NCBI GenBank assembly: GCA_021847325.1 | Contig: JAJZTY010000004.1 | Coordinates: forward strand, 1 to 43,495 | Origin: Bacillota bacterium | GTDB lineage: Bacteria; Bacillota_I; Bacilli_A; Erysipelotrichales; Erysipelotrichaceae | Length of the DNA stretch: 43,495 nt | Reading direction: 5' to 3' | Part shown: piece by piece, positions 1 through 43,495 of the stretch | Position numbering within the stretch: the stretch's first letter is position 1 | Layout: every line of letters begins with the position of its first letter | Position numbers and translations under genes: made by a program | Notes under the pieces: generated by a model | What the model was told of the DNA's origin: nothing | Database searches by the model: none | The model's input: only the letters and a program-made list of their open reading frames with translations

Positions 1-288
1 TTCGCACCTCATACCGGTGAAGAATTATGGACACATATGACCGGTAAAGAAGGTATTAGTTATGAACCTTGGCCTAGCTATGATGAGAAGTATCTTGTCG
101 AAGATGAAGTAGAACTTGTCATTCAAGTGAATGGTAAGATTCGTTCTAAGCTAGTTGTACCATTTAACGCTAAACAAGATGATATTCAGGATAAAGCTAT
201 TGAACTTATTCAATCTCATCTTGAAGGTAAAACAGTACGTAAAGTTATTTATGTACCGAATAAATTATTAAATATTGTAGTAGGATAA
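1..288 (+). CDS. leuS: Leucyl-tRNA synthetase, C-terminal fragment (5' truncated by window edge)
   Basis: Frame is open from base 1 (FAPHTGEELWTHMTGKEGISYEPWPSYDEKYLVEDEVELVIQVNGKIRSKLVVP...), characteristic LeuRS C-terminus. Confidence 0.93.
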   Translation, partial: FAPHTGEELWTHMTGKEGISYEPWPSYDEKYLVEDEVELVIQVNGKIRSKLVVPFNAKQDDIQDKAIELIQSHLEGKTVRKVIYVPNKLLNIVVG

Positions 289-314
289 GACGAACATAAC
301 GTTCGTCTTTTTTT
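288..314 (+). terminator. Rho-independent terminator of leuS
   Basis: AGACGAAC-ataac-GTTCGTCT followed by TTTTTT. Confidence 0.85.
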
Positions 315-330
315 ATGATAATATTGTTTT

Positions 331-645
331 ATGATCTTCTTATTTCCAGCATTCATATTATTAATTCTGGGTTACTTAATCAAAGTTAAGAAAATGACTT
401 CTCTAATTTCAGGTTATAATACATCAAGTAAAACCCAACAAGAAAAATATAACGTCGATGAACTCACCAAACAGGTTGGGAATTTTGTCTATGGATTATC
501 TTTAATAATGTTTGTATTAAGTATAGGTTTGATGTTATTTCCAAGTAATGAATCCATTATTTTTATAATTGGTTCAATATGCTTAGTGCTATATTCTATT
601 GTAGGTATTCTATTTCTGAACTTAAATAAATCGATTTATAAATAA
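331..645 (+). CDS. DUF3784-like small membrane protein
   Basis: 104 aa, three hydrophobic segments, 'ISGYNTSSKTQQEKYNVDELTKQVGNF' resembles DUF3784 family. Confidence 0.7.
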   Translation: MIFLFPAFILLILGYLIKVKKMTSLISGYNTSSKTQQEKYNVDELTKQVGNFVYGLSLIMFVLSIGLMLFPSNESIIFIIGSICLVLYSIVGILFLNLNKSIYK

Positions 646-668
646 TAGATGTATCATCTAAATTAAAA

Positions 669-695
669 AATAAACCATTCCTTTGGTTTATTTTT
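669..695. terminator. Bidirectional terminator between convergent genes
   Basis: AATAAACCA-ttcctt-TGGTTTATT flanked by A-run and T-run. Confidence 0.8.
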
Positions 696-1512
696 AGTTA
701 TTTCTAAGAGTGAAATAGTAGATAGTAGGATCACACATCCAACGGGCTCTTAAGCTTGATACACCGATTCCATTGGATATGATAAGTTGACTTGTGTCTG
801 ATTTATACGTTCCTTTAATATATGTTCCAGTTGCTTGATTAAACAATGATCCATAAAGTGGTAGATTGACTTGACCACCATGTGTTTTAGCTCCTAAGAA
901 GAGTTCAACATTTTGGTTTTTCCAATCAGAATAAATAGAAGGATTATAACTTAATACGATATTATATTGGCTCTGATCAACTTGGCTAAACATTTCATTT
1001 GAACTATTCGGTGATAATCCAATGAGTTGAATTGAATCTTTGGATTTGTTGTGTAGATTTAGAACCGTATTATCTAATATTTCAATATTACTTTGACTAT
1101 AAATAGCTTGAATGGTTTCAATATGATCATTGTCTAAATCAGAAAGTACCGCAAATTTGCCAAGCGGTGCTGATAATGATGACAACCAATCAATCATTTG
1201 TAAAACTTGTTCATCACTTAAATTAGCTTCATCCAATAAATCACCACCAATAAAGATAAAGTCTGGTTTAAGTTCTATCACTTTATGTATGACTTCTTCA
1301 TAGTATGTTTCATCTAAAGTATAGGCATGGATATCGGATAGGTAAATGAAACTAAGTCCATCCATACTTTCTGGAATTGTTTCATGAATCAATTCTTGTT
1401 TATGTACACTAAGGCGTGTTAATGCACCATTCGTACTATCAATGTAGATAATATAGGTTAGTACAGATAATAAGAGGATAAATAGAATAATCGATCGGAA
1501 TAAGTTTTTCAT
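694..1512 (-). CDS. YkuE-like calcineurin-type metallophosphoesterase with degenerate active site
   Basis: N-terminal TM helix, LSDIH, GGDLLD, THGGQ motifs and C-terminal 'ISNGIG' typical of YkuE/YaeI family; other metal-ligand motifs altered. Confidence 0.8.
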   Translation of the reverse strand: MKNLFRSIILFILLLSVLTYIIYIDSTNGALTRLSVHKQELIHETIPESMDGLSFIYLSDIHAYTLDETYYEEVIHKVIELKPDFIFIGGDLLDEANLSDEQVLQMIDWLSSLSAPLGKFAVLSDLDNDHIETIQAIYSQSNIEILDNTVLNLHNKSKDSIQLIGLSPNSSNEMFSQVDQSQYNIVLSYNPSIYSDWKNQNVELFLGAKTHGGQVNLPLYGSLFNQATGTYIKGTYKSDTSQLIISNGIGVSSLRARWMCDPTIYYFTLRNN

Positions 1513-1571
1513 ATGTACTATTATACTAAATTTAGCTAATATAATAATGAAGACTTATCAAGAGGTGAACT

Positions 1572-2252
1572 ATGAGACGAATATTCGCATCGATATTAAT
1601 CGCTATCGGGGTATTAATTATCCTCAGTAATCTAAATATTATTTCTGTTGAGAGTTTAATGAATTATTTATGGCCTACTTTATTAATTTTAATTGGGTTA
1701 TATAATTTGGTGCGTGATCGTAGAATACAGATTTTCTCTGTTATCTTGATTGCGATTGGGACAATTTATTTACTCAATGAGTTTGAGATTATTCGTGTTA
1801 CATTTAGACAAGTTATGATGTATTTCTGGCCAGGTTTATTGATTATTATTGGTTTGAACTTATTGTTTAGTCGACCAAGAAAAGTAAGACCAATTGAACC
1901 ATCCACAAAACCTAAACATAGCTCAAACCAAAGAGAATACAATGCGTTTCTTAATTCTGTGAATGAACAAGTGAATAATGCAAGTTTTGAGTATTGTTCA
2001 GTGAATTCAGTTATGGCATCGGCAGAAGTTGATTTTAGTCAGATTGAGTTTAAGAATGATATCGCATCCATAGAAATCAATAGTATTCTTGCGAGTGTAT
2101 TGGTTAAGTTACCAAGTGGCGTTCGTATCAATTTATCGGGTTCTCCTATCTTAGGGGATATTAGTGATAAATCAATGGGTGATCCAAGTAGTAATAAAGT
2201 GTTGAATGTGAATTTTACCTGTATCTTAGGTAGTATTGAGATTTACCAATAA
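1572..2252 (+). CDS. LiaF/LiaI-like membrane protein (DUF5668-type TM repeats plus C-terminal beta domain)
   Basis: Two repeats of 'xxLWPxLLILIGL' TM hairpins, and C-terminal region resembling cell-wall-active antibiotic response protein domain; SD AGAGGTG upstream. Confidence 0.65.
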   Translation: MRRIFASILIAIGVLIILSNLNIISVESLMNYLWPTLLILIGLYNLVRDRRIQIFSVILIAIGTIYLLNEFEIIRVTFRQVMMYFWPGLLIIIGLNLLFSRPRKVRPIEPSTKPKHSSNQREYNAFLNSVNEQVNNASFEYCSVNSVMASAEVDFSQIEFKNDIASIEINSILASVLVKLPSGVRINLSGSPILGDISDKSMGDPSSNKVLNVNFTCILGSIEIYQ

Positions 2253-2253
2253 A

Positions 2254-2275
2254 AAATAGTGTTTTCACACTATTT
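2254..2275. terminator. Bidirectional terminator; hairpin contains the RNase J stop codon
   Basis: AAATAGTGT-TTTC-ACACTATTT. Confidence 0.7.
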
Positions 2276-4006
2276 AGATTTATTCTGTAGAGCAGCCATG
2301 GCTGCTTTTTGATTTAAGATAACAGGAATAACCAATGGGTTACGACTTGTCTTTTGGTATAAGAATGGCTCAAGAGAAGCACGAATGGTATTTTTAAGTT
2401 CACCAAATGTTGTCTTCTGTAACATCTTCTTTTTAAGAGCTTCATAGACAACCATTTCTGCTTCCTTTAAAAGTGTTTGAGATTCTTTTAAGAATACGAA
2501 ACCACGAGATACAATGTTAGGTCTTACTAAGATTTTATTGTATCGAGAATCAATGGTCACAATTACACTGACCATACCATTATCCGCAAGGATGGTACGA
2601 TCTTTAATAACTGAAGTTGATAATCCTGAAGTATCATTTCCATCGACATAGATATCATCACTTTGAATACGTGTATCTGCCATAAAGACTTCTTCATCAC
2701 GTAATACAACCGCATCACCATTTGCCATAATGAAGATGTTTTCTTTAGGAATACCTGTTTCCATACCTGTTTTCGCATGGACCTTTAACATCTTATATTC
2801 ACCATGAATTGGCATAAAGTATTTAGGTTTTATAAGTTGTAACATGAGCTTCTGTTCTTCTTGAGATGCATGTCCTGTGGTATGTAATGAGTTTAAGAGT
2901 GAGTTGGTTAATACATTCGCTCCTGAACGTGTTAGTCGATTAACAACTCCAGAAACACTTTGTGCATTACCTGGAATTGGACTACTGGAGAATACAACGG
3001 TATCACCAGGAATAATCTTGATAAAACGATGTGTACCATTCGCAATACGAGATAAAGCAGCTAATGGCTCACCTTGTGATCCTGTTGCTAATATCAATAC
3101 CTTATTTGCAGGAATGGTGTTTAACATATTCGGTTCTATAAAATGTTCATCTCCATACGGGATATGACCATGTTTACGACCCACCACAACAACATTCTCC
3201 ATGGAGCGACCGAATACACAAACTTTACGTCCTGTATCAACAGCAGCTTCTATGATTTGTCTAACACGATATACGTTAGATGCGAAAGTTGCCATAATTA
3301 AGCGACCTTGTGTTTTGCGTGCAATATCAAGTAGTGCTTGCGCTACTTTCTTTTCACTGATGGAGAATCCACTAACAGAAGAGTTTGTGGAATCACTCAT
3401 TAGGAGTGTTACACCAATCTGACCAATATATGCCATCTTTTGATAATCCGCATTCGCTCCAACAGGTGTTAAGTCAAACTTAAAGTCACCGGTATGAACA
3501 ATACGTCCATTTGGTGTATTGATTAATACGCCTAATGCGTCTGGGATGGAGTGTGTTGTATTGTAAAAGCCAACTCTAAAGTGTTCAGTTTCAACTTTAG
3601 AATTCTCATTGATAATTTCAATTTTTGGTAATTCTCGCATTCTACGTTCTTCTAACTTACGGTTAATAAGTGCAGCCGCAAAGCTAGGGGCATAGATACG
3701 TGGAACTTTAACAGCCTTAAGTAAAAACGGTATACCACCAATATGATCTTCATGACCATGGGTAATAATCAATGCCTTTACTTTGTGTTGATTACGCACT
3801 AAGTAACTATAATCAGGTATAACGTAATCCACACCTAAAAGACTTTCCTCCGGAAAACGTACCCCAGCATCTAAGATAATTATTTCATCTTGATGTTCGT
3901 AACAGTACATGTTTTTACCGACCTCACCTAAACCGCCTAAGGCATAGACGAGTGTGTCAGTACTCCGATTATAGGTCTTTTGTTCAATATTTAATTCATT
4001 TTCCAT
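2270..4006 (-). CDS. rnj: Ribonuclease J
   Basis: 578 aa, metallo-beta-lactamase/beta-CASP: 'LGGLGEVGKNM', 'ITHGHEDHIGG', 'HTGDFKFD', 'SDSTNS', 'HGEYKML'. Confidence 0.95.
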   Translation of the reverse strand: MENELNIEQKTYNRSTDTLVYALGGLGEVGKNMYCYEHQDEIIILDAGVRFPEESLLGVDYVIPDYSYLVRNQHKVKALIITHGHEDHIGGIPFLLKAVKVPRIYAPSFAAALINRKLEERRMRELPKIEIINENSKVETEHFRVGFYNTTHSIPDALGVLINTPNGRIVHTGDFKFDLTPVGANADYQKMAYIGQIGVTLLMSDSTNSSVSGFSISEKKVAQALLDIARKTQGRLIMATFASNVYRVRQIIEAAVDTGRKVCVFGRSMENVVVVGRKHGHIPYGDEHFIEPNMLNTIPANKVLILATGSQGEPLAALSRIANGTHRFIKIIPGDTVVFSSSPIPGNAQSVSGVVNRLTRSGANVLTNSLLNSLHTTGHASQEEQKLMLQLIKPKYFMPIHGEYKMLKVHAKTGMETGIPKENIFIMANGDAVVLRDEEVFMADTRIQSDDIYVDGNDTSGLSTSVIKDRTILADNGMVSVIVTIDSRYNKILVRPNIVSRGFVFLKESQTLLKEAEMVVYEALKKKMLQKTTFGELKNTIRASLEPFLYQKTSRNPLVIPVILNQKAAMAALQNKSK

Positions 4007-4018
4007 AATACTCCTTGT

Positions 4019-4579
4019 TTATTCAATTATTAAGGTATTTTCTTCTACTTTCCAAGGATCGCTTAGATTAATATGGTCATAGAATAAGACACCATTTAAA
4101 TGATCAATTTCATGTTGTAAAACAACAGCTAGATAACCATCCGCTCTAAATTCAACCATCTCATTGGTTAAGACATCAAAGGCACGAACTTTAATTCTCG
4201 CACTTCGATGAACCAATCCTTGATGTTCAACTTCAACGGACAAACAACCTTCTCCAAGAGATAAGGCTGTTTTTTGGACTGAGTGAGAAATTATTTTAGG
4301 ATTCGCTAAACAGTACTCAATAAAATTCCCGTCTTCATCATCAACTACTACAACGATGATTTGAACATTTACCCCAACTTGAGGTGCAGCTAAACCAACC
4401 GCAGGTTTAAGATCATATTTTTGAGCTTTTTCATCATCTCTAGAATCTTTAACATAACGCAACATACGTTTTGCCAAAGCGATGTATTTTTTTTGTAAAG
4501 GCAAGTTTAAAACAGCGGATTTCAGTCTAAGACTCGGATTATCATCCTTCACAATAGACGTATAAGTGATTCGATTCAT
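4019..4579 (-). CDS. def: Peptide deformylase
   Basis: Motifs 'VGLAAPQVGV', 'EGCLSVE', 'LQHEIDHLNG'; start taken as internal ATG (MNRITYTS) preceded by AGAGGG; ORF track begins at 4603. Confidence 0.93.
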   Translation of the reverse strand: MNRITYTSIVKDDNPSLRLKSAVLNLPLQKKYIALAKRMLRYVKDSRDDEKAQKYDLKPAVGLAAPQVGVNVQIIVVVVDDEDGNFIEYCLANPKIISHSVQKTALSLGEGCLSVEVEHQGLVHRSARIKVRAFDVLTNEMVEFRADGYLAVVLQHEIDHLNGVLFYDHINLSDPWKVEENTLIIE

Positions 4580-4806
4580 ATTCCCTCTATATTCCCACAT
4601 CAAAAAGGTTTCTTTTGCCTTTTATGATATGTAACGATCTAAAGTACAGACACATTATAGCTAATTCATATATTATTGTATAGTGATTTGAATTCACTTG
4701 TTAAAAAAAGATAAAAGTAAACGATTACATTGAATAAAATATGTTTCACATAAATTATTTTGGATCATAAGGTTTATATGACTCATTATTTGATACAATA
4801 AATACG

Positions 4807-5985
4807 ATGAAAAAATTCAAATTTTCCCTAAGACTACCTAAAGGTAGAAACATACAAATACAAATATCTATGGTTTTATTATGCTTGATTGGTTTACTCA
4901 TGATTGTGTCCGCATCTATGACAACCAACATATCAACTCAATCATTAATGAATACTGCATTTAGACAATTTGTGTTTATCTTTATCGGATATATTGGTTA
5001 TATCTTATTAGCACGTTACTTCAAAATCGAGTATTTTACGAAGAGTAGTGGAATACTATCGATTATTATGATTGGATTTTTACTTATTCCACGATTATTT
5101 GGGCCTATAAACGGAGCTTATGCTTGGATTCCTGTTCCTGGTATAGGAACGATTCAACCAAGTGAATTCGCAAAACTAGGCTTGATTATTGTGTTTGCGG
5201 TATTTTTAGGTGATATTAAGCGTCGAAATGCGACGTTTGGAGAGATTATTCAATTTCCTGCATTCTATTTCTTTATTACTTTTTTCATTATTATGTTTTT
5301 TCAAAAAGATACAGGAACAGCGATTGTTTTATTTGTGATCGCATTCTTTGAATTTATGATGGCTGGACATAAGAGTTTAGTTAAAGCGCATATGTGGATG
5401 ATCGTTGGTATTATTTTAGGATTAGTAGGTGCTTTAGTTATATTAAGCCCAGCAGGTATTGATTTTCTTAAGAATGGATTGAATCTACCTGAATATATGG
5501 TAGCTCGCTTTGAGAATACAATGAATCCATTTATTAATAAGTATGGAAGTGGTTATCAATTGGTTAATGGATTAGTTGCGTTTGTGAAGGGTAATTGGTC
5601 TGGTGTAGGGTTTGGAAAGAGTTTACAGAAATATGGTTATTTACCTGCGGCTAAGACAGATTTTATCTTAGCGGTTATTGCGGAAGAATTCGGATTCATT
5701 GGAGTATTAACGGTTATCGTGTTGTACTTTATGTTAATGTTTCAGTTGTTTAAACATGCCTTAAACGCAAAAGATGAAAAATCACGAATGATATTAGTTG
5801 GGGTTGGAATTTACTTGTTTGCGCATTTTGTGTTAAATGTGGGTGGAGTAACAGCTTTAATACCTTTAACAGGTGTACCATTGTTAATGTTGTCATCTGG
5901 AGGATCAAGTACACTATCCATTATGTTTGGATTAGGAATAGCACAAGCGGTTATTATTCGTCAGAAAAAGGAAGAGATAGAATGA
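4807..5985 (+). CDS. ftsW: FtsW/RodA/SpoVE family SEDS protein
   Basis: 392 aa polytopic; 'GAYAWIPVPGIGTIQPSEFAKLGLI', 'QKDTGTA', 'LPLTGVPLLMLSSGGSS' SEDS motifs; next to rsmD-coaD. FtsW versus RodA not resolved. Confidence 0.88.
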   Translation: MKKFKFSLRLPKGRNIQIQISMVLLCLIGLLMIVSASMTTNISTQSLMNTAFRQFVFIFIGYIGYILLARYFKIEYFTKSSGILSIIMIGFLLIPRLFGPINGAYAWIPVPGIGTIQPSEFAKLGLIIVFAVFLGDIKRRNATFGEIIQFPAFYFFITFFIIMFFQKDTGTAIVLFVIAFFEFMMAGHKSLVKAHMWMIVGIILGLVGALVILSPAGIDFLKNGLNLPEYMVARFENTMNPFINKYGSGYQLVNGLVAFVKGNWSGVGFGKSLQKYGYLPAAKTDFILAVIAEEFGFIGVLTVIVLYFMLMFQLFKHALNAKDEKSRMILVGVGIYLFAHFVLNVGGVTALIPLTGVPLLMLSSGGSSTLSIMFGLGIAQAVIIRQKKEEIE

Positions 5986-6524
5986 GAATTATTGCGGGAA
6001 GTCGTAAATCTCGAAGTATAAAGAGTTTACCAGGAGATAATACGCGTCCTACATTGGATGTCGTAAAGGAAGCGTGTTTTTCAGTTATTGGTCCTTGGAT
6101 TCAAGATAAAGTGGGTCTAGATTTATTCGCAGGTAGTGGGAATATCGGATTAGAATCTCTATCAAGAGGCGCAAAAGAACTACATTTCGTAGATGGATCA
6201 AATCAAGCTTGTCAGATTATCAAAGAGAATATTAAAACTCTCAATTTTGAGAAGGAATCGAGTGTTTATCGAATGGATTGTTTTCAAGCGTGTCGATTCT
6301 TTAAGAGTAAACAACTTGTATTTGATTTCATTTATTTAGATCCACCCTATCAAAAGATCGATTTAAATAAGTTACTTAATGCGTGTTTACCCATAATTCA
6401 TGAAGATAGTTTAATTGTTTATGAATGTTTAGATGATGATGAAGTGACTCTACCTGATGCGTATGAACTTGATAAAACAAAGAGCTATGGTAGAATTGCC
6501 TTATACTTCATTCGGAGGAAATAA
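5982..6524 (+). CDS. rsmD: 16S rRNA (guanine966-N2)-methyltransferase
   Basis: 'MRIIAGSRKSRSIKSLPG...TRPTLDVVKEACFSVI', 'LDLFAGSGNIGLESLSRGA', 'FIYLDPPY'. Confidence 0.95.
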   Translation: MRIIAGSRKSRSIKSLPGDNTRPTLDVVKEACFSVIGPWIQDKVGLDLFAGSGNIGLESLSRGAKELHFVDGSNQACQIIKENIKTLNFEKESSVYRMDCFQACRFFKSKQLVFDFIYLDPPYQKIDLNKLLNACLPIIHEDSLIVYECLDDDEVTLPDAYELDKTKSYGRIALYFIRRK

Positions 6525-7003
6525 TGAGAAAAGCGATATATCCAGGAACGTTTGATCCTATTACGTTAGGGCATTTAGATATTATTAAAAGAGCAAGTAC
6601 ACTTGTTGATCAACTTGAAGTTGTAATCATGCGTAATCCTAATAAATCAAATTCTGATTTTAGTGTAGAAGAACGCTTAGAAATGATTTCTTCTGTTATC
6701 CAAGAATTTAATAATGTGACTGTGAGTGCTCAAACGGGATTAACGGTTGAATACGCGAAAGTATCTGGCGCAAGCATCTTAATTCGAGGAATTCGAGCTG
6801 TCATGGACTATGAATATGAACTCCAACAAGCTACCGCAAACATGGTATTAGCGCCTAATATAGAAACAGTGTTCTTATTAACACGTCCTCAATATTCTTT
6901 CTTATCTTCTTCGGTTGTAAAACAGATAGCACAAAACAAAGGGGATTTAACACCATTTGTGCCATCTCAAGTTAAAGAGTTTATTGAGAAAAAATATCGA
7001 TAA
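6524..7003 (+). CDS. coaD: Phosphopantetheine adenylyltransferase
   Basis: 'YPGTFDPITLGHLDIIKRA', 'ILIRGIRAVMDYEYE', 'SSSVVKQIA'. Confidence 0.97.
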   Translation: MRKAIYPGTFDPITLGHLDIIKRASTLVDQLEVVIMRNPNKSNSDFSVEERLEMISSVIQEFNNVTVSAQTGLTVEYAKVSGASILIRGIRAVMDYEYELQQATANMVLAPNIETVFLLTRPQYSFLSSSVVKQIAQNKGDLTPFVPSQVKEFIEKKYR

Positions 7004-7025
7004 TTAAATATAAAATATTAAGTAA

Positions 7026-7052
7026 TTAGCACTTCGAAGTTGACAGTGCTAA
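7026..7052. promoter_or_regulatory. CIRCE operator (HrcA binding site)
   Basis: TTAGCACTt-N9-cAGTGCTAA, 9-9-9 architecture, directly upstream of hrcA. Confidence 0.95.
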
Positions 7053-7067
7053 TTTTCATGTTATACT
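7040..7067 (+). promoter_or_regulatory. SigA-type promoter of hrcA operon overlapping CIRCE
   Basis: TTGACA (7040-7045) - 16 bp - TATACT (7062-7067), with extended -10 TG. Confidence 0.85.
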
Positions 7068-7068
7068 A

Positions 7069-7095
7069 TTAGCAGACATGTTAAGTGAGTGCTAA
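7069..7095. promoter_or_regulatory. Second, degenerate CIRCE-like element overlapping hrcA SD
   Basis: TTAGCAgaC-N9-GAGTGCTAA; right arm perfect, left arm 7/9, exact 9-9-9 spacing. Confidence 0.6.
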
Positions 7096-7107
7096 GGAGG
7101 TGTTGAA

Positions 7108-8123
7108 GTGCTAACCAGTCGTAAGATAGAAATCTTAAAAGCTATAGTAGATTCGTTTATATCAACAGCAGAACCTGTTGGATCAAAGACTTTAGTAGAG
7201 AAGTATAATCTACCTTATTCTTCTGCGACCATTCGTAATGAAATGTTAGAACTTGAAACACTTGGTTTTCTTGAGAAAACACATACCTCCAGTGGACGTG
7301 TTCCTTCTTCTTTAGGGTATCGATACTATGTCGAACATCTTATGGATGATAAGTTGGATACAAATCTACAAACAGCACTTCAAGTTGTCTTCTCTGATCG
7401 TCAATTAAAGATTGATGAAGTGATTAAGCGTAGTTGTGATATCTTAGCACAAATGACCAACTTAACCTCAATGGTTTTAGGTCCTGAAGCGAATACACAA
7501 ACACTTGAACACATAAATCTATTTCCAGTCGATCAGAATAAAGCAGTAGCTGTGTTTATTACGAATTCAGGTCATACTGAAAATAGGGTATTCCAATTTG
7601 AAGAAAAGGTAAGTGTAGAAGAATTAGCGAATTGTTGCGCAATATTGAATGAAAGATTAACTGGAACTCAACTTGATCATATTCTTGAGAAGTTACAATT
7701 AATCAAACCAATATTGGCCCAATCGATCAAACAATATGAAACCATATTTGAAGCATTCTTTGATGCCTTTATCAAATTTGCGAATACTAACTTCTACCTA
7801 AGTGGAAGTAACAACATATTTAATCAACCAGAATTTACCGATATCAATAAACTTAAACAACTGATGCAGATGTTTGAAAACAGTAAAGTGTGGAAAGATA
7901 TCGGATCCAATCAAAATGCACTTAGACTCGATGTCAGTGATCATTCTTCCTTAGTTTGGATGGATGATATGGCTGTCGTGACGAGTACATTCAAACTTGA
8001 TCAAGAAGAATCCGGACAGCTTATGGTGGTTGGACCAAGTCGCATGGAGTATGATCGAGTCGTAGCACTCATGGAGTTTATGAGTAAAGCGATTGAGACA
8101 ATTTATGGAAAAGGAGATTCATC

Positions 8124-8127
<4 letters not shown>
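7108..8127 (+). CDS. hrcA: Heat-inducible transcription repressor HrcA
   Basis: 'LTSRKIEILKAIVDSFISTAEPVGSKTLVEKYNLPYSSATIRNEM..LE.LGFLEKTHTSSGRVPS'; GTG start with AAGGAGG SD. Confidence 0.97.
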
Positions 8128-10480
<2,353 letters not shown>

Positions 10481-10484
10481 CATC

Positions 10485-10510
10485 AACCTAGGGACATCCC
10501 TAGGTTTTAT
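10485..10510 (+). terminator. Intercistronic hairpin dnaK-dnaJ (weak terminator or processing/stability element)
   Basis: AACCTAGGG-acat-CCCTAGGTT followed by only TTAT, then dnaJ SD (GGAGG). Confidence 0.6.
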
Positions 10511-10524
10511 CCTGGAGGCGAAAT

Positions 10525-11637
10525 ATGGCAGATAAACGTGATTATTATGAGGTATTAGGACTTAGTAAAAACGCCACGGAAGCGGAAATAAAGAAAGCCT
10601 ATCGAAGCCTTGCGAAAAAATATCACCCTGATATCAATAAAGAAAAAGGGGCTGATATAAAGTTTAAAGAAGTACAAGAAGCGTATGAAGTTTTAAGTGA
10701 CACACAAAAACGTGCAAACTATGACCAATTTGGACATGCGTCCACTGAACAAGGATTTGGTCAAGGCTTTGGTGGATTCCAATCCGGTGGATTTGAAGAC
10801 ATCAATGATATCTTTGGATCGTTCTTTGGAGGTGGTTTTGGATCATCGCAAAGAAGACAATCAGGGCCAAGAAAAGGTGAAGATCGACTCATGCAGTTAC
10901 GCGTTGATTTCATGGACGCAATCTTTGGTAAAACAGAGAGTATTAGTTTAGATGTGGAGGAACAATGTTCCGAATGTATCGGAAGTGGAGCACACAGTAA
11001 GAGTGATGTTCAAATCTGTCCAACCTGTAATGGTAAAGGACAAGTCACAACCCAACAACGTACCCCATTTGGTGTATTCCAATCTTCCAGTGTATGTCCA
11101 GAGTGTCAAGGAACAGGTAAGAAGATTCTCAACAAATGTCATAAATGTCATGGACGAGGTTATGAACGTAAACGTGTTACCGTTGATGTGAAGATTCCAG
11201 CGGGTATCCATTCAGGCCAACAATTACGTGTTCCTGGTAAAGGAGAACGTGGTACACAAGGTGGACCTAACGGTGATTTATACATTGAAATCTTAGTGAG
11301 CCGTCATAAATACTTCCAACGTGAAGGAAATAACATTTATATCAATGTACCAGTATCCGCATTAGATGCGACACTTGGATGTAAGATAGATGTACCTACA
11401 GTTCATGGAGATGTCGAACTAACTATTCCATCTGGAACCCAAACAGGTACTCAATTTAGATTAAAAGGAAAAGGGGTAAAAGACCTTAACTCCAGTAATC
11501 AAGGTGACCAATACGTTGAAGTTAAGATTCAAGTCGATGATAAATTAAGCCGTGAAGAAAAAGAACTCTACGAAAAATTAAGAAATATTAAAGGAAAAGA
11601 CTCGATCTACGATCGTTTCAAAAAAGCATTCAAGTAA
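10525..11637 (+). CDS. dnaJ: Chaperone DnaJ (type I)
   Basis: J domain with HPD, G/F-rich region, four CxxCxGxG-like zinc repeats. Confidence 0.98.
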
Positions 11638-11658
11638 CAGTCTTTCTGTTACTTTTTT
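11632..11658 (+). terminator. Terminator-like hairpin between dnaJ and clpB
   Basis: AAGTAACAG-tcttt-CTGTTACTT TTTT. Confidence 0.75.
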
Positions 11659-11677
11659 GTAAAAAGGAGGTTTTTGT

Positions 11678-14245
11678 ATGAGCATGAATCAATTTACACA
11701 AAAATTACAGTTTATTTTAAGTAAAGCAGCTGAACAAGCATTCTCAAGTAATCATCCAGAGATTACCTGTGCACATGTTTATTTAGCCATGAAACAAGAT
11801 GGTGTATTGGATGGAATACTATCTCGTTTAAACATCAATCCAACTCAATTTGAGAATATGGTAAGTGCTGCGATTGAACAATGTCCAACTCAATCTGAAG
11901 TAAGTCAACCGGTATTATCCAAAGATTTAAATCAGAGTATTTTAAATGCGTTGAATGAGATGAAGAAGAACCAAGAAACGCATTTAGGTGCTTTATTATT
12001 GTTTAAAGTTATGTTGTTTAATAAGACAACACTAAGTCAGAAGATTGTCGATACGTTTAAACTTAATAATACAGTTGTATCGCAAGCGATATCTTCGAGT
12101 TTACAAGGTAAAAAGGTTCAATCAGAAGATTCAGAAAATCAACTAGAAGCTTTACGTAAGTATGGCCGTGATTTAGTTGAAGATGTACGTAACGGTAAGA
12201 TTGATCCGATTATTGGACGAGAAGATGAAATACGACGAGTGATAGAAATACTTTCTCGTAAGACTAAAAATAATCCAGTTCTTATTGGATCACCCGGTGT
12301 AGGTAAGACTGCAGTCGTGGAAGGTTTAGCTTGGCGAATTATGAAAGGTGATATTCCTTTTGGTCTCAAGGAGAAACAACTCATAGAGCTTGATATGGGT
12401 GCACTTATTGCAGGAGCTAAATATCGTGGTGAATTTGAAGAAAGACTCAAAGCAGTTTTAGATGAAGTAAAACAAGCTGAAGGGAATATTATTCTTTTTA
12501 TCGATGAACTCCATAATTTAGTTGGGGCAGGTAAAACTGAAGGTTCAATGGATGCCGCAAATCTACTCAAACCGATGTTAGCCCGTGGTGAGTTAAGATG
12601 TATCGGTGCCACTACTTTTGATGAATATAAGAAACACATTGAAAAGGATGCGGCTTTAGAAAGAAGATTCCAAAAAATATTAGTAGATGAACCAAGTGTA
12701 GAAGAAACGATTTCTATTTTGCGTGGATTAAAAGATCGTTTTGAATCCCATCATGGGGTTAATATCTTAGATGAAGCAATTATTGCGGCGGCTAAATTAT
12801 CACACCGTTATATTAATGATCGTTTCTTACCGGATAAAGCGATAGATTTAATCGATGAAGCTTGCGCTACGATTCGTGTTGAAATGGATTCCATGCCACA
12901 AGAACTCGATGATTTAAATCGTAAGATAATGCAGCTTGAGATTGAAGAAATATCCTTGAAGAAGGAAACAGATGAGCGTACACTAGATCGATTAGAAGAA
13001 TTACGTAAAGAACTATCGAATCTCAAGGAAGAACATAAGATTTTAGATTTGAAATGGAAAGAAGAAAAGAAATTCCTAGATCAAGTCAAAGGGGATAAAG
13101 AAGCTTTAGAAAAAGCACGACTTGATTTAGAAAACGCAAGTAATGATGCACGATACGAAGAAGCGGCTCGTCTTCAATATGAAACCATTCCAAACTTAGA
13201 GAAACGCATTAAGCTTGAACAAGATAAAAAGAAAGATGGAGCTTTGATTCAAGAGATTGTGGATGAAGAACTCATTGCGAAGATCGTTTCACGTTGGACT
13301 CATATTGATGTAAGTAAACTGATGTCAACAGAAAGACAAAAACTCTTACAACTTCCTAAGATCCTTGCACAACGTGTTATGGGTCAAGAAGAAGCTTTAC
13401 AACTCGTTAGCTCTGCGATTATGCGTTCTAAAGCACATATTCAAGATGAACATCGCCCTATTGGATCATTCTTATTCTTAGGTCCAACAGGGGTTGGTAA
13501 AACAGAAGTCGCAAAAGCACTTGCGGCACAGCTCTTTGATGATGAAAGTAAGATTGTACGCATTGATATGAGTGAGTATATGGAGAAACATTCAGTATCA
13601 CGTTTGATTGGTGCACCTCCAGGATACATAGGCTATGAAGAAGGTGGACAGTTAACGGAGGCAGTACGGCGAAAACCATATTCTATCGTATTATTGGATG
13701 AAATCGAAAAAGCACATCCTGATGTATTCAATATCCTTTTACAAATCTTGGAGGATGGAAGAATTACAGATAATCAAGGTGTTGTGGTTAACTTTACCAA
13801 TACCTTAGTCATTATGACAAGTAACTTGGCATCTCAATACATCTTGGATGAGGATGAATCACGACGTGAACAACTTGTTATGGCAGAAGTTCAAAGAACA
13901 TTTAAACCAGAATTTATTAATCGAATCGATGAGATTGTGATATTTAATCCATTAAATAATCAAGTATTGAGTCAAATTGCGGATAAGTTTATTTCAGAAT
14001 TAAGAAATAGATTACAAGCTCAAAACTATCGATTAGAAGTCACAAGTACGGCTAAACAGAACATAATATTAGAGGGTAGTGATCTTCAATATGGTGCACG
14101 TCCTATGAAACGACATATTCAAAGACAGATTGAAAGTAAAATTGCATACTTTATCTTAGAGAATAATCCACCTCAAGATTCAAATATTTTTGTCGATTAT
14201 GAAAATCATGATTATGTAGTTAGAGTTAAAAATCAGATGAATTAA
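11678..14245 (+). CDS. clpB: ATP-dependent chaperone ClpB
   Basis: 855 aa; two AAA+ domains (GSPGVGKTAVVEGLA, GPTGVGKTEVAKALA), middle coiled coil; SD AAGGAGG. Confidence 0.96.
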   Translation: MSMNQFTQKLQFILSKAAEQAFSSNHPEITCAHVYLAMKQDGVLDGILSRLNINPTQFENMVSAAIEQCPTQSEVSQPVLSKDLNQSILNALNEMKKNQETHLGALLLFKVMLFNKTTLSQKIVDTFKLNNTVVSQAISSSLQGKKVQSEDSENQLEALRKYGRDLVEDVRNGKIDPIIGREDEIRRVIEILSRKTKNNPVLIGSPGVGKTAVVEGLAWRIMKGDIPFGLKEKQLIELDMGALIAGAKYRGEFEERLKAVLDEVKQAEGNIILFIDELHNLVGAGKTEGSMDAANLLKPMLARGELRCIGATTFDEYKKHIEKDAALERRFQKILVDEPSVEETISILRGLKDRFESHHGVNILDEAIIAAAKLSHRYINDRFLPDKAIDLIDEACATIRVEMDSMPQELDDLNRKIMQLEIEEISLKKETDERTLDRLEELRKELSNLKEEHKILDLKWKEEKKFLDQVKGDKEALEKARLDLENASNDARYEEAARLQYETIPNLEKRIKLEQDKKKDGALIQEIVDEELIAKIVSRWTHIDVSKLMSTERQKLLQLPKILAQRVMGQEEALQLVSSAIMRSKAHIQDEHRPIGSFLFLGPTGVGKTEVAKALAAQLFDDESKIVRIDMSEYMEKHSVSRLIGAPPGYIGYEEGGQLTEAVRRKPYSIVLLDEIEKAHPDVFNILLQILEDGRITDNQGVVVNFTNTLVIMTSNLASQYILDEDESRREQLVMAEVQRTFKPEFINRIDEIVIFNPLNNQVLSQIADKFISELRNRLQAQNYRLEVTSTAKQNIILEGSDLQYGARPMKRHIQRQIESKIAYFILENNPPQDSNIFVDYENHDYVVRVKNQMN

Positions 14246-14266
14246 GCACAGAAATGTGCTTTTTTC
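14244..14266 (+). terminator. clpB terminator
   Basis: AAGCACA-gaaa-TGTGCTT TTTT, overlapping stop codon. Confidence 0.85.
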
Positions 14267-14294
14267 ATATTAGAGTATGATAATATGGTTAAGT

Positions 14295-15341
14295 ATGAAA
14301 AAACTTTTTAGTCAAACATGGTTCACAATTCTATACATATTAGTCTTAAGTGGACTCGCTCTTGGATTAGCGTTATACGATAGTTTTGATGTAGTAGTTC
14401 AAACTTTAAGTCAAGTTAATATTTTATTATTGATTATCATGGCCTTTTGGGGATTACTCCCATTTATAATTCATGGCATAATCCTAAAGCTAATGGCAAG
14501 TCATATGTGTCCTAAATATCGATTTATCGATGGATTTGTGAATGCGTTAATTGGTGGATTTATGTCTGGTGTTACGCCATCGAGTACAGGTGGACAATTT
14601 GCACAATCGTATACGTTTAAGAAACAAGGACTTAAAGGAAGTCATGGGGCTGGTATTATTTGGCTTGATTTCTTTCTTTACTCTATTACTTTGGTTGTGA
14701 TTGCATTACTCTTATTCTTTACGAATTTTAATGAGTTTGCGCATAGTTCTATTACACTGGTGTTTGGTTTAGGATTACTCATAAATTTAATCATTATTGT
14801 ATTGTTGGGATTAATGGTGTTTAAACCTAATATTTATCGTAAACTAATGCACTTCATTTTCCATTTAACAGAAAAATTAAAGTGGGTTAAACAAAAAGAA
14901 AAAATGATACATGCATGGGATCAAATACTTGAACATTTCTATCAAGCTCAATCAGTTATTACTGAAAACAGAGGTATGTTGTGGCAATTATTTGGATTAA
15001 ATGCATTAAAAATATTGGTGTACTTTGCGACTCCACTCGTTATTGGGTTTTTACTTAACTTAGATATTAAATTAAAGATGATAGTAGAATTGATTGCTTT
15101 AGCATCTTTCATCACAATAGCGAATACTTTTGTACCTTTACCTGGTGCAGCTGGCGCAACTGAGAGTTTGTTTGTTTTAACCTTTTCAACGGTATTAGGT
15201 AAAGCAGCTGCCGCAAGTATTATGATTTTATGGCGATTTTTCAGTTTTTATCTTATTCTAATTATAGGTGGATTTTTGTTCTTCAAAGTTAGACATCAAA
15301 AAGATAAGGAGATTCAAGATGAAGAAATTAATTATTACTAG
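14295..15341 (+). CDS. Lysylphosphatidylglycerol synthase TM region/UPF0104-like flippase family protein
   Basis: Polytopic; 'GFMSGVTPSSTGGQFAQSYTFKKQG' and 'FVPLPGAAGATESLF' motifs of this family. ORF track begins at 14277; in-frame ATG 14295 chosen. Confidence 0.8.
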   Translation: MKKLFSQTWFTILYILVLSGLALGLALYDSFDVVVQTLSQVNILLLIIMAFWGLLPFIIHGIILKLMASHMCPKYRFIDGFVNALIGGFMSGVTPSSTGGQFAQSYTFKKQGLKGSHGAGIIWLDFFLYSITLVVIALLLFFTNFNEFAHSSITLVFGLGLLINLIIIVLLGLMVFKPNIYRKLMHFIFHLTEKLKWVKQKEKMIHAWDQILEHFYQAQSVITENRGMLWQLFGLNALKILVYFATPLVIGFLLNLDIKLKMIVELIALASFITIANTFVPLPGAAGATESLFVLTFSTVLGKAAAASIMILWRFFSFYLILIIGGFLFFKVRHQKDKEIQDEEINYY

Positions 15342-15558
15342 TCTCGTTTTATTGTTTTTGAGTGGATGTAATCTTCAAGTAATTGATACAACATGGAAAT
15401 ATGATTATGCCTATATTAATGTTGGGGATGAAACCATTAAGTGTGAAGTAGATTCATGGAAAGACTATTCTGAAAGTGATATGTTACAAGTTAGATGTAA
15501 AGATGGTCGTTCTTTCTTGGGACATGCGGCTTCAATTATCTTACAAAGCGGTGAGTAA
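15319..15558 (+). CDS. Small lipoprotein, phage-type family resemblance
   Basis: Signal peptide and lipobox LFLSGC; body 'VIDTTWKYDYAYINVGDETIKCEVDSWKDYSESDMLQVRCKDGRSFLGHAASIIL'. SD AAGGAG before ATG 15319; overlaps upstream gene by 23 bp. Confidence 0.75.
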   Translation: MKKLIITSLVLLFLSGCNLQVIDTTWKYDYAYINVGDETIKCEVDSWKDYSESDMLQVRCKDGRSFLGHAASIILQSGE

Positions 15559-16229
15559 TGATTATTAAGCAGATGAGATTGGATGATACAATCCTAGAGT
15601 ACATGATTGTATTAGAAAATCGTAGATCCGTTGTAATGCGATTTAGAAATGGAGCTTTAGTTGTTAAGGCTCCTTTAAATATTCCTCTAAAGACACTCGA
15701 TGATTGGATTGATTCTAAGAAAGATTGGATTTTGAGACAATTACGAATTCAAGTTAAGTTGAATGTGGATGAGAATTCTATGTGGTTTCAAAATCGTAAG
15801 ATTCATTTACGTTATGAAAATTATCCAAAACTTGGGTATGAGTTAAGTCCGACTGAACTTGTCATACTTTATCCAAAATCCATGAGTAAAGAATCGGCTT
15901 ACAATCGAGTACGTAAACAACTCGCGATTGATATTATTCTACCAATCATGTATCGTATGATGGAAATGACACAACTAAAACCCAATAAGATAGAACTAAA
16001 AAGTTTAAAACGCAGTTGGGGAAGATGTGATTCGAATCGTAATATACGTTTAAGTGAGAAGATGATTGAATGTGATCCTCGTTTTATTGAGTATGTTTGT
16101 GTCCATGAATTAATGCATCTTAAGCATATGAATCATTCTAAAGAGTTCTATCAATCCATTGAAGCTATTCTTCCGGATTATAAGAAAAGACGTCGTATGA
16201 CGCCTTATCAATTTGGTTATTTAACTTGA
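15558..16229 (+). CDS. YgjP-like (DUF45/SprT-like) metallopeptidase domain protein
   Basis: 'LKRSWGRCDSNRNIRLSEKMIECDPRFIEYVCVHELMHLKHMNHSKEFYQSIEAILPDYKKRR' with HELMH zinc motif. Confidence 0.9.
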   Translation: MIIKQMRLDDTILEYMIVLENRRSVVMRFRNGALVVKAPLNIPLKTLDDWIDSKKDWILRQLRIQVKLNVDENSMWFQNRKIHLRYENYPKLGYELSPTELVILYPKSMSKESAYNRVRKQLAIDIILPIMYRMMEMTQLKPNKIELKSLKRSWGRCDSNRNIRLSEKMIECDPRFIEYVCVHELMHLKHMNHSKEFYQSIEAILPDYKKRRRMTPYQFGYLT

Positions 16230-17860
16230 TATTGTCTAATCCATTGATTAATTTCATCTTCAATAGGTTCGACATACACACTGGTATACTGTGTAACACT
16301 CACTAATCCCGGCTTTGAGTCTGGGATTTTTTTAATGTCTTTGATATATGCGACTTGAACTTCAACTTTCTTAGAACCTCTTGCCTTTGAATAATGAGCA
16401 CTCAAGCATGCGGCCATATTCTTATGTTCATTGCTTATATTTTCGCCTTGAAGTAGAACATGAGCTCCATGATAATCCTTCGCATGGAACCATAAATCTT
16501 TCTTTTGGCCTAATTTGAAGGTAATGGTTTCATTTTGAAGATTATTCTTACCAACATAAATTCGTATATTATTATCAAGAATTAATTGAAGATAATGAAC
16601 TTTTTGAACCTTAGAACTCTTCTTAGGTAATTTTGATCGAATGTACATCCCTTTAATGAGTTCTTCTTTTATTTCCATCGCATCATGTACACTCGCAATC
16701 GCAAGTTGTTGGGTTAATCCATTAAAGTAATCTTGTTCATCTTGATTAATCTTCAATTGATTCAAGATATGAACTTGACCTTTCTTACCTTTTTGGTACT
16801 TGTTGTAATAACGTTGTGCATTTTGTTTACCATCGTATTTTTCATCCAAAGGAATAACACGTGTTTCATCGGTCTCGAAATCTTTTACTTCGAATGATTT
16901 TAGACCTTTTTGTAGATGCATACCATAGGCATAGAGATAATCCCCATACGTTCTCCACTTCTCACAATCAAGCGCTTCATCGTATGCTTCAAGTAATTTA
17001 GGACGCTTAGTTTGTGCTTTCTTAAGTTCTCTTTGAATAAACTTAAGCATATCGCCTGAATGTTGTTTGATACGTTCTTTCTCTTCTAGAGATTGATAAA
17101 CCATATCTAAACCTTCCATTAAAGGATAGACTTTAAAGCTTTGAGATACATGTAATAGGGGGATACAATGAAATACCTCTTCTTTATTGTTTACGATATG
17201 AAGATGATGACTCTTTGAAATCATATTCATGATATCTCTAAATGTTTCACCTTTTTCTAAACGATGTTCTATTTCTCTAGCAAGTAATGGTGAGAACCCA
17301 TGAAATTGATTCATGATGGATTCACTAGAATCGTAATCACTTATAAATGGATCTTTACGATTTTGTTGATCAGGAAGAGTATATTCAGCACCTGGATGAA
17401 TCGTACGCTTTGTATTCTCGTACGCTGGTATTCTCTTAAGCGCATCCATGATTCGATTGGTTTCATCCACAAACACGATATTTGCGTATTTTCCCATTAG
17501 TTCGATCATCAACTTATACTGATGTAAGTCACCCATTTCATTGCGTTTCTGGATATTGATTTCAACCAATCGATCTAATTCGATCTGCTTAATCGATAGA
17601 ATTAATCCATCTTCAATATGTTTTCGAAGGTACATCACAAAATTACTGGGTTCTTGTGGAGGGACAAAATTCTGATTTGATATTTGAATTCGATTATGAA
17701 CTGAATGGGCGGATATGAGGAGTTGGTATTTGTCCTTATTTGATCGTACATTTAAAAGAATCTCATTCTCGGATAAGTTGTATATTCTTTGAATCTTGAG
17801 AGGACATATTGCCTCAAGCGGCTTAATAATTCGACTTAAAAGTATTCCATCCAGTGCCAT
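16217..17860 (-). CDS. rqcH: Rqc2/NEMF homolog RqcH (NFACT protein)
   Basis: 547 aa; 'MALDGILLSRI', 'MELMGKYANIVFVDE', C-terminal NFACT-R 'DLWFHAKDYHGAHVLLQ'. Confidence 0.94.
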   Translation of the reverse strand: MALDGILLSRIIKPLEAICPLKIQRIYNLSENEILLNVRSNKDKYQLLISAHSVHNRIQISNQNFVPPQEPSNFVMYLRKHIEDGLILSIKQIELDRLVEINIQKRNEMGDLHQYKLMIELMGKYANIVFVDETNRIMDALKRIPAYENTKRTIHPGAEYTLPDQQNRKDPFISDYDSSESIMNQFHGFSPLLAREIEHRLEKGETFRDIMNMISKSHHLHIVNNKEEVFHCIPLLHVSQSFKVYPLMEGLDMVYQSLEEKERIKQHSGDMLKFIQRELKKAQTKRPKLLEAYDEALDCEKWRTYGDYLYAYGMHLQKGLKSFEVKDFETDETRVIPLDEKYDGKQNAQRYYNKYQKGKKGQVHILNQLKINQDEQDYFNGLTQQLAIASVHDAMEIKEELIKGMYIRSKLPKKSSKVQKVHYLQLILDNNIRIYVGKNNLQNETITFKLGQKKDLWFHAKDYHGAHVLLQGENISNEHKNMAACLSAHYSKARGSKKVEVQVAYIKDIKKIPDSKPGLVSVTQYTSVYVEPIEDEINQWIRQYQVK

Positions 17861-17894
17861 AGCTAAACCTCTATTGAAATAATATTATATCACA

Positions 17895-17923
17895 TTGACA
17901 CAAGGCATCTAAGTGAGTATGAT
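17895..17923 (+). promoter_or_regulatory. SigA-type promoter of gmk
   Basis: TTGACA - 17 bp - TATGAT. Confidence 0.75.
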
Positions 17924-17945
17924 ACTTGATAAAAGAGGACAAGAA

Positions 17946-18515
17946 ATGAAGAAAGGTTTATTAATTATACTGAGCGGACCGAGTGGGGTGGGCAAGGGAA
18001 CCGTTCGAAGTTTATTCTTTGATGATCCGGAATTAAATATCGCTTTTTCCGTATCGATGACAACTCGTTCACAACGAGCAACAGAAAAAGATGGAGTAGA
18101 TTATTACTTTGTCACAAAAGATCGCTTCTTAGAAGCCATCAAGAATGATGAATTATTAGAATATGCAGAGTTTGTTGGAAACTATTATGGAACACCAATG
18201 GATAAGGTTGAAGAGCTGCGCAATCAAGGAAAGAATGTATTACTTGAAATTGAAGTACAAGGTGCGATTCAAGTAAAAGCGAAAGTTCCTGATGCTTTAA
18301 CGATATTCATAGTCCCTCCTAGTATGGAAGAACTCGAAAAACGAATTCGTGGACGTAAAAGTGAAGCCCCTGAGGTTGTTGCCAAACGCTTAGAAAAAGC
18401 TTCAAAAGAAATGGAAATGGTAGGACAGTACAAGTTCGTGGTATGCAATGATGACCCTAAACTTGCCGCATCGATCATCTCACTTATTATAAAAAGACAT
18501 ATGGAAATGGCCTAG
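17946..18515 (+). CDS. gmk: Guanylate kinase
   Basis: 'LLIILSGPSGVGKGTVR', 'SVSMTTRSQRATEKDGVDYYFV'; ATG 17946 preceded by AGAGGA. Confidence 0.97.
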   Translation: MKKGLLIILSGPSGVGKGTVRSLFFDDPELNIAFSVSMTTRSQRATEKDGVDYYFVTKDRFLEAIKNDELLEYAEFVGNYYGTPMDKVEELRNQGKNVLLEIEVQGAIQVKAKVPDALTIFIVPPSMEELEKRIRGRKSEAPEVVAKRLEKASKEMEMVGQYKFVVCNDDPKLAASIISLIIKRHMEMA

Positions 18516-18532
18516 CCTTCCATATTTTTTTA
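18499..18532 (+). terminator. gmk terminator overlapping stop codon
   Basis: ATATGGAA-at-GGC-cta-GCC-TTCCATAT followed by T-run. Confidence 0.8.
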
Positions 18533-18534
18533 TA

Positions 18535-18543
18535 TGGTATAAT
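18535..18543 (+). promoter_or_regulatory. Extended -10 promoter element of priA (predicted leaderless)
   Basis: TGG-TATAAT then 6 nt then ATG; no SD. Confidence 0.65.
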
Positions 18544-18549
18544 TGTTTC

Positions 18550-20697
18550 ATGCAAAAACTAATACAAGTTTATATTGAACATAAACAATTAAAATTAAAC
18601 CAAGCGTATACGTATTTGGCTCCTTTTAGTTGTGAAATCGGTATGCGAGTAGAAGTTAAATTTAATAATCAAACCTGTGTTGGATTTGTAGTACATACAG
18701 AATTATATGATCAATCTAAAATAGATGAATTTGAACACAATGGAATTGAAATTAAAGAAGTAGTACGAGTCATTGATCAAGAACCTGTTTTAAATCAAGA
18801 GTTAATTGATTTAGGATTTTGGATGGCAGAAGAGACTTTATCTCCCGTAATAAGTTGTTTTCAAGTTATGTTGCCAAAGGTAAAACGAATTAGTTCAAGT
18901 TATCAAGATGCTCAAGTTGAGAAATGGGTAAGACTTATTAAAATGCCTGAGAAGTGTTCACCATTACAAAATGAAATAATACAAGAATTAAGTGTTGATA
19001 AACGTTTATCTGAGATAAAGGGTTCAAGATCTAGTTTAACTACATTAATTAAGAATGGATATGTAGAAACATATTTAAAAGAGAAGACATATCAGGATCA
19101 GAAATATACGCAAAAACTCCCTGATTATGAATTAAGTGATAAACAGAATAAGGCACTCAATTTAATTCATTCAACCGATAAATCAGTCATCTGTTTATTT
19201 GGAAAAACTGGATCGGGTAAGACAGAACTCTATTTAAAACTAGCAGAAGAAGCGTTAAAACAAAATCGACAAAGTTTAATTTGTGTGCCTGAAATTGCGT
19301 TAACTGAACAAATGGTCCGTAGAGTACAAGAACGATTTGGACAAGATGTTGTGGTGTATCATTCCCATTTAAGTGATCATGAACGATATCTTCAATACAA
19401 GCGTGTCAGTGAGAATGAAGTATCATTGGTTGTTGGGACGCGTTCCGCTATCTTTTTACCCTTCAAAGATTGTGCGTGGATTATCTTAGATGAGGAACAT
19501 GACTCCAGTTATAAACAAGAATCATTGCCATATTATCATACGCGTGATGTAGCGATTAAGCGTGCAGCTTATTTCAATTCTAAGGTTATTCTTGGAAGTG
19601 CAACACCAAGTTTTGAAACCTATGCAAGAGCACTAAAACATGTTTATCAATTGGTAGAACTTGATGAACGAGTTAAAGGTGTTTTACCACCGATTCGAGT
19701 AATTAATAATCCACGAAACCGCAGAACTATTTTAGCTCAAGAAACAATTGATTTTATACAATCTCGATTGGATCGAAAAGAACAGATTATTCTTTTGTTG
19801 AATCGAAGAGGATTTGCGCCAGTCTTTCAGTGTGTAGAGTGTTCAAAAGCTATTGAGTGTACAGCGTGTGATCGTCTCATGGTTTATCATAAAGAAGACC
19901 AAACATTAAAATGTCATAGTTGTGGTTTATCACATCCCGTTCCACGTACATGTCCAAGTTGTGGCTCATCAAAATTAAGAATGATGGGATATGGAACACA
20001 ACGTTTAGAGGAAGAGTTACATCAAAGGATTGAGGGACTCCGTATCTTACGCATGGATAAAGATTCCACATCGAATAAAAATGGACATCAGAAAATATTA
20101 GATGCGTTTAATCACTATGAAGCAGATTTACTTTTAGGAACTCAGATGATTGCGAAGGGATTGGATAATCCGAGAGTTAGCGCATCCATTATCTTAGATA
20201 TTGATCGATCTTTATTAAGGACAGATTATCGTAGTATTGAAGATGCGTTTTCACTCATTCTTCAAACCGCTGGAAGAAGTGGTCGAAGTCAACTCCAAAG
20301 TGAGGTTGTCATTCAAAGTGATTTAAGAGAACATTATGTTTTTAATTCTGTCTTTAAACATGATTATCCACGATTCTTTAATCAAGAAATGGGTTATCGA
20401 AAGTTAGGCCAAAATCCACCGTATACCTACTTAATTACAATTACTTTATATGGTTCAAATCAAGAAAGTTTAAATCGCAATGCTCGTCACTTATATGAAC
20501 ATTTAGAACACGATTCGATTAAATGTTTAGGTCCAAGTGATATGGGTAAGGTGAATTATACATATAAGAATCGTATAATATTAAAAGGAAAAGACCTAAA
20601 TGAAATGCGTCAATTCCTTAAAAAAACACTCGATGAAACAAGTTCAATTCATAAATGGGATTGTTTTATCGATGTCAATCCAATGGGGATCCTTTAA
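18550..20697 (+). CDS. priA: Primosomal protein N' (replication restart helicase)
   Basis: Helicase motifs 'GKTGSGKTELYL', 'LDEEHD', Cys-rich zinc region 'CVECSKAIECTACDRLMVYHKEDQTLKCHSCG'. Confidence 0.97.
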   Translation: MQKLIQVYIEHKQLKLNQAYTYLAPFSCEIGMRVEVKFNNQTCVGFVVHTELYDQSKIDEFEHNGIEIKEVVRVIDQEPVLNQELIDLGFWMAEETLSPVISCFQVMLPKVKRISSSYQDAQVEKWVRLIKMPEKCSPLQNEIIQELSVDKRLSEIKGSRSSLTTLIKNGYVETYLKEKTYQDQKYTQKLPDYELSDKQNKALNLIHSTDKSVICLFGKTGSGKTELYLKLAEEALKQNRQSLICVPEIALTEQMVRRVQERFGQDVVVYHSHLSDHERYLQYKRVSENEVSLVVGTRSAIFLPFKDCAWIILDEEHDSSYKQESLPYYHTRDVAIKRAAYFNSKVILGSATPSFETYARALKHVYQLVELDERVKGVLPPIRVINNPRNRRTILAQETIDFIQSRLDRKEQIILLLNRRGFAPVFQCVECSKAIECTACDRLMVYHKEDQTLKCHSCGLSHPVPRTCPSCGSSKLRMMGYGTQRLEEELHQRIEGLRILRMDKDSTSNKNGHQKILDAFNHYEADLLLGTQMIAKGLDNPRVSASIILDIDRSLLRTDYRSIEDAFSLILQTAGRSGRSQLQSEVVIQSDLREHYVFNSVFKHDYPRFFNQEMGYRKLGQNPPYTYLITITLYGSNQESLNRNARHLYEHLEHDSIKCLGPSDMGKVNYTYKNRIILKGKDLNEMRQFLKKTLDETSSIHKWDCFIDVNPMGIL

Positions 20698-21944
20698 TGA
20701 AAGCAAGACAACTCGCCTACGAAATTCTATATGATGTCATCGTACATGGACAATACGCTAATCTAGCACTTAAACAACGCTTAGATGAAGTGAATCCAAT
20801 TGATCAAAGCTTATGTACATCGATTATTTATACATGCCTACAGAATCATCGTTATATTCGTGCATTGTGGCAAAGACATACGACTTATTTCCCATCCTCA
20901 AAAATTGCGGTACTGATCGATAGTGCGACAACTCAACTCATCTATTTTGATCGTGTTCCTGATTATGCCATCTTAAATGAAACGGTTGAAATCGCTAAGA
21001 AGATTGATATGAATTCATCAAAGATGGTAAATGCGGTGTTACATCGTGTTATTGAAAAAGGGAAAGAAACATTAGTTGGAAATGATGAATTAGATACGAT
21101 TGCGCTTAATGCGTCTTTACCTACTTTCATCGTAAAACTTTGGAATAAACAATATGGTTTAGACCAAACACTTTTAAATGCGAAAGCGTTATTAGAACCT
21201 TCTAAATTATGTGGAAGAGTTAATCCATTAAAGATTGATCCAGATGAAATATTCTATGATCCTAAAGTAAGTCGTGGAGTTTTAAGTGAATATGCATTCT
21301 ACTACAAGGATAATCTTGTTCAAAGTGATTGGTTTAAGAATGGTGAATGCTGGCTTCAAGATGAAGCGAGTCAATCGGTCAGTGATTTTTTAGAACTAGA
21401 AGATCATTTCAATGTATTAGATGCTTGTAGTGCGCCAGGTACTAAGACAGCAGCATCGGCCACATTGATGCACAATACAGGACATATCGATGCGATTGAA
21501 CTTCATGAGAATCGTAAACAATTGATTGATAAGCAATTACTTCATCTTGGAATTACAAATGTTAGTACTTATACGATGGATGCATGTTTAGTAAAAGATC
21601 ATTTTAAACATGAATTTTATGATAGAATACTTGTCGATGTGCCATGTAGTGGTTTAGGTGTATTACGTCGTAAAGCAGATATTAAACTTCGTATCACGCC
21701 TGCTCAATTAGATGAACTTCAAGCACTACAAGCCTCCATATTAGAAGGGGTTTATGAATGCTTAAAAGTAGGTGGCTTGATGGTCTATTCAACATGCACA
21801 TTAAATAGAAAAGAAAATGAAATGCAGATTCAACGTTTCTGTGAGAAACATCCAGAGTTTAAATTGATGGAAGAGAAAACAATATTTCCAAATCAATATG
21901 ATACAGATGGCTTTTACATGGCTAAACTTAAACGATTTGCTTAA
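20697..21944 (+). CDS. rsmB: 16S rRNA (cytosine967-C5)-methyltransferase
   Basis: 'NVLDACSAPGTKTA', 'DVPCSGLGVLRRKADIK', 'YSTCTLNRKENE'; start ATG overlaps priA TAA. Confidence 0.95.
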   Translation: MKARQLAYEILYDVIVHGQYANLALKQRLDEVNPIDQSLCTSIIYTCLQNHRYIRALWQRHTTYFPSSKIAVLIDSATTQLIYFDRVPDYAILNETVEIAKKIDMNSSKMVNAVLHRVIEKGKETLVGNDELDTIALNASLPTFIVKLWNKQYGLDQTLLNAKALLEPSKLCGRVNPLKIDPDEIFYDPKVSRGVLSEYAFYYKDNLVQSDWFKNGECWLQDEASQSVSDFLELEDHFNVLDACSAPGTKTAASATLMHNTGHIDAIELHENRKQLIDKQLLHLGITNVSTYTMDACLVKDHFKHEFYDRILVDVPCSGLGVLRRKADIKLRITPAQLDELQALQASILEGVYECLKVGGLMVYSTCTLNRKENEMQIQRFCEKHPEFKLMEEKTIFPNQYDTDGFYMAKLKRFA

Positions 21945-21947
21945 ATA

Positions 21948-21956
21948 TGGTAAGAT
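21948..21956 (+). promoter_or_regulatory. Extended -10 element of rlmN (predicted leaderless)
   Basis: TGG-TAAGAT then 6 nt then ATG 21963; no SD. Confidence 0.5.
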
Positions 21957-21962
21957 ATCGAT

Positions 21963-23003
21963 ATGAAAAAAATGATATATGATTTGAACTATGAACAACT
22001 AAAAGAATGGTTGTTAGAACATAACGAAAAAACGTTTAGAACAAACCAAGTATTTGGTTGGCTTTATCGTAAAAGAATACAAGAATTTAGTGAAATGACA
22101 GACATAAAACAAAGTTTGATTGATACATTTAATGAAGAATTTGTGATTAATCCTATTAAACTTAAACAAAGACAAGCAAGTAAAGATGGAACAGTTAAAT
22201 ACTTATTTGAACTACAAGATGGTTTCTTAGTTGAGACAGTTTTAATGCAATTTGATTATGGTAAATCGGTCTGTGTAAGTTCACAAGTGGGCTGTAATAT
22301 GGGATGTACTTTCTGTGCGAGTGGATTACTCAAAAAGAATCGAGATTTAACATCGGGTGAAATGCTTGCGCAAGTCATGTATGTACAAAAAGAGTTGGAT
22401 AAACTAGAACAACGAGTAAGCCATATCGTAATTATGGGTACGGGTGAACCGTTTGATAATTATGATCATGTGATGAATTTCTTATATACTGTAAATCATG
22501 ATTTAGGTTTAGCGATTGGTGCGCGTCACTTATCGGTTTCTACTTGTGGTGTAGTGCCACGTATTCGCCAATTTGCACGTGAAAAAGTTCAATATAACTT
22601 AGCTATCAGTTTACATGCGCCAAATGATGAATTACGTTCAAAACTTATGCCAATCAATAAAGCCTATCCATTAGCTGAATTAATGGATGCCTTACATGAA
22701 TATTCGACGATGAATAATCGTAGAATTACGTTTGAATATATCTTACTTAAAGGAGTTAATGATCAAACAGAACATGCGAATCAATTAGCTCAATTGGTTA
22801 AAGGTATGAATGCGTATGTAAATCTAATTCCATATAATGTAGTCGATGAACATGGCTTTAAAGCAGTTGATTTTGCGGCTGCGATGAAGTTCTATGATAA
22901 ATTAATGCGATTGGGTGTTAAGAGTACTCTACGTAAAGAAAACGGTGGAGACATTGATGCGGCTTGTGGTCAGTTAAGGGCTAAAGCTGAGGGTAAACTT
23001 TGA
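21963..23003 (+). CDS. rlmN: 23S rRNA/tRNA adenine C2-methyltransferase (radical SAM)
   Basis: 'CVSSQVGCNMGCTFCASG', 'GTGEPFDNYDHV', 'RKENGGDIDAACGQL'. Confidence 0.97.
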   Translation: MKKMIYDLNYEQLKEWLLEHNEKTFRTNQVFGWLYRKRIQEFSEMTDIKQSLIDTFNEEFVINPIKLKQRQASKDGTVKYLFELQDGFLVETVLMQFDYGKSVCVSSQVGCNMGCTFCASGLLKKNRDLTSGEMLAQVMYVQKELDKLEQRVSHIVIMGTGEPFDNYDHVMNFLYTVNHDLGLAIGARHLSVSTCGVVPRIRQFAREKVQYNLAISLHAPNDELRSKLMPINKAYPLAELMDALHEYSTMNNRRITFEYILLKGVNDQTEHANQLAQLVKGMNAYVNLIPYNVVDEHGFKAVDFAAAMKFYDKLMRLGVKSTLRKENGGDIDAACGQLRAKAEGKL

Positions 23004-23737
23004 TGAAGATGTTGGGTAAAAGTCATATCGGTTTAATTCGTCGAATCAATCAGGATAATTTTTTGATTGAAGAAAAAGACGGTGTTCAATTCATGATGGT
23101 TTGTGATGGAATGGGTGGTGCAAATGCTGGTGAAGTTGCGTCACTTATTGCGATACAATCGATGCATAAATTGTTTTTAGGTGCCGATTTTGATCATCCC
23201 ACAAAAGAGAGTTTAAAGAATTGGTTAAAAGAAGCATTTGTCAAAATGAATCGATCAATTTATGATGAAGCTCAATTAAATGATGATTATTCAGGTATGG
23301 GTACGACTGCGGTTGGTTTTATAGTATATCAAGATATTATATTATGTGCCAATGTTGGAGATAGTCGTGCTTATGTCTTAGATAAAAATAATAAGTTAGT
23401 TCAAATAACAGAGGATCATTCTCTTATTAATCAACTCATAAAATCAAAACGAATTACACTTGAACAAGCCAAAACACATCCACAACGATCTGTATTAACC
23501 AATGTTTGTGGAGTTATGGAAAAAGTGGTTGTGGATATGTTTGAAGTAGACAATGATGTTAAAGGATTGTTGTGTTGTAGTGATGGTTTACACAATATGT
23601 TAAGTGATAAACGAATTGAATCCATTCTTAAACAAAGAAAATCGATTGAACATAAAGTTGAACAATTGATTAATGAATCAAATCAAGCAGGGGGTTATGA
23701 TAACATAACAGTTACACTTGCTTGGAAGGTGAAATAA
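23000..23737 (+). CDS. prpC: PP2C-family protein phosphatase
   Basis: 'GLIRRINQDNF', 'VCDGMGGANAGEVAS', 'NVGDSRAYVL', 'GGYDNITV'; precedes PASTA kinase. Confidence 0.95.
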   Translation: MMKMLGKSHIGLIRRINQDNFLIEEKDGVQFMMVCDGMGGANAGEVASLIAIQSMHKLFLGADFDHPTKESLKNWLKEAFVKMNRSIYDEAQLNDDYSGMGTTAVGFIVYQDIILCANVGDSRAYVLDKNNKLVQITEDHSLINQLIKSKRITLEQAKTHPQRSVLTNVCGVMEKVVVDMFEVDNDVKGLLCCSDGLHNMLSDKRIESILKQRKSIEHKVEQLINESNQAGGYDNITVTLAWKVK

Positions 23738-23739
23738 GT

Positions 23740-25392
23740 ATGTTACAAGTACTTGCGTCACGATATCATATTTTAAAACGATTGGGTGAAGGTGGAATGG
23801 CTGATGTTTACCTTGCTCAAGATGAATTATTAAACCGCGAAGTAGCGATTAAAGTACTACGCGGTAATTTAGCGTTAGAGCCTGTATCACTCTTACGTTT
23901 TCAACGTGAAGCGAATTCCGCAAGTGCATTAACGCATCCCAATATTGTAGAGATTTATGATGTTGGAGAAGAGGAAGGTCTTCATTATATCGTGATGGAG
24001 TATATTCGTGGTCGTACCTTGAAACAACTCATCGCACAGCGTGGAGCACTTGAGAAAAATGAAGCTTTAGCGATAATGGATCAGTTGATTTCTGCAGTTG
24101 AAGAAGCACATAAGAAAAACATTATCCATCGTGATATTAAACCTCAGAATGTACTAATTAAGGATGATGGAACAGTAAAGATTACTGACTTTGGGATTGC
24201 GACAGTTTCTGATTCTTTACAATTGACACAAGCTGATACTGTTTTAGGTAGTGTTCATTACCTTGCGCCAGAACTAGCACGCGGTGAAAGCGCCAGTTTT
24301 CAAAGTGATATATATTCATTAGGAATTTGTTTTTACGAATTATTGACTGGTGAAGTACCTTATCGTGGAGAATCGCCTGTTCAAGTCGCAATGAAACACT
24401 TAAAAGATGAGATGCCAAGTGTTCTTGATTTTAATCCGAGTTTACCAATGTCTATTGAAAATGTTATTCGAAAAGCGACAGCTAAGAATCGGAATCATCG
24501 TTATAAATCCGCAGAAGAAATGCGGTCTGATTTGTTAGTGAGTTTATCGGATAAGAATAAAAATGTTAAACGAATTGAATTTGATCAACCTCAAGAGAAT
24601 GATCAAACCATTATTATTAATAAAGTGAATGGATTAAAAGAAGAGAAAGTAAGTAAATGGAATATCCGGTCTTTTTGGGGTATGAGTTTAGTCATAGTAT
24701 CTTCTATTATTCTCATTTTAATCCTATCGGTAAGTGGTATTTTTGATCCAAATCGAAATATGGTAGAAGTACCAGATTTGATGAATATGACACTAGCGGA
24801 AGCGCGAGAAGCTATTTTTGATTCTGGGATTGAAATCGCATCATCTATTAGTTATGAATTAACGGATAATGTAGAAGCTGGGAAAATTATAAAAATAACT
24901 CCAAGTGTAGGGACACTGTTAGAAAAGGGTTCTACGATTAGTATTACATTGAGTGAAGGAATCTATTTTGTGGTCGATGATTATAAAGGGCGTAATATAG
25001 ATGAAGTAAAGCTTGAATTATCAGATACTAAGATTAATGTTCGAGTTGAATATTCTCCTAGACAAGATGTACCATCTGGTATTATTCTCGAACAAACTTT
25101 ACTCGATCCTGATACTAAGCTTGACCCAAAGAGACAGTATGAAATTAAGTTTATCGTCTCTGCACCAGTGGAGTTCTTAATCCCACAAATTATTGGGGTT
25201 AATATTAATACCGCAAAAGCTCAATTAGAAGCGTTAGGTGCAGTTGTTTATCTCAATCAATTGTCAACGGATGGATTATCTGAAGATCAAATCGCTAAGA
25301 TTGTTAGAAATGTGGTTGTGGATATATCTCCAGAGCCTTTAACCTACTATACACAAGGAGCCAATAACTTTATTGAGTTAAGTTACTATTAA
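23740..25392 (+). CDS. prkC: PASTA-domain Ser/Thr protein kinase
   Basis: Kinase motifs 'HRDIKPQNVLI', 'DFGIA', single TM, about three PASTA repeats; ATG 23740 chosen. Confidence 0.95.
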   Translation: MLQVLASRYHILKRLGEGGMADVYLAQDELLNREVAIKVLRGNLALEPVSLLRFQREANSASALTHPNIVEIYDVGEEEGLHYIVMEYIRGRTLKQLIAQRGALEKNEALAIMDQLISAVEEAHKKNIIHRDIKPQNVLIKDDGTVKITDFGIATVSDSLQLTQADTVLGSVHYLAPELARGESASFQSDIYSLGICFYELLTGEVPYRGESPVQVAMKHLKDEMPSVLDFNPSLPMSIENVIRKATAKNRNHRYKSAEEMRSDLLVSLSDKNKNVKRIEFDQPQENDQTIIINKVNGLKEEKVSKWNIRSFWGMSLVIVSSIILILILSVSGIFDPNRNMVEVPDLMNMTLAEAREAIFDSGIEIASSISYELTDNVEAGKIIKITPSVGTLLEKGSTISITLSEGIYFVVDDYKGRNIDEVKLELSDTKINVRVEYSPRQDVPSGIILEQTLLDPDTKLDPKRQYEIKFIVSAPVEFLIPQIIGVNINTAKAQLEALGAVVYLNQLSTDGLSEDQIAKIVRNVVVDISPEPLTYYTQGANNFIELSYY

Positions 25393-26261
25393 TGAACAAA
25401 GCAATCATCATAAAAATTATTTCCAATCGTTATACCATTTTAACTGAAGATCATTCGCAATTGATTGCGCAAGGAAGTGGTAAACTCAAGTTTAACTCAT
25501 TGCCTTTGGTCGGTGATCATATTGAATATGAACTTAGAGAAGATGTGGTAATGATGACTAAAGTATTACCACGACATAATGAAATGAAACGACCTTCTAT
25601 TGCGAATGTCGATCAAGCCTTAATCGTAATGAGTGCCGTTAAGCCAGATTTTTCTACACAATTGGTTGATCGCTTTGTATGGTTAGTACGTAATGCGAAT
25701 ATAGAGCCAGTTCTTATTGTGACTAAGTTAGATCTTGTGGATGATAATAGTTCTATTTATCAAGATTTGAATCAATATGAGAAGGATGGAATGAAAGTCA
25801 TACGTGTTGCGCGTGGTAGAGATATTATAGGTCTTGAAGAAACGATAAAAGATAAGATTAGTGTACTTACAGGACAATCTGGGGTAGGAAAATCATCGTT
25901 GTTAAATCGATTAAATCCTGATTTTGTGTTACATACACAAGAGATTTCAAAAGCATTGGGTCGAGGTAAACATACAACACGACATGTACAACTTTATCCG
26001 ATTGCGGATGGATGGGTGGCGGATACACCTGGTTTTTCATCATTGGAGTTTGGGAATATTGAATTAAAAACATTTGATTTGTTAGTAAAAGAATTTGATC
26101 CATATCGAGAAAAGTGTCAATTTAGGGATTGTTCACATGTGAATGAACCGAAGTGTGCAGTTAAAGATGCGGTGAATCAAAATCTTATTCATAAAGATCG
26201 ATATAAACATTATTTAGAAGTACGACAATTAATAATTGATGAAAGGAAAACATACAAATGA
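25392..26261 (+). CDS. rsgA: Ribosome small subunit-dependent GTPase A
   Basis: 'LTGQSGVGKSSLLNRL', 'DTPGFSSLEF', C-terminal Cys/His zinc cluster. Confidence 0.96.
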   Translation: MNKAIIIKIISNRYTILTEDHSQLIAQGSGKLKFNSLPLVGDHIEYELREDVVMMTKVLPRHNEMKRPSIANVDQALIVMSAVKPDFSTQLVDRFVWLVRNANIEPVLIVTKLDLVDDNSSIYQDLNQYEKDGMKVIRVARGRDIIGLEETIKDKISVLTGQSGVGKSSLLNRLNPDFVLHTQEISKALGRGKHTTRHVQLYPIADGWVADTPGFSSLEFGNIELKTFDLLVKEFDPYREKCQFRDCSHVNEPKCAVKDAVNQNLIHKDRYKHYLEVRQLIIDERKTYK

Positions 26262-26911
26262 TTATTGCGCCTTCACTCTTGAGTATGGATTTTACTCAAA
26301 CATTAAGTCAATTAAAAGAGATTAAAGAGAGTCAAGCTACTTGGCTTCATTTTGATGTGATGGATGGTCATTTTGTGCCTAATTTAAGTTTTGGGCCAGA
26401 TATATGTGCACAGATTCGAAAACACAGTGACTTATTTATGGATGTGCATATTATGGTAAGTGATCCTCATTATTTCTCAGATGTATTTATTCGTGCAGGG
26501 GCTGATTTAATTACTTTTCATTTAGAGGCATGTGCATCTGAAGAAGAAGTTTTGAGTGTTATTCAAAAGATTCGTGATAAGGGTGTTAAAGTAGGATTAT
26601 CGATTAAACCAGATACGGATGTGAAATCATTAATTCCTTTTATTTCTAAGATTGATTTAATACTTATTATGAGTGTTAATCCAGGGTATGGTGGTCAAAG
26701 TTTTATACCAAATGCTTTAGATAAAATAGCGTTCTTACGGTATTACATAGATCTAAATAAGCTTTCTTGCTTAATTGAAGTAGATGGTGGGATAAATGCG
26801 GATACCGCTAAGCTGGTCTTGGATTCAGGTGCAGATGTTTTGGTTGCGGGTAGTTATATTTTTAAACATAATATTAAAGAAACAATCAATACCTTATGGA
26901 ATCTGAAGTAA
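26258..26911 (+). CDS. rpe: Ribulose-phosphate 3-epimerase
   Basis: 'IIAPSLLSMDFTQ', 'FDVMDGHFVPNLSFGPDI', 'MSVNPGYGGQSFI', 'EVDGGIN'. Confidence 0.97.
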   Translation: MIIAPSLLSMDFTQTLSQLKEIKESQATWLHFDVMDGHFVPNLSFGPDICAQIRKHSDLFMDVHIMVSDPHYFSDVFIRAGADLITFHLEACASEEEVLSVIQKIRDKGVKVGLSIKPDTDVKSLIPFISKIDLILIMSVNPGYGGQSFIPNALDKIAFLRYYIDLNKLSCLIEVDGGINADTAKLVLDSGADVLVAGSYIFKHNIKETINTLWNLK

Positions 26912-27492
26912 CCTTAGTTTTAAGAGATGTGCCTTATGTTGTTAAAGGGGATTGTGTTGGAGTTGAACTGGGTGCATTTGCCTTAGTTCGTGATCAACAT
27001 TCTTTAGTTTGTGCTATTGGGGATTTTGATTCAATTGATCATGAACAGTATGAAATAGTTGAGCGTAATGTATCCAATATGATAAAAGTATCTTCGATAA
27101 AAGATGAATCTGATAGTGAGTTAGCGATTAATTGGTGTATCCAACAGGGATATACTCGTATACATGTTTATGGGGCTTTAGATGAGCGTTTAGATCATCA
27201 GCATATCAATTGTTTGTTGGCATATAAATATCCTATGATAACCTTGTATAACGATATGAATCGAATACAAGCGTATGAAAAAGGAGAATATAAGATAGAG
27301 AAAGAAGATTTTAACTATTTCTCTGTTTTTGCGTATCATCCTGCGAATATTAGTTTAGTTGGATTCAAATATCCTTTAGATCATTACGATCTTAATATAA
27401 ATGAGTTAAAAACAGTATCCAATCAATGGATAAAAAAAGATGCCACATTATGTGTGCATCAAGGCAAAGTACTCGTTTATCTCACAAGATAA
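26896..27492 (+). CDS. thiN: Thiamine pyrophosphokinase
   Basis: 'AIGDFDSIDHEQYE', 'KDESDSELAINW', 'GALDERLDHQHINCLL'. Confidence 0.93.
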   Translation: MESEVTLVLRDVPYVVKGDCVGVELGAFALVRDQHSLVCAIGDFDSIDHEQYEIVERNVSNMIKVSSIKDESDSELAINWCIQQGYTRIHVYGALDERLDHQHINCLLAYKYPMITLYNDMNRIQAYEKGEYKIEKEDFNYFSVFAYHPANISLVGFKYPLDHYDLNINELKTVSNQWIKKDATLCVHQGKVLVYLTR

Positions 27493-27513
27493 TAAAAAAG
27501 GAGGGTTACTCCT
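27493..27513 (-). terminator. rpmB terminator
   Basis: Minus strand AGGAG-taacc-CTCCT TTTTTTATT. Confidence 0.65.
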
Positions 27514-27518
27514 AATTA

Positions 27519-27707
27519 TTAAGCTTGTTGAGCTTTTAAGGTTTTTAAAGCACGGGCGGAAATACGGATCCGTTGTGGTTTGCCATCCACAACAACTTTA
27601 ACTTTCTGAAGGTTAACATTCCACTTACGACGACTTGCTTGTAATGAGTGAGAACGTTTATTTCCTGATAATGCTTTTTTACCGCTTACTGCACAAACTC
27701 TTGACAT
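27519..27707 (-). CDS. rpmB: 50S ribosomal protein L28
   Basis: '[38 protein letters not shown]'; real start is internal to the ORF track, preceded by AAAGGGGG. Confidence 0.94.
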
Positions 27708-27845
27708 ACCGTAGTACCCCCTTTCATTTGAATTGCTTATAAAGAATATCACGAAAAAGAACACTTTGCAAGACATAATACTAAAAAACTTTTTAATAAA
27801 AAAGAGGCTATGTTATAATGATAAAGAAGTTGAGGAGGGGCGACA

Positions 27846-29081
27846 ATGAACGAACAAGATGTCCAAGTTGGACTCGAAATAGCTGACCATGAAATACGCC
27901 TCGTAGTGGGTCAGTTTTTTAATACTCGATTAAACATTATGAAGGTTGAACGTGTTCTTTCCTCGGGGATACACAACGGACAAATTATCGATCAAATGGC
28001 TGTTATACAAAAAATTTCAGCGGCTATTAAACATGTGGAAGAGAATCTTGGATTATCGATTGAACGTGTTATTTTATCTTTACCAAGTATTGGTTTATCA
28101 CGTTATGTGAGACGTATAACAGTACCGATTGATGATAAAGTTACTTTAAGAGATATTAAAGCTGTTTATAAAGAAGCGCTGAATACAGAGTTACCGAATC
28201 ATCAAGCATTAGTCAATTTATCCATTACAAAATCATTGGTCAATGGGATTACGATGCGTAAATTACCACTTAATGAAACCTGTGATTCTTTAACGATGGA
28301 TATTGATTTATTATGTGCTGATAAGGAAATGGTATATCGATATGTCCAAACAGTTGAGAAAGCTGGATTACAAGTGTCTGAAATTAGTCTCGATAGTTTT
28401 GCGCTAGGTAAAGAAGCTTCATTATTTGAAAAATCCTTGGAGCAACATCTTATTGCGATTAAGGCAGAAAGACAAAGCACCAGTTTGAGTTTATTTGCGA
28501 AGGGTAAGCTTGTAAGTACAGAGACAATTAATTTAGGCTCTAAACAGATTATTAGTGCCATGGTAAATCGTTTTAATTTACCAATCGAAATAGCGGATCG
28601 TTTACTTCACATGAATGCGCGTTTTGGATTAGATCATTATCCAAATACTCCTATTTATTTATGGTCCAACGAAGGTAAAACACATACTTTAAGTGAACAA
28701 GAATTAATGAGTGTTGTACAACCGATATTAAATGTTTGGTTGGATGAAATAAAAACAACAATTAAACCAATTTTAGATACATCTAATGTTAAAATAGTAT
28801 TATTCGGTGAATCAGGTGAAATCAATGGATTTGATCAGTTATTATCGAATGAGTGTGGTTGTGAATGTGAGTTATACATTCCAGAAACATTAGGTGTTCG
28901 ATCTTCTGCACTTGCGAGTGTAACAGGATTGTTTTATGTAATTAAAGACCAAAGTCCACTGCGTGAGTTTTTAGCTGGTGTGGATATGGGTCAATTTAAT
29001 CAAATGTTAATTAAAGAAAAAGAAATCGTAAATGAAGATACAATTTCAGGTAAGTTCAAAGGATTATTTGAAAGACGTTAA
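27846..29081 (+). CDS. ftsA: Cell division protein FtsA
   Basis: Actin-like 'VGLEIADHEIRLVVGQ', 'IERVILSLPSIGL', position upstream of ftsZ; promoter TGTTATAAT and GAGGAGG SD upstream. Confidence 0.88.
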   Translation: MNEQDVQVGLEIADHEIRLVVGQFFNTRLNIMKVERVLSSGIHNGQIIDQMAVIQKISAAIKHVEENLGLSIERVILSLPSIGLSRYVRRITVPIDDKVTLRDIKAVYKEALNTELPNHQALVNLSITKSLVNGITMRKLPLNETCDSLTMDIDLLCADKEMVYRYVQTVEKAGLQVSEISLDSFALGKEASLFEKSLEQHLIAIKAERQSTSLSLFAKGKLVSTETINLGSKQIISAMVNRFNLPIEIADRLLHMNARFGLDHYPNTPIYLWSNEGKTHTLSEQELMSVVQPILNVWLDEIKTTIKPILDTSNVKIVLFGESGEINGFDQLLSNECGCECELYIPETLGVRSSALASVTGLFYVIKDQSPLREFLAGVDMGQFNQMLIKEKEIVNEDTISGKFKGLFERR

Positions 29082-29096
29082 TAAAGAGGAAAAACT

Positions 29097-30167
29097 ATGA
29101 GTGAACTAAATTATAATCAAGTCGCAAAAATTAAGGTATTCGGTGTGGGTGGCGCTGGATGTAATGCGATTAATCGAATGGTCGAAGAAGATGTAAGAGG
29201 TGTTGAGTTCTATGTAGCAAACACTGATTTACAAGTTCTAAATATATCACCTGCTAAGAATAAGCTTATCTTAGGAAAGACGATTACAAAAGGATTAGGA
29301 GCTGGGGCAAATCCTGAGATTGGTTATAAAGCCGCTCTTGAGAGTGAAGATGATATTCGTGAAGCAATGAAGGGTGCCGACATGGTTTTTATCACCGCTG
29401 GTTTAGGTGGTGGTACTGGAACAGGTGCAGCTCCTTTATTTGCGAAAATTGCGAAGGAATTTGATATTTTAACGGTTGGGATTGTGACTAAACCTTTTAC
29501 CTTTGAAGGTAAGAAACGTACTGAACAAGCTAATCGTGGATTAGAAGAATTGCGTAATTATGTCGATTCTTTAATAATCGTTTCGAATAATCAATTATTA
29601 GAAGTCATTGGTCGTATTCCGTTTGTGGAAGCCTTCCGTGAAGCGGATAATGTCTTGCGTCAAGGGGTTCAAACGATTACAGACTTAATTGCAGTACCTG
29701 CACTAATCAACTTGGATTTTGCGGATGTACGTGCTGTTATGGAAGGTCAAGGATCTGCGCTTATTGGAATCGGAATGGCACAAGGCGATAATAAAGCGCA
29801 AGAAGCTGCCGCAAAAGCGATTACATCTCCTTTATTAGAAGCACAAATTCGTGGAGCACGTAATGCGATTGTAAATGTGACAGGTGGAGAAAGTATTACC
29901 ATTTATGATGCGAATGATGCGGTTGATTTTATTCGTGAATCGGCTGGATCTGAAATAGATATTATCTTTGGGGTAGCGATTAATGAATCTCTAGGAGATA
30001 ACATTATCATTACGGTTATTGCGACAGGTTTCGATTTACCAAAAGTAAATCAAGTTAAGAATCCTGTTCAAGATGCACGTAAAGTGGTAGAAGAGATTCG
30101 TAAAGAAAGCACACCATCGTTTGAAGATGAGAGTGATATTCCTGGTTTCTTTAAATCTAGAGGTTAG
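29097..30167 (+). CDS. ftsZ: Cell division protein FtsZ
   Basis: 'VFGVGGAGCNAINRM', 'GLGGGTGTGAAP', C-terminal tail 'DIPGFFKSRG'. Confidence 0.99.
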   Translation: MSELNYNQVAKIKVFGVGGAGCNAINRMVEEDVRGVEFYVANTDLQVLNISPAKNKLILGKTITKGLGAGANPEIGYKAALESEDDIREAMKGADMVFITAGLGGGTGTGAAPLFAKIAKEFDILTVGIVTKPFTFEGKKRTEQANRGLEELRNYVDSLIIVSNNQLLEVIGRIPFVEAFREADNVLRQGVQTITDLIAVPALINLDFADVRAVMEGQGSALIGIGMAQGDNKAQEAAAKAITSPLLEAQIRGARNAIVNVTGGESITIYDANDAVDFIRESAGSEIDIIFGVAINESLGDNIIITVIATGFDLPKVNQVKNPVQDARKVVEEIRKESTPSFEDESDIPGFFKSRG

Positions 30168-30189
30168 TCGTAAGACTAACTTTTATTTT
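30163..30189 (+). terminator. ftsZ terminator
   Basis: GTTAGTC-gtaa-GACTAAC TTTTATTTT. Confidence 0.8.
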
Positions 30190-30234
30190 AAGCATTTATT
30201 GTATAATACTAATGATGACAGATGAGGTAACACG

Positions 30235-32100
30235 ATGAAAATTGCGATAGCACAATTAAATATAAGATGTGGTCAAATAGATTTTAATCTTGATTCTATG
30301 AAACGAATGGTGGATCAAGCGGTGAATGATAAGGCAGATATCATTGTGTTTCCTGAGATGTGTGTAGGTGGTTATCTTTTATCTGATTTATATTTACAGA
30401 AATCATTTGTGTCACAACTTTTAAATGCGAATGAAGTAATTAAGTCTTGGTCAGAGGATATTGGTATTATTTGGGGTAATATAAGTCATTTTGATGACTT
30501 GAAATCCAACCGAGATGGTCGTTTTAATCGTTTCAATACCGCATTTTTTGCGTTTAAAAATAAATGGGTAAAGAAAGAGAATAGTCTATTAGATGGACAT
30601 TATTTCAAACATTGTTTACCTGATTATCGTTTTTTTGACGACTCACGTTATTTTAAGAGTGGATATGATTATGCATTAGAAAATAATCTCTTATTAAATG
30701 ATTCTATTAATCCATTTATTTTTATCAAGGATAATAAAACAGTTCGAATTGGTCTAGAAGTTTGCGAGGATTTATGGAGTAAGGATTATTTAGTTGATCC
30801 TACTGCAATTTATATTCAGCACAAGGTAGATTTCATTATCAATATTTCATCATCACCTTGGACTTTAAATAAAGAATTGAGTCGTGAGAAACGTATTAAG
30901 GAACATGTGCATACACATAAGGAAAATATGGTACCACTTATTTATGTTAATGCATGTGGTATGCAAAATAATGGAAAAAATGTATTAGTGTTTGATGGGG
31001 ACAGTACAATTTATCAAAAAGATGGTTCTGTTTTAGGTCAATTAAAAGATGATTTTAAAGAAGAAGTTAAAGTATTTGATTTGGATTTAAAATACTCTGA
31101 ACATGAGACATCGAATAAATTACTGAATGCCCTCGTATGTGCGATACATGAATTTGATAAACAAGTTTTACCATTTAAACCAAAATGGATTATTGGTTTA
31201 TCGGGTGGAATCGATAGTAGTGTGAATGTTGCGTTGTTGTGTATGGCGTTAGGGAATGATCGTGTTATTGGATATAATATGGCAAGTCGATACAATCAAG
31301 CTCAAACCAAAAACATAGCCTTTGAGACAGCTCAAAAATTAAATATAGAGTATCATGCAGGGAGTATCGAACAGCTTGTTAAGGCAACAGAATCCACATT
31401 AGAAGAGTATCAAATTGATCCTAAAGAAGGGTTAGCTTATGAGAATATTCAAGCACGTTTAAGAGGACATTTACTTTCTTCTTTTGCGTCGTATAAAGGT
31501 GGAGTCATTTGTAATAATGGGAATAAAGTTGAATGTGCGTTAGGCTATGCGACGTTATATGGTGACACTATTGGTGCGTTGAGTCCTTTGGGAGATTGTA
31601 CCAAACTTCAGGTTTTTGAATTAGCGAAGTTGATTAATGAATACTATAAGGATGAAATTATTAATTCTAATTTAATTCCTACCATAAAATCAGATTCAAT
31701 TGAATTTGGATTTGCGCCAAGTGCAGAACTTCGTGACAATCAAGTTGATCCTATGAAGTGGGTCTATCATGATTGGTTAGTTCAATATTTCATTCAATAT
31801 CCAAGTCATCATATTATTGATTGGTTAAAAATGTATGTGACAGGTGAATGGAAGAAGACTGAGATTGCGAGTTGGATGGTTTATTATGGTTTAGATAATC
31901 CAAAGAATTTTGTAGAAGATACACGATGGTTCATGAAATCTTGGCATAGTGCTATTTTCAAACGTATACAGTTCCCACCTATTGTGACAGTTAGTCGTGG
32001 TAGTTTTGGATATGATTATCGTGAAAGTCAGATTCCATATACCGAGAATTACGAAGTAAAAGAGTTGTTTAATCAGATATTAAGTGGGGGAAAAGTATGA
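30235..32100 (+). CDS. nadE: Glutamine-dependent NAD+ synthetase
   Basis: N-terminal nitrilase domain (FPEMCVGGY, LEVCEDLW) plus synthetase 'IGLSGGIDSSVNVAL'. Confidence 0.96.
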   Translation: MKIAIAQLNIRCGQIDFNLDSMKRMVDQAVNDKADIIVFPEMCVGGYLLSDLYLQKSFVSQLLNANEVIKSWSEDIGIIWGNISHFDDLKSNRDGRFNRFNTAFFAFKNKWVKKENSLLDGHYFKHCLPDYRFFDDSRYFKSGYDYALENNLLLNDSINPFIFIKDNKTVRIGLEVCEDLWSKDYLVDPTAIYIQHKVDFIINISSSPWTLNKELSREKRIKEHVHTHKENMVPLIYVNACGMQNNGKNVLVFDGDSTIYQKDGSVLGQLKDDFKEEVKVFDLDLKYSEHETSNKLLNALVCAIHEFDKQVLPFKPKWIIGLSGGIDSSVNVALLCMALGNDRVIGYNMASRYNQAQTKNIAFETAQKLNIEYHAGSIEQLVKATESTLEEYQIDPKEGLAYENIQARLRGHLLSSFASYKGGVICNNGNKVECALGYATLYGDTIGALSPLGDCTKLQVFELAKLINEYYKDEIINSNLIPTIKSDSIEFGFAPSAELRDNQVDPMKWVYHDWLVQYFIQYPSHHIIDWLKMYVTGEWKKTEIASWMVYYGLDNPKNFVEDTRWFMKSWHSAIFKRIQFPPIVTVSRGSFGYDYRESQIPYTENYEVKELFNQILSGGKV

Positions 32101-33239
32101 AAAAATGGTTAGATTCAAGTCATATATCTTTAATTTTATCAATCACATTAGCTGGATTATTTATTGTGGCAATTTATTTTGCGATTCTTAATATTAATGT
32201 ATTTATTGAATTAATCAATGATTTAGGTAGTGTTTTAACTCCATTCATGTATGGATTAATTCTTGCGTTCTTGATGAGTCCGATTGTAAGTTTTTTTGAG
32301 ATGAAAGCATTCGCAAGTTTCAAATGGAAGAAAAGCACAAAGCGTATTCTATCTGTGTTGTTGTCTCTTTTAATTACCTTTGAAATAATCGTTTTATTCT
32401 TTTCTTTCATTATTCCTCAATTGATTATTAGTTTGAGTTCTATAAGTGAGAAGTTACCTGAATATATCGTAATTGTGGAAGATCTTTTAGGTGAGTGGTT
32501 AGTATCATATCGGTTAGATAATGAATGGGTTAATTTATTATTGGATTCTTCTGAAGATTTATTAGTTACATTCTTAAAAACGATACAAGGTTATCTTCCT
32601 CTTATCTTAGATTATTCTTGGCAATTTACGAAAATGATATTTAACTTATTATTAGGAATTGCGATTGCGATGTATGTTTTAATTGATCGTGAACGCTTTA
32701 GTTTACAAGCTAAAAAGTTGATCTATTTTATTTCGAATCAAAAAACTGGGGATTATTTAATTGATTTAAGCCGATTATCTTCAAGTATGGTGCATCGTTT
32801 TATCTTAGGTAAAATGTTGGATTCATTTATCATAGGTGTGATTTGTTATGTGGGGATGTTAGTTTTAGGGTTATCATATCCACTTCTCTTATCGGTTATT
32901 GTTGGTGTTACAAATATGATTCCTGTGTTTGGGCCTTTTATAGGAGCGATACCGGGTGCTTTAATACTTTTATTGGTTGATCCATTTCAAGCTCTATGGT
33001 TTATCTTATTCATTATTCTTTTACAACAATTTGATGGTAATTTCTTAGGTCCACGTATTTTAGGCGATTCAATGGGCTTACCTAGTTTATGGATTATGTT
33101 TGCGATTATTGTTGGTGGAGGATATTTTGGAGTCGTTGGAATGTTTTTAGGAGTACCTATTTTTGCGGTAATTTATATTATTAGTAAAAAGATTATTTCA
33201 AACAAATTGGAGAAGGATTCGATTCAAATCAAGACATAA
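32097..33239 (+). CDS. AI-2E family transporter (YdbI/PerM-like)
   Basis: Polytopic, 'GVTNMIPVFGPFIGAIPGALILLL', 'DGNFLGPRILGDSMGLPSLWIMFAIIVGGG'. Confidence 0.92.
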   Translation: MKKWLDSSHISLILSITLAGLFIVAIYFAILNINVFIELINDLGSVLTPFMYGLILAFLMSPIVSFFEMKAFASFKWKKSTKRILSVLLSLLITFEIIVLFFSFIIPQLIISLSSISEKLPEYIVIVEDLLGEWLVSYRLDNEWVNLLLDSSEDLLVTFLKTIQGYLPLILDYSWQFTKMIFNLLLGIAIAMYVLIDRERFSLQAKKLIYFISNQKTGDYLIDLSRLSSSMVHRFILGKMLDSFIIGVICYVGMLVLGLSYPLLLSVIVGVTNMIPVFGPFIGAIPGALILLLVDPFQALWFILFIILLQQFDGNFLGPRILGDSMGLPSLWIMFAIIVGGGYFGVVGMFLGVPIFAVIYIISKKIISNKLEKDSIQIKT

Positions 33240-33242
33240 GAA

Positions 33243-33277
33243 AATCCCTTATTAACTAAGTTAGTAAGGGATTATTT
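33243..33277. terminator. Bidirectional terminator between AI-2E gene and lysC
   Basis: AATCCCTTATTAAC-taa-GTTAGTAAGGGATT (one G:U) then ATTTTT. Confidence 0.8.
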
Positions 33278-34594
33278 TTAAAGACGTATAAATCTTTCGT
33301 ATAGTGTTTTGATTGTTGATTCATAATCACTATTTGATACACCTACAATGATGCTTATTTCATCAGTACCTTGTGCAATTAATCTAATGTTAATTTTCTT
33401 TTCACCTAAAGCACTAAATAATTGACCTGATACACCTGGTTTATCTTTCATATTACGTCCAACAACTGAGATTAAAGCTAAGTCATCTTCAAATGTAAGC
33501 TTATCAATGTCGCATTTCTGTTTTAAATCAGCAAATAAATCAAATTGGTGTTCTTTCAATAACTCAGCTTTTACTGTTAAGCTTAAACTGTCTATTCCTT
33601 TTGACATATGATCAATTAATAAATCATAGTACTCGAATAGTTCAAGGACTTGTCTTATTACAAGAGGTGAGCGTGCAATCTGTTCCTTGTGGACTGTCAC
33701 TACCGCAAAGTCCTTTAAACCAGTAATTCCCGTAATAAATCCTTTAACTTGTATATCTTCTTCAATATCATTGCGAATCATGGTCCCAGGATGATGCATA
33801 TCGTTTGTATTTCTAATGTTTAGTGGTATGTTCAAATGCTTAACTGCTTGTATAGACTCTTCATGTAAAACAGAGGCACCCATAAAAGTTAGTTCTCTTA
33901 ATTCACCGTATGTGAGCTCGGGTATGGGCTTTGCGTTTGCTACTATTCTTGGATCTGCCATCATTATCCCGCTGACATCAGTCCAATTCTCGTAGATATC
34001 TGCATTTAATGCTGCTGCTACAATTGAACCAGTAATATCTGAACCCCCACGTTTCATAAGTTTTATTCGACCATTAGGCAGAGCACCATAAAATCCAGGT
34101 ATTACAAATCGAGGATATTGTTGAGCGAGTGTTTGTATTTTTTGACTAGTCATTTTAAAATCAACAGTTCCATCACTATTCATAACAATCGCATCTTTAG
34201 CATCAATCATTGGCCAACCAAGATATTCAGCGCATAAAATAGCACTTAATTTTTCTCCAACCGATACGAGTTTGTCACGTTCATATTTTGCATTTAATTG
34301 TGATTTCAGCTGGTTGAAAAAATTTCTTACATCAAAATTTAAATTAAGATCTTTTTGAATAGAAGTATATCTTTCTATTATTTCATTTAATAATACTTGG
34401 TAATCTACACCATACAATAAATGAGCATGTAAAAGATAGAGTAAATCCGTTATTTTGTTTTGTGTTTGAATTGACTTACCAACAGCCGAAACAACTACGA
34501 TTCTTCTATCAGAATCTTCATTAATAATTGCTTTTATTTTTTCGAATTGGTTCGCATTGGCAAGTGATGAACCTCCAAATTTACATATTTTCAT
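33278..34594 (-). CDS. lysC: Aspartate kinase
   Basis: 'MKICKFGGSSLANANQFEKI', 'VSAVGK', 'LMKRGGSDITGSIVAAAL', C-terminal ACT 'ISVVGRNMKDKPGVSGQLFSAL'. Confidence 0.95.
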   Translation of the reverse strand: MKICKFGGSSLANANQFEKIKAIINEDSDRRIVVVSAVGKSIQTQNKITDLLYLLHAHLLYGVDYQVLLNEIIERYTSIQKDLNLNFDVRNFFNQLKSQLNAKYERDKLVSVGEKLSAILCAEYLGWPMIDAKDAIVMNSDGTVDFKMTSQKIQTLAQQYPRFVIPGFYGALPNGRIKLMKRGGSDITGSIVAAALNADIYENWTDVSGIMMADPRIVANAKPIPELTYGELRELTFMGASVLHEESIQAVKHLNIPLNIRNTNDMHHPGTMIRNDIEEDIQVKGFITGITGLKDFAVVTVHKEQIARSPLVIRQVLELFEYYDLLIDHMSKGIDSLSLTVKAELLKEHQFDLFADLKQKCDIDKLTFEDDLALISVVGRNMKDKPGVSGQLFSALGEKKINIRLIAQGTDEISIIVGVSNSDYESTIKTLYERFIRL

Positions 34595-35802
34595 TGATTC
34601 TCCTTTTTCTTTATTCCGGCATAGAATATGGGTTCGAGTTGTTTTAATTGATGCATTAAGTTATGGAATCGTGATACTTGAATATTCTTTGTTATTCGAT
34701 AAATTCGATTTCCTTGAATCCATTTGAATACCGTTATTGCCTCTAAAAAACCTGATTTAAGAGATTTACTCGTTCTTACTAAGTAGGCATGTGATAGTTC
34801 ATTGTTATCAATATTCTTTAAACTTCTTTCTTCAGGTAACATTCCTTTCGCATCTTCTTTTATTTGATACAAGTCTCTAAGAATATTACCAGCTGTTGGC
34901 AATCCACCAGCTCCTTGGCCAATAAGCGCTTGGTGCTTACCGCTCATATCGGTAAACCATGCAATATTGTGATTACTTAAAATGGTTGCCTCAGCATTAT
35001 CTGAGTTAAAAAGTTGAGGTTCAACATAGGCACTATGGCCTAGATTTGTTTTTATCATCGTCGCAAATAAGCGTATATGATATCCCAAAGATTGAATAAA
35101 CTCGACGTCTTTAGTTTGAATTGAATCAATACCTGTACAAGGGATACTATCTATATTTATCCATGTGTTAAATGCGATAACACCTGATAATCTTATTTTA
35201 TTTAAGCTGTCCCAACCTAATATGTCTGCACTGGGATCTTTTTCAGCATAACCTAGTGTTTGTGCTTCTGAAAGTGCTTCTTCAAATGTACAAGATTCTC
35301 TTTCCATTTTATCTAAAATAAAGTTACTTGTTCCATTGAGAATCCCTCCAATAGCACTAATTTGAGTATGTTTTTTTACTTCTATTAATGTTGATAAGTA
35401 AGGTATACCTCCACCAACTGCAGCGCTAAAACGTAAAACAACTCCATTCTCTTTTGCGCAAGTATCAAGCTCATCACCGAATCGATTTATCAATGCTTTA
35501 TTTGCAGTTACGACAGATTTTTTAGCTTTTAGAGCCTCTATGATATATGTCCTAGCAGGTTCAATTCCACCTAAACATTCAACAACAATCTCTATTTTAG
35601 GATCTGATAGAAGATCTTCAATACTTTCAACCATATCACTTCGATTTGCCTTACTGATTCTTCTGAGTATTTTTGCAATAAAGAAAGCATCGGATGCTTT
35701 GTCAGTTAAGAGTGATTCTAAACCTTTCCCGACTGTTCCATAGCCGAGTAAGCCAATTCCGATGCGGTTATTTGCGCTGTTTTTAGATACATCTGTTTTC
35801 AT
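34591..35802 (-). CDS. hom: Homoserine dehydrogenase, truncated C-terminus relative to ACT-containing forms
   Basis: 'GIGLLGYGTVGKGL', 'VTANKALI', 'FSAAVGGGIPYLSTL', 'GILNGTSNFILDKME'. Confidence 0.95.
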   Translation of the reverse strand: MKTDVSKNSANNRIGIGLLGYGTVGKGLESLLTDKASDAFFIAKILRRISKANRSDMVESIEDLLSDPKIEIVVECLGGIEPARTYIIEALKAKKSVVTANKALINRFGDELDTCAKENGVVLRFSAAVGGGIPYLSTLIEVKKHTQISAIGGILNGTSNFILDKMERESCTFEEALSEAQTLGYAEKDPSADILGWDSLNKIRLSGVIAFNTWINIDSIPCTGIDSIQTKDVEFIQSLGYHIRLFATMIKTNLGHSAYVEPQLFNSDNAEATILSNHNIAWFTDMSGKHQALIGQGAGGLPTAGNILRDLYQIKEDAKGMLPEERSLKNIDNNELSHAYLVRTSKSLKSGFLEAITVFKWIQGNRIYRITKNIQVSRFHNLMHQLKQLEPIFYAGIKKKENQ

Positions 35803-35803
35803 A

Positions 35804-35831
35804 TTGAAAACATTCTAGCATCGTGTATAAT
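35804..35831 (+). promoter_or_regulatory. thrC promoter
   Basis: TTGAAA (35804-35809) - 16 bp - TATAAT (35826-35831). Confidence 0.7.
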
Positions 35832-35840
35832 TAAAAACAA
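35812..35840 (-). promoter_or_regulatory. hom promoter, overlapping thrC promoter
   Basis: Minus strand TTGTTT - 17 bp - TAGAAT with extended TGC; 9 nt before hom ATG. Confidence 0.6.
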
Positions 35841-35847
35841 GTGAAAT

Positions 35848-37266
35848 ATGAAACTCTATAGTACACGTAATCGAAAAATAGAAACAACAGGTTTAAATGC
35901 ATTGATTCAACCATTAGCTCCGGATGGAGGACTGTGGATGTTCGAATTATTTCCGATAGTAAATTGGAATGAATGGATCAATAAACCATTTAAAGAGATT
36001 GTAAGTAATGTATTAAATGTTTTTTTAAGTGAGTTAAACGAAGAACTAATGACTACTGCCATAAATAATGCCTATGATCGGTTCGATCATCCAGAGATAA
36101 TTAATAGCATTTTTATTAAGCATCAGGTTGTTGAATTATTTTATGGGCCAAGTGCAGCATTTAAAGATGTGGCACTAAGTCTATTGCCTGAATTAACTAA
36201 GATTGCTTTTAATCAATTAAGTATTAATACATTGCCTCATATATTAACCGCTACCAGTGGGGATACTGGATCTGCAGCTCTTAATGGCTTTGGGGCAGCA
36301 AATTATGCGATTACTGTTTTTTATCCTGAAAAGGGTATTAGTTCGATTCAACGTAAACAGATGACGTGTATCGATTATAAAGATGCAAAGGTATATGGTA
36401 TACAAGGCAATTTTGATGATGCACAAAGGGTTGTTAAGAATCTTTTTAAAAACGATCTTAAACTTCAATTTGGATCAGCGAATTCGATAAATATTGGTCG
36501 ATTGATTCCACAAATAGCTTATTATTTTAAAGCTTATGGAGATGCGATAAAGAATGGGAAAATAGATTTAGGAAACTCATTAAGTTTTTCAGTCCCGAGT
36601 GGTAATTTTGGAAATGCGTTTGCAGGTTATTGTGCAATGCGATTAGGATTACCAATTAGGCACTTAATAATTGGTTCTAATGAGAATGACGTATTAACTA
36701 ACTTTTTTAATTATGGTATATATGATGCGAACAAGTTATTTAAGCATACACTATCACCATCAATGGATATTCTTTTTTCAAGTAATTTAGAAAGACTTTT
36801 ATACTCATTTAGTGATACAGATTATGTAAAAAAAATAATGAAAAATCTTGATGTGGAGAAAAAATATACTATAAGTGATGATCTAAAACAAAGGATTGAG
36901 CAGGTTTTTAAAGCTTATTCAATTACTGAATTAGAAATGAAAAATACTATAAAAAGTGTTTATGAAAATGAGGGATACTGCTTAGATCCTCATACAGCGG
37001 TTGCATGGGCAAGTGCGGATTTATATCAATTAGAAAACCCACATCAAGCGATAGCAGTATTATCTACTGCATCTCCTTATAAATTTCCAAGTACAGTTTT
37101 AGATGCATTGGGATATGAAAGTACAGTTGATGATTTTGAAAATTTAGATCATTTAAATAAAATTATTAAGACACCTATTCCAGTGTGTTTGGATTCACTT
37201 AAAAATAAAAAAGAATTACATACTCAAGTACTAACGATAGATCAAGCGGAGCACTTATATGATTAA
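35848..37266 (+). CDS. thrC: Threonine synthase
   Basis: 'MKLYSTRNRK', 'VELFYGPSAAFKDVALSLLP', 'ATSGDTGSAALNGF', 'VPSGNFGNAFAGYCAMRLGLP'. Confidence 0.96.
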   Translation: MKLYSTRNRKIETTGLNALIQPLAPDGGLWMFELFPIVNWNEWINKPFKEIVSNVLNVFLSELNEELMTTAINNAYDRFDHPEIINSIFIKHQVVELFYGPSAAFKDVALSLLPELTKIAFNQLSINTLPHILTATSGDTGSAALNGFGAANYAITVFYPEKGISSIQRKQMTCIDYKDAKVYGIQGNFDDAQRVVKNLFKNDLKLQFGSANSINIGRLIPQIAYYFKAYGDAIKNGKIDLGNSLSFSVPSGNFGNAFAGYCAMRLGLPIRHLIIGSNENDVLTNFFNYGIYDANKLFKHTLSPSMDILFSSNLERLLYSFSDTDYVKKIMKNLDVEKKYTISDDLKQRIEQVFKAYSITELEMKNTIKSVYENEGYCLDPHTAVAWASADLYQLENPHQAIAVLSTASPYKFPSTVLDALGYESTVDDFENLDHLNKIIKTPIPVCLDSLKNKKELHTQVLTIDQAEHLYD

Positions 37267-38116
37267 AATAAAAGTACCTGCAACGAGTGCGAATATTGGG
37301 CCTGGATTTGATTGTCTCGGATTAGCTCTTGATTTATATGCGAATTTTGAAGTGGATAGAAATAATGAGTATGAAATGGTAGGATTTGAATCAGTTAAAA
37401 ATATATTCTTAGATGCATACCAATATACATGTAATGTTAAAAAATGGGATGATGTTCCAATCAAATGTAAAATGATATCTGATATTCCTATGGCACGAGG
37501 ATTAGGTTCTAGTGCAGCATTAATTGTTGGTGGAATAGCTTGTGCAATGATTATTCATACTAATAAATTAGATAAAGAAGAATTAATTAATTTATCGAAT
37601 CAAATGGAAGGACATCCAGATAATGTTGTGCCTGCGATTATCGGAGGGTTGTGTGCCTCTAAGTTATACGGAAAGAATGTTGAGGTTATCCAATATAATA
37701 TTCATGAGCGATATCAATTTTCACTATTAATTCCTGATTTTGTGTTATCGACAGAATATAGTCGAAATATACTACCTAAAATGATTGATCGATCTATTGC
37801 AAGTTATAACCTATCACAAATACCTTTTTTGTTAGATGGTTTAATCAATGGTGATGCAAGGCGATTAAAACATGCATTAGTTGATAAGCTACATCAAGAT
37901 ATCCGTTTTACACTCAATACAGATTTTAGTGTTATTTGTGACCAGCTCAATAAATTAAATAGAATGTATTATCTTAGTGGTGCGGGACCAAGTATCATGA
38001 TCATACACGATGGAGTTGATAAAATAATACTTAATTTTGATAAAACAAAATCGAAATGGAGCCTAATACCGGTTAAAATAGATTTGAAAGGAATTGTTTG
38101 GTCCTATGAATCCTGA
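37259..38116 (+). CDS. thrB: Homoserine kinase (GHMP family)
   Basis: 'IKVPATSANIGPGFDCLGLAL', 'IPMARGLGSSAALIVGGI'. Confidence 0.95.
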   Translation: MIKIKVPATSANIGPGFDCLGLALDLYANFEVDRNNEYEMVGFESVKNIFLDAYQYTCNVKKWDDVPIKCKMISDIPMARGLGSSAALIVGGIACAMIIHTNKLDKEELINLSNQMEGHPDNVVPAIIGGLCASKLYGKNVEVIQYNIHERYQFSLLIPDFVLSTEYSRNILPKMIDRSIASYNLSQIPFLLDGLINGDARRLKHALVDKLHQDIRFTLNTDFSVICDQLNKLNRMYYLSGAGPSIMIIHDGVDKIILNFDKTKSKWSLIPVKIDLKGIVWSYES

Positions 38117-38543
38117 GTTTCTTATTATTAATAAAAAATTAGTATCTGAAACATATATAAAGGTGATTGAAGCACGAGAGTTAGTAATGAATCATCATGT
38201 TAAAGATATAAGTGAAGCGTGTAAGCGTCTTGGTTTATCTCGCTCAAGTTATTACAAATATAAAGATTTAGTATATCGCTTAGATGAAATTCGAATGACT
38301 CGAAAGGCTATATTATCTTTATTGTTAGATCATTATCAAGGAGTTCTTTCTGAAGTTTTGAAGATGATCGCTTTTACAAATGCAAATGTATTAACTCTAA
38401 CTCAAAATTATCCAATTCATGATAAGGCTTCAGTTGTAATAATGTTAGACATCTTGGAAATGCATGGAACATTAGAAGAGTTGTTAAATCAATTAAAAAG
38501 TATTAAAGGTGTGAGCAATATTCAACTCTTAGATTTAGAATAA
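38106..38543 (+). CDS. UPF0735/PheB-like ACT domain protein with N-terminal HTH-like segment
   Basis: 'IINKKLVSETYIKVIEARELVMNHHVKDISEACKRLGLSRSSYYKYKDLVY' then ACT domain; ATG 38106 chosen. Confidence 0.85.
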   Translation: MNPEFLIINKKLVSETYIKVIEARELVMNHHVKDISEACKRLGLSRSSYYKYKDLVYRLDEIRMTRKAILSLLLDHYQGVLSEVLKMIAFTNANVLTLTQNYPIHDKASVVIMLDILEMHGTLEELLNQLKSIKGVSNIQLLDLE

Positions 38544-38562
38544 AAAACTGATTTAAATAAAA

Positions 38563-38618
38563 TGAACCTCTTTTCTATTAGTAATCACTTTTTTATTGTG
38601 TCTACTATTTGGGGTTCA
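38563..38618. repeat. 56-bp imperfect palindrome with TGAACC...GGTTCA ends
   Basis: Outer 6-bp arms (extendable AAA/TTT to 9 bp) plus inner TAGTA/TACTA and CAC/GTG pairing; ends resemble IS3-family termini. Confidence 0.55.
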
Positions 38619-38644
38619 TTTCAATAAATCAATTTTTCTTTAAT

Positions 38645-40714
38645 TTAGTCTAGTAAGAATAATAAATCTAAATAACTAGGGAATGGATACATTTGTCTTG
38701 GTAGTACAAGTTCAAGTTTATCGACATCTTCACGAATTGAATCAAATAGAGGGAATACCTTATGTCTTAGTGTTAATCCTTCTTCTTTTAGTGAATCAAT
38801 GTGATGAGTATCAGCTAAATTATCTTTTAATTGAGTTAGTTTAGCATCAATTGAATCAATTAAACGAATAAGAGTGTCGATTTGGCGACTATAATAAGCA
38901 ATGTCTTTTAATCCAATAATTGAATTTAAATAAATAGTTGTCTGAGGAAGTACTTCACGTTCCACCATACGAATTAGGGTTTTAGCTTCAACTTGGATTG
39001 TTTTAATATATTGTTCATAAAGGATATCAGAACGAGCTTCTAATTCATCAATTGAGAATACCGCATTTCGTTCAAATAGTTTTCGAGCTTTATCATCATC
39101 TAAGAACTCAATTGCTTCAACAAACGATTTGATATTTGGTAATCCACGTTCTGCCGCTTCTATAACCCAATCATTAGAATATCCATCACCACTGAACAAT
39201 ACACGATGATGTTTACGCATGATTTCTTGAATAATTTTTAGTGCTTCATCACGGACATCTTGAAGATATTTGAAATCGTCTAGTCGATCTGCGATGCCTT
39301 TTAATGAGTCAGCAACAATCGTGCTTATAACGGTATTCGCAAAAGAAGCGGATAATGAAGAACCTAACATTCTAAGTTCAAACTTATTGCCTGTAAAAGC
39401 GAATGGAGATGTACGGTTACGATCAGTATTATCCTTTGGCATATAGGATAGATTACCTAATGCATACTTAGCACTTTCTTTATTTGTTTTAGTGACTTTT
39501 TTATCTGCAAGATTTAATAAAATGCTTTCAACCACATCTCCCATAAAGACAGAGATTATAGCCGGAGGAGCTTCGTTTGCGCCTAAACGATGATCATTAC
39601 CAGGGCCTGATGCGGCTAAACGAATTAACTCTGGGAACTCATCGATTGCCTTAATAATAGCAGAAGCGAACAACAAGAAACGAATATTCTCATGTGGTTT
39701 GTCACCAGGTTCTAATAGATTTTGACCATCATCTGTAATCAAAGACCAGTTATTATGTTTACCGGATCCATTGATTCCTTTAAATGGTTTTTCGTGTAAT
39801 AAACAAGCTAAGTCATGTTTAATAGCGATTTTCTTTAATAAATCCATTAAGATTTGGTTTTGATCAACAGCGATATTAGCTTCTGCGAAGATGACTGAGA
39901 ATTCAAATTGTCCTGGCGCAACTTCATTGTGTTCAACTTTTGAGAATACACCAACTTTCCATAATTCTGTATTAACTTCATCCATGTATGCTTTTACACG
40001 AGCAGGGATTGATCCAAAATAATGATCTTCAAATTCTTGACCACGAGGGGCACTTGCGCCAAGAAGTGTTCTTCCAGTTAATAATAAATCCTTGCGTTGT
40101 TCATACATGGATTTATCGACTAGGAAGTATTCTTGTTCAAGTCCAACAGATAATTTTACATGTTTGACTTGTTTATCTCCTAAGGCTTGTACGACACGAC
40201 TTGCCTCTGTGCTTAAGCGATCAAGTGCTTTTAATAATGGAGCTTTTTGATCAAGAGGTTCACCATTGTATGATACGAAAATAGATGGGATACATAAGAC
40301 ATTATCACGAATGAAAGCAGGAGAACTGATATCCCAATAAGTGTATCCTCGTGCTTCGAATGTAGCACGTAATCCGCCACTTGGGAAACTAGAACCATCG
40401 GTTTCACCCTTGATCAATCCTTTACCTGAAAATTGAGCAAGAGCACTTCCATCCTTCGCTACTTCTAAGAAACTATCATGTTTTTCTGCGGTTTGTCCTG
40501 TGAGTGGTTGAAACCAATGAGTGTAGTGTGTAGCGCCTAACTCCATTGCCCAAGTCTTCATCGCATGTGCAATCGCATCTGCAGTACTACGATCTAATGC
40601 GCTTTCTTTTACAAGAGCAGTTTTCCAACTCGTATAAACCGGATAAGGTAATCTTTCACGCATTAATTTTTCGCCAAATAAATGAATTCCAAAATCATCA
40701 AAAGGGTGTGACAT
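38645..40714 (-). CDS. glnN: Glutamine synthetase type III
   Basis: 689 aa; 'SFPSGGLRATFEARGYTYWDISSPAFI', 'KHNNWSL', 'RLGANEAPPAIIS', 'NRTSPFAFTGNKFE' typical of GSIII. Confidence 0.96.
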   Translation of the reverse strand: MSHPFDDFGIHLFGEKLMRERLPYPVYTSWKTALVKESALDRSTADAIAHAMKTWAMELGATHYTHWFQPLTGQTAEKHDSFLEVAKDGSALAQFSGKGLIKGETDGSSFPSGGLRATFEARGYTYWDISSPAFIRDNVLCIPSIFVSYNGEPLDQKAPLLKALDRLSTEASRVVQALGDKQVKHVKLSVGLEQEYFLVDKSMYEQRKDLLLTGRTLLGASAPRGQEFEDHYFGSIPARVKAYMDEVNTELWKVGVFSKVEHNEVAPGQFEFSVIFAEANIAVDQNQILMDLLKKIAIKHDLACLLHEKPFKGINGSGKHNNWSLITDDGQNLLEPGDKPHENIRFLLFASAIIKAIDEFPELIRLAASGPGNDHRLGANEAPPAIISVFMGDVVESILLNLADKKVTKTNKESAKYALGNLSYMPKDNTDRNRTSPFAFTGNKFELRMLGSSLSASFANTVISTIVADSLKGIADRLDDFKYLQDVRDEALKIIQEIMRKHHRVLFSGDGYSNDWVIEAAERGLPNIKSFVEAIEFLDDDKARKLFERNAVFSIDELEARSDILYEQYIKTIQVEAKTLIRMVEREVLPQTTIYLNSIIGLKDIAYYSRQIDTLIRLIDSIDAKLTQLKDNLADTHHIDSLKEEGLTLRHKVFPLFDSIREDVDKLELVLPRQMYPFPSYLDLLFLLD

Positions 40715-40769
40715 CGTTTTTTCTCCTTAAATATGTCTCTATTCTAGCGATAAAATTGGAAATGTAAAG

Positions 40770-40833
40770 AAAAATTGAAAAAATATTTAAAAAATCGCAA
40801 AAAATTTCTAAAATTTGCGTAAATATTGAAAAA
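40770..40833. promoter_or_regulatory. Phased A-tract (predicted curved DNA) upstream of glnN
   Basis: A-tracts centred near 40772, 40780.5, 40791.5, 40801.5, 40811.5, 40822, 40831. Confidence 0.5.
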
Positions 40834-40849
40834 TGTAATTAATTTCACA
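40834..40849. promoter_or_regulatory. CRP/FNR-like or GlnR-like palindromic operator candidate
   Basis: TGTAATTAATTTCACA (TGTRA-N6-TYACA). Confidence 0.4.
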
Positions 40850-40867
40850 GTTTTTAATATAAATTAT

Positions 40868-40894
40868 AAAAAAAAGACTAGATTTCTCTAGTCT
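40868..40894 (-). terminator. Terminator of NFU gene, overlapping stop codon
   Basis: Minus strand AGACTAGA-gaaa-TCTAGTCT TTTTTTT. Confidence 0.85.
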
Positions 40895-41118
40895 ACAACA
40901 ATTACTTCTGTTACTCCTAATACTTCTTCGATGAGTAAGGTTTCTACTCCCATCTTAATTGTGACATCAATAGCACTACAACCAACACATGCCCCAAAGA
41001 CGCGCACATAAACACGACCTTCTTCATCGATACTTACAAATTCAACGTCTCCACCATCTCTTTGAAGATAGGGACGGATTTTATCTAATACATCTTTTAC
41101 TTCTTTTTCTATATTCAT
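40888..41118 (-). CDS. NifU C-terminal domain (NFU-type) Fe-S scaffold protein
   Basis: 'VLDKIRPYLQRDGGDVEFV...GACVGCSAIDVTIKMGVETLL' with CxxC. Confidence 0.92.
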   Translation of the reverse strand: MNIEKEVKDVLDKIRPYLQRDGGDVEFVSIDEEGRVYVRVFGACVGCSAIDVTIKMGVETLLIEEVLGVTEVIVVD

Positions 41119-41125
41119 GTCAATA

Positions 41126-41581
41126 TCATCTCATAAAGAACATAATTGAGGCAACCAATAAGCCCAAGATGGCACCACCAAATACTTCAAACCATTGGTG
41201 ACCCAATACTTCTTTTACTTTCAATAAATAAACCGGATCATCTAACTTAATAGTAGTCAAAGTCTGTATATCTCTAATTAACTGTTGTGTAATCTGAATA
41301 TTTCGACCTGCGTAATAGCGTACATTTGCGGCATCATACATTACAATCAAACTAAATATTAATACGACTGCGAAAAGAGTTGATGAGAACTTCTCTTGAA
41401 TACCAACAGCCAAGCATAAAGCTGAAACCATTGATGTATGTGAAGAGGGGAACCCACCACTATCAATTAGGAGTCTTATTTCCCACTTTCCAGTACGATA
41501 GTATCGAAATAAGGGTTTGATAATTTGCGCAATCAAGTTTGCGGAGATTGCGGCCCAGAATGGATATAGATTACCTAACAT
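41126..41581 (-). CDS. Divergent PAP2 family protein (DUF212)
   Basis: 'SGGFPSSHTSMVSALCLAVG', 'YDAANVRYYAG', 'LGHQWFEVFGGAILG'. Confidence 0.9.
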   Translation of the reverse strand: MLGNLYPFWAAISANLIAQIIKPLFRYYRTGKWEIRLLIDSGGFPSSHTSMVSALCLAVGIQEKFSSTLFAVVLIFSLIVMYDAANVRYYAGRNIQITQQLIRDIQTLTTIKLDDPVYLLKVKEVLGHQWFEVFGGAILGLLVASIMFFMR

Positions 41582-41624
41582 AGCTACCTCGCCTCGATAT
41601 TATATCACATTACAAAAAGTCATG

Positions 41625-41633
41625 TGCTATAAT
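41625..41633 (+). promoter_or_regulatory. Extended -10 promoter of S1-protein/pgi
   Basis: TGC-TATAAT followed by leader with GGAGGA SD; divergent TGA-TATAAT on minus strand for DUF212 gene. Confidence 0.6.
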
Positions 41634-41655
41634 TATTTAGCCGGAGGAATCTTTA

Positions 41656-42021
41656 ATGGTGTATCATGTTGGACAAGTAGTAGAAGGTCAAATAACTGGA
41701 ATAAAACCATATGGGGCTTTTGTGAGTATCGACGCACAGACATCAGGATTGATTCATATCTCTGAGTTATCGGATGGATTTGTGAAAGATGTAGAAATGT
41801 TCGTGAAGTTGGGTGAAAAGGTAAAACTTAAAGTGCTTGAGATAGATCCTCAAAATAAGCAATTACGTTTGTCACTCAAAGCTGTTCAATCTAATTCACG
41901 AAAATCAAGACCTCGTATCAAACCTGTTATCAAACTAAGAGAGAAAATCGGATTTGCCTCATTAAAGGCACAATTGAATGATTGGATAAAGGACGCAAAA
42001 AAGGAGAAAAGCCATGATTAA
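41656..42021 (+). CDS. S1 RNA-binding domain protein (YugI/GSP13/CvfD-like)
   Basis: 'VGQVVEGQITGIKPYGAFVSIDAQTSGLIHISELSDGFVKDV'. Confidence 0.9.
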   Translation: MVYHVGQVVEGQITGIKPYGAFVSIDAQTSGLIHISELSDGFVKDVEMFVKLGEKVKLKVLEIDPQNKQLRLSLKAVQSNSRKSRPRIKPVIKLREKIGFASLKAQLNDWIKDAKKEKSHD

Positions 42022-43288
42022 ATTAGATTTATCATATGCTCATGTTGAGAATGAGTTCGCAAATTACCAAAAAGAAGTTTCACATTATCATAAACAATTA
42101 GTAGATAAAACAGGATTGGGTAATGATTATGTTGGATGGTATACTTGGCCAACGAATTACGATAAGACTGAGTTTGAAAAAGTTAAAGAATTAGCTAAAA
42201 TGATTCGTGAAAATGCGGATACATTAATTGTTTGTGGAATTGGTGGATCTTATTTAGGATCAAGAGCAGCAATTGAAATGGTTCAAGGTTTATTCCCAAA
42301 ACGAGATATTGATATTTATTTCGTGGGAAATACTTTTTCTTCAACTTACATAATTCAACTTTTAGAAAAAGTTAAAGATCGTAATGTTTATGTGAATGTC
42401 ATTTCTAAATCGGGAACTACAACTGAAACTGCAATGGCGTTTAGATTATTCAAACATTTCTTAGAAAATAAATATGGTGCTGAAGAAGCACGTAAACGTA
42501 TTATCGCAACAACCGATAAAGCACGTGGTACACTTAAGAATTTCGCGACCAATATGGGATATGAAACTTTAACAATTCCTGATGATATTGGTGGTCGTTA
42601 TTCTGTATTAACATCTGTAGGACTATTACCGATTGCGGTCGCAGGTTTAGATATTGATGCGATGATGAAGGGTGCATTTGATGCGTCAGTTGCTTATGCA
42701 AGTGAAGAAATTGAAAAGAATGATGCCTATAAATATGCAGTTAGTCGTCGAGTTTTAGAGAAACAAGGCAAAAATATTGAGTTATTTGTGAGTTATGAAT
42801 CTCATTTGGCGATGTTAGCTGAATGGTGGAAACAACTCTTTGGTGAATCAGAAGGTAAAGAGGATAAAGGTTTATTCCCAGCTTCTGTCAATTTCTCAAC
42901 TGATTTACATAGTATGGGTCAATTTGTTCAAGAAGGATCTAAAGATTTATTTGAAACTCTTGTTTTAATTGATAAACCTAATTTGGATGCGGTATTCCCA
43001 AGTGATAAAGATGATTATGACCAAATGAATTACTTAAGTGGTAAGACATTAGATCAAGTCAATAAATCTGCAGCTTTAGGAACATTACAAGCGCATCATG
43101 ATGAAGGTGGTATACCAAATATCATCTTAAATCTAGAAGAAACAAGTGCATATAGTTTTGGGTATTTAGCTCAGTTTATGTTTATAGCATGTGGAATGTC
43201 CGTTTATCTTCTTGGTGTAAATCCATTTAATCAACCAGGTGTTGAAGTCTATAAGAAGAATATGTTTAGATTATTAGGTAAAAAATAA
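42014..43288 (+). CDS. pgi: Glucose-6-phosphate isomerase
   Basis: 'VCGIGGSYLGSRAAIE', 'VISKSGTTTETA', 'DLHSMGQFVQEG', 'NPFNQPGVEVYKKNMF'. Confidence 0.98.
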   Translation: MIKLDLSYAHVENEFANYQKEVSHYHKQLVDKTGLGNDYVGWYTWPTNYDKTEFEKVKELAKMIRENADTLIVCGIGGSYLGSRAAIEMVQGLFPKRDIDIYFVGNTFSSTYIIQLLEKVKDRNVYVNVISKSGTTTETAMAFRLFKHFLENKYGAEEARKRIIATTDKARGTLKNFATNMGYETLTIPDDIGGRYSVLTSVGLLPIAVAGLDIDAMMKGAFDASVAYASEEIEKNDAYKYAVSRRVLEKQGKNIELFVSYESHLAMLAEWWKQLFGESEGKEDKGLFPASVNFSTDLHSMGQFVQEGSKDLFETLVLIDKPNLDAVFPSDKDDYDQMNYLSGKTLDQVNKSAALGTLQAHHDEGGIPNIILNLEETSAYSFGYLAQFMFIACGMSVYLLGVNPFNQPGVEVYKKNMFRLLGKK

Positions 43289-43293
43289 GAGAT

Positions 43294-43320
43294 GGTTGCT
43301 AGAAATAGCAACCTTTTTTT
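43294..43320 (+). terminator. pgi terminator
   Basis: GGTTGCTA-gaaa-TAGCAACC TTTTTTT. Confidence 0.9.
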
Positions 43321-43336
43321 AGTTATAACATAAAGA

Positions 43337-43358
43337 AAGCGTGAATTGAATCACGCTT
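43337..43358 (-). terminator. Hairpin at 3' end of the partial minus-strand CDS
   Basis: AAGCGTGA-attgaa-TCACGCTT, T-rich on minus strand after it. Confidence 0.6.
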
Positions 43359-43495
43359 ATCGATATAATCTTGATTGATCTTGTATATCTTTACTATGCA
43401 CTACACTAAATCCAGCACTTCCTTTTGATTCGGTATTTGATGGAGCTTTATCTAATTCATAGACCCATACTGCATCTATCACATCATTAGGATTC
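43357..43495 (-). CDS. Unidentified protein, C-terminal fragment (truncated by window edge)
   Basis: Minus-strand open frame ...NPNDVIDAVWVYELDKAPSNTESKGSAGFSVVHSKDIQDQSRLYR*; followed by a hairpin. Confidence 0.55.
   Translation of the reverse strand, partial: NPNDVIDAVWVYELDKAPSNTESKGSAGFSVVHSKDIQDQSRLYR

Follow-up and report, generated by a model that had tools for sequence, protein, structure and literature searches.

The window, a 43,495-nt stretch of a Bacillota contig, contains two divergent sets of threonine pathway genes that face away from each other across a 45-bp gap (Table 1). The earlier note had assigned hom-lysC to one arm and thrC-thrB-ACT to the other, and family matches bore this out. 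The last gene of the thrC operon scored 155.4 bits against the NF003361 model (cut-off 131), and a control search with the NF003361/PRK04435 family also matched B. subtilis. We take the protein of this family to be ThrR and refer to the gene as thrR. The ATG at 38106 is the likelier start as compared to the TTG at 38094. The predicted ThrR structure (pLDDT 93) consists of a three-helix helix-turn-helix followed by an ACT domain, and residues S45, R46, Y50, K51, K53 and D54, which lie within or close to the third (recognition) helix, are invariant. A sequence search for a solved structure of a ThrR relative found none, and a fold search with the ThrR model returned ACT domains and NikR, which are used here as analogies only. 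On the far side of the minus-strand arm, a terminator-like 14-bp stem (33243-33273) lies between the convergent lysC and an open reading frame at 32097-33239.

Table 1. Genes, promoter elements and candidate regulatory sites at the hom-thrC locus (positions refer to the window)
Feature	Position	Strand	Basis or remark
lysC, aspartate kinase	33278-34594	-	ORF and family assignment; 4-bp overlap with hom
hom, homoserine dehydrogenase, 403 aa	34591-35802	-	ORF and family assignment
thrC, threonine synthase	35848-37266	+	ORF and family assignment
thrB, homoserine kinase	37259-38116	+	ORF and family assignment
thrR, HTH-ACT regulator, end of thrC operon	38106-38543	+	NF003361/PRK04435 above cut-off
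71-nt tract identical in four clade genomes	35786-35856	.	next longest run 14
O1, candidate ThrR operator, GATACA-TC-TGTTTT (GATACATCTGTTTT)	35786-35799	.	PWM, predicted binding; hom codons 2-6
Equivalent of ancestral thrC -35, CTGTTT	35793-35798	+	
hom start codon	35800-35802	-	moved up against operator; predicted 3-nt leader
thrC -35, TTGAAA	35804-35809	+	clade-specific
hom extended -10, TGC-TAGAAT	35812-35820 (TAGAAT 35817-35812)	-	on ancestral shared -10 (minus TGATACAAT)
Decayed ancestral thrC -10, TAGCAT	35816-35821	+	TATCAT in 81/86 relatives
thrC -10, TATAAT	35826-35831	+	10 bp downstream of ancestral -10
hom -35, TTGTTT	35840-35835	-	at its conserved place, with the 17-bp spacer; 86% of 86 modules have TTG
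O2, second operator-like site, rc ATTTCACTTGTTTT, 11/14	35834-35847	-	candidate; over hom -35 and degraded thrC RBS

Two promoters had been placed between the hom start (35802) and the thrC start (35848), a plus-strand TTGAAA-N16-TATAAT (35804-35831) and a minus-strand TTGTTT-N17-(TGC)TAGAAT (35840-35812). Their hexamers and coordinates were confirmed, as were the 45-bp gap and the 8 bp between the -10 boxes. The plus promoter matches 11 of 12 consensus positions and ranks first among the 64 promoter-like sites of a scanned 13.5-kb stretch, where such sites are not enriched overall (64 observed vs 70 in shuffles). Among random 45-mers of the same composition, a plus-strand 11/12 site arose with a chance of 5.5e-4, and at least 11 matches on one strand together with at least 8 on the other with a chance of 1.2e-3; a chance origin of the plus promoter is unlikely (about 6e-4). 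The minus promoter, with 8 of 12 consensus positions and a TG extended -10, is too weak to persuade by itself. It appears convincing only through comparison with relatives, because its -35, -10, TG and 17-bp spacer match the hom promoter positions kept in 86 non-redundant relatives.

The predicted transcription start sites (TSSs) lie at 35805 on the minus strand and at about 35838 on the plus strand. A bidirectional promoter has been defined (Warman/Grainger) as one with divergent TSSs 7-25 bp apart (PMC10268837) that surround a shared -10 or lie within it. With a predicted spacing of about 33 bp, and with separate rather than shared -10 boxes, the arrangement falls outside this class and is, by the predicted TSSs, one of overlapping divergent promoters. 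The geometry of these TSSs makes it plausible that two polymerases would be precluded from occupying the region at the same time.

The predicted leaders are about 3 nt for hom and about 10 nt for thrC, which supports the earlier proposal of near-leaderless mRNAs. The hom start is the sole possible one, with an in-frame TAG five codons upstream and no further ATG, GTG or TTG before the NAD-binding motif. In leaderless genes the -10 is expected about 7 nt before a start that lacks a Shine-Dalgarno (SD) sequence; hom has no SD, and TAGAAT ends 9 nt before its ATG. A -10 hexamer stands 6-9 nt ahead of the start in 5 of 36 window genes, as compared to 2% of all ATGs in the window. These starts, at 1512 (-), 4807 (+), 18550 (+), 21963 (+) and 35802 (-), mostly have the TG as well, and leaderless mRNAs look common in this genome. 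A near-leaderless hom is therefore supported by its single possible start, its lack of an SD and the -10 hexamers near other starts. An Rfam search of the whole window matched no family, and RNA-based control was rejected on this result. Together with the short leaders, it also bears out the suggestion that riboswitch, T-box or attenuator control is absent.

The divergent layout recurs in about ninety loci of the same family and of neighbouring ones, which share a 36-nt block without gaps, AAAACACTTGTTTT-N9-AACATtGTATCAT; a conserved CAA comes next. Taken strand by strand, the block contains a palindrome, AAAACACTTGTTTT (AAAACA-CT-TGTTTT), whose right arm is the thrC -35 (TTGTTT/TTGTAT). A 17-bp spacer separates this -35 from a ten-base element, ATTGTATCAT, which is both the thrC -10 (TATCAT) and, on the opposite strand, the hom extended -10 (TGATACAAT). 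All 86 non-redundant modules contain the palindrome core, ACANNTGT; the thrC -10 reads TATCAT in 81 of them, and the hom extended -10 reads TG-A-TACAAT or a close variant, with the TG in 83. The conserved CAA corresponds to the TTG with which the hom -35 starts, found in 86% of the 86 modules at exactly 17 bp; the mean match to TTGACA is 3.6 at this offset vs 0.8-2.1 at every other. At its fourth position the thrC -10 has a conserved C where the consensus has an A, and this C pairs with the G of the TG in TGATACAAT, the kind of trade-off that a single element in use on both strands should show.

The predicted TSS spacing in the relatives is 23 bp, within the 7-25 bp of the definition and equal to one of the preferred TSS distances of E. 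coli bidirectional promoters (PMC12825309). With its shared -10 and elements for both directions, the ancestral module would accordingly fit the definition of a bidirectional promoter, as judged from predicted TSSs. It also resembles known bacterial bidirectional promoters (PMC12825309, PMC10268837) in having a single -10 common to both strands, unlike the window clade, where the -10s and predicted TSSs have moved apart. The hom leader measures 32-75 nt in 78 relatives, 73 of which have an SD. The 45 bp constitute the core of a conserved Firmicutes cis-module, whose layout is ancient and widespread in that group.

The distribution of the module points toward ThrR. A single pattern query that covered the block, including the variant in the window, was run over 84,980 species genomes. 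Among the about 85,000 genomes it gave 111 exact matches, 110 directly upstream of thrC and one upstream of thrR, in taxa that include Erysipelotrichaceae, Acetobacterium, Eubacterium, Alkalibacter, Gemella, Vagococcus, a Lactobacillus and Lachnospiraceae MAGs. All 111 operator-like sites, degenerate in the window, are thus at thrC or thrR, as expected of a ThrR regulon with its site at the hom and thrC promoters. The exception, in Clostridium caldaquaticum (L230, near 6394), is a complete module 163 nt upstream of a thrR gene that stands alone, which points to autoregulation of ThrR away from the threonine operon.

The block is present in 94 of 96 loci with an adjacent thrR vs 2 of 14 without one, counts that are not independent because the genomes are related. 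Those two genomes (G107 and G064, loci L038 and L040; 96% complete) lack thrR altogether and have a broken palindrome (AAAAGACTTGCAAC) beside an intact -10. Neither the block nor a full-length ThrR was present in seven order-level genomes that were tested for both. In a sample of 16 genomes that carry the module, mostly chosen because thrR was not seen beside thrC, 15 were found to have thrR, and the miss is a 1.4-Mb assembly. The palindrome was not found near thrR at the thrR loci of some sister families. The co-loss of thrR and palindrome, together with the C. caldaquaticum module, would be hard to explain without a link to ThrR.

In the relatives the palindrome stands within the predicted hom 5' leader, about 7-20 nt after the TSS, where it could be read as an RNA element of that leader instead of a DNA operator. 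We regard this as extremely improbable: a hairpin loop would need more than the 2 nt that separate the arms, no Rfam family matches, and the palindrome also falls exactly on the thrC -35, stands upstream of thrR in C. caldaquaticum and is lost along with a protein that has a DNA-binding fold.

A position weight matrix (PWM) of the 36-nt module, built without the window clade, placed the module in the window at 35786-35821. This was rank 1 of 86,920 positions, at 21.8 bits vs -6.2 for the next, a lead of 28 bits, and puts the ancestral operator position inside hom. As a 14-mer on its own, this candidate operator (O1) ranked 12 of about 87,000 with 7.8 bits, as compared to at least 12.6 bits for the sites of relatives. 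Its half-sites are intact, its centre TC is unique to the clade, and it is identical in the four clade genomes. The regulatory unit thus appears to extend past the 45 bp and to include 35786-35802 inside hom. The idea that the compact layout leaves no room for regulation was refuted by this apparent operator, which overlaps both hom codons 2-6 and the ancestral thrC -35.

The window clade has a compacted derivative of the module, squeezed into about 70 bases. The hom start has shifted into the apparent operator, with the predicted leader shrinking from 32-75 nt to about 3 nt and the SD being lost. The hom promoter is the ancestral one, and the ancestral thrC promoter has decayed (CTGTTT / TAGCAT). 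With a near-consensus thrC promoter 10 bp further down, the -10 boxes overlap no more and the predicted TSS spacing becomes about 33 bp. Because the operator is degenerate, ThrR control may be weak or re-sited in the window. Scored with the operator PWM, the second operator-like site, O2, ranked 16 of about 87,000, and 20 sites of at least 11/14 exist in the window. An inversion of the promoter cassette was considered since the hom side in the window resembles the thrC side of relatives (CACTTGTTTT, then TAGAAT). It was rejected, as a gapless alignment with locus L027 and the PWM both give the block in its original orientation. A deletion of the hom leader was rejected on the same evidence; the start codon moved instead.

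The 71-nt tract is shared by G000, G004, G005 and G006, whose ThrC identity goes down to 60%. Between G000 and the other three the loci are 60-62% identical overall, with a next longest common run of 14. Among other module pairs at 55-65% ThrC identity (n=1,046), the longest run is 40 nt (38-40). The tract begins exactly at the first base of the operator. Assignable roles (hom codons 1-6, the operator, two -35 and two -10 elements, the thrC RBS and start) cover most of its bases, and roughly ten are without one. Compaction is the likely cause of the freeze; alternatively, a recent exchange or recombination of the segment may account for it.

The tract also bears on whether the region is regulated at all. 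The degenerate operator, and the invariant KTDVS encoded by hom codons 2-6, would suit two independent constitutive promoters that were packed together by genome compaction, with the remnant of the palindrome being conserved hom coding sequence. This is improbable given that the 71 bases are identical in the four genomes down to synonymous positions, when hom outside the tract is only 60% invariant in them, and that thrR is retained in all clade members. A different possibility is that O1 and O2, which flank both promoters at 48 bp centre to centre, are bridged by ThrR, which would hold both polymerases off. The operator would then have been split and re-centred in the clade, O1 being its degenerate form and O2 a reversed half-operator. 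Such bridging would explain a freeze of 71 bases starting at O1 and a protein-coding start that serves as operator; taken jointly, we consider the split and the bridging doubtful.

Our best reading, which we hold to be quite probable, is a shared divergent promoter repressed by ThrR that drives both threonine arms and its own regulator, and that has been compacted in the window clade. Ancestrally, a single ThrR operator, a palindrome, would cover the thrC -35, and ATTGTATCAT would act as the -10 of both thrC and hom, such that a single piece of DNA fires hom-lysC and thrC-thrB-thrR in opposite directions. When threonine is plentiful, ThrR is expected to occupy the operator and so to block the thrC -35 together with the region where the hom transcript begins, which would shut off both arms as well as thrR; falling threonine would release both arms. 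In the window clade, the hom start has been drawn into the apparent operator, hom is predicted to have become nearly leaderless, and thrC has gained a consensus promoter one helical turn downstream, which separates the -10s and leaves the polymerase footprints overlapping.

The earlier note had instead proposed a built-in switch between aspartate/homoserine supply and threonine formation. In this regulator-free scheme the promoters exclude each other, such that thrC-thrB is off when hom-lysC is high, and the reverse. The hexamers of each promoter do fall within the polymerase footprint of the other, and PMC12825309 states that there is steric exclusion at such promoters and that strong activation one way can repress the other. 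However, the same study found basal activity too low for competition at all five bidirectional promoters tested. Hom, ThrB and ThrC catalyse consecutive steps of one pathway, and the conserved element on the promoters is a single palindrome tied to the repressor ThrR, all of which leaves the switch unsupported. This operator-like palindrome is conserved more strongly than the rest of the module and is lost along with ThrR, which a regulator-free switch leaves unexplained. We therefore consider the switch very improbable: joint repression fits better than alternation because of the serial pathway, the ThrR-linked palindrome and the low basal firing in the E. coli study.

Repression by ThrR has precedent in B. 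subtilis, where ThrR represses hom-thrCB (Rosenberg et al. 2016, as cited in PMC8226366) and where a ThrR-site mutation raises hom expression from 275 to 970 units (PMC8226366). The two systems are alike in regulator family (NF003361/PRK04435), target genes and predicted repression, and also in the location of a known or candidate ThrR site in the hom promoter region. They differ in layout: in B. subtilis, hom, thrC and thrB form one operon and thrR lies elsewhere (spo0B-obg-thrR-pheA), whereas in the window hom-lysC and thrC-thrB-thrR diverge from a shared promoter region and thrR is within the regulated operon. Repression of both directions has a parallel in E. coli PacrA/acrR, a bidirectional promoter between a target operon and its regulator gene, where AcrR repressed both RNAs (PMC12825309). 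There the regulator is alone on one arm and activators act (PMC12825309), whereas here both arms hold pathway genes, the regulator is last in one operon and no activator is known. The Gram-positive plasmid pLS20 likewise has overlapping divergent promoters with operators, although these belong to a conjugation switch with DNA looping and no biosynthetic genes (PMC4207663).

While ThrR and bidirectional promoters are each known, their combination as a conserved module may be new: a literature search that was thin on subscription journals found neither a description of it nor of a clade with the operator absorbed into the hom start. In over a hundred Firmicutes genomes, the module offers a bidirectional promoter that is conserved in nature and meaningful for metabolism, and it yields a precise prediction of the ThrR operator outside Bacillus. 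Its trade-off is visible in the non-consensus C that the thrC -10 keeps and the hom extended -10 needs. The window clade has escaped this trade-off by shifting one -10 a helical turn, and exemplifies a predicted operator that has become part of a gene start. Comparing the two forms of the module would be a direct test of whether polymerase competition matters in nature.

Elsewhere in G000, RAWACANNTGTWTY occurs as 18 palindromic sites vs 3 in the reversed control. Of ten sites inspected, 8 are intragenic (O1 included) and 2 intergenic; a wider regulon in this genome was dropped from consideration, as the 2 intergenic sites flank no threonine gene. Among the relatives, the two genomes that have lost thrR and the palindrome and kept the -10 represent a natural test of a bidirectional promoter without its repressor.
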